The notes beneath the pieces are model-generated. The model was not told where the DNA came from and made no database searches. It saw only the letters and a program-made list of their open reading frames with translations. The position numbers and the translations under genes are program-made. A stretch of DNA of 30,923 bases. Source: a virus. Positions within the stretch are counted from its first letter, which is position 1, and the number at the start of each line of letters is the position of its first letter. Location of the stretch: positions 1 to 30,923 of the IMG/VR virus record IMGVR_UViG_3300035698_011778; one strand, 5' to 3'. Of the stretch, positions 1 through 30,923 are shown piece by piece.

Positions 1-1090
1 ATCTACATGCTATCCTAAAGATTACCCAGTCTTCATGTATTGACTCATCATACACACCACCTGAATCTTTTATCATCTTTACAACATGGTCAAATTCTTG
101 ATAATAAAGAGTATTTATATAATTATCAGCAGTAGCAATTGAATCACATAAATTATCTACATCAATTATATTGTCATTGTTCCCATCTGTTGCATACTCT
201 TTAAACGTGTTTTTTACTATCTGTAAGCAGCCTCTAGCATCCTTATATGATGAATAACAGTTCTTAGCTCTCCGACCGCTCTCGATAGCATGGAAGGCTG
301 ATGTTAGCTTTTCTCTATAGGTTGCACATCTTTTATATATTTTATTATCTCCTGATAAAGCATAACCATTCTCTATTCTCCATGCAGCTCCTTTTTCTGA
401 CTTAAATCTTTCTTTATACAATTTTATTCTAGCAAGTTCATCTTTATGTACTCCTTGTTTAAATGGGTAAAATATAGGAACATTCCCTTGTCTTATTTCA
501 ATATGTGTATGTGGTCCAGATGATTTTTCATTGAACTGTAAATTGTCTTTGCTCCCTCCAGATATACCTATGACATCACCCGTTTGGATTTTACGTCTAT
601 TTCCTAGCATTACTTGAGACATGTGTCCAATATGCCAGGACATATCCTTATCTCCTTCTTTCCATTTCAATACTACAGTTAACCCCATAGTATTTTCATT
701 TTCTTCTATTGATGCAATGTAAGTTCTTTTTTCATCATGTAACACGCCTTCATCATCAAGATACATGTAAGAAGGAGCGTATAAAGTAGAATTCTTTTGT
801 GTAGTATCACATACTATATCATATGCTATATATCCATTTCTTTTAAAGTGCTGTGTTTGATTTTGTGAGTACTCAAGATTAATATTTTTTAAGCATACAA
901 ATTCAAGTCTTTTTTCTGTAATCTCGTTATCCCAAACTGTTTTCAGTGGATGTTTTTCAGTTTTCATTACAGTATTAATACATAAGAATACTGTAACAAC
1001 AAAGACAATAACTGCAACTATTTTTAAATGTAATTTTAAATCTACTTTTATATTCTTCTTCTTTAATTTTGTAAATACAGTTTCTTTCAT
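1..1090 (-). CDS. Membrane-anchored M23-family peptidase, likely endolysin (3' part cut off)
   Basis: Open for about 363 codons and runs off the left edge. Residues 1-21 are lysine-rich and 22-41 form one hydrophobic segment, a signal anchor that would place the enzyme outside the membrane. The rest carries the M23 (LytM/lysostaphin) zinc signature: H81 and D91 in the spaced form H-x9-D (QHFKRNGYIAYD), GHMS at 155-158 in the catalytic-histidine position, and GPHTHIEIR at 192-200 with the H-x-H pair. About 160 further residues, with several cysteines and no domain I recognise, follow. M23 enzymes cut peptide crosslinks in peptidoglycan. It is the last gene of the leftward operon, next to several tiny membrane proteins, which fits lysis; a virion-associated wall hydrolase is the alternative. 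The start follows the usual AT-rich leader. Its first 40 codons are duplicated upstream (1482-1610). Confidence 0.8.
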   Translation of the reverse strand, partial: MKETVFTKLKKKNIKVDLKLHLKIVAVIVFVVTVFLCINTVMKTEKHPLKTVWDNEITEKRLEFVCLKNINLEYSQNQTQHFKRNGYIAYDIVCDTTQKNSTLYAPSYMYLDDEGVLHDEKRTYIASIEENENTMGLTVVLKWKEGDKDMSWHIGHMSQVMLGNRRKIQTGDVIGISGGSKDNLQFNEKSSGPHTHIEIRQGNVPIFYPFKQGVHKDELARIKLYKERFKSEKGAAWRIENGYALSGDNKIYKRCATYREKLTSAFHAIESGRRAKNCYSSYKDARGCLQIVKNTFKEYATDGNNDNIIDVDNLCDSIATADNYINTLYYQEFDHVVKMIKDSGGVYDESIHEDWVIFRIACR

Positions 1091-1110
1091 AGTTTTATAA
1101 TTTAATTTGT
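970..1110. repeat. 141-bp direct repeat, copy A
   Basis: Matches 1490-1630 at an offset of 520 bases with two mismatches that I can see (positions 1016/1536 and 1106/1626). It covers the leader, start codon and signal-anchor codons of the M23 peptidase gene. Confidence 0.9.
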
Positions 1111-1112
1111 AG

Positions 1113-1211
1113 TTATTTTATACTTGACATTGTTAAGATAATTTCAATTATACCGAATAAGAATAAGCATACAAAAAAGTATAGTAGAAAGATGTTTATT
1201 GCTTTTTTCAT
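1113..1211 (-). CDS. 32-aa single-span membrane peptide
   Basis: ATG at 1211 follows the leader TTAATTAAACAGACCATT, which is also found before the neighbouring gene starting at 1467. The product begins MKKAINIFLLYFF and is almost wholly hydrophobic up to about residue 28, ending TMSSIK. It lies between the M23 peptidase gene and an 81-aa gene on the same strand. Size, topology and position suit a small lysis-associated membrane protein (holin- or pinholin-like), but no family is recognised. The repeated leader is the main support that it is translated. Confidence 0.5.
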   Translation of the reverse strand: MKKAINIFLLYFFVCLFLFGIIEIILTMSSIK

Positions 1212-1221
1212 AATGGTCTGT

Positions 1222-1467
1222 TTAATTAATAATATAATTTTCTAGTTCTGATTCAGTCATAGCATTGGTAAGCTCACCTGAATAACAAATCTTATATTTC
1301 CATGTTAAATTTGTATTATCCCAATATACATATTCTATTGATATTAACTCAATATCTGGCGTACCTTTTTCAGGAGTACCATTAATCACGAATGATTGCC
1401 CAGCTACAAACTTAGATTCAGGAATTTTAAGACTTTTTTTTGTTGAAAAATCTACTTCGTAATTCAT
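1222..1467 (-). CDS. Hypothetical 81-aa protein
   Basis: A soluble, mostly beta-looking protein with no signal peptide. Its C-terminal half (IEYVYWDNTNLTWKYK, then an acidic ESELENYI end) resembles small phage proteins of unknown function. It sits among small membrane proteins in the leftward operon, between the 32-aa peptide and the duplicated signal-anchor ORF. The start at 1467 has a leader (TTAATTAAACAGACCATT) almost identical to that of the next gene downstream, suggesting local duplication of the initiation region. Function unknown. Confidence 0.65.
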   Translation of the reverse strand: MNYEVDFSTKKSLKIPESKFVAGQSFVINGTPEKGTPDIELISIEYVYWDNTNLTWKYKICYSGELTNAMTESELENYIIN

Positions 1468-1481
1468 AATGGTCTGTTTAA

Positions 1482-1610
1482 TTAATAAACAGTATTAATA
1501 CATAAGAATACTGTAACAACAAAGACAATAACTGCCACTATTTTTAAATGTAATTTTAAATCTACTTTTATATTCTTCTTCTTTAATTTTGTAAATACAG
1601 TTTCTTTCAT
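1482..1610 (-). CDS. 42-aa ORF: duplicated signal anchor of the M23 peptidase
   Basis: Codons 1-41 are essentially identical in protein to residues 1-41 of the M23 peptidase at 1-1090, including the lysine-rich start and the hydrophobic span at 22-41. The copy then ends at once with Tyr and a stop. It results from the 141-bp direct repeat (970-1110 and 1490-1630), which also copied the leader and start codon, so it should be translated as a free single-span membrane peptide. It may be a functional decoy, a holin-like or anchor peptide that modulates the peptidase, or simply debris from recombination. The open frame and intact leader favour expression; function is inference. Confidence 0.55.
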   Translation of the reverse strand: MKETVFTKLKKKNIKVDLKLHLKIVAVIVFVVTVFLCINTVY

Positions 1611-1630
1611 AGTTTTATAATTTAAATTGT
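1490..1630. repeat. 141-bp direct repeat, copy B
   Basis: Second copy of 970-1110. It encodes the 42-aa free signal-anchor ORF and carries the same leader, so translation signals were duplicated along with the coding sequence. Confidence 0.9.
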
Positions 1631-1647
1631 TCTGATCTTTTCATTGT

Positions 1648-1824
1648 CTAAAAATTAAAAAATATAAAAAATTTGGTTGTAAGTGTGAACAGTAGAATTA
1701 ATGAAATTGTCATAATAAAGACATAAAGCATTGATTCTATTATAGAGTTTGACTTAATGAGTAAGTGTAGTGAGTTAAAAATGTTAAATAGTAAGAGTCC
1801 GGCAAACAGAATAAAGATATACAT
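1648..1824 (-). CDS. 58-aa protein with two membrane spans, holin candidate
   Basis: Translates as a highly hydrophobic peptide: residues 1-20 (starting MYIFILFAGLLLF) form one span, a short polar loop follows (about 23-31, IKSNSIIES), and residues 33-57 form a second span ending in a Phe-rich tail. Stop is UAG. The upstream gene ends 10 bases earlier and the M23 peptidase is on the same operon. Small two-span proteins beside a peptidoglycan hydrolase are typical of holins, but no family signature is seen and the charged C-terminal tail common in holins is absent. Confidence 0.5.
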   Translation of the reverse strand: MYIFILFAGLLLFNIFNSLHLLIKSNSIIESMLYVFIMTISLILLFTLTTKFFIFFNF

Positions 1825-1834
1825 AGAGATAAGA

Positions 1835-1966
1835 TTAATTAGTAGATTTCGTTATATGAGCAATGAACTTTTTAGCAAACTCTAATTCTTTCTCTTTTTT
1901 TGTTAGAGTTTTTTTCTTTATAAGATTATTAGTTTTACTCATCCACTGGTTAAATTTTTTATTCAT
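1835..1966 (-). CDS. Hypothetical 43-aa basic protein
   Basis: Starts at ATG 1966, directly downstream of the VRR-NUC gene (5 bases after its stop), with an AT-rich leader. The peptide is lysine-rich (MNKKFNQWMSKTNN, then LTKKEKELEFAKKF) and probably a single helix. No family recognised. The tight operon spacing and ordinary leader support a real small gene. Confidence 0.45.
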   Translation of the reverse strand: MNKKFNQWMSKTNNLIKKKTLTKKEKELEFAKKFIAHITKSTN

Positions 1967-1971
1967 AATAT

Positions 1972-2352
1972 TTATTTAATTAATTTATCAATAACCTTTT
2001 TAGCTTCATCGAATCCATAACATACAAAAGCTTCATTCCCTGTACCATTTATTTTCTCTAACCATATTTTTTGATTTTCTCTTAATAGATCCTCTTTTGA
2101 CATATTGCCATTTTTAAGTATTTTCCTAAGCTTTTTCATTTCTATAAATATCAAAGTATTATTAATTACTAACAGATAATCTGGTATTCCAGCGTTTACC
2201 CCAACTGCCTTATTTTTTCTTTTCTGATTCCAGCTAGTAGTATATGTTTCATTAGGTATATGTGAATAAATCACATCATTTCCTTGTATCTTTAATATTT
2301 CAAGATAATCAACTAATGCTAAACATTCGTAATACTCTTCTTCGTTTCTCAT
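1972..2352 (-). CDS. VRR-NUC domain nuclease
   Basis: A stand-alone VRR-NUC (PD-(D/E)XK superfamily) protein of 126 aa, the usual size for phage members. Visible catalytic motifs are GIPDYLLV at 55-62 (D58), IEMKK at 70-74 (E71, K73) and Q94 in the following helix, with the typical C-terminal pattern of a small residue followed by YGFDEA at 112-117. In phages these proteins are linked to recombination or branched-DNA processing, such as Holliday-junction resolution. It follows the exonuclease and single-strand-binding candidates in the same operon, which agrees with that role. Confidence 0.85.
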   Translation of the reverse strand: MRNEEEYYECLALVDYLEILKIQGNDVIYSHIPNETYTTSWNQKRKNKAVGVNAGIPDYLLVINNTLIFIEMKKLRKILKNGNMSKEDLLRENQKIWLEKINGTGNEAFVCYGFDEAKKVIDKLIK

Positions 2353-2361
2353 ATAAGTGGT

Positions 2362-2577
2362 TTAAAGTATTATATGTTTTAATAATTTATATCTATATTT
2401 TTCTGCTTGTGTTTGTCCTTCTGCATTAACCCAACATTCTTCGTTGTACTGGAAGCTCCACTTTCTCCTAAACAATTCAAACATTTTTTCCCTTGCTTTT
2501 GAGGATTCCCCTTCAATTAAAACATAATATCCACAATGTTTGTGACCAACTCCAAAGGTGAAATAATTTTTTTCCAT
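2362..2577 (-). CDS. Hypothetical 71-aa phage protein
   Basis: A small soluble protein starting MEKNYFTFGVGHKHCGYYVLIEGES, followed by an amphipathic helix (SSKAREKMFELFRRKW). The pattern of an aromatic N-terminus, glycine-rich 'GxGHxHxGYYV' turn and helix containing REKMFELF is familiar from many uncharacterised phage early proteins. It lies three bases after the preceding gene. No enzymatic motif is evident; the histidine/cysteine cluster near residues 12-15 could bind metal, which is speculation. Confidence 0.65.
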   Translation of the reverse strand: MEKNYFTFGVGHKHCGYYVLIEGESSKAREKMFELFRRKWSFQYNEECWVNAEGQTQAEKYRYKLLKHIIL

Positions 2578-2580
2578 AGT

Positions 2581-2865
2581 TTAATTTTTAGGTGCTTCTA
2601 ATAAGTTAAGTGAAGAATTGCATTCTCTTATAGCGACAACTTCTATAATATCTTTTATTTTAGCAAAATGAGCGTGAATATTAGGAGGGAATTCTACTCG
2701 TGTTTGATTCCAGGGCTTAGTTCCAATTGTAAAGGTGCTTATTTGTTTATTATTTTCTGTATATAATGCTAAGTTAGCATATATTTCAGGGTCTCCTTTC
2801 TCACTAAAGTCTATTGAGATTTGTGTTATTTTAGCCTTGGTGATGTTTACATTTATTTTTTTCAT
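2581..2865 (-). CDS. Hypothetical 94-aa protein
   Basis: A probable beta-rich protein with no signal peptide, membrane span or known motif. It starts MKKINVNITKAKITQISIDF and contains alternating hydrophobic strands through about residue 60. It lies between the recombination-associated coiled-coil gene (upstream) and the 71-aa gene (three-base gap), so it is co-transcribed with recombination functions. The leader before ATG 2865 is a pure AT tract. Function unknown. Confidence 0.6.
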   Translation of the reverse strand: MKKINVNITKAKITQISIDFSEKGDPEIYANLALYTENNKQISTFTIGTKPWNQTRVEFPPNIHAHFAKIKDIIEVVAIRECNSSLNLLEAPKN

Positions 2866-2889
2866 AGTTTTAAAATTTAAGCGATAAAT

Positions 2890-3429
2890 TTAACGAACAG
2901 AAATTTGAGACTTTTGGAATATTTTTATACCTTCAATTTCACGTTCTCCATTTTTTATGGCTTCTCTAACAAGTGGTTCATTTATAGATAAGTAACATTT
3001 AGGAACAATGTTAGGATCTATAATTTCAAAGCTCCATACCTTTTTTATAGAAGTACACCCATTAGACGTTTTAATTGAGGTTTGAGGGGCTTCGACTATT
3101 GCTTGTGTGCCTTCTTCCTTTTTTTCTTCTAAGAGCTTCTCCGCCTCAATTCTTTTAGCCTCATGGTACTTTATAATTTCATTCTTGATTTTCACCTCTA
3201 CTTCTTTCAAGAAAGCTGAAGCATCTTTGAATTTACCATTAATAGTTTTTAATTGTTTATTTAGATCTGAAGTAAAGCTTTTTCTTAATTCTTCCATTTT
3301 TTTAAGCTTTTGTTTTACTTGAGATAATTGTTCAGATACAATGGTTAACTCATCATCTGATGATATTGCCATTGAAGTAAACGTATTAGCATACTTTTGA
3401 GCTTGATCTGTTATAATTTGTAAATCCAT
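2890..3429 (-). CDS. Recombination-associated coiled-coil protein
   Basis: Residues about 25-110 are a long charged coiled coil; residues about 125-179 form a small C-terminal domain with the pattern KKVWSFEIID, VPKCYLSINEPLVREAIKNG and EIEGIKIF. That arrangement is common in phage proteins encoded beside RecT- or ERF-type recombination genes and lambda-type exonucleases, although their molecular role is poorly described. Here it lies two bases after the PD-(D/E)XK exonuclease gene, the same linkage. A chaperone or accessory role for the exonuclease/annealing system is an inference from context. Confidence 0.6.
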   Translation of the reverse strand: MDLQIITDQAQKYANTFTSMAISSDDELTIVSEQLSQVKQKLKKMEELRKSFTSDLNKQLKTINGKFKDASAFLKEVEVKIKNEIIKYHEAKRIEAEKLLEEKKEEGTQAIVEAPQTSIKTSNGCTSIKKVWSFEIIDPNIVPKCYLSINEPLVREAIKNGEREIEGIKIFQKSQISVR

Positions 3430-3431
3430 GG

Positions 3432-4028
3432 TTAAATTTTTAATTGGTATATGTTAGTATCATCAAAGTATAGAGCAATAATATCGCTTTCCTCTATTCC
3501 AGTTCTTAATGCTAACATATTTTTATAATGAATAAGCTGACTCAATACTTTTGTTTTATTCTCCTTTGCCGCATTTGGCTTCAGATCACAGATATATACT
3601 TTATCATCTTTGTATCTTATTAGATCAATGAACCCGGAGCGTTCTTCGTTGTACACTGGTAATTCATAACATACGGTATACGGATCATATTTTAAGAAAT
3701 ATTCTTGTGCTATTTCGTGTTGTTTATTTCCATTGCCTCTATATTCAGATTTATTGGCTAACCATATAATTTCATCATCTTTTATTTCCTCAACTTCACC
3801 AATTAAATGTTTGCAATTACTACACCCTAGTTCTTGGTCTTTGTATCCATATTTGAATACTTGGTTTAAATAATTCCTTAGTTTATAAAAATTGATATGG
3901 CTTGTCTTTGTTATTGCATCTGGTATTGCATCAGCATGAGTAGTAAACTGATATTTAGCTTCATACTCTCCACGCATCTTTGTGAATGTACGAGAAATAA
4001 TATCTGATTTTTTAAATTCTTTTAGCAT
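3432..4028 (-). CDS. PD-(D/E)XK exonuclease (phage recombination nuclease)
   Basis: Carries the motifs of Cas4/AddB/lambda-exo type nucleases: HE at 104-105 in a helix, E122 before a strand, GFIDLIRYKDDKVYICDLKP at 132-151 giving D135 and the D148-x-K150 pair, and Q164 in the following helix (SQLIHYKNML). These supply the metal-binding and catalytic residues. At 198 aa it is close to a minimal single-domain exonuclease. A CxxC pair (C69, C72) plus C120 and C147 could hint at a metal site, but the usual four-cysteine iron-sulfur pattern is not evident. It sits next to the coiled-coil protein and the SSB-like gene, consistent with end resection for recombination. Confidence 0.75.
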   Translation of the reverse strand: MLKEFKKSDIISRTFTKMRGEYEAKYQFTTHADAIPDAITKTSHINFYKLRNYLNQVFKYGYKDQELGCSNCKHLIGEVEEIKDDEIIWLANKSEYRGNGNKQHEIAQEYFLKYDPYTVCYELPVYNEERSGFIDLIRYKDDKVYICDLKPNAAKENKTKVLSQLIHYKNMLALRTGIEESDIIALYFDDTNIYQLKI

Positions 4029-4046
4029 AGTATTATAATTTATATT

Positions 4047-4841
4047 TTAAAAAGGAACGTCAGATATATCAGTTTTAGATTCTTGTTTAGGAGTATTCTC
4101 AACTTCACTAAAAAGTTTATCTGCTTCCTCTTTTAATTTATCACTTTTATTATCGATTTGTTTTATTTCAGCTTCTTCAATAAGCTCTTCTTTTTTACCT
4201 GTATATAAGAACTCATTCAACTTTTTAATTGCATCAATTGTTTTTCCTATTGAAACCTCAACCCCTCTTTCAAATACCAGTTCATTATAAAATCTATCAC
4301 CTGTTTTTCTTGTTATAATTTCAGTTACTTTAAAAGTGATAGGCATATTAAATGAGCTAATCATTTTTTTAAGTTTATTTACTATTTCATAGCCACCTAC
4401 AATCATTTTCCATCTATAGATTTTATTCTTATAAACTACATATAGAACATCAGTAGAAGTTAACTCGTACTTTTTTCTTAATTCAAAAAAGTTTCCATTT
4501 TCAATAAGTTCCTTTGACTGTGTATCATACACCCCAATTTCAAAATCATCTGATTCAAGGCAATAAAAATCTCTTCTTTCAAGTTTGTCATTCCATTTAC
4601 CGTTAATTTGCACTCTTGTTTTTAATGGAACAAATTGAGCATTCTTAATATCAATTTCTAAAACTCCTTCATCATTATAAGCAAAGAGTTTCCCGAAGTT
4701 AGGATTAATTTGTCCATCTTCATTGATTTTTAAGTTGTCCAATTTTATTTCATTAAATGTTTGATACTCTTCTTGTTTTGGTTTTAGTTGATTCCACTCT
4801 TCTAATAGAGCTTGATCTTTTTTTGTAATTGCAGCAGTCAT
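4047..4841 (-). CDS. Probable single-stranded DNA-binding or annealing protein
   Basis: A 264-aa protein with a folded, strand-rich N-terminal ~190 residues, a charged linker (about 215-250), and a C-terminal end DISDVPF. A short acidic tail ending in a Pro-Phe is the hallmark by which bacterial and phage SSBs recruit partners. It precedes the exonuclease gene in the operon, where phages usually place an annealing protein (RecT/ERF) or SSB. I cannot place the N-terminal domain in a known family by eye, so the call rests on the tail and the context. Position and length would also suit a divergent annealase. Confidence 0.5.
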   Translation of the reverse strand: MTAAITKKDQALLEEWNQLKPKQEEYQTFNEIKLDNLKINEDGQINPNFGKLFAYNDEGVLEIDIKNAQFVPLKTRVQINGKWNDKLERRDFYCLESDDFEIGVYDTQSKELIENGNFFELRKKYELTSTDVLYVVYKNKIYRWKMIVGGYEIVNKLKKMISSFNMPITFKVTEIITRKTGDRFYNELVFERGVEVSIGKTIDAIKKLNEFLYTGKKEELIEEAEIKQIDNKSDKLKEEADKLFSEVENTPKQESKTDISDVPF

Positions 4842-4859
4842 AGTAAAATAAATTAATGA

Positions 4860-5054
4860 TTAAATATTATTATAGTAAAGTTTTATTCTTTTCATTTTCC
4901 TTTTTTCTATTACAGGAATTGAAATAACTGATCCGTTTTCTTTTAGTTTTTTTGAGGCTTTATCAAAGAATTTGTATATAGGAACATTAGTATATTTATG
5001 ACTAAGTCCTGCATAACAAGAATCTTTGAAGTCTTGCATTGTTAAGTTTTCCAT
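4860..5054 (-). CDS. Hypothetical 64-aa protein
   Basis: A small, basic, soluble protein (MENLTMQDFKDSCYAGLSHK at the N-terminus, KRKMKRIKLYYNNI at the C-terminus). No motif recognised. It is the second gene of the leftward operon, 9 bases after the zinc-ribbon gene. The leader is TTTAATTTTAATTT directly before ATG. The basic C-terminus might contact nucleic acid, but that is only a guess. Confidence 0.55.
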   Translation of the reverse strand: MENLTMQDFKDSCYAGLSHKYTNVPIYKFFDKASKKLKENGSVISIPVIEKRKMKRIKLYYNNI

Positions 5055-5063
5055 AAATTAAAA

Positions 5064-5264
5064 TTAAATAGTAACTTTTTCAAAGGCTTGCTTTCTGTGT
5101 TGCATATCTTCATACGCTTCTCTTGCTCCTCTAGTCGCTTCTTCACTGTATTCTCTTGTCCAGTGTCCGCAATCATGGCATAAATATTCATAGTATACAT
5201 TATGATCTTCATTACTGGTCACTCTTTGAACATGGAGACTTTTACATTCTGGACATCTAAACAT
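5064..5264 (-). CDS. Zinc-ribbon protein, first gene of leftward operon
   Basis: Residues 4-7 (CPEC) and 29-32 (CHDC) form two CxxC knuckles separated by about 22 residues, the spacing of a treble-clef or Ogr/Delta-like zinc ribbon. The remainder is helical and acidic (about residues 39-60). It is the first gene downstream of the leftward sigma70 promoter at 5355-5383, with a leader of roughly 80 bases. Small zinc-ribbon proteins in this position may be transcription factors, but DNA binding is not shown by the sequence. Confidence 0.65.
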   Translation of the reverse strand: MFRCPECKSLHVQRVTSNEDHNVYYEYLCHDCGHWTREYSEEATRGAREAYEDMQHRKQAFEKVTI

Positions 5265-5354
5265 TGGTGATAATGTATTAAGAAATAATGATTGAAAGTT
5301 TGTAATGCTTATTCGAGGAACCGTATAAAATGGTTTGAAAAAGATTACGAGGGA

Positions 5355-5383
5355 ATTGTATCAAACTATAGATACATTGTCAA
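5355..5383 (-). promoter_or_regulatory. Leftward sigma70 promoter of the early operon
   Basis: On the minus strand: TTGACA (5383-5378), a 17-base spacer, then TACAAT (5360-5355). This is a consensus -35 and a five-of-six -10. It lies about 90 bases upstream of the first leftward gene. The spacer contains TGTATCTATA, an 8/10 match to the palindrome TGTATATACA found in two other promoters of this window. Confidence 0.8.
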
Positions 5384-5411
5384 TACTAATTACGGCAAAA
5401 AGTGTATTGAC
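5379..5411. promoter_or_regulatory. Inverted repeat over both divergent -35 boxes, operator candidate
   Basis: GTCAATAC (5379-5386) and GTATTGAC (5404-5411) are perfect 8-base inverted arms separated by 17 bases. Each arm overlaps the -35 box of one divergent promoter. A dimeric regulator bound here would shut both. The gene 60 bases away encodes a ribbon-helix-helix protein, the obvious candidate. Part of the symmetry follows simply from having two divergent TTGAC boxes. Confidence 0.45.
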
Positions 5412-5435
5412 TGTATATACATTATAATATATATT
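5407..5435 (+). promoter_or_regulatory. Rightward promoter with TGTATATACA palindrome in spacer
   Basis: TTGACT (5407-5412), 17 bases, TATATT (5430-5435), about 35 bases upstream of the ribbon-helix-helix gene. An alternative -10-like TATAAT at 5423-5428 is too close to the -35. The palindrome TGTATATACA occupies 5412-5421, directly after the -35, and would block polymerase if bound. Confidence 0.6.
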
Positions 5436-5470
5436 TAAAACAACTTATTAGAATTTAATTCATTTTTTAT

Positions 5471-5623
5471 ATGAAACAAATAAAACATTTAAGCTTGAGA
5501 TTATACGAGTCTGATATTGAGAAGATAGACAAAGTAAAAGAAATCTTAGCAAAAGAGACTGGTGAAAAACCCACTATTACTGGAGCTATTAGATATGCTC
5601 TTCACTATACTATAAAAGATTAA
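5471..5623 (+). CDS. 50-aa ribbon-helix-helix DNA-binding protein (Arc/CopG type)
   Basis: The start MKQIKHLSLRLYESDIEKID and the following helix, turn and helix (KVKEILAKETGEKP, then TITGAIRYALHYTIKD) match the ribbon-helix-helix fold: a basic beta strand with alternating residues (KHLSLRL), helix A, a Gly-containing turn, and helix B. Length is typical of a single-domain Arc-like repressor that binds palindromic DNA as a dimer of dimers. It sits alone in the divergent control region, just downstream of a promoter whose spacer holds a perfect 10-base palindrome, so autorepression and control of the leftward operon are likely. Start follows the leader TTTAATTCATTTTTTAT. Confidence 0.75.
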   Translation: MKQIKHLSLRLYESDIEKIDKVKEILAKETGEKPTITGAIRYALHYTIKD

Positions 5624-5696
5624 TAATTATTTAAGACGGTGGTGTGGATTAATATTGATATTTTTTTTAAGCCGTTGAAATAGGAACAAAAACATA

Positions 5697-5725
5697 TTGT
5701 CTGTGGTGAGCTATATGTATACAAA
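5697..5725 (+). promoter_or_regulatory. Possible promoter before the 104-aa gene
   Basis: TTGTCT (5697-5702), 17 bases, TACAAA (5720-5725), about 35 bases upstream of ATG 5761. The -10 overlaps the 8-base palindrome TGTATACA (5717-5724). Both boxes deviate from consensus, so confidence is modest. The rest of 5624-5760 holds a T-tract at about 5661-5668 but no convincing terminator stem. Confidence 0.35.
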
Positions 5726-5760
5726 ATCCTAAAGAACTTTATCAATTAAATTAATATAAT

Positions 5761-6075
5761 ATGAATGATCCAATTAAAGAAAAGTATAATGAAGTTATTG
5801 AATCAATAAGTGAAATGTTAGAGATTAATTATGATGCAATTAATGCTTTAGAAATAGTACAAAAGGAAAAAGGAATTGAACCTGATGAATATGATAATAA
5901 ATTATTATTACATGTAACTAAAGTGTTTGCTCATGTGTTATTCAATAAAGTTTATTTTAGAATGAAAAAGAAGACTACTTTTGAGCAACAGTGTGAGCTT
6001 GTAGAAGATTTAGGGGGTTCTATAAGAAAAATGATTAAAACCTGGACTGGGGTAGATTTGCATGATATTAATTAA
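5761..6075 (+). CDS. Hypothetical 104-aa helical protein
   Basis: Predominantly helical and acidic at the N-terminus (MNDPIKEKYNEVIESISEML), with a more basic centre (FRMKKKTTFEQQ). No membrane span and no recognised domain. First gene of the rightward transcript. Its last codons (the TGVDLHDIN end) and the leader of the next gene were copied in a segmental duplication (6044-6095 and 6393-6445). Function unknown. Confidence 0.6.
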   Translation: MNDPIKEKYNEVIESISEMLEINYDAINALEIVQKEKGIEPDEYDNKLLLHVTKVFAHVLFNKVYFRMKKKTTFEQQCELVEDLGGSIRKMIKTWTGVDLHDIN

Positions 6076-6088
6076 TAATATAAATAAT

Positions 6089-6394
6089 ATGAATGATCAA
6101 AAAATAGATGAAAATACAAGAAAAACAAATGCTAATGCGAAACTCCGAGACTTTATTGCTGTGCCATTTATATTTATAGGCCTTTTATTCTTAACGCTTG
6201 CAATGATAACTGGCAGTACATACACAATAAATAAAGTTCTAAAAATAGATGAAAATACAAGAAAAACAAATGCTAATATGAAACTCCGAGACTTTATTGC
6301 TATGCCATTTATATTTATAGGCCTTTTATTCTTAACGCTTGCAATGATAACTGGCAGTACATACACAATAAATAAAGTTCTAAAAAGTTTATGA
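6089..6394 (+). CDS. Small membrane protein with two tandem copies of a 47-aa unit
   Basis: I start it at ATG 6089 (MNDQKIDENTRK), because the ATG at 6062 lies inside the preceding gene and the usual AT leader precedes 6089. The protein is two copies, about 141 bases apart, of a unit made of a polar stretch (KIDENTRKTNANxKLRDF) and a long hydrophobic span (IAxPFIFIGLLFLTLAM) followed by ITGSTYTINKVL. So it should cross the membrane twice with the same local sequence. A third copy is a separate 41-aa ORF at 6437. UGA is the stop. Function unknown; superinfection exclusion or lysis timing are possible roles for such proteins, without direct evidence. Confidence 0.6.
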   Translation: MNDQKIDENTRKTNANAKLRDFIAVPFIFIGLLFLTLAMITGSTYTINKVLKIDENTRKTNANMKLRDFIAMPFIFIGLLFLTLAMITGSTYTINKVLKSL

Positions 6395-6540
6395 CTGGGG
6401 TAGATTTGAATGATATTAATTAATAATATAAATAATATGAAACTCCGAGACTTTATTGCTATGCCATTTCTATTTATAGGCTTTTTATTCTTAACGCTTG
6501 CAATGATAACTGGCAGTACATACACAATAAATAAAGTTCT
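6139..6540. repeat. Three copies of a ~102-base membrane-protein segment
   Basis: Nearly identical segments at about 6139-6240, 6280-6381 and 6439-6540, each encoding KLRDFIAxPF through INKVL. Copies 1 and 2 are a tandem 141-base repeat inside one gene. Copy 3 came with duplicated upstream sequence (6393-6438, equal to 6044-6090 with one obvious change), so leader and start codon were copied too. Confidence 0.9.
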
Positions 6541-6562
6541 AAATCCCCACCAAGATGTATAA
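6437..6562 (+). CDS. 41-aa single-copy version of the repeated membrane unit
   Basis: Starts MKLRDFIAMPFLFIGFLFLT and continues to INKVL, then a unique tail NPHQDV. The leader TTAATTAATAATATAAATAAT is identical to that of the two-copy gene. Its last codons (NPHQDV) are encoded by the 5' arm of the terminator stem at 6546-6616, so the gene ends inside the terminator. Confidence 0.55.
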   Translation: MKLRDFIAMPFLFIGFLFLTLAMITGSTYTINKVLNPHQDV

Positions 6563-6616
6563 TTATGTTTTCACATCGCCAACTAAGCACAACAATTAAT
6601 CTTGGTGGGTTTTTTT
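6546..6616 (+). terminator. Terminator with 11-bp stem, long loop and T-run
   Basis: CCCACCAAGAT (6546-6556) pairs perfectly with ATCTTGGTGGG (6599-6609), followed by seven T (6610-6616). The loop is 42 bases, unusually long for an intrinsic terminator, and could hold further structure or a regulatory site. Confidence 0.75.
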
Positions 6617-6640
6617 CGTGTTTGGTTGGCATTGTGAGTT

Positions 6641-6646
6641 TATAAT
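6641..6646 (+). promoter_or_regulatory. Probable -10 box for the replication module
   Basis: A perfect TATAAT at 6641-6646, 15 bases before ATG 6662, directly after the terminator. No good -35 lies at the proper distance (best nearby TTGGTT is too close). The transcript would have a leader of only about 9 bases. Confidence 0.4.
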
Positions 6647-6661
6647 TTAACCCACCGAGAA

Positions 6662-7291
6662 ATGAATGATGGTTGGATAAAGATTCATCGTAAGATGTTA
6701 GACTGGGAATGGTATACTGATTCTTGTACAAAGGATCTATTTCTTCATTTGCTATTAATAGCTAATCATAAAGAAAAAATGTGGAAAGGTAATATTATAA
6801 AAAGAGGTGAAGTTTTGACAGGTAGAATTAAGTTAGCTGAGGAGCTTGGTTTTGGCATACAAAAAATCCGCACATCACTCAATCGTCTAAAATCAACCAG
6901 CGAAATAACCATCAAAACAACCAATAAATATAGCTTAATAAAGCTAAAAAACTACGAAGAGTATCAAGAGTCTAACCAGCTAGCTAACCAACAACTAACC
7001 ATCAATCAACCAGCAACTAACCACAAACAAGAAAGAAAGAAAGAAAAGAATATAAATATACCGTTTAATTTTTTCTGGAACAGCTACAACAAAAAGGTTG
7101 ATAAATCTAAATGTGAAAAGAAATGGAATTCACTCACTGAAGAAGATAGAAAAAAAGCTATGCATAATATACCACTCTACATTAAGAATACCCCAGATGT
7201 TAAGTATAGAAAAAATCCTATTACTTGGTTAAACGGTAAATGTTGGGAAGATGAGGTTTTAGAGAATATTGAACAACATAATTTTTATTAG
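6662..7291 (+). CDS. DnaD/O-like phage replication initiation protein
   Basis: Residues 1-105 match the N-terminal winged-helix domain of phage replisome organisers: GWIKIHRKMLDWEWY, FLHLLLIANHKEK, RGEVLTGRIKLAEELG, then the recognition helix region (IQKIRTSLNRLKSTSEITIK) and the wing (NKYSLIKLKNYEEYQ). A Gln/Asn-rich linker (about 104-125) leads to a basic helical C-terminal domain ending in a pattern common to these proteins (NPITWLNGKCWEDE). Such proteins bind the origin and load the helicase; the helicase gene follows 13 bases later. A phage origin is often within this gene. I looked for iterons in its AT-rich linker (6960-7030): there are repeated AACCA words on the plus strand but no clear array. 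Confidence 0.75.
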   Translation: MNDGWIKIHRKMLDWEWYTDSCTKDLFLHLLLIANHKEKMWKGNIIKRGEVLTGRIKLAEELGFGIQKIRTSLNRLKSTSEITIKTTNKYSLIKLKNYEEYQESNQLANQQLTINQPATNHKQERKKEKNINIPFNFFWNSYNKKVDKSKCEKKWNSLTEEDRKKAMHNIPLYIKNTPDVKYRKNPITWLNGKCWEDEVLENIEQHNFY

Positions 7292-7304
7292 TTAAAACAA
7301 AAAC

Positions 7305-8222
7305 ATGAAAGCTCCAAATGTTAAGATTAGTGATTACATAACTTCCGATGAGTATGAGAAGCTATTAGGGGCTGAATCAATAATCGAAGATTTAGAATTA
7401 GATCACATTAATAAAGTCTTTGTTGAACTTGAGAAGTCAGATTTAAGAATATTGAAAAGTGCTTCGTTTCTTGATGTTGCTAAAGTTCTCATTCGTGGAG
7501 CCGTAACAAGAATAGGTGCTTATTCTAATATTGGTAAATCTAAACTTGCTTACTGGATTAGTATACAGTTATTAAAAAATAACTATTCAGGAATTATATT
7601 TTCAACTGAAGTAAATAGACACACAGTACTAAGCAATTTAATATCCTGTGTTGATGAAGTAGATTTTTGGAAGGTAGCAAAAAAAGAACATATACCATCT
7701 GAAAAATGTAGATATTTGTTTAGCTCTTTGCAAATTTATGACGGTAGGCGTGGAGCTATGTTTCTTAAAACTATTAGGGAATTTGTGATAGCCAATGGAG
7801 GGAATATTGATTTTATAATTGTTGATTTTTGCCAAAATATAAAAGATTATCAGTTTTCTAAAAATGAATATGAGCAAATGAGTAACTATGCTTTAGAGAT
7901 TCAACAACTAGCGCAAAACTTTGATATTTGTGTTATAGATTTAAGCCAGCTTGCCAATTCTGCGGTAAAGGAAGACTATAAGAAGTCAGGATTTATAAGT
8001 TTCAAGGGTAGTGGGGCTTTGTATGCTAGTGCTGATATTGGAATTCAACTTGTTAGAGATAAAGAAAATAATCCGAATCAAATGTTTATTGAAGTTAGAA
8101 AGCATAAGTATTATAAAACTGGTGATATACTTGTTGAAGTTGATTTTTCTACAACAAACTTTCAACATATCGATTCTCTAACTGAAAAAGCACTTAATAA
8201 ATTCCAAAATGATAACAATTAA
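7305..8222 (+). CDS. DnaB-type replicative helicase, RecA-fold domain only
   Basis: A 305-aa ATPase with a DnaB-like core: Walker A AYSNIGKS at 72-79, a strand-turn (IIFSTEVNR, 97-105) like the motif after Walker A in DnaB, Walker B IIVDFCQNI at 171-179 (D174), and the H3-type motif DLSQLAN at 212-218. Residues 1-60 are too short to be the DnaB N-terminal scaffold. Phage replicative helicases without the N-terminal domain are known. It follows the initiator gene and overlaps the next gene by 14 bases, so initiator, helicase and primase-like protein are one translational block. Confidence 0.75.
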   Translation: MKAPNVKISDYITSDEYEKLLGAESIIEDLELDHINKVFVELEKSDLRILKSASFLDVAKVLIRGAVTRIGAYSNIGKSKLAYWISIQLLKNNYSGIIFSTEVNRHTVLSNLISCVDEVDFWKVAKKEHIPSEKCRYLFSSLQIYDGRRGAMFLKTIREFVIANGGNIDFIIVDFCQNIKDYQFSKNEYEQMSNYALEIQQLAQNFDICVIDLSQLANSAVKEDYKKSGFISFKGSGALYASADIGIQLVRDKENNPNQMFIEVRKHKYYKTGDILVEVDFSTTNFQHIDSLTEKALNKFQNDNN

Positions 8223-8742
8223 TAATCATTATCGGGTTGATTACGAAAAATATTTATACGAATGTAAAGGAAATTATGATTTGTTTTATGATCTTGTGTG
8301 TGATGATAAACTCGAGATTGATAGGGCTTATGAAGCAATGAAGAAAAAAACAACTCAAACTTTAGGATTCTTTCAAGCAGTGAATATTTTTAAGGATTAC
8401 TTGCCAACTCTGGTAAAAATAAAGCTTGAGTATGTGAAAGATAAGCATCTTGTATGGAGAAAAATTAAGAATTTACTTGAGAGTGAAGGTAAACTTGAAG
8501 TAGAAAAATCAAAAGAGATCCCGATTGAATACGTTTGTGAGCAATTAGGAATTAAGCTTTATCACGGAAGAGCCGCTACGCCGTTTGTCCAAGAAGCTAA
8601 TAATATAACGGCTTTTATGGTAAAAAATAATAGATTTAGGTGCTTTAGAACTGGTAAATATGGGACAAATATTGATTTAGTAATGGAAGTTACAGGAAAT
8701 AATTTTATACAATCTGTTAAATATCTTAATGCCTTGATATAG
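8209..8742 (+). CDS. Primase CHC2-like domain protein lacking most zinc ligands
   Basis: Residues about 103-177 follow the layout of the DnaG N-terminal zinc-binding (CHC2) domain: EIPIEYVCEQLGIKL (103-117), a strand containing ATPFV where CPFH is expected (123-127), TAFMVKNNRFRCFRTGKYG (134-152) where the family has a CFxCGxGG turn, then NIDLVMEVTGNNFIQSVKYL (154-173). Only C145 of the usual zinc ligands remains. Residues 1-100 are helical and unrecognised. There is no TOPRIM catalytic domain, so this is not a complete primase. It may have become a DNA-binding or helicase-partner module; translational coupling to the helicase fits. Confidence 0.6.
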   Translation: MITINNHYRVDYEKYLYECKGNYDLFYDLVCDDKLEIDRAYEAMKKKTTQTLGFFQAVNIFKDYLPTLVKIKLEYVKDKHLVWRKIKNLLESEGKLEVEKSKEIPIEYVCEQLGIKLYHGRAATPFVQEANNITAFMVKNNRFRCFRTGKYGTNIDLVMEVTGNNFIQSVKYLNALI

Positions 8743-8768
8743 CTTTATTTATTTATTAAAATTAAATC

Positions 8769-9053
8769 ATGAAAAACCGTATGAATACTTACTTGAGGGC
8801 GTTTAAGTATAAAGAAAATGATATTATTTCATGTGAGTTTTGCGGTAGACTTTCTATTGATATTAGATACATAAACCCAAGAGGAATAGGAAAAGACAAG
8901 AATAAAAATTGTGTAGAAAACCTTGTTGCCTTGTGTAAAGATTGTTATTTAAAAATCAAGTCTAAACGTATTTCAAAAGATGATTTAATAAAACAACATG
9001 AATTTCTAATGATGAGCGAAGGAGTTAAGTTTTTATCTCATGATAATTTATGA
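8769..9053 (+). CDS. HNH-like zinc protein with altered catalytic positions
   Basis: A 94-aa protein laid out like an HNH endonuclease: CEFC at 22-25, DIRYINPRGIG at 31-41, NCVENLVALCKDCY at 47-60 with the second CxxC at 56-59. In active HNH proteins the second motif normally reads D-[IH]-H-H-I and the last ends C-H; here those histidines are Arg33/Tyr34 and Tyr60, whereas the Asn (N51) is kept. It may be an inactive structural or DNA-binding derivative, or a divergent nuclease. Stop is UGA. It follows the replication genes. Confidence 0.6.
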   Translation: MKNRMNTYLRAFKYKENDIISCEFCGRLSIDIRYINPRGIGKDKNKNCVENLVALCKDCYLKIKSKRISKDDLIKQHEFLMMSEGVKFLSHDNL

Positions 9054-9189
9054 TAGTCCAGGAGATGATTAAAGGTATGTAGGTTAAGAGAAAGCATACT
9101 AAATGATAAAGTATACCATAAGCACATTAAAAATCAATACAGGTCAACGTAACAACTCACAGCAACTTTATAAATTAATAACAATAATT

Positions 9190-9435
9190 ATGGTTAAATT
9201 AACAGGTAAAGAAGCCGGTTTCATAGAAGAAACTTTGAATGACTTACAACAAATAACTTTGAATTATAACTCCAAAGAAAAAATTGAAGAATGTTTAAGT
9301 ATTATTTCAGATTCTATTAGGAAAGAATTTGAAGAATTATTACAAGATGAAGACTCCAATAGAAAATATGACAAAAAAGAGCAAGAAACTAGAGATTTTA
9401 ATAGCTTCTTACTTACTGATTTATACAAGTGTTAA
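9190..9435 (+). CDS. Hypothetical 81-aa protein
   Basis: I start it at ATG 9190 (MVKLTGKEAGFIEETL) because the leader TTTATAAATTAATAACAATAATT resembles those elsewhere, while the longer frame from 9103 has a peptide unlike its neighbours and no such leader. Acidic and helical; no motif recognised. Its stop codon (9433-9435) overlaps the stop of the convergent gene on the other strand, marking the junction with the inverted island. Confidence 0.55.
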   Translation: MVKLTGKEAGFIEETLNDLQQITLNYNSKEKIEECLSIISDSIRKEFEELLQDEDSNRKYDKKEQETRDFNSFLLTDLYKC

Positions 9436-9593
9436 CTAGCATACTTTACTAATCTAGCTTTGTAATCATTCTCTTGCCTCCGGTTTATTTCTTTTTCAAT
9501 CCAATTGTAATGAATGCTAATTGTTCTTCTTAACCCATAAAGAGTCTCAAGCTTTCTTTTGTTTATTAAGTGCCTTGTGTCGCAGTATTTCAT
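9432..9593 (-). CDS. Hypothetical 53-aa basic protein of the inverted island
   Basis: Starts MKYCDTRHLINKRKLETLYG and ends KARLVKYAS. It is basic and helical, without a recognised motif. The leader before ATG 9593 (AACTTAATACTAATACC) resembles those of the other three island genes. Stop overlaps that of the convergent plus-strand gene. Confidence 0.5.
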   Translation of the reverse strand: MKYCDTRHLINKRKLETLYGLRRTISIHYNWIEKEINRRQENDYKARLVKYAS

Positions 9594-9617
9594 GGTATTA
9601 GTATTAAGTTTGTAAAC

Positions 9618-9767
9618 TTACAATGCTTTTACTTTATTAATTAGTTCCTCATAGTATTCCAATGCCGTTATTTTTTTTGTGTTCTTTGATTCTTTTATAA
9701 GTATATTAACTAAAATTGATCTGTCCAATATATTAATTTGTCCTGGTGATGTTGTTGTGTTTGTCAT
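9618..9767 (-). CDS. Hypothetical 49-aa protein of the inverted island
   Basis: Starts MTNTTTSPGQINILDRSILV and continues as an amphipathic helical segment (NILIKESKNTKKITALEYYE). Its leader, CTTAATTCACATTATC directly before ATG, is nearly identical to that of the LPD29 gene upstream, so it is very likely translated. Function unknown. Confidence 0.5.
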   Translation of the reverse strand: MTNTTTSPGQINILDRSILVNILIKESKNTKKITALEYYEELINKVKAL

Positions 9768-9795
9768 GATAATGTGAATTAAGTTTGTAAAAAGT

Positions 9796-10224
9796 TTAAT
9801 CTATAATTGGCTTATTCTTTAAAAACTTATATAATAATTGATCGCTCCATATATCTAATTTTCTCATTACTTCTGTATCCGTAAATTCTGCTAATCCGTG
9901 ATATTTACATAAATATATTTTTGCTCGTTCTTTCACTTCTTGTGATATTGTCCTGCTAGTAAATATGTAACTAACTTGCGGCAGTCCTTCAATTGAATTT
10001 GAATATTCGTAGCAATCAGTCATTCCGTCAAAGTGTCCTTGTTTATACTTTGATACGATTTTTTTTATTTTTTGTTCAGGTACTCCATTTTCGTATCCTA
10101 TATTAATAGAATTGCCCCCTGCATAGTTTTCGGATATTACTTTGAATTTAATGTTAGGAAAATGTTCTTTGAGGTCTTTTCTAATTAGTTTTGCTGCTTG
10201 TGCTGCAATTGTTGGTGTTCTCAT
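9796..10224 (-). CDS. LPD29-family protein (Large polyvalent-protein-associated domain 29)
   Basis: I start it at ATG 10224 (MRTPTIAAQAAKLIRKDLKE), where the island leader TTAATTCACATTATC ends. Residues about 8-80 match my memory of LPD29: an N-terminal AA..IRKDLKEHFPNIKF motif, YAGGNSINIGYENG, a helix, then the YKQGHFDGMTDCYEY motif. This domain is common on mobile elements and in phage polyvalent proteins that are thought to act on host functions or defence. The C-terminal 60 residues are helical and unrecognised. It is the largest gene of the inverted island, followed closely by two tiny genes. Confidence 0.7.
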   Translation of the reverse strand: MRTPTIAAQAAKLIRKDLKEHFPNIKFKVISENYAGGNSINIGYENGVPEQKIKKIVSKYKQGHFDGMTDCYEYSNSIEGLPQVSYIFTSRTISQEVKERAKIYLCKYHGLAEFTDTEVMRKLDIWSDQLLYKFLKNKPIID

Positions 10225-10244
10225 GATAATGTGAATTAATGTAT

Positions 10245-10277
10245 AAAAAAGAGAATTAAGCCCCACGAATGAGGCTT
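10245..10277 (-). terminator. Weak terminator or attenuator inside the island
   Basis: Minus-strand stem AAGCCTC/GGGGCTT (10277-10271 with 10264-10258, one mismatch, 6-base loop), then AATTCTC and a run of six T down to 10246. It lies directly after the 101-aa gene and before the LPD29 gene, so it may reduce downstream transcription. The stem is short. Confidence 0.4.
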
Positions 10278-10287
10278 TATCTTTCTT

Positions 10288-10593
10288 TTATATGATTCTC
10301 ATGATCTCTCCTTCTTCAGCTCTTTTATTCAAATCGTCTTGTTTTGCGGTGTCGTTGTTTACTATGTGATTTAGTAAACTTTGTTCTGGAATTTCTAGGT
10401 GTTCGAAAAAGGCGCTATAAAAATCATTATATATTTTCGTGCATAAACTGTGCGCAACACATTTTCCTAAAATCCTGTGTGCGTCTTTATCTGTTTTATT
10501 CCAATTCTCATTGATCAGAACCGATTGAACGCCCCCTATTAGTTTTAAAACTCTTCGGGTGTCTGCCGTTGTTGTGATTTTTTGATTTGTCAT
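10288..10593 (-). CDS. Hypothetical 101-aa protein, first gene of the inverted island
   Basis: I start it at ATG 10593 (MTNQKITTTADTRRVLKLIG): the frame is open further upstream to 10794, but that extension would run through the promoter at 10625-10653, and the island leader (TTAATTCATATTACC) precedes 10593. The protein is helical with an acidic C-terminus (RAEEGEIMRII). No family recognised. First gene after a near-consensus promoter, hence probably well expressed. Confidence 0.6.
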   Translation of the reverse strand: MTNQKITTTADTRRVLKLIGGVQSVLINENWNKTDKDAHRILGKCVAHSLCTKIYNDFYSAFFEHLEIPEQSLLNHIVNNDTAKQDDLNKRAEEGEIMRII

Positions 10594-10624
10594 GGTAATA
10601 TGAATTAAATGATTGATTGCTCCT

Positions 10625-10653
10625 ATTATATAGGAATGTATATACAATGTCAA
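10625..10653 (-). promoter_or_regulatory. Consensus sigma70 promoter of the inverted island
   Basis: Minus strand: TTGACA (10653-10648), exactly 17 bases, TATAAT (10630-10625). Both boxes are perfect. The spacer holds the palindrome TGTATATACA (10637-10646), also present at 5412-5421 in the rightward control promoter. It fires about 30 bases upstream of ATG 10593. Confidence 0.85.
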
Positions 10654-10672
10654 CACATTATCATACTTTATC

Positions 10673-10700
10673 TTGTATTTTCTGTTAAAAGTGGCATAAT
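10673..10700 (+). promoter_or_regulatory. Divergent promoter giving a near-leaderless transcript
   Basis: TTGTAT (10673-10678), 16 bases, CATAAT (10695-10700). ATG 10707 is only 6 bases past the -10, so transcription would begin at or next to the start codon. The -35 is weak. Confidence 0.4.
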
Positions 10701-10706
10701 TAATAT

Positions 10707-10892
10707 ATGGAAAAGCTTGTTTTGCTCTCTGATAAGGCTTGTAAGTTAATAAAAGAAATTCGTAATACTCCGAATGATCTAAAAAACGCCCCACAAAAAG
10801 AACAGATGGAAATGCGTTTACATGTATTAATAGAAGCGATAAGACAAGAGATAAGATCTAAACGATTATTACAATTATCATATAATGTATAA
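10707..10892 (+). CDS. Hypothetical 61-aa helical protein
   Basis: A short helical protein (MEKLVLLSDKACKLIKEIRN at the start, basic towards the C-terminus with EAIRQEIRSKRLLQ). No recognised motif. It opens the rightward transcript after the inverted island and overlaps the next gene by 8 bases. Placement of ATG right behind the candidate -10 box suggests leaderless translation. Confidence 0.5.
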   Translation: MEKLVLLSDKACKLIKEIRNTPNDLKNAPQKEQMEMRLHVLIEAIRQEIRSKRLLQLSYNV

Positions 10893-11194
10893 TATTATCA
10901 CACATAAAAAAGTATTATCGTTTATAAGAGCTATAAGATTAAGTTTTCTTGAGGCCGGTATAGTATATACAAGCGGGGCGTGTTACGGGTTTTACACTAT
11001 TTTGAAAGAATTTTCTGACGGGGCTGAGGCTTATACGAATTTACCCAATAAGTCTCATATTATTACTAAGATAGGATCTAAGTTTTATGACATACAAGGA
11101 GAATATATAAACAAAGAATTACAAAGAACAAGACCATGAATATTGGGAAGGTATAATTTCAACGCAACGAATAGAAAAGATATTAGAAAAATAA
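10885..11194 (+). pseudogene. Small phage protein with an apparent +1 frameshift near its end
   Basis: The first frame (10885-11139, 84 aa) holds a recognisable pattern of small phage proteins of unknown function: LSFIRAIRLSF, then ACYGFYTILKEFSDGAEAY, HIITKIGSKFYDIQGEY. It then ends with ELQRTRP and a UGA. In the +1 frame from about 11111 the reading continues as KEQDHEYWEGIISTQRIEKILEK to a UAA at 11192-11194, which looks like the natural C-terminus (an HEYW segment commonly follows the YDI-GEY segment in such proteins as I remember them). One extra base around 11113-11120 would explain it. It is a frameshift mutation, an assembly error, or a programmed shift. Confidence 0.55.
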
Positions 11195-11211
11195 TAATTT
11201 AATTCCTAAAC

Positions 11212-11262
11212 ATGCCAAAGATATATTCAGCAAAGATCAAAGAGATATTTAACAAACATTAA
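11212..11262 (+). CDS. Possible 16-aa peptide
   Basis: ATG at 11212 follows AATAATTTAATTCCTAAAC, a leader of the usual type, and reads MPKIYSAKIKEIFNKH before a UAA. Too short to judge by coding content; the leader is the only support. Confidence 0.2.
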   Translation: MPKIYSAKIKEIFNKH

Positions 11263-11271
11263 TCATAGCCT

Positions 11272-11409
11272 ATGATCAGCGACATATACATAACAGAAGA
11301 AGAAATAAGAAACTTATCAGACAAACAAAAGATAAACCTAATAATAGAGAGACTCAATGAGATAGTCCCACACTTAAAAGACTTTAGAAAACGTACTAGA
11401 CTTAATTAA
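11272..11409 (+). CDS. Hypothetical 45-aa protein before terS
   Basis: Reads MISDIYITEEEIRNLSDKQK, then a helical part and a basic end (KDFRKRTRLN). It lies 9 bases upstream of the small terminase gene; its stop lies within the AT leader of terS. Two helices with an intervening polar turn are likely. No family recognised. Confidence 0.45.
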   Translation: MISDIYITEEEIRNLSDKQKINLIIERLNEIVPHLKDFRKRTRLN

Positions 11410-11418
11410 TATTTATAT

Positions 11419-11832
11419 ATGAAAGCAATTACCGTCAAGAACAAAGTGGGTCAACCTCTTAAGTTCAAAACCCCTGAAGAGCTAGAAAGAAAAATAAACA
11501 ATTATTTTGATAAATGTGATAAGAGAAAGAAAGAGATTATAAATAAGAAAGGTGAATTAGTATACATCAGTAGTCCAGAGCCTTATACAATGTCCGGTTT
11601 AGCTTATAGCTTAGGAGTAGACAGAGAGACAATATTAAATTATGCAAAACGAGAAGAATACTTTGGTACTATAAAGCTAGCTAGAGCCAAAGTACACTGT
11701 GATGTAGAGCGAAGATTGATGGAATTCAATAGTACTGGAGCCATATTTAATTTGAAGAACAATTTCGGTTGGAAAGATAAGACAGAACAAAATCTGAATG
11801 TTAAAATAGAAAAACCTATAATGGAAGTGTAA
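11419..11832 (+). CDS. terS: Terminase small subunit
   Basis: A 137-aa DNA-packaging protein. Residues about 12-30 (GQPLKFKTPEELERKINNYF), the helix-turn-helix segment YTMSGLAYSLGVDRETILNY (55-74), and the C-terminal FNSTGAIFNLKNNFGWKDKTEQ (103-124) are the conserved pattern of P22 gp3-like small terminases. It recognises the packaging site on phage DNA and presents the concatemer to the large subunit. The next gene overlaps it by one base (TAATG), so the two are translationally coupled. The C-terminal FGWKDKTEQ is a strong family marker. Confidence 0.85.
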   Translation: MKAITVKNKVGQPLKFKTPEELERKINNYFDKCDKRKKEIINKKGELVYISSPEPYTMSGLAYSLGVDRETILNYAKREEYFGTIKLARAKVHCDVERRLMEFNSTGAIFNLKNNFGWKDKTEQNLNVKIEKPIMEV

Positions 11833-13037
11833 TGGAGTTCAAAATAACAACCGCCACTAAAAAGATTAAAGCTCTTGATAAAAAGATAAGAGCTGTTTGT
11901 GGTGGTACTTCAGCAAGTAAAACTATTTCAGTGTTATTGTATTTGATCGCTAAAGCTCAAAGTGATAAACTCCCTACTCTTACTAGTGTTATATCGGAGA
12001 GTACTCCACATCTAAAGAGGGGAGCTATAAGGGATTTTAAGAATATACTTGAAGGACATAATTATTGGAAAGATCAAAATTGGAATGCTACAGATTTCAT
12101 ATATACTTTTAGTACTGGAAGCAAGATAGAATTCTTTTCAGCAGACCAAAGCGATAAGTTACGAGGCGCAAGGCGTGATAGGTGTTTTATAAATGAAGCT
12201 AATAATGTTTCATTAGATGCGTTTGATCAATTAGAAGTAAGAACTAAAGAGTTTTTATTCCTTGATTGGAACCCGACAAATGAATTTTGGTTCTACACTG
12301 ATATCAAGGATAACCGCAATGACGTTGACTTTATAACACTTACCTACAAAGACAATGAAGCACTAAGTCAAGAGATTATTGATAGTATAGAGTCAAGAAA
12401 GAATAGGAAAGGTTGGTGGCTAGTATATGGATTAGGACAGCTTGGAGAGGTGGAAGGTAAGATATATAAGGATTGGGCAATAATCGACGGTATACCGCAT
12501 GAAGCAAGGCTTGAGCGGTATGGGTTAGACTTTGGATTTTCAAATGATCCTACTGTGATTGTAGGAGTGTATTATTATAATGGTGGATATATTATTGATG
12601 AAGTAGCTTATTCAAAAGGATTAAGTAATAGACAAATTGCTGATATTTTACTTGCTCAAGAGAATAGCGTGCTTATTAAAGCGGACAGTGCAGAGCCAAA
12701 GAGCATTGAAGAGATTCAAAGCTATGGGGTGAATATAGTAGGTGTGAAGAAAGGTAGAGATTCGGTTGCACATGGTATTCAGTTTGTACAAGATCAGAGA
12801 ATAAGTGTCACTAAGCGCAGTATCAACACAATTAAGTGCTATCGTAATTATTTATGGAAAACAGATAAAGACGGTAAGATACTTAATGAACCTGAACATA
12901 AATTTAGCGATCCGATGGACTCAATTCGCTATGGAATGACAGGAATTAAAGGAAATAATGGTAATGATGAGGATTTGCAAAGATTCGCATTACATCAAGC
13001 AGAGTCTGTTTATAGTTCTATTGCTGGCGTTTTATAA
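11832..13037 (+). CDS. terL: Terminase large subunit
   Basis: Packaging ATPase/nuclease, 401 aa. Walker A-like GGTSASKT at 24-31 (variant, with Ala in place of the usual Gly), Walker B with catalytic Glu in FINEAN at 119-124 (E122), coupling segment LDWNPT at 144-149. The RNase H-fold nuclease domain follows: GLDFGFSND at 231-239 (D233), KADSAEPKS at 283-291 (D285) and the SDPMDSIRYG end at 359-368 (D363). Shorter than P22 TerL, close to PBSX/Terminase_3-type proteins. Together with terS and the portal it forms the packaging motor. A headful mechanism is plausible from the P22-like order but not shown. Confidence 0.9.
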   Translation: MEFKITTATKKIKALDKKIRAVCGGTSASKTISVLLYLIAKAQSDKLPTLTSVISESTPHLKRGAIRDFKNILEGHNYWKDQNWNATDFIYTFSTGSKIEFFSADQSDKLRGARRDRCFINEANNVSLDAFDQLEVRTKEFLFLDWNPTNEFWFYTDIKDNRNDVDFITLTYKDNEALSQEIIDSIESRKNRKGWWLVYGLGQLGEVEGKIYKDWAIIDGIPHEARLERYGLDFGFSNDPTVIVGVYYYNGGYIIDEVAYSKGLSNRQIADILLAQENSVLIKADSAEPKSIEEIQSYGVNIVGVKKGRDSVAHGIQFVQDQRISVTKRSINTIKCYRNYLWKTDKDGKILNEPEHKFSDPMDSIRYGMTGIKGNNGNDEDLQRFALHQAESVYSSIAGVL

Positions 13038-13043
13038 TATACG

Positions 13044-13072
13044 TTGACGGAATAGGAATATAGAAATATCCT
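13044..13072 (+). promoter_or_regulatory. Possible promoter upstream of the portal gene
   Basis: TTGACG (13044-13049), 17 bases, TATCCT (13067-13072), in the 64-base gap between terL and portal. The -10 is imperfect. The sequence GTATATACA follows at about 13075-13083, one base short of the palindrome seen in other promoters. Confidence 0.4.
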
Positions 13073-13101
13073 TAGTATATACAACTTATTCTCTTTTAAT
13101 A

Positions 13102-15216
13102 ATGGATAGAAAAACAAGTGCATATATACAAGATGAACAGTTTGACGTTCCAAAGTATGAGCCTAATGAGTATGAAATACTTCATATTTCGCATGTCTAT
13201 ACTAGATTACAAGATATGAAAGATCATGTTGAGAATCTAGGCTTGTATGATGAGTGGGGGGAAGCTGAAAAGTATTATATCAATGACCAGATACCTAGAA
13301 AGAGTAATGAGTTGCCTAAAATCAATCTTGCTAGTGAGATTGAAATAGTTGAGACAAAGAGTAGCGAAGAGACAAAAGTATTGCCTGAAGTAGTTTTGAA
13401 ACCTGTATATGATGATGATAAAGAGAAAGTGGAAGCATTACAAAAGATAATCGAATATATAAAAGAGAAGAACAATGATGATCTATTGAAATCTAATATG
13501 TTAAAGTATAAGAATATTTACGGAGTAGCTTTTCAGAAGATATATTGGAAAGAGGTTTGGAGAGACATAAAATTTGTTACAGGTGAAGAGTCTGACGGTG
13601 AATATATAGGGACTTTGAATTGGAAGAAGGAGCGAGTATTGAAATGGAGAGATATATGTATTGAGAATATAATGCCCCAGCATGTACTATTCAGTGAAGA
13701 AAGTAAAAAGATAGAGGATGCTAATGAGGTGATTCAACTTTTTTATTTCAATGATATAAATAAGGCAAGAGAAGAATTTGGAATATTTAAGAATTTCAAG
13801 TATGTAAAGAAAGGACAATTTCAAGATGAAATATTAGAGTTGTTTAAAAAGCGTGATATTAATTTTGATGATGAAGATTTAGATATTATGGGAATGTATT
13901 ACTGGAATATTGCAAAAGACGAGTATTCAATATTCTTAAATGGTGTATTGTTAACTCAATATGGAAAGAATGGAGGTAATCCTATTCCGTGTTTATTCTG
14001 GAAAGATCACCCATTCACTAAAGCATCATGTAGACTTATGCCAGGTGGTAGAGAATTCTATCCAAAAGGAGATGTTGCATTGGTACAGAGGATAAAAGAA
14101 TGTAAGAATGTATTAATCAATGCTATTAACAGGGTAACACAGACTAATAGTAAAACTGCATTGGTTGTACCTAAGGAGCTGGCAATGTATTTACAAAAGC
14201 TTGGTTTTGCATGGGAGGATGCAAACATTTTACCAGTAAGTACAGATGAGCAGAGTAAAATGACAAGACCAATTACAATACAAGCTGATATAAATGGGGC
14301 TATGGCTTTACTACAAAAGCTTGATGAATATCAGACTGTTATTCTAGGGGTAGACACACATAGTTTACTTTCATCAGTTCAAGAGACAGCTACAAAGACA
14401 GCTATAAGAGCAGAAACAGCAATGAAAAGGATAGGTGATGGTCTTAAAATGATAGAGCAGGAAGCATTGGTCCGTAAAATAAAGATTATACTTGCATTAT
14501 TAAGACAATATTATAAAGAGACTGAAGATTATCTTGATATTAAGAATCTAAAGAATGGGAAAATGAGTAAAGTAACAGTTCAGAAAACTATACCAATTGA
14601 AGATGAAGCCTTTTACTGGACTGAGGAATTGAAGCCAGTAACACTTGAAGAGGTCCAGGGCATAGAGGGTATCACCAATGAGTTTATTGATAAAGTATTT
14701 TGGAGTGAAGATGGGAATAACTTTGAATTCCTAGTAAGAAATGAGGATGAATTAAAACATGTGAATGCATTTAAGTTTTTACCTAAAGGAGTTCAAAACA
14801 AAGTGATAGCATTGATAAAAGGTAAAACATATAATAAGCTTAATAAGGATAAAGCAGAGGGAGAAACAACACATTTAGAAATAAAAAAAGAATTATTTGA
14901 AACTGAATATGAGATAAAAATAGTTGCAAGAGGGACATCAAGTTACAGTGAGTTATATGATAGAGAGAAGAGTGATTCTATGATGGAAAGATTTTTAGGT
15001 AATCCCAACGTAAATCAAAATGAACTAGTGAAACAGAATATAATAGCTAACGGGATTAATCCTGATAAGCTAGTGAGAGATGAGCAAGAGGTAGCGGCAG
15101 AGCAAGAGCAAGCAGTAATGGAAGAAGAAATGCAGAATCAGCAAGGTAATCAAGAAGTAAATCAGCAAGAAGTCATTAACCAAGTATCAAGTGGGCAAGG
15201 TGACGAAGTAAAATAG
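13102..15216 (+). CDS. Portal protein (P22-like, 704 aa)
   Basis: Directly follows terL and has portal size, near the 725 residues of the P22 portal. The central part has features often seen in large portals: the tryptophan-rich KIYWKEVWRDIKFV (about 148-161), the W-R-D-I-C-I-E-N-I-M-P segment giving a domain boundary (about 185-200), a crown-to-stem region with CLFWKDHPFTKASCRLMPGG (about 298-317), and a long helix region with QETATKTAIRAETAMKR (about 430-446). Residues about 650-700 are Gln/Glu-rich, like the C-terminal barrel of P22 portals. Twelve copies would form the DNA channel at one capsid vertex. Confidence 0.75.
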   Translation: MDRKTSAYIQDEQFDVPKYEPNEYEILHISHVYTRLQDMKDHVENLGLYDEWGEAEKYYINDQIPRKSNELPKINLASEIEIVETKSSEETKVLPEVVLKPVYDDDKEKVEALQKIIEYIKEKNNDDLLKSNMLKYKNIYGVAFQKIYWKEVWRDIKFVTGEESDGEYIGTLNWKKERVLKWRDICIENIMPQHVLFSEESKKIEDANEVIQLFYFNDINKAREEFGIFKNFKYVKKGQFQDEILELFKKRDINFDDEDLDIMGMYYWNIAKDEYSIFLNGVLLTQYGKNGGNPIPCLFWKDHPFTKASCRLMPGGREFYPKGDVALVQRIKECKNVLINAINRVTQTNSKTALVVPKELAMYLQKLGFAWEDANILPVSTDEQSKMTRPITIQADINGAMALLQKLDEYQTVILGVDTHSLLSSVQETATKTAIRAETAMKRIGDGLKMIEQEALVRKIKIILALLRQYYKETEDYLDIKNLKNGKMSKVTVQKTIPIEDEAFYWTEELKPVTLEEVQGIEGITNEFIDKVFWSEDGNNFEFLVRNEDELKHVNAFKFLPKGVQNKVIALIKGKTYNKLNKDKAEGETTHLEIKKELFETEYEIKIVARGTSSYSELYDREKSDSMMERFLGNPNVNQNELVKQNIIANGINPDKLVRDEQEVAAEQEQAVMEEEMQNQQGNQEVNQQEVINQVSSGQGDEVK

Positions 15217-15241
15217 TTTATTAATTAATTATAATAATAAT

Positions 15242-15478
15242 ATGTGTGAAATTACAATTACAAGTTTACGAAAGAATGTTGAGCAGATTGTACAAAATTT
15301 AAAAACTTTGAAGGAAGAACATGCTAACTCAGAATGTTCAGAAAGTGAAGACAGAGGAGAAGTTATGGCGAATTATATGCTTTCATATCGGCACTTAGAA
15401 GATGCTAAAATGAGGCTAGGAAAAGTATTACAAGCTATTGAAGGAGGTGTTTCTATTTATGATAAAGAAGAAAAGTAA
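15242..15478 (+). CDS. Candidate Acb2/Tad1-type hairpin protein (cyclic-nucleotide sponge)
   Basis: A 78-aa, two-helix protein: helix one about residues 5-26 (LRKNVEQIVQNLKTLKEEH), a polar acidic turn (30-40), then helix two EVMANYMLSYRHLEDAKMRL (about 40-59) followed by GKVLQAIEGGVSIYDK. The second helix and GG-S-Y-D tail resemble, from memory, small phage proteins assigned to the Acb2/Tad1 hairpin domain. Acb2 and Tad1 sequester nucleotide signals made by CBASS or Thoeris and so block host defence. The identification rests on pattern memory only. It lies between portal and scaffold genes, where phages often insert small accessory genes. Confidence 0.5.
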   Translation: MCEITITSLRKNVEQIVQNLKTLKEEHANSECSESEDRGEVMANYMLSYRHLEDAKMRLGKVLQAIEGGVSIYDKEEK

Positions 15479-15493
15479 TTTAACTAAACAATA

Positions 15494-15724
15494 ATGGGAA
15501 ACAGCCTGAATAAAATGTTGGCAAGCGGAGAGGGTAGGGAATTGTTAGAAGATTTGTATAAGTTTAGAGATAGCAAAAAGGATAAAATATTTGAAACCTT
15601 GAAAGAGAATGCTGATAAAGCAGTACTAGAGAGACATGTATATATGGGTATAGAAGAAACAATAAACTATATAGAATTATTAAAAGAAGTGTCAGAAAAG
15701 GAAGTAAATAAAAAAATCGTTTAG
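15494..15724 (+). CDS. Hypothetical 76-aa protein before the scaffold gene
   Basis: Helical, charged: MGNSLNKMLASGEGRELLED, then KFRDSKKDKIFETLKE, and a C-terminal helix with a Met-Gly-Ile turn (MGIEETINYIELLKEV). The early GEGRELLEDLYKFRDS segment resembles small proteins between portal and scaffold genes of other phages, whose role I do not know. A 64-base perfect-looking RNA hairpin starts 27 bases after its stop. Confidence 0.6.
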   Translation: MGNSLNKMLASGEGRELLEDLYKFRDSKKDKIFETLKENADKAVLERHVYMGIEETINYIELLKEVSEKEVNKKIV

Positions 15725-15750
15725 ATCCTTTAAATTCGTACTCTACAAAT

Positions 15751-15814
15751 ATTCATAGCTCTTTTTTGGGTTTTGATGCGTAGAGTCATTAAAACCCTGA
15801 AAAGAGTTATGAAT
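15751..15814 (+). other. Long RNA hairpin between accessory genes and scaffold
   Basis: The arms 15751-15778 and 15787-15814 pair over about 28 positions: ATTCATA with TATGAAT at the base, CTCTTTT with AAAAGAG, GGGTTTT with AAAACCC, ATG with CAT, three G-U wobbles and one T-T mismatch, around an 8-base loop (CGTAGAGT). A run of eight T lies about 13 bases downstream (15827-15834), too far for a standard terminator. A processing site, partial terminator or stability element before the head genes is likely. Confidence 0.7.
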
Positions 15815-15854
15815 TACCCATATCTCTTTTTTTTATTATTTAATTTTGAATCCT

Positions 15855-16640
15855 ATGGATACTCAAAAGACAAAAGAGCAAGACGCTCAAACAGTTGATC
15901 CTGAAAAGGATACCAATGAAGAAGAAGTTGTCGAAGGTGGTGAAGGAGGTGCTGAAGTAGAAGCCTCCGAAGAAGAAGAAGCCCCGGAGGAATGGCAACA
16001 GAAATTTAACAAACAATCATCAGCTGCACAGAAAAAGATTACAGAAGCTAATGAGAAGTTATTTACTGCACACAAGAAAATCGCAAATACTGATCCTAAT
16101 CATATTTTAGAATTATCAAAAGGCGATGATAAAGATGTTAAAATGGCAAAACATCTTTCAAAAGAACTTTATGATTTATCACTTGATAGAGTTCTTAAAA
16201 GTTTACAGCCTGATGAAGAAACAAAAGAGGAACTAGAACAAAGATTACGTAAAGAGATTGAAAGAGAATCAAATAAAAACGCTTCTTACACTTTCTTTAC
16301 TAAGTCTAATTCTATCCTTGATGAAAATTCATCTGATTATAATGAAAATATAAAAAAGGTCTTCGATGAACGAGTGGAAAGGCTTATGGGTAATGAGATT
16401 TTGACTATAGAAGAAACAAACCAGATTTTAGATGACGCGTTTTACTTATCAAACAGAGGAGGAAAAGACCCTGAAAAAGCTCAAGCTTCAATTGCTTCTG
16501 CTGGAAGTGGTGGTATGGTTTCAAACGTGAAGCCTATGCCTTCAAAAGCTTTCAGAGAAATAGATGAAGAACTCATGGCTGCAGGATTTTCGCCTTTAAG
16601 TGATGAAGCTAAAAAACTTATGAAACAAGGAAAGCTTTAA
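15855..16640 (+). CDS. Scaffold protein
   Basis: I start it at ATG 15855 (MDTQKTKEQDAQ); a TTG in the same frame at 15846 is possible but less likely. The first ~55 residues are strongly acidic and Glu/Pro-rich, the middle is a long helical region (QKKITEANEKLFTAHKKI, LEQRLRKEIERE), and the C-terminus ends with MAAGFSPLSDEAKKLMKQGK. Composition and position between portal and coat genes fit a capsid scaffold, which assembles the procapsid and is then lost. No protease motif is seen. The long hairpin at 15751-15814 is just upstream. Confidence 0.65.
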   Translation: MDTQKTKEQDAQTVDPEKDTNEEEVVEGGEGGAEVEASEEEEAPEEWQQKFNKQSSAAQKKITEANEKLFTAHKKIANTDPNHILELSKGDDKDVKMAKHLSKELYDLSLDRVLKSLQPDEETKEELEQRLRKEIERESNKNASYTFFTKSNSILDENSSDYNENIKKVFDERVERLMGNEILTIEETNQILDDAFYLSNRGGKDPEKAQASIASAGSGGMVSNVKPMPSKAFREIDEELMAAGFSPLSDEAKKLMKQGKL

Positions 16641-16667
16641 TTTTATTATTATTTAATCATTAAGATC

Positions 16668-17204
16668 ATGGCATTTAATTATGTTGGCTCTATAAACGGA
16701 GCACAGAGAAATCTTACAGATCCTATCGTTATTACATCTGCTCATGTAGTAGCTGTTAACGATTCTGTTGAGGTTTATTCAGCTGGTACAGCAGGTAACC
16801 CTACAGCTGCACAACCTTTCAAAGGTATTGTTGCAGTTATATGTGATGCAAATGGACAACCTATTGTAAAAGGAACAAGTACTGCAGGTTCTGCAAATAC
16901 TCCTGATACACAATCGGCAACAGGTTCAGGAACAACTTACTACTGTAAAATTGATACTTCTCGAAGTAGCCTTTATTCAGCTGAAGTAAGTGGGACAGTT
17001 GGTACTACAAATTCTTCAGGAACAGTTGGTGCAAGAGTTGATGTTGATTCAGCAACTAATAATTATGGAAGAGTTCTAGAAACAACCGCTACACGTAATA
17101 TTGGTACACCTGCAAGCTTCTATATACACAAAACAGATCCAAACAATTCAAATAGATTGATTGTATCTTGTGCACTTCTAGAAGAAGATTCAGTTTATGA
17201 ATAA
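16668..17204 (+). CDS. Likely head decoration protein
   Basis: 178 residues, Ser/Thr/Gly/Ala-rich and beta-like throughout (SINGAQRNLTDPIVITSAHV at the start, VGARVDVDSATNNYGRVLET later), without signal peptide or membrane span. It sits between scaffold and major coat protein, the usual position of capsid decoration (cement) proteins in many phages. The recurrent DSV/DVD loops are consistent with a beta-sandwich or tulip-like fold. A minor head protein is the alternative. Confidence 0.5.
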   Translation: MAFNYVGSINGAQRNLTDPIVITSAHVVAVNDSVEVYSAGTAGNPTAAQPFKGIVAVICDANGQPIVKGTSTAGSANTPDTQSATGSGTTYYCKIDTSRSSLYSAEVSGTVGTTNSSGTVGARVDVDSATNNYGRVLETTATRNIGTPASFYIHKTDPNNSNRLIVSCALLEEDSVYE

Positions 17205-17245
17205 AAAAATACCGTATTATATTATTATAAATTAACTAACTAATC

Positions 17246-18259
17246 ATGGCAATTGAAACAAGAGCTACTTTAGGAGACTCTTTTATGAAAGGTTTGTCAG
17301 CTAAATTGTACGACATAAAAAATCAATCCGATTTAGCTTATACGACTGCTTTCTCATCGGCTCTAGGGGTAGAAAACAATATGTTTACTCAGCTTTTTAA
17401 AACTGAGAGTTCAAATCAATCTCGAGAACAAATTGATGGAAAAACGGGAGTAGGTTATTCTACAGATACAGCTGAAGGAGCAGATTTTGCTTCAGACAGT
17501 CGAGCTGCTGGATATACTACTCAGTTTAACTTCCGAAAACTTACAAACGGAATTACAATAACACTTGAAAATCGTTTGGATCGTATTGGTGATAAGAAAC
17601 TAAATGAAATGAGAGATCTTCTTATTGGAGCTAAAATGACTCAAAACAGAGATGCTTTCACCTTATTCAATGATGCATTTACAGCACAAGCTTCTCTTCC
17701 TAGTATTATTACATATTATGGAGACGGTGTTCCAGCTTGTTCTACTCTTCATCCTATCAAAGAAACTACAACTTCAAATACAACTCAATCAAATGCTTCA
17801 GCTACTGGTATTGCTCTTTCTGAAACTCATCTAGAAACAGCAAGACAAGCTCTACGAAGACAAACAGATGACAAAGATCTTCCAATGGCAATCGGATCTT
17901 CTAATCTTATTCTTCTAGTTCCTGATTCATTAGAAAAAACAGCAGTTATTCTTACAAATGGTAAACTACGACCTTCAACAGCTAACAATGATATTAATGT
18001 TTACGATGGTATCGTAACTGTTATTTCTTCAAAATGGCTTAATTCTCAAAACGGAGGTTCTGATACAGCTTGGTTCTTAATTGATTCAATGAATTCTCCA
18101 GTTATCTTTTTTGAAAGAAGTCCTATTACTACCTCTGTATATACTACAGATTCAAACAAGAACGTAACTATGGATTTTTATACTCGTTACCAAGTAGGTA
18201 ATACAGATTTCCGTGGGATATGGGGATCAAAAGGTGACGGAGCAGATTATTCTAGTTAA
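17246..18259 (+). CDS. Major coat protein
   Basis: 337 aa, single copy directly after scaffold and decoration genes, the canonical position. The N-terminal helical arm (MAIETRATLGDSFMKGLSAK), a repetitive Gly/Asp loop (DGKTGVGYSTDTAEGADF, the expected E-loop region), the long helix with ALRRQTDDKDLPM, the strand NLILLVPDSLEKT, and the C-terminal domain with TRYQVGNTDFRGIWG are typical of HK97-fold coat proteins of the Mu gpT-like class. It forms the icosahedral shell. Gene codon use is richer in C and G at third positions than its neighbours, as expected for a highly expressed gene. Confidence 0.75.
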   Translation: MAIETRATLGDSFMKGLSAKLYDIKNQSDLAYTTAFSSALGVENNMFTQLFKTESSNQSREQIDGKTGVGYSTDTAEGADFASDSRAAGYTTQFNFRKLTNGITITLENRLDRIGDKKLNEMRDLLIGAKMTQNRDAFTLFNDAFTAQASLPSIITYYGDGVPACSTLHPIKETTTSNTTQSNASATGIALSETHLETARQALRRQTDDKDLPMAIGSSNLILLVPDSLEKTAVILTNGKLRPSTANNDINVYDGIVTVISSKWLNSQNGGSDTAWFLIDSMNSPVIFFERSPITTSVYTTDSNKNVTMDFYTRYQVGNTDFRGIWGSKGDGADYSS

Positions 18260-18279
18260 ATTTAATAAAAACCGCCATC

Positions 18280-18351
18280 ATTTTTATCTTTTTGACTCTG
18301 CTTTAGTAGAACAGAAGGAAAGCCGTAAGGCATATACATATTGATAAAAAT
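18280..18351 (+). other. Inverted repeat in the coat-fibre intergenic gap
   Basis: ATTTTTATC (18280-18288) and GATAAAAAT (18343-18351) are perfect 9-base inverted arms across 54 bases that contain a smaller TAGTAGA/CAG-type fold. The gap after the coat gene (18260-18380) has no ORF I trust. It may stop or attenuate transcription between coat and fibre; there is no T-run after it. Confidence 0.35.
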
Positions 18352-18380
18352 TATACTACTAATTATTTAATTTTATTAAA

Positions 18381-20759
18381 ATGGCTGAAACAAATTTTGA
18401 CATTGTTGTCGCTAATGAGTTTCGTTCGAATAGTTCGTCTGATGGCATGATAATTCCTGAACTATCTACTAATCCAACAACACAATCCGATGGTGAATTG
18501 TGGCTAATGGATACAGGAGAAGTAAGAATTAAAACATCTTTAGGTATAACTGAACTAGGGGGCACAGCTTCAACAAGTCTAGACTCTGCTTATAATGGCG
18601 GAGCAGAAATCGCAGTGGATTCAGGAGCAGTAACGCTTACTGATACACAAACAACTACAGGAGGTGGTCTATTGATCACTAAAAGTGGAAAAATAACATC
18701 AACACATTCAGCTTCAATCTTTCATATTAATTCTACAGGAGCACATGATACTTCAGGAGATGTAACATTTCTTGAGATATCAGTTGGTTCAGAAGCTATT
18801 ACAGGTGCAGTAGTAGGTGCAGAGATAGAGATGAACGCTAATGGTGATTCAGCTATTACTCTTACTAAAGGAGCAATGACAATCACTGATGGTGCTTTAA
18901 CACTTACAAGTGGAGCATTAACAATGAGTTCTGGTAACTTCACAATGAGTTCAGGTAACGCTGATATTACTGGTACTCTAGCAGTATCAGGAACTTCAGG
19001 ATTACAAAACGTAACAGCTTCAGGAACTTATATAGGTCAAGGAGCTATGATTCTTGATGGTGATAACGCTGAAATGTTATTGATTAGAACAAACGGTGAT
19101 GCTGCTGATATACTTACTATTGATACTACAGGTGATGCAGGAGATACTACAATGCTTCTAACACCAGAGAATACTACAGGTACAGGTTTACATATTGATG
19201 GTTCAACTATCACAACAGGTGATGCTCTTAAAGTAACAGTAGTAGCAGGAACTATGACAGCAGTAGGTGCAGCTATTTCAGTTGTAGCTGATGGTACAGA
19301 AGTATTCGCAGTAAGAGACGACGGTTCAGTTTATTCTAAATCTACAGCAGAAGGAACAACAGCATTTGAGGTTGTTGCTGGTGATGTGGTATTAGATGAT
19401 GGTGATCTAACAGTTTCTGGAGGTAATACTTCACTAGCTAGTAATGATAACGCATCTACATTAGTAGTTGCTAATAACACTATCACAACAGCAGCTTCAA
19501 TGATTTCAGCTTCATCTACAAGTTTAACAACAGGAGCTTTGATGACATTGAATGCTAACAACACAACTCACACTGGTGAAGTGTTAGAAATTATCTCTGC
19601 TCAAACTACAACAGGTACAGCAGCAGGTATTACTGTGGTAATGGCAGACGTTACTACAGGTGCAGCAAGAGGTTTAGATATCACAATGGTAGGAGCAACT
19701 ACTACAGCTAAAGGTATATCTGTAACAATGGATGCTTTGACAACTGGTGATATGCTTTATCTAGACAATGGCGGAGACACCTTTACAGAAGGAAGTGGAT
19801 TCTATATCAACTGTAACGATGATAATGCTTCTAAGTTTTCTGTAAGTAAGTATGGTGCAACTGTAATAGCTGGTAAAGCAGCAGGAACAACAGCAATGAC
19901 TCTTTCACTTGGTGATCTGGTTATTACTGATACTGATGCTTCGACAATCAGTTCAGCAAACGGTACAGGAACACTTCTTACATTAGATAATGTAGCTGGA
20001 GTAATCGCTTCAGATACAGCAGTTCTTAGTTTAGATGCAGGTGGAGCAATAGCTTCAGGTGGTAATATTCTTAGAATAGCACCAACAGGAACTCCAAATG
20101 CAGGTGCAATTGGTATTGAGTATGTTGGTGCAGCTAAAGCAATGACAGCTGTATATGTAGATGGTGATCCAACAGCTAGTGATCTAGTTACTATTAATTG
20201 TGGAGGTGCATTAACTGCTGATTTAGCAGCATTAGCTGTAAATACAGATGGTGCTTTAGCTACAGGTAGTAACGCTTTCAGAGTTGATGTAACAGGAACA
20301 CCAGCAAGTGGAGCAATCTACGCTGAATTTGATTATGCAGGCGTAACAGACACTAATGAGAATATTGGTGTTAAGATCGATGCAAGTGCTAAGAAAGTAC
20401 AAGCTCTAGTAATTGATGCAGCTCCTTTGGCTGGATCAACTGTTCTAGTAACTTCAACAGGAGTATTAGCAGCAGATAAAGCAACTATGGAAGTAGTATC
20501 TAATGTATCAGCTAACGGTGCAGATACTGCAGTTGTAAGAATAGAACAATCTCATACAACTGGTGTATCACCTTGTTTAGCTCTTAAACAAGATGATGTT
20601 TCACAAGCGTTTATGAACTTTGAAGGTACAGCTACAGCAGATACAGCTTCTTCAATTTCAACTCATGGAACAGCAGGTGCAACAACAGACTTTATAAGAA
20701 TAGAATTAAACGGAGTAGATGCGTGGATAGCAGTATCTACAAATGATCCTTCAGCTTAA
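18381..20759 (+). CDS. 792-aa repetitive virion fibre protein
   Basis: Very rich in Ala, Thr, Gly, Ser and Val with short degenerate repeats of the kind 'TTGALTxxSGxxT', as in GALTLTSGALTMSSGNFTMS. Such strings form beta-helix or trimeric beta-spiral shafts. N-terminus (MAETNFDIVVANEFRS... ELWLMDTGEVRIKTS) looks like an attachment head; the C-terminus (FMNFEGTATADTASSISTHG, then RIELNGVDAWIAVSTNDPSA) is typical of environmental phage virion proteins. It directly follows the coat gene, so it could be a head fibre rather than a tail fibre. Codon use is uniform and even richer in A/G/T-rich triplets than the coat gene. Confidence 0.6.
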   Translation: MAETNFDIVVANEFRSNSSSDGMIIPELSTNPTTQSDGELWLMDTGEVRIKTSLGITELGGTASTSLDSAYNGGAEIAVDSGAVTLTDTQTTTGGGLLITKSGKITSTHSASIFHINSTGAHDTSGDVTFLEISVGSEAITGAVVGAEIEMNANGDSAITLTKGAMTITDGALTLTSGALTMSSGNFTMSSGNADITGTLAVSGTSGLQNVTASGTYIGQGAMILDGDNAEMLLIRTNGDAADILTIDTTGDAGDTTMLLTPENTTGTGLHIDGSTITTGDALKVTVVAGTMTAVGAAISVVADGTEVFAVRDDGSVYSKSTAEGTTAFEVVAGDVVLDDGDLTVSGGNTSLASNDNASTLVVANNTITTAASMISASSTSLTTGALMTLNANNTTHTGEVLEIISAQTTTGTAAGITVVMADVTTGAARGLDITMVGATTTAKGISVTMDALTTGDMLYLDNGGDTFTEGSGFYINCNDDNASKFSVSKYGATVIAGKAAGTTAMTLSLGDLVITDTDASTISSANGTGTLLTLDNVAGVIASDTAVLSLDAGGAIASGGNILRIAPTGTPNAGAIGIEYVGAAKAMTAVYVDGDPTASDLVTINCGGALTADLAALAVNTDGALATGSNAFRVDVTGTPASGAIYAEFDYAGVTDTNENIGVKIDASAKKVQALVIDAAPLAGSTVLVTSTGVLAADKATMEVVSNVSANGADTAVVRIEQSHTTGVSPCLALKQDDVSQAFMNFEGTATADTASSISTHGTAGATTDFIRIELNGVDAWIAVSTNDPSA

Positions 20760-20772
20760 TTGTCTTCTTCCT

Positions 20773-20792
20773 TAACTCTCTTCGGAGAGTTA
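20773..20792 (+). other. Hairpin with UUCG tetraloop after the 792-aa fibre gene
   Basis: TAACTCTC (20773-20780), loop TTCG (20781-20784), GAGAGTTA (20785-20792): a perfect 8-bp stem, extendable by two pairs (one a wobble), closed by the exceptionally stable UUCG loop. No T-run follows, so it is more likely an mRNA stability or processing element than a terminator. Confidence 0.6.
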
Positions 20793-20829
20793 GGATAAGT
20801 AAATAATTTATAACTTAATTTAAACCGCT

Positions 20830-21276
20830 ATGAAACAATTACGAGAAGAGTATAAAAGACTCTATGGAAAAGGACCTTTTAATGGTTGGAACGCAGAAAA
20901 ACTGCAAGAAAAGATTAATGCTAAGCATGATGAAGATCCAGAAGCACAGACATCAAATAAGTTTTACACTCAAGAAGAGTTAGAAGAAAAAGATAGAATG
21001 GCAGAAGCTAAAAGGATAAATAGTATGAATCATAGAACTATAGAAGAACAATTAATACCAGTATTCATAGGAGGAGTGCCACATGGCTTGGTAAAAGGTC
21101 AATACGTACCTTTTGAAGAAGCTGAAAGGTATAATCAGAAGCTAATAGTAGATAGAGAACAGAAAAAACTTGATGATATGGAAAAACTTAGTATTGAAAA
21201 AGCAGCAAAGATAAATAACACAGGAGCTTTTGCAAATGAAAGAACAGCTAAATTAATAGAACAAAATTTAATATAA
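20830..21276 (+). CDS. Hypothetical 148-aa protein with HeH/SAP-like N-terminus
   Basis: Residues 3-29 (QLREEYKRLYGKGPFNGWNAEKL) resemble the HeH/LEM-type two-helix motif of phage proteins, a putative nucleic-acid or protein-binding element. The rest is helical and charged, with an unusual central segment EEQLIPVFIGGVPHGLVKGQYVPFEEAER that looks like a structural tail motif. Placed among virion genes, perhaps a minor structural or head-completion protein. Function not known. Confidence 0.5.
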   Translation: MKQLREEYKRLYGKGPFNGWNAEKLQEKINAKHDEDPEAQTSNKFYTQEELEEKDRMAEAKRINSMNHRTIEEQLIPVFIGGVPHGLVKGQYVPFEEAERYNQKLIVDREQKKLDDMEKLSIEKAAKINNTGAFANERTAKLIEQNLI

Positions 21277-21294
21277 TTATTTAATCAATTACTT

Positions 21295-21708
21295 ATGAGA
21301 GAAATGCAGACTCCGGCAATTACGTTACATGATGGTGTAACATTAACAGCTGATTATACTGGTAATGCTAGTGTAACACAATCTTCAGGCAGTGAAAATG
21401 AGCTTTCTTTATTGATAGCTTACACTATGGGGACAGCTGAAACATCTAACTCAATTGAGTTTAAACTAGAATTTTCTGATGATGATACTACATGGTATCA
21501 AGAATCAATGAGTACACTAAGTGGTGGTACTGATACAGTTGTTCTTCTAGAGCATTCTTTTGCTGCAGTATCAGCAGCAGCTACTTATGATTACTTCTAT
21601 TATGAAGCAAGTATTAATGCAACTTTTTACCGTGTTTCTCTTAAAGAGACTGGAAAAGCAAGTAATTTTGGTACAGCAACAGTAAAAGCAATAACATCTT
21701 ATGTTTAA
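21295..21708 (+). CDS. Beta-sandwich structural protein, 137 aa
   Basis: An all-beta looking protein (TPAITLHDGVTLTADYTG, then SLLIAYTMGTAETSNSIEFK, then ATFYRVSLKETG near the end) with no helices apparent. The fold resembles small virion proteins with immunoglobulin-like beta sandwiches. Located among structural genes, it may decorate the head or tail. Function unproven. Confidence 0.5.
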   Translation: MREMQTPAITLHDGVTLTADYTGNASVTQSSGSENELSLLIAYTMGTAETSNSIEFKLEFSDDDTTWYQESMSTLSGGTDTVVLLEHSFAAVSAAATYDYFYYEASINATFYRVSLKETGKASNFGTATVKAITSYV

Positions 21709-21719
21709 CCATTAATTTT

Positions 21720-22409
21720 ATGAGAAATAATTTTAATTTATTGGTCACAGAAGCTAAGAAAAATCTTGAAGGTAATTCAGGAGATAATCTTGATGAACAA
21801 AGAAAACAAGTAGAAATTTTAAATCTAGAAAGAGCTCAATATGTTACTGATGCTATTGTTGCAGAGAATAATAGGCTTACTGAATCTAATAATAAAATAC
21901 AAGCAGATGTTTCAGCAGCAAAGAATCTAAAAGCAGAACTTGAGAAGGAATCAAAAGAATTAGAAGCTGATAATACACATAATAAAAAGATCCAATCAGA
22001 ACTTGACTCTAGTATTAGTGCAGGAGAGGCTATGTATAGTGATCTTATAGAAGAGAAAGAAAGAGAATCGCAGAGTTTAGAAGAGGAGATAGAGTTTAGG
22101 AAAGAATATTTATCTAAGAATAAAAGTCTAAAAATAGAGAATGAAAGTATCAAAAAAGAAATAGAGGTTAGTCTAATAATGGTAAAGGATAATTACAAAA
22201 AGGTTGGTGTTGCTACTGTTGAATTTGTTGAATTAAGTATTGAATTAGAAAAAAAGAGAGATGATTTAGAGAAAGAAAAAGAGGAATTAGCTGAAACTGT
22301 TAAAGCGTTTAATAAAAAGAAAAGTAATTTTAACCATGACATGAAAGTTTATGAGAGACGTATTAATAGGCATTATAAAATTTTAAATCGTAATCAAATA
22401 AAATTATGA
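21720..22409 (+). CDS. 229-aa coiled-coil protein
   Basis: Almost all helix with heptad-like charge patterns from about residue 20 to 220; no hydrophobic span. Stop is UGA inside the next start (ATGA, 22406-22409), so it is translationally coupled to the seven-repeat fibre and probably made in step with it. A rod or fibre chaperone, or a structural rod component, is plausible. No domain recognised. Confidence 0.55.
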   Translation: MRNNFNLLVTEAKKNLEGNSGDNLDEQRKQVEILNLERAQYVTDAIVAENNRLTESNNKIQADVSAAKNLKAELEKESKELEADNTHNKKIQSELDSSISAGEAMYSDLIEEKERESQSLEEEIEFRKEYLSKNKSLKIENESIKKEIEVSLIMVKDNYKKVGVATVEFVELSIELEKKRDDLEKEKEELAETVKAFNKKKSNFNHDMKVYERRINRHYKILNRNQIKL

Positions 22410-24637
22410 GTGCATTTTCTAATCCTGAAGATAACTACAGATTTACTATTCTTGAAGAAGACATGGTTGAGAATCTGTCAGCTGCTGGTATTACAACTGC
22501 TATAGATGATGATTCTATGGGTACAGCTTTAGCCACTAATGTTTCAAGTGCTGAATCAATTAAAGCTTATGTTGATGCTCATGCCTATAGTAGCGAAACT
22601 TCTATAGAGTTAGGAGAAAATATGACAGCAGAAGATTTAGTTAGGATAATTAATGATGGAGGGGCTAAAGCTAAGAAGATTGTGGAATCTAAAACTGCTT
22701 CTATTGGTACTGCTGTAGTATTTGAAAGTGCTTCTACAAGATATATTTCATCTTGTTATGATAGCACGAATGGAAAAGTTGTTATAGCTTACCAAGATGA
22801 TGCTAATTTTGATTATGGGACAGCAGTTGTCGGGACAGTTAGTGGTACAGCTATAAGTTTTGGAACAGTTGTAGTATTTGAAAGTGCTAATATTACTTAT
22901 ATCGATTGTTGTTTTGACAGTACAAATGGTAAAGTTGTTATAGCATATCAAGATGGTGGCAATGCTGCTAAAGGAACAGCGATAGTAGGAACTGTTAGTG
23001 GTACAGATATAAGTTTTGGTACTGCTGTAGTATTTGAAAATGCTACTACAAAAAATGTTTCATCTTGTTATGATAGCACGAATGGAAAAGTTGTTATAGC
23101 TTACCAAGATGATGATAATTCTGATTATGGGACAGCAGTTGTCGGGACAGTTAGTGGTACAGATATAAGTTTTGGTACTGCTGTAGTATTTGAGGCTGGA
23201 CATACTGATTTGATTGCACCTTCATTTGATAGTACAAATGATAAAGTTGTTATTGCGTATAGAGACCAAACCAATTCTCAATATGGAACAGCAGTTGTCG
23301 GGACAGTTAGTGGTACAGATATAAGTTTTGGTACTGCTGTAGTATTTGAAAGTGCTTCTACAAAATATGTTTCATCTTGTTATGATAGCACGAATGGAAA
23401 AGTTGTTATAGCTTACCAAGATGATGATAATTCTGATTATGGGACAGCAATAGTCGGAACAGTTTCAGGAACAGCTATAAGTTTTGGTACTGCTGTAGTA
23501 TTTGAGGCTGGAAAGACTGATTATATTGCATCTTCATTTGATAGTACATATGGTAAAGTTGTTATAGCATATCAAGATGGTGGCAATGATGGTAAAGGAA
23601 CAGCGATAGTAGGAACTGTTAGTGGTACAGATATAAGTTTTGGAAATAAAGGAGTATTTGAAAATGCTACTACAAATCATATTTCATCTTGTTATGATAG
23701 CACGAATGGAAAAGTTGTTATAGCATATCAAGATGGTGGTGAGTCTAACTATGGTACAGCGATAGTTTATCAACCAGCAGGTACAACCTATTATTATAAT
23801 GATTGTGTTGGGGTATTACAAGAAACAGGAACAAGCGGACAAAGTAAAAATGTAATGTTACTTGGAGGTATTTCAACAGCACATAGTGGAGAAACTCCTG
23901 GAACTAATGCTTACATACAAACAAACGGGAAAATAGGTACAACTGCAACTGATTATCCTTTAGGAGAGTTTGTTTCAGCTACAGAACTTGTATTAGCTGA
24001 AAAAACTAGAAGAATACTAGATGAAGATACTCTTACTTCTGATAGTAATACTGCATTAGCAACACAACAGAGTATTAAAGCTTATGTTGATGCTACAACT
24101 CTTCAAAAATCTTTTGATGTAGGACAAACTATTACTATCGCTGATACAGATAATCAAACACTACTTATTACACAAAGTGATACAACAAATAATCCCGATG
24201 CTGTACAGATAGTTAATGCAGGAACAGGTGATTCTTTATTTCTTGACCAGAATGGAATCGGTATAGCTCTTAATATAGATACAGAAGCAACAACAACAGA
24301 TGCAATAAATGTTGATGCTGATGCTATTACTACAGGAGTTTTAGCTAGACTAGCTTCTGATAGTGCCGATACTACAGCAAGAAATTTAGTAGAGATAATA
24401 AACGACAATACAGCAGCAGTTGGGACTACTCCTTTAATGATACAGCAAGACGCTGTAACAAGTACTAACTTTAAAAAATGTGCTACTTTTGCAGGATTTT
24501 CTATATGGATTTCAGATGGTACAACAGCAGAAGGAGCGTTAACAGGGGTTGAAGGAGATATATGTTTAAATGGTGGTACTGGTGCTGGTCAGACAGCTTT
24601 CTGTGATGCAGCAGGAACAAATTGGACAGATATGTAA
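22406..24637 (+). CDS. 743-aa fibre protein with seven-repeat propeller-like domain
   Basis: N-terminus (about 1-100) has a linker motif ATNVSSAESIKAYVDAH that recurs in the middle as ALATQQSIKAYVDAT. Residues about 100-455 are seven repeats of ~50 aa with the core 'SFGTAVVFExxxTxYISSCYDST' and 'NGKVVIAYQDxxNxxYGTAxVGTVSG'. Seven repeats of this length suggest a seven-bladed beta-propeller. The last ~110 residues (from about 630) match those of the fibre gene at 28298: 'IINDNTAAVxxTPLMIQQDA', 'VTSTNFKKxxTxxGxxIWxS', and a Cys-containing GDICLNG tip. Likely a tail or head fibre with a receptor-binding end. Confidence 0.7.
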   Translation: MSAFSNPEDNYRFTILEEDMVENLSAAGITTAIDDDSMGTALATNVSSAESIKAYVDAHAYSSETSIELGENMTAEDLVRIINDGGAKAKKIVESKTASIGTAVVFESASTRYISSCYDSTNGKVVIAYQDDANFDYGTAVVGTVSGTAISFGTVVVFESANITYIDCCFDSTNGKVVIAYQDGGNAAKGTAIVGTVSGTDISFGTAVVFENATTKNVSSCYDSTNGKVVIAYQDDDNSDYGTAVVGTVSGTDISFGTAVVFEAGHTDLIAPSFDSTNDKVVIAYRDQTNSQYGTAVVGTVSGTDISFGTAVVFESASTKYVSSCYDSTNGKVVIAYQDDDNSDYGTAIVGTVSGTAISFGTAVVFEAGKTDYIASSFDSTYGKVVIAYQDGGNDGKGTAIVGTVSGTDISFGNKGVFENATTNHISSCYDSTNGKVVIAYQDGGESNYGTAIVYQPAGTTYYYNDCVGVLQETGTSGQSKNVMLLGGISTAHSGETPGTNAYIQTNGKIGTTATDYPLGEFVSATELVLAEKTRRILDEDTLTSDSNTALATQQSIKAYVDATTLQKSFDVGQTITIADTDNQTLLITQSDTTNNPDAVQIVNAGTGDSLFLDQNGIGIALNIDTEATTTDAINVDADAITTGVLARLASDSADTTARNLVEIINDNTAAVGTTPLMIQQDAVTSTNFKKCATFAGFSIWISDGTTAEGALTGVEGDICLNGGTGAGQTAFCDAAGTNWTDM
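22704..23775 (+). repeat. Seven imperfect ~150-base coding repeats
   Basis: Repeat units start near 22704, 22858, 23016, 23175, 23325, 23484 and 23637. Some adjacent segments are almost identical in DNA (for example GATAGCACGAATGGAAAAGT recurs at least four times), so recent expansion or gene conversion is likely. Confidence 0.85.
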
Positions 24638-24702
24638 TATTTAATAAATTTAAAGATTAATATAAGGATCATAAAATAATAATATAATTTAACATTCATA
24701 TA

Positions 24703-24918
24703 ATGGAAATTCATATTTTGCAAACTCTAGAAGCAATCGGTATGCCAGTAGGAATAGCTGCACTATGGATGTTTGTATATTTTAATAGTAAGAATCATAA
24801 AGAAGAACGAGCTGAGTGGAGAAATGAAAACCATAGACTTACACAAGTTATAATTGAAAGTATAAATAAAAACACTAAAATATTATCAGAGTTATCTACT
24901 TTAATAAAAAAAAAATAA
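24703..24918 (+). CDS. Holin-like protein (BhlA/UviB type)
   Basis: 71 aa: a short N-terminus (MEIHILQTLEAIG), one hydrophobic span at about 13-28 (GMPVGIAALWMFVYF), then a charged helical tail (NHKEERAEWRNENHRLTQVI, through LSTLIKKK). This layout, one N-terminal span and a long charged cytoplasmic coil, matches the small BhlA/UviB holin-like family. In those phages it acts with an endolysin; here the M23 peptidase is on the other strand at the left end. A membrane tether for virion assembly is an alternative. Leader TAATTTAACATTCATATA is the usual type. Confidence 0.5.
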   Translation: MEIHILQTLEAIGMPVGIAALWMFVYFNSKNHKEERAEWRNENHRLTQVIIESINKNTKILSELSTLIKKK

Positions 24919-24950
24919 GTTAAATGTTACTTTAATAAAATAGCGGGATT

Positions 24951-24994
24951 CCTTCTTAAAAGCTTAGAAGGAGTTTGGCGGTAATTCTCCTTCT
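24951..24994 (+). other. Two mutually exclusive hairpins after the holin-like gene
   Basis: AGAAGGAG (24966-24973) can pair its first six bases with CCTTCT (24951-24956) upstream, or all eight with CTCCTTCT (24987-24994) downstream. Only one pairing can exist at a time, an attenuator-like layout. No T-run follows on this strand (A-run at 25002-25009); the minus strand would have the T-run. Confidence 0.5.
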
Positions 24995-25042
24995 TTGCTT
25001 TAAAAAAAACCGTCACATTTATTATTTTTTAATTTCATTATT

Positions 25043-25570
25043 ATGAAACTACGAAAAATCGCCGATCAAATTTCTTTTGATCAAAACAGACCTACCTTGT
25101 TCCAATTGCTTGTAAATGCAAAAGGAATACCAATGGCAACTTCTTTCAAGATCGGTAAAGTCCATAAGAAAATGACAGAAGAAGTTGATGCTTATATTAA
25201 GCTTAGGAATGAGAAAATAGAAGAGTTAGGAGAAACAGTCTTTTTTGAAGATGTTTATTTTGACAAAAAAGGTAAAGAGATCAAAGACAAAGAAAAAGCA
25301 ATACATACAGGGAAAAGAGAGGTTACAGACGAAGAAAAACAAAAAGGTCTACAGCCTACAACAAGAGTAAAGAAAGAAAACGAAGAAAAATTCTTTGCTG
25401 AAGAGAAAGAACTATTAGAAAAAGATATAGATATTAATATGCCAGTTATTAAAGCGGAAGAATTAGGAGAACCTATCCTGGAGTTAAAAGATGAATCTAA
25501 AGGTGGAGAGATGAAAAAAATTGAACTTACACCTATACAAATTTCTTCATTAGATTGGCTCATAAGTTAA
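25043..25570 (+). CDS. Hypothetical 175-aa phage protein (DUF1617-like?)
   Basis: N-terminus MKLRKIADQISFDQNRPTLF followed by a helix with FKIGKVHKKMTEEVDAYIKL (about 36-55) and ERN/K-rich coil; the middle is Lys/Glu-rich and the C-terminus ends with KIELTPIQISSLDWLIS. The layout (start with a helix-hairpin of the family 'A...I.K....E...Y...R') resembles small phage proteins placed in DUF1617, but I am not sure. Located just before the adaptor gene. Function unknown. Confidence 0.5.
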   Translation: MKLRKIADQISFDQNRPTLFQLLVNAKGIPMATSFKIGKVHKKMTEEVDAYIKLRNEKIEELGETVFFEDVYFDKKGKEIKDKEKAIHTGKREVTDEEKQKGLQPTTRVKKENEEKFFAEEKELLEKDIDINMPVIKAEELGEPILELKDESKGGEMKKIELTPIQISSLDWLIS

Positions 25571-25579
25571 ATTATTGAT

Positions 25580-25601
25580 TCTGCTCTTTACGGAGGGCAG
25601 A
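25580..25601 (+). other. Short hairpin before the adaptor gene
   Basis: TCTGCTCT (25580-25587) and AGGGCAGA (25594-25601) pair over 8 positions with one wobble, around a 6-base loop TTACGG. It lies in the 54-base gap between genes and, like the hairpins at 20773 and 15751, has no adjacent T-run. Confidence 0.5.
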
Positions 25602-25624
25602 GATGAACAATTTAATTATATATC

Positions 25625-26656
25625 ATGGCTTCAACCGTTGGAACAATTATACCTGCTTACCTTTTAGGGAATACTAGTGCTGAATCAACAGTAGCTACTT
25701 GGGCAGCTGTTACAGATGGTAGTTTTACAATATCAGTAGACGGAACAGAAGTAGATGTCACAGGATTAGATTTCTCTTCTTCTGCTACAATGAGTGCAAT
25801 CGCAACTGTTATTCAGACAGCATTGCAGACAGCTACAGGAAATAGTGATACTGTAGCTTATAGCTCAACGCTGAACAGGTTTAAAATCTCTAGTGTAAAT
25901 GATACTTATCCTGTTGTCATTAGTGCAGTATCGGTAGCTACAGCGACAGGTAGCGGTACTGATGTAAGTGGGGCTACTACTACGACCTCTAATTACATGG
26001 ATTGTAACAATGCACGTACTTGTCCTTATGAGGTTGTACTAGATTTAGCTGATATGTTAGATAATGTTAAAGCTATAGTAGATGATTCTAGTATTGATAC
26101 TAATACTTTTTATAATGATATAAATGAGTGTTATAAGATAGTTTTAGAGAAAGTGTATGATTATGATCCTAACTGGAATCTTGATTACATGAATATAGAT
26201 CTTAAAGCTGATTATAATGTTTATGATATTCCTTCTAATTGTCAGACAATAGAGAGAGTGTTTTATTATGCTAGTTCAACAAGTGATACTATGACCAATA
26301 TCCCTATGACAGAATTTGATGAAAAGATAGAGAAAACAGAGTTAAGATGGTATAGAGCAGGTAAACAGATAGTGTTTAGAGATAATACTTCTGATATAGA
26401 TGATATCAAGATATATTTCAGACCTAAACCAATACAGTTACTTGCTGCTACTTATCCTCTTTTACCAGACAATGATTACCATTACTTGTTTGTATATTAT
26501 GGTACTTATAAGTATTTCTATAAAGAAAACCTAGAAACTGATTGGAGAATATATAAAGAACTATTTGATGATGGACTTAGAAAGATGCTTAGTGATTTAG
26601 AGACAGTAAGTGAACCTATGACAGCAAGAATAAGTTATGAAATCGGACTACCTTAA
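25625..26656 (+). CDS. Head-tail adaptor with an N-terminal DUF3383-like beta module
   Basis: Residues about 25-115 contain GSFTISVDGTEVDVTGLDFS, ATVIQTALQTATG, and YSSTLNRFKISS. This layout is familiar from DUF3383-type tail proteins. Residues about 140-343 are a helical domain (DLADMLDNVKAIVDDSS, FYNDINECYKIVLEKVYDYD, WYRAGKQIVFRDNT, IYFRPKPIQLL, YHYLFVYYGTYKYFYKENL) that resembles gp4-like adaptor (head completion) proteins. So it appears to be a fusion: an adaptor with an added decoration or fibre-attachment module. It sits immediately before the gp10-like protein, as in P22-like phages. Confidence 0.6.
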   Translation: MASTVGTIIPAYLLGNTSAESTVATWAAVTDGSFTISVDGTEVDVTGLDFSSSATMSAIATVIQTALQTATGNSDTVAYSSTLNRFKISSVNDTYPVVISAVSVATATGSGTDVSGATTTTSNYMDCNNARTCPYEVVLDLADMLDNVKAIVDDSSIDTNTFYNDINECYKIVLEKVYDYDPNWNLDYMNIDLKADYNVYDIPSNCQTIERVFYYASSTSDTMTNIPMTEFDEKIEKTELRWYRAGKQIVFRDNTSDIDDIKIYFRPKPIQLLAATYPLLPDNDYHYLFVYYGTYKYFYKENLETDWRIYKELFDDGLRKMLSDLETVSEPMTARISYEIGLP

Positions 26657-26665
26657 CCTTTCTTT

Positions 26666-28288
26666 ATGAAAAACTTCAACATATCAAAGTTCATGGGGGT
26701 AAACAAAGCTGATAACCCACAAGATTTAAAACCTTACGAATGTACGGATTTACAGAATGTCCGAATAACTAAAGAAAAGATATTAAAACGTGTTGGTACA
26801 ACACTTATAGGTACTATAGGTGCAGGTAATGTTCGTAATATGCAATCTGTTAGAGGTATAATGACAGCTACTTTAGGTACTGTAGTAAGATCATTATCAG
26901 GTAGTACATGGTCTGATATTCTTACTGGTATACATGCAACACGGAATACAAAGTTCATAGAGTTTCCTGTAGCTGTAGCTAAAGGTACACCAGTTACAGC
27001 CACTATAACTGATATAACTAATAATGGGTTAACAGTAACAGCTAGTGGAGCTTCATGGACAGATAATGATTATGTAGGTGATATATTCAGAACTTCAGGA
27101 CAAACTAATGGTGCAAAACAATATAGACGGATAGTCCTTAATGATGCTACTACTTTAACTCTTGCTGAACCTTTGAATATACATACTGATGCTAGTAATA
27201 GTTTGTACATAGAAAATCCAACAGATGGTACATTTTTCTTTAATGGTGGAACACCCCAAAAAACAACAGCAGCAGCTTTAAATAGTTGGACTAACTTTGA
27301 AGAAACTGGTTATACTTTCCAATACGCTACAGTTTATAAGAATAGAGTTATCGGTGTAAAAGCGAGTAGTCATACTGTTTATGTATCACCTCTATTAACT
27401 GGTGAAGATTTCCCTTATGAGTATGAGATAGCAGCTGGTACTAAATCATATATAACAGGTATAGATGTATTTGGAGATCAGTTATTGATACAGAAGGGAG
27501 ATGATGGTGTTTGGATAGGTGTAGCTGATGATACTTCTAGTTCAGGTAGTGTATTTAGCTTTGCTAAAAGAACAGAGGCTAACGGTGCTTTAAAACAAGA
27601 AAGTGTCTCTATAGGAGAGAATATAATGTTTTATGTTTCTACACGTGGTATAGAATGGTTTAATCCTTTAGAGACTAACGAACTTGAAGGACATCTAGCT
27701 TTAAGTGATTATAAAGTACCAGAATTAAGAGGTGTAAGTACTAATAATGCAGCAGTAGGTATAACATTTGATGCTAAATATTATTGTGCTATTAATTCTA
27801 AGGTATATATATTTGATATAGCTAGGTATTTACAATTACTACAAGCAGGCGTAAAAGATCCTTATGTGTTCCTTATAGATGATGGTTATACACCTTTAAG
27901 CTTTGCTGAATTAAGTGGTGATCTATATATAGGTGCAGCTAGTAAAGTTTATAAGTTTACTGGTACTACTGATAATACTACAGCTATAACAAGTTATTGG
28001 GAGAAAGACGGTATTATATTAAAAGATCCAGCAAGGATGAAAGTATTAAGATTAGTATCATGTGTACATAGTGGAGGAGCTGCTTCTGATAAACTTACTA
28101 TTACAGCTTCAACAGAGAAAGAAACAAATACTCTTGACACTATAACTTTTGTTGAAGATCACGAAGCGATTAGTGGAAATAGAAGTAAAGGAAAAAATCA
28201 TAAACTTAAATTTGATATAACAAGTATAGGTACAGGTAGTTTAGAGAATGCTGATTTGTTTTTTGAGATAGGTAAAATAGTTAAATAA
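26666..28288 (+). CDS. P22 gp10-like stabilisation protein, beta-propeller type
   Basis: 540 aa, starts MKNFNISKFMGVNKADNPQD with a pattern NVRITKEKILKRVGT that is typical of gp10-like hub proteins, in which a short N-terminal segment lists output-site residues. The rest is a beta-rich protein with repeating aromatic and Gly strands (IDVFGDQLLIQKGDDGVWIG, GIEWFNPLETN, YYCAINSKVYIFDI, SELSGDLYIGAASKVYKFTG), as expected of a beta-propeller. P22 gp10 is 472 aa. It plugs the portal/adaptor and binds tail proteins. The start follows the adaptor gene by 9 bases. Confidence 0.6.
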   Translation: MKNFNISKFMGVNKADNPQDLKPYECTDLQNVRITKEKILKRVGTTLIGTIGAGNVRNMQSVRGIMTATLGTVVRSLSGSTWSDILTGIHATRNTKFIEFPVAVAKGTPVTATITDITNNGLTVTASGASWTDNDYVGDIFRTSGQTNGAKQYRRIVLNDATTLTLAEPLNIHTDASNSLYIENPTDGTFFFNGGTPQKTTAAALNSWTNFEETGYTFQYATVYKNRVIGVKASSHTVYVSPLLTGEDFPYEYEIAAGTKSYITGIDVFGDQLLIQKGDDGVWIGVADDTSSSGSVFSFAKRTEANGALKQESVSIGENIMFYVSTRGIEWFNPLETNELEGHLALSDYKVPELRGVSTNNAAVGITFDAKYYCAINSKVYIFDIARYLQLLQAGVKDPYVFLIDDGYTPLSFAELSGDLYIGAASKVYKFTGTTDNTTAITSYWEKDGIILKDPARMKVLRLVSCVHSGGAASDKLTITASTEKETNTLDTITFVEDHEAISGNRSKGKNHKLKFDITSIGTGSLENADLFFEIGKIVK

Positions 28289-28297
28289 TTTATATAT

Positions 28298-29380
28298 ATG
28301 GCAGAAGACTTAACACGAAAGGTTTCAAGATTAGAAAGACAGTTAAACACTGTTTCTCAAAGTACTTCATATTCTGGTGGCTTTCCTCCTAATCCTTCAC
28401 CGTGGCAACAACATACTGATATGAAAGAAAGTGCAGCTTATCAATTTAATCCTGTTACTAAAGTATGGGAATCTTTTGATATAGTTGTAACTAATGATAG
28501 AGCAATACGATCAGGACAGACAGTTTATAATACAGGTACTGGTTTCTGGTTAGGTAACGATGATGGTACACCTAAATTCTCTATAGGTAATGGTATATCT
28601 GATTTAACATGGAATGGTACAATATTAACTATTACAGGAGCTATCAACGCAACTACGTTTGCCTTTGGGAATCCTTTGGTAGCAGTTTTAAGTTGGGGTA
28701 GTACTGGATTGCTTGTTACTGGTAGTTCTACTGGTGATACTATAACAATTGATCAGAACGCAAACGGTACAGCTTTAAATATAGATAGAGATATTACAAA
28801 TGTAAATGCAGCTAACTCTAATTGTGTAACAATAACAGATACGACTGTAATTACTGATATGTCAACTGATGCTAAAAGTGGCACGACTTTGTCAATTACA
28901 AGTGGAGTAATTGAAACACTTGGGACAATAACTGATACAAGTAAGGTTTTAACACTTACACAATCTCATGCTGATTGTACTGGTAATTGTGTTTATATTA
29001 ATAATGATGCGACCGCTTCTATAACTCTTAATATTGATTCAGAAAATACTACTACTGATACTATTAATGCTCAAGTAGATGCTATTACAACAGGTTCTAT
29101 AGCAAGATTTTATTCTGATAGTGCCGAGACAGGTACAAGAGACTTAATAAAAATAATAAACGATAATACAGCAGCAGTAAATGTTACTCCATTAATGATA
29201 CAACAGGATGCAGTAACAAGTACTAACTTTAAGAAAGTAATAACAGCAGGAGGAGTTACTATATGGACATCTGATGGTACAACACCTAATGGTAATCTAT
29301 CAGGTACAGCAGGAGATATATGTTTGAATGGAGCTGGTAGTGCTATATTTTTCTGTACTGGCACGACAAGTTGGACTTAA
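28298..29380 (+). CDS. Tail fibre sharing its C-terminal tip with the 743-aa fibre
   Basis: 360 aa. N-terminus is a short coiled coil (LTRKVSRLERQLNTV), then a virion linker region (FWLGNDDGTPKFSIGNGISD, LTWNGTILTITGAINATTF) familiar from structural fibre proteins. Beta-repeat shaft from about 110 to 235. The C-terminal ~110 aa are homologous to those of the fibre at 22406: TTTDTINAQVDAITTGS, IINDNTAAVNVTPLMIQQDA, VTSTNFKKVITAGGVTIWTS, then GDICLNG with paired cysteines and TTSWT at the end. It probably forms a trimeric receptor-binding tip. Confidence 0.65.
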   Translation: MAEDLTRKVSRLERQLNTVSQSTSYSGGFPPNPSPWQQHTDMKESAAYQFNPVTKVWESFDIVVTNDRAIRSGQTVYNTGTGFWLGNDDGTPKFSIGNGISDLTWNGTILTITGAINATTFAFGNPLVAVLSWGSTGLLVTGSSTGDTITIDQNANGTALNIDRDITNVNAANSNCVTITDTTVITDMSTDAKSGTTLSITSGVIETLGTITDTSKVLTLTQSHADCTGNCVYINNDATASITLNIDSENTTTDTINAQVDAITTGSIARFYSDSAETGTRDLIKIINDNTAAVNVTPLMIQQDAVTSTNFKKVITAGGVTIWTSDGTTPNGNLSGTAGDICLNGAGSAIFFCTGTTSWT

Positions 29381-29415
29381 GTCAATTAAATAAATAATCA
29401 ATTAATCTTATAATA

Positions 29416-30923
29416 ATGCCTATAAACAAGAATGGAGTTGGATCATACTATGTCGATAAATGGCAGATGAAACCTGATGGTACTGTTGATGCAACAATTA
29501 CTGTTGATGGTAAAAAGATAAAATTTACAGATCCTAAAGCAGCAGGAGCGTTTTTATCTAATTTAAAACCTATACAGGATAATAACTGGACAGGAACAAA
29601 TCCAAGTGTATTTGCTAATCAATTTTTAACTGCAGCAGATACTTTCAAAAAAAATCAAGAAGTAGCATTAGAAAAAAAAATGGGGATGTTTACTGATTCT
29701 GAATTTGAGAAAAATTTAGATGATTATAAAAAATCATTAACAAGGTGGGAGGGTATATATAATTCTAATCAAGGAATGAGTGGAGATATGGTTCAAAATA
29801 ACTTTGAAGGAGAACCCCCTGTTAGTGAAGAATGGAAAAATGCTTGGAAAGATTTATACTCAAGTAAAGGTTATACTGTAGTAGATAGAGACGTTAAAAT
29901 ATATAAAAACGGAAAAGCAGAAACAGTAAAAGGAGTTGTCGCTTTAAAAGGAGATAGAGAAAAATTAATACCTTGGATATTAGAAAAAGAAGGAGGAGAA
30001 GTCACAAGAGAAAAAAACGCTTCTACTGAAAAAGTTAATGCAGGATTAAATGACTTAAATAAAGCTAAGGATATATTTAAAAAAGAGTTAGAAACAAAGT
30101 TTAGAAGTGACTTAAATATAACTGAAGGCTTTACTGGTCAAAATGAATTATATAATGCTAATAATATTTTAGGAAAGGCTATAACAACAAGAAAGGCTCA
30201 AGAAGAAGTAGAGAGAAAGGCAAATGACGAAGTTATTATTATTCCTGAAGATAAGGTTTCTCTTTCACCTACTAAAACTGAAACTGTAAAAGTAGCAAAT
30301 AGTTCAGAAGCTAGTATTAAGAATGTCACACTTCATTTTACAGAGAATTCTCAATTAGATAATATTAAGGCAAGGATAGAAGCTGCAAGACAAGAAGCCA
30401 AAACACCAGAAAGTAAAACTGAATTAGATAATATAAAAGCACGAATTGAAGAAGCTAGGAAAAACGCAGAAAATAAACCAGTAGGAACTCAATTAAAAGA
30501 AGTTGAAAAAGTATTGAAGGAGGCAGGGAAGACAGTAAAAACAGATGAAAATATTTCTACATTAGATGATATTAAAACAAGGATAGAAGAAGCTAGACAA
30601 GAAGTAAAAACACCAATAGTTAAAAAAGCTGTTACAAATGTTAAAGAAGTTGTTAAAAGTACAGTAGAAACAGTGAAAGCAAAAGCAGAAAGCCAAGAAT
30701 TAGAAGAGATAAAGGCAAAAATAGAAGCTGCAAGACAAGAAGCAAAAACACCAGAAGGTAAAACTGAATTAGATAATATAAAAGCACGAATTGAAGAAGC
30801 TAGGAAAAACGCAGAAAATAAACCAGTAGGAACTCAATTAAAAGAAGTTGAAAATGTATTAAAAGATGCTGAAAAAATGGTAAAAACAGATGAGAATATT
30901 TCTACATTAAATGATATTAAAAC
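29416..30923 (+). CDS. Large coiled-coil repeat protein (3' end cut off)
   Basis: Starts at ATG 29416 (MPINKNGVGSYYVDKWQMKP) and is open to the right edge for 502 codons. Residues about 1-60 look like a small beta domain (DGTVDATITVDGKKIKFTDP). From about 195 on the protein is helical and charged. From residue about 312 a 115-aa unit repeats: 'LDNIKARIEAARQEAKTPES', 'LDNIKARIEEARKNAENKPV', 'GTQLKEVEKVLKEAGKTVKT'. Composition suggests an internal (ejection) or virion rod protein; it follows the last fibre gene. A large polyvalent protein is also possible, because the protein continues beyond the window. Confidence 0.6.
   Translation, partial: MPINKNGVGSYYVDKWQMKPDGTVDATITVDGKKIKFTDPKAAGAFLSNLKPIQDNNWTGTNPSVFANQFLTAADTFKKNQEVALEKKMGMFTDSEFEKNLDDYKKSLTRWEGIYNSNQGMSGDMVQNNFEGEPPVSEEWKNAWKDLYSSKGYTVVDRDVKIYKNGKAETVKGVVALKGDREKLIPWILEKEGGEVTREKNASTEKVNAGLNDLNKAKDIFKKELETKFRSDLNITEGFTGQNELYNANNILGKAITTRKAQEEVERKANDEVIIIPEDKVSLSPTKTETVKVANSSEASIKNVTLHFTENSQLDNIKARIEAARQEAKTPESKTELDNIKARIEEARKNAENKPVGTQLKEVEKVLKEAGKTVKTDENISTLDDIKTRIEEARQEVKTPIVKKAVTNVKEVVKSTVETVKAKAESQELEEIKAKIEAARQEAKTPEGKTELDNIKARIEEARKNAENKPVGTQLKEVENVLKDAEKMVKTDENISTLNDIK
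30351..30578 (+). repeat. 115-aa coding repeat, first copy (second 30696-30923)
   Basis: The segment from 30351 recurs at an offset of 345 bases from 30696 to the window edge. Much of it (for example 30421-30530) is nearly identical in DNA to the second copy (30766-30875), so the duplication is recent or maintained. Confidence 0.8.

Follow-up and report, generated by a model that had tools for sequence, protein, structure and literature searches.

A ten-base palindrome in the spacers of phage promoters is a probable operator, with a 50-aa ribbon-helix-helix-like protein as its candidate repressor

Two early promoters of an uncultured phage carry an exact copy of the 10-bp palindrome TGTATATACA next to the -35 box, and the distribution of this word in phages and bacteria indicates that it very probably serves as an operator in these phage promoters. 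We further propose, as a reading that we hold to be somewhat better than even, that a 50-aa protein encoded directly behind one of the sites represses its own promoter (P_R), the promoter of an inverted gene island (P_island) and probably also the leftward promoter (P_L) through the TGTATATACA operator. That this protein is the binder, that its binding is repressive and that P_L belongs to the same set is what we infer from sequence as the most likely arrangement. The window, i.e., the whole analyzed stretch of 30,923 bases, is a 30.9-kb virus contig of 32% GC with open ends, so that it is not guaranteed to represent the whole phage genome. The promoters, the sites and the candidate repressor gene are located as follows.

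5355..5383, minus strand: P_L, leftward promoter, TTGACA-17-TACAAT, 11/12 (-35 at 5383-5378, -10 at 5360-5355)
5357..5376, no strand: candidate P_L operator, inverted repeat TGTATC-N8-GATACA, which contains TGTATCTATA and has one arm over the -10 box
5403-5407: extra half-site TGTAT near the P_R operator
5407..5435, plus strand: P_R, rightward promoter, TTGACT-17-TATATT, 10/12 (-35 at 5407-5412, -10 at 5430-5435)
5412..5421, no strand: putative operator TGTATATACA, exact, covering the last -35 base and part of the spacer of P_R
5471..5623, plus strand: 50-aa probable ribbon-helix-helix (RHH) repressor, the first gene behind P_R
10625..10653, minus strand: P_island, TTGACA-17-TATAAT, 12/12 (-35 at 10653-10648, -10 at 10630-10625)
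10637..10646, no strand: putative operator TGTATATACA, exact, within the P_island spacer

These are the only two exact copies of the palindrome in the record, for which 0.13–0.18 copies are expected (Markov order 2–3), and in none of 600 simulated records did the exact word fall into the spacer of a promoter scoring at least 10/12. Both copies sit in the spacers of sigma70-type promoters, at the positions given by an earlier note on this DNA, and the scatter over non-promoter positions that the note had named as grounds for refutation is not seen. P_island is the sole 12/12 promoter found in the record and, together with P_L, belongs to the three best sigma70-type sites, the only other 11/12 site being located at 17252. 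When 135 promoter-like sites were ranked by the similarity of their spacers to the palindrome, the top three were P_island, P_R and P_L (10, 10 and 8 matches of 10, respectively). The claim that the site occupies the same place in each promoter holds approximately: all copies lie near the -35 box, but, counted from the first -35 base, the operator starts at position 8 in P_island and P_L and at position 6 in P_R, where it overlaps the box, i.e., the placement in P_R and P_island is offset by 2 bp. Half-sites (TGTAT/ATACA) are also concentrated in the 206-bp divergent intergenic region, with 6 found against about 0.8 expected. The record further contains 11 one-mismatch words of the palindrome where 2.8 are expected; this excess was dropped as evidence because the words fall mostly within coding sequence, and a single duplicated segment accounts for two of them.

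The same arrangement is found in front of many bacterial toxin-antitoxin (TA) operons. A scan of an 84,980-species genome collection for the -35/palindrome/-10 unit TTGACANTGTATATACANNNNNNTATA yielded 32 loci, about 24 of which, as judged by reading the downstream genes, are type II TA operons from Patescibacteria, Cyanobacteria, spirochaetes, clostridia, proteobacteria and others. The antitoxins encoded downstream match the Pfam families CopG_antitoxin (7), RelB (6), BrnA (5), TacA1 (4) and MazE (3), which overlap, and the toxins belong to the GNAT, ParE, BrnT, YoeB, YafQ, PemK and PIN families. In the reverse direction, the exact word is present in 8 of 90 TacA/BrnA/RelB loci picked by family alone, against 0.29 expected (two of the 8 positive loci come from genomes already in the first scan), whereas the other 10-bp palindromes tested occur in 0–1 of the 90 loci and the control palindrome in 0/90.

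Two antitoxins have been shown to bind this or a nearly identical word. RelB of Escherichia coli, an RHH protein, binds TTGTAATTACAA, which is nearly identical to TGTATATACA; its core hexad is [A/T]TGT[A/C]A, with the central AT of the left half-site being less critical (PMC2812701). Phd of Enterococcus faecalis, which has an AbrB-like fold, binds exactly TGTATATACA and was crystallized with it (PMC13034048). Given that antitoxins of the AbrB fold use the same word, the word alone cannot identify an RHH binder. An explanation that we consider unlikely is that the operator is bound by a host chromosomal antitoxin of the RelB/BrnA/TacA or AbrB/MazE type, which would ordinarily use this word to repress the TA operon encoding it and would control the phage promoters incidentally or adaptively. 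The presence of the promoter-operator unit ahead of TA operons in many bacterial phyla, the exact match of the Phd site and the weak RHH assignment of the phage protein are all compatible with this explanation, but it does not account for the small RHH-like gene directly behind one of the sites or for the recurrence of small RHH genes by the same promoter in other phages.

The sequence composition of phage promoters calls for caution with one line of evidence. Two control palindromes placed after TTGACA were found on 9 and 17 IMG/VR contigs, and a good -10 box follows the control GTTATATAAC in 6 of 17 cases compared to 15 of 38 for the real word (Fisher p 0.42). The -10 enrichment was therefore rejected as specific evidence: palindromes are common in the spacers of phage promoters, and this enrichment is not specific to the word. 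Unlike the -10 enrichment, the association with RHH proteins and TA operons singles out TGTATATACA. Both the behavior of the GTTATATAAC control and the AT-richness of the record could be taken to mean that TATA-rich spacers generate the palindrome by chance or through promoter composition. We regard such an artefact as highly improbable, and it is largely refuted by the counts, namely the expectation and simulations for the record itself, the RHH-antitoxin loci compared with their control, and the finding of only 3 exact copies, none of them in a promoter, in about 1.6 Mb of DNA from phages whose DnaD-like or terminase genes are related. A LexA-type reading of the palindrome was rejected as well; LexA-type operators have the form CTGT-N8-ACAG, and the spacing differs.

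Among phages, a scan of IMG/VR with TTGACANTGTATATACA returned 33 contigs, among them one distantly related to this phage (L026; L078 as the whole contig), with 41–43% identity in the DnaD-like protein and 38–40% in TerL. In this relative, TTGACATTGTATATACA is present in two promoters, which hold the only exact palindromes of the contig and are located between the replication and terminase genes, as in the window; the same-strand gene run downstream includes a gene whose product matches Pfam RHH_1 above the cut-off (E 1.7e-5). A small RHH gene adjoins the same promoter in L034 (RHH_1 E 4e-4) and, judged by eye, in L032, L017 and L033. The promoter is present in multiple copies in some contigs, with three in L007, two in L033, and two or three in L025. 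Taken with the RHH-antitoxin operons of many phyla, the promoter-operators of the relative and its RHH_1 gene back the proposal of the earlier note that the palindrome is an operator. Of the phages related in the DnaD-like protein (79) or in the terminase (80), none has the operator; they served only as background, and the conservation of the operator rests on the one relative. The spacing seen in P_R (TTGACTGTATATACA-N8-TATA) has a single match with a good promoter in IMG/VR.

The earlier note had placed a 50-aa RHH protein beside the first site. The ORF is there, and by its sequence pattern and predicted helices the protein is likely an RHH protein, although a match to a curated RHH family is lacking. 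The 50 residues show an RHH-like pattern, with a ribbon KHLSLRL, helix A, a turn and helix B with PTITGAIRYALHY, and the LSLRL of the ribbon resembles INLRI/VNFRI in the antitoxins found here. A single-sequence AlphaFold2 model (pLDDT 82) has a non-helical segment 1-12 followed by helices 13-30 and 36-45. An HMM built from the RHH proteins beside the palindrome ranks this ORF first among 289 ORFs, with an E-value of only 0.15, and hhalign against an RHH profile gives a probability of just 3.7%. The protein has no curated RHH match in Pfam (including RHH_1, PF01402), NCBIfam or PHROGs, and a fold search with the model returned no significant match, which is uninformative because an isolated RHH monomer amounts to two helices. 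Direct searches revealed no close relatives of this protein or of the helicase, and the 50-aa protein stayed an orphan in every collection searched. It comprises the RHH core only, with no toxin-binding tail, and no toxin match was obtained for the gene that follows (5761-6075); the protein is therefore not an antitoxin and rather resembles a stand-alone repressor of the Arc or CopG type.

The operons concerned encode several other small uncharacterized proteins, and one of these, such as the zinc-ribbon protein encoded by the first leftward gene or a product of the island, might bind the operator instead, with the RHH-like protein having another role. We find this very unlikely, considering that those small proteins have no recognized repressor domain and that it is the RHH-like ORF that comes first in the HMM search.

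The site in P_L differs from the other two. The degenerate copy described in the earlier note exists, with TGTATCTATA at 5376-5367 matching the palindrome in 8 of 10 positions, but the split repeat TGTATC-N8-GATACA, in which the arms of the palindrome are spaced about one helical turn wider, describes the site better than a decayed copy of the palindrome does. P_L is probably a regulon member, though a weaker one, its membership following from a degenerate site. There is an appreciable, if lesser, chance that only P_R and P_island are coregulated, with P_L outside the regulon and TGTATCTATA being a fortuitous likeness in AT-rich DNA: the match is just 8/10, the second TGTA/TACA arm is absent in register, and inverted repeats with 6-bp arms are common (146 in the record). 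Weighing against this are the third rank of the P_L spacer among the promoter-like sites, the exact TGTAT and ATACA arms of the split repeat and the clustering of half-sites around P_L and P_R.

The genes behind the three promoters, assigned to putative operons by gene order and strand, are the following.

1972..5264, minus strand: leftward operon behind P_L, from a zinc-ribbon protein (first gene) to a VRR-NUC nuclease (last gene, 1972-2352)
5761..8742, plus strand: rightward replication operon behind P_R, with small ORFs, helicase loader, helicase and primase protein
6662-7291, plus strand: DnaD-like helicase loader (phrog_2514, 5e-26)
7305-8222, plus strand: DnaB-like helicase (Pfam, 3e-18)
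8209-8742, plus strand: primase zinc-ribbon protein
9432..10590, minus strand: inverted island behind P_island, four small genes (a 100-aa protein of unknown function, an LPD29-domain protein, two small unknowns)
9796-10266, minus strand: LPD29-domain protein of the island

The promoter-operators support the suggestion that the recombination operon and the island are under one regulator, and the link would be wider than originally claimed: with the replication genes standing behind P_R, the regulator would connect three operons, those for recombination and replication and that of the island. In the scheme that we propose, a dimer of the 50-aa protein would recognize TGTA-N2-TACA of the operator TGTATATACA, which lies between -35 and -10, through a two-stranded beta ribbon that enters the major groove there, and the bound dimer would block RNA polymerase. 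At P_R, this would result in negative autoregulation of the repressor along with the replication genes and, at P_island, in silencing of the inverted island, while the split site TGTATC-N8-GATACA of P_L would probably serve the leftward recombination genes.

A small phage repressor of the RHH type that controls several promoters is of a kind already known. Plasmid CopG (RHH_1, PF01402) is a tiny RHH protein (45–50 aa) that represses its own promoter; the window protein does not match this family, unlike the protein of the distant relative. Arc of phage P22 is a short phage RHH protein that represses phage promoters; it recognizes a different operator, and here the site is placed in the divergent P_L/P_R region. 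Arc was not retrieved for the 50-aa protein by the sequence searches used. A structural comparison of Arc and RelB is available (PMC3507626). The E. coli relO operator, a 12-bp palindrome TTGTA-N2-TACAA over the promoter of an RHH autorepressor (PMC2812701), is similar to the phage sites, but relO consists of two abutting palindromes and involves the toxin as a co-repressor, whereas in the phage the spacer palindromes are single, a toxin gene is absent and more than one promoter is concerned. E. faecalis Phd, from the Phd-Doc system, likewise has exactly TGTATATACA near its promoter (PMC13034048), but is the antitoxin of Doc and has an AbrB/MazE-like beta fold unlike RHH. The TacA-TacT, BrnT-BrnA, RelB/DinJ-RelE and VapB/MazE operons possess the same promoter-operator, TTGACA-N-TGTATATACA-N6-TATA, but encode toxin-antitoxin pairs, whereas the window protein has neither the toxin-binding tail nor a toxin partner.

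The more interesting by-product of this analysis is the wider pattern, in which RHH and AbrB-type regulators have an operator word in common, both in phages and in TA operons. These shared words raise the question of possible cross-regulation between phages and host antitoxins. More specifically, and as a speculation to which we assign little likelihood, the spacer operator TGTATATACA could be a recurrent word reached by unrelated folds (RHH, AbrB-like) in TA operons of many phyla and in early phage promoters, such that a phage repressor might recognize the operator of a host antitoxin and vice versa, coupling early phage transcription to the TA state of the host. The single 10-bp word appears to mark the operators at which RHH-type regulators act, in phages as well as in different TA families, so that orphan small repressors and their regulons may be found through a search of DNA. 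As the word is common to early phage promoters and to the promoters of self-repressing antitoxins, one small phage protein probably silences the phage promoters together, and the uncultured phage thereby gains a testable circuit in which a single 50-aa protein would tie the inverted accessory island to recombination and replication.

Three stretches of the window carry duplicated or repeated sequence, located in or next to the following features:

2-1090, minus strand, lysis-like gene (M23 peptidase/transglycosylase)
6100-6386 and 6410-6562, tandemly duplicated unit of 141 bp that codes for a small membrane-protein segment (KLRDFIAMPFIFIGLLFLTLAMITGSTYTINKVL)
22704-23766, 156-bp repeat in about 6.8 copies within a 743-aa structural ORF (FESASTRYISSCYDSTNGKVVIAYQDD repeats)

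The start of the lysis-like gene, including the word TGTAAATACA, recurs almost exactly some 520 bp upstream (about 1035-1105 and 1555-1625), which looks like a local duplication. The tandem copies of the 141-bp unit are 97% identical, and an additional partial copy lies inside the next ORF. The 743-aa structural ORF probably encodes a tail or receptor-binding protein built from repeats.

The palindrome promoter, i.e., a sigma70-type promoter with the 10-base palindrome in its spacer, is found on other viral contigs as well. A GC-rich (58%) phage contig (L007/L080) carries it three times, at 1749, 5223 and 6135; at one of these promoters, a second copy of the word, with one mismatch, covers the -10 box 12 bp beyond the first, and the pair resembles the two abutting half-sites of relO, the operator of Escherichia coli RelB. 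No ribbon-helix-helix (RHH) gene was recognised in this contig. In another viral contig (L024:4618-5191), a RelB-RelE/YoeB-like toxin-antitoxin operon lies behind the same TGTATATACA promoter.

A distinct palindrome, GTTATATAAC, frequently in the form ACACGTTATATAACGTGT, occupies the spacer of strong promoters in several other phages (L339, L341, L343, L347, L350) and is apparently another phage operator.

At three loci from the genome-collection scan (L063, L064, L065), the promoter and operator of AbrB-fold antitoxins (VapB/MazE type) are exactly those of RHH antitoxins, and because of this identity, we suggest that the two folds, AbrB and RHH, converged on one DNA word.

Follow-up and report, generated by a model that had tools for sequence, protein, structure and literature searches.

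The phage described here carries, next to its portal-like gene, an open reading frame (ORF) of 78 codons, and the question raised by this locus is whether the encoded protein captures the signals of host defence. Acb2 sequesters the signals of CBASS, and Tad1 those of Thoeris. The original prediction had read the ORF as a candidate anti-defence sponge of this type, a two-helix protein encoded between portal and scaffold. The window analysed here is the whole of a 30,923-base IMG/VR virus record.

The gene and its surroundings

The ORF is present at 15242-15478 with the sequence first quoted for it (translation: MCEITITSLRKNVEQIVQNLKTLKEEHANSECSESEDRGEVMANYMLSYRHLEDAKMRLGKVLQAIEGGVSIYDKEEK), and its start lies 25 bases past the stop codon of a 704-aa portal-like protein. 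The features that surround it are as follows.

11419-11832: small terminase, TerS (PF16677, E 1.1e-20)
11832-13037: TerL
13102..15216, + strand: portal or head-tail connector of 704 aa, the upstream neighbour (phrog_332 E 1.3e-6, phrog_449 E 4.6e-4)
15242..15478, + strand: 78-aa hairpin protein (ATG ORF of 78 codons, with homologues)
15494..15724, + strand: 76-aa ORF, the downstream neighbour, with no confident family
15846..16640 (ATG alternative 15855), + strand: acidic ORF of 264 aa, likely scaffold from its position
17246..18259, + strand: major capsid protein (PF25209 Phage_capsid_4, E 3.7e-12)

The length of the ORF is weak evidence by itself, because shuffling the 639-base gap 500 times produced an ATG ORF of 76 aa or more in 19 cases. 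Homologues are decisive: tblastn against viral sequences (E <= 1e-3) returned 48 loci homologous to the 78-aa protein, and the family assembled below comprises at least 104 distinct proteins. The 78-aa ORF is therefore a real gene. Its predicted location between portal and scaffold is borne out on the portal side, while the scaffold is assigned from position (portal, 264-aa ORF, major capsid protein) and composition. The 264-aa ORF is thus a likely scaffold; it had no family match, and a 178-aa ORF separates it from the major capsid protein.

The nearest relatives of TerL are found in Flavobacterium phages (44.5% identity). A Shine-Dalgarno-like motif was seen at 0 of the 34 gene starts checked in the window, in agreement with the non-Shine-Dalgarno initiation that had been proposed; the gene leaders are A+T rich, and many have a TTTAA-like stretch approximately 8-20 bases upstream of the ATG. 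These features are consistent with a Bacteroidota-like host.

Elsewhere in the window, the proteins at 22406-24637 and 28298-29380 have a common C-terminal segment, IINDNTAAV.TPLMIQQDAVTSTNFKK...GDICLNG. Low-complexity repeats are related among the proteins at 18381-20759, 22406-24637 and 28298-29380, which suggests repeated fibre modules. Near-identical small hydrophobic peptides, KLRDFIA[MV]PF[IL]FIG[LF]LFLTLAMITGSTYTINKVL, occur in tandem at 6062-6562; one ORF encodes two of them and the ORF after it the third.

A family from metagenomic phages

The family was gathered by protein search and then by alignment search (the 48 viral loci), supplemented with a degenerate DNA pattern encoding R-H-x-E-[ED]-A-x-M-R that found at least 119 stretches. 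The combined set of at least 104 distinct proteins reduces to 85 after clustering; its members belong to metagenomic phages and almost all are unnamed. They are characterised by the motif N-x2-L-[AS]-[YF]-R-H-L-E-D-A-x-M-R-x-G-K-x2-Q-A-x2-G-G-x-S-x-Y-D. Residues R50, H51, E53, A55, M57, R58, G60 and K61 are near-invariant, which is partly imposed by the search pattern and filter; the R50-K61 set is also invariant, or nearly so, in an earlier 33-sequence alignment that was itself collected with similar motifs. Outside the selected residues, conservation is very high in the helices (R10 95%, E40 94%, N44 95%, L47 99%, D54 100% and Q64 100%) as well as in the C-terminal tail (G69 99%, S71 98%, Y73 81% and D74 88%). 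Helix 1 is variable except for R10.

Among genome assemblies, relatives occur in seven contigs alone, nearly all of them MAGs and from varied phyla. No family member was found by tblastn with five queries in 50,697 isolate phage genomes, nor with one query in plasmids, and PHROGs gave weak, scattered matches with no recurring family. Two variants were observed. The member at L045:5854-6519 has a C-terminal extension of approximately 120 aa, and its gene is flanked by those for a ParB-like protein and a DNA methyltransferase. A second subfamily (L120, L129, L190 and L191) has LAxRHLEDARMRLGVAL-like helices without the GGxSxYD tail; TerL lies directly downstream of the L129 member, and a TerL match lies approximately 1 kb upstream of that in L191.

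Predicted fold and distant homology to Acb2

An AlphaFold2 model built from the 33-sequence alignment is an antiparallel two-helix hairpin (mean pLDDT 88.8, pTM 0.72). This agrees with the two-helix protein first described, and with the helical hairpin for which a structure prediction had been proposed. Its parts correspond to the DNA as follows.

15245..15328, + strand: predicted helix 1, residues 2-29, in which R10 is the sole strongly conserved residue
15344..15439, + strand: predicted helix 2, residues 35-66, with the motif E-x2-A-N-x2-L-[AS]-[YF]-R-H-L-E-D-A-x-M-R-x-G-K-x2-Q-A
15440..15466, + strand: C-terminal tail E-G-G-V-S-I-Y-D-K, residues 67-75, with G69, S71, Y73 and D74 conserved

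The tail is modelled with low confidence (block mean pLDDT 61). The model has the two-helix hairpin expected of the Pfam family PF24729 (Acb2_Tad1_hairpin), a generic fold that is weak evidence by itself. Indeed, Foldseek (PDB, BFVD) and VIA-align returned generic helical hairpins and no specific match. The T4 Acb2 protein Vs.4 with cGAMP (7uq2) appeared at Foldseek rank 32 with a TM of 0.62, and at VIA-align rank 50 with a Z of 8.1; since many unrelated hairpins stand alongside it, this match does not discriminate and was counted neither for nor against a relationship.

Sequence profiles are more informative for the family than for the single protein. Searched by itself against Pfam-A, NCBIfam and the PDB sequence set, the window protein has no match, and running the PF24729 model over the window found nothing. 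With the same model (profile length 58, curated cut-off 27 bits), 24 of 33 relatives are matched, every one below the cut-off; the best E is 1.2e-5, and the best relative scores 24.9 bits over profile positions 8-53 of 58. Formal membership of PF24729 thus fails, with the window protein unmatched and all family relatives under 27 bits. As background, the model gave no match at E 1e-3 in 296 Bacteroidota genomes and none above 22 bits in 396 Actinomycetota genomes, and the positive controls scored 70 bits (T4) and 34 (SBSphiJ7 Tad1). A genuine Tad1 relative from a Verrucomicrobiota genome reaches 26-29 bits only, so that a score of 20-25 bits is not out of the ordinary for a true but distant member.

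When compared with an 18-sequence Acb2 profile, the family scores 27.5 (probability 69%), against 15.9 for the best of 100 shuffles and 11.1 for the reversed control; before the alignments were cleaned, the comparison was weaker, with a probability of 21%. The 85-sequence family alignment scores 24.5 with the Acb2 profile, and the decoy maxima are 20.7 (shuffled) and 19.0 (heptad-preserving). Against the Tad1 hairpin profile alone the family does not rise above the decoys, and a PDB profile search with the family found coiled coils and similar structures with E above 0.2. The strongest link between the family and Acb2 is a pair of uncharacterised phage proteins, L142 and L132, that match PF24729 above its cut-off (57 and 39 bits respectively) and have the RHxEDAxMR helix in common with the family. 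Their helices read TLAFRHMEDAVMR in L142 and TLALRHVEDAHMR in L132, and L142 in addition has a full Acb2-type N-terminus, YRTLSEEE...EIKDMG, alongside the helix LTLAFRHMEDAVMRAVKHI. Both were selected on the helix motif, and the independent identities are L-A-F before RH together with K and I after it. Unlike the window protein's family, neither has the GK-x2-QA-x2-GGxSxYD continuation that marks it.

The stretch in common is short and helical, and the structure searches gave generic hairpins; the match could in principle stem from convergent amphipathic-helix composition in a helical protein unrelated to Acb2 or Tad1. We consider this very improbable: heptad-preserving shuffles stay below the observed score, the same Pfam family is picked by 24 of the 33 members, and the two above-cut-off proteins keep identities with the family outside the search pattern. 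The sequence comparisons instead indicate with good confidence that the family is distantly homologous to PF24729 proteins, a conclusion that holds for the family and not for the single sequence. The profile search proposed with the original prediction yielded nothing for the window protein itself, which counts against that prediction and would by itself defeat it; the relatives matched below the cut-off, the Acb2 profile score above all decoys and the L142/L132 motif speak for true distant homology.

Two further observations concern Verrucomicrobiota. One genome carries two copies (L103 and L106) of a 105-aa chromosomal protein that ends in LAIRHLEDASMRLRRELGD and scores 23 bits with PF24729; it may be a bacterial protein related to the hairpin. 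The Tad1 relative L099, encoded in a Verrucomicrobiota genome, has an extra N-terminal region of approximately 110 aa.

Pocket residues, gene context and probable function

How far the family retains the binding residues of its characterised relatives was read from the profile alignment, in which M75 of T4 Acb2 corresponds to M57 of the window protein. In T4 Vs.4, Y8 and F82 stack cGAMP, the contacts comprise Y8, H11, K23 and R79, and the hexamer interface includes L29, A66, A73 and A77 (PMC10097602); cGAMP binding needs Y8 and F82 (PMC10097602, PMC12657218). R79, which forms a salt bridge with cGAMP, aligns with K61, an invariant basic residue. Among the interface residues, A73 aligns with A55 (99%), A66 with S48 (A in 82%), L29 with L20, and A77 with L59. 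K23 aligns with E14 in the window protein (K in 61% of relatives), F82 with the invariant Q64, and T68 with the invariant R50; Y8 and H11 have no counterpart in the profile register, so that the stacking pair Y8/F82 is absent. Within the contact set Y8, H11, K23, R79 and F82, R79 alone is conservatively kept.

A true Acb2 function, with cyclic di- or trinucleotides held in the known pockets of a protein whose sequence has diverged, is improbable on this comparison. The size and fold are Acb2-like, K61 stands at the position of R79, A66 and A73 are kept as A or S48 and A55, and the Acb2 profile score exceeds all decoys; however, Y8 and F82, both needed in T4, and H11 lack counterparts, and K23 is replaced by E14. 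T4 Acb2 binds less tightly when it carries the T68M substitution (PMC12657230), which places R50 and Q64 near the Acb2 pocket position with a different chemistry, as would suit another ligand or another way of binding it. Because the stacking pair is missing, a ligand would probably be bound otherwise than cGAMP is in Acb2, and base stacking could fall to the conserved aromatics Y49 and Y73.

Among known sponges, Acb2 proteins (T4 Vs.4, 7uq2; the p26-type of Pseudomonas and Vibrio phages, 8h2j / 8ixz) are likewise small single-domain hairpins of 75-95 aa with the helix 2 pattern L-x2-[AG]-x-M-x3-[RK], but they lack the invariant R50, H51, E53, D54, R58 and Q64 of the family and its longer GGxSxYD tail. 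In some Tad1 proteins (SBSphiJ7 and relatives) the C-terminal hairpin reads T-H-[LV]-E-E-A-x-M (ALTHLEEAMMW in L099), resembling R-H-L-E-D-A-x-M of the family. In contrast, the Tad1 N-terminal beta-sheet domain with its invariant Q, G and N-G is absent from the all-helical 78-aa protein, and the C-terminal R-T-x2-R-x4-V-E-G-T (VEGT tail) is absent from the family. With Acb4 and Tad2 the protein possibly has a task in common, the sequestering of nucleotide signals. Both differ from it in fold: Acb4 is reportedly not a structural homologue of Acb2, Tad1 or Tad2 (PMC11722364), and Tad2 forms a tetramer that contains beta-strands (PMC12043709). The resemblance to Acb2/Tad1 first proposed points the right way at the superfamily level, where distant homology is supported, but filing the protein as Acb2, as Tad1 or as a formal PF24729 member fails: the cGAMP pocket is mostly not kept and the Tad1 binding region is missing. 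"Acb2/Tad1-type sponge" is reasonable as a functional reading, as opposed to a demonstrated membership, and the description that suits the protein best is that of a new and divergent branch within the Acb2/Tad1 hairpin superfamily.

On balance, we think it somewhat likely that the protein is a divergent oligomeric hairpin sponge whose inter-protomer pocket has been re-tooled for an anionic, nucleotide-derived signal. The gene would encode a small two-helix relative within the superfamily that most likely forms a higher oligomer through helix 2, by analogy a hexamer. A small anionic host signal, probably derived from a nucleotide, would be held between protomers, in a pocket made up of N44, R50, H51, E53, D54, R58, K61 and Q64 from helix 2 together with R10, Y49 and the GGxSxYD tail. 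We infer that such capture would keep defence effectors from their signal, in the manner of Acb2 against CBASS and of Tad1 against Thoeris. The very high conservation at unselected positions (N44, D54, Q64, G69 and S71) is what would be expected for a chemically fixed ligand.

Essential machinery, too, is typically conserved this strongly. TerL, portal or capsid was recognised in 38 of 114 distinct loci, and in nearly all of those 38 the family gene shares their strand, at distances of up to approximately 5 kb in either direction; a single family gene on the opposite strand lies 7.5 kb away. It is often an immediate neighbour: before TerL in L129, L156 and L002, after TerL in L122, L030 and L025, and directly after the portal in the window and in L181. 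The family could serve the packaging or head module as an accessory, such as a small helical factor associated with portal or terminase, and would then reuse the hairpin fold without binding a signal. We regard this as unlikely, as the order varies from approximately 5 kb before TerL to approximately 5 kb after it, and a TerL, portal or capsid gene is recognisable at only those 38 loci. Other loci have the gene flanked by a ParB-like protein and DNA methyltransferases, or have it downstream of a tail-fibre-like gene; the window moreover has its separate small terminase, and the family's absence from the isolate phages searched is unlike core machinery. The proposed setting inside a morphogenesis operon hence applies to this phage but is not constant across the family. 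Annotated Acb2/Tad1 homologues also adjoin head or tail genes (tail, prohead-protease, peptidase), so the location of the gene does not help to decide for a sponge or against one.

Three further candidates were rejected: an obligate portal-scaffold morphogenesis role as a general rule, given the varying neighbours; a small terminase identity, given the separate TerS; and an abc2 anti-RecBCD match (E 0.2), which was dismissed as chance.

With at least 104 distinct members in uncultured phages, the family is almost unannotated and is missed by current cut-offs. In staphylococcal phages, the RNA that activates CBASS comes from terminase genes (PMC10686824); the position of the family gene beside terminase genes is only suggestive of a link to this terminase-derived RNA. 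More tentatively, the family might represent a third large, unnamed branch of hairpin sponges, carried by uncultured phages that infect several groups of hosts. Its pocket, new and built from R/H/D/R/K/Q plus GG-S-Y-D, would take up a defence signal unlike those of Acb2 and Tad1, and its genes would often lie beside packaging genes, which can trigger CBASS through their RNA or their products. If the protein is a sponge, the reach of signal sponges would widen to host groups without known counter-defence, and its pocket residues, which differ from those of Acb2 yet are nearly invariant, may point to an unidentified defence signal.
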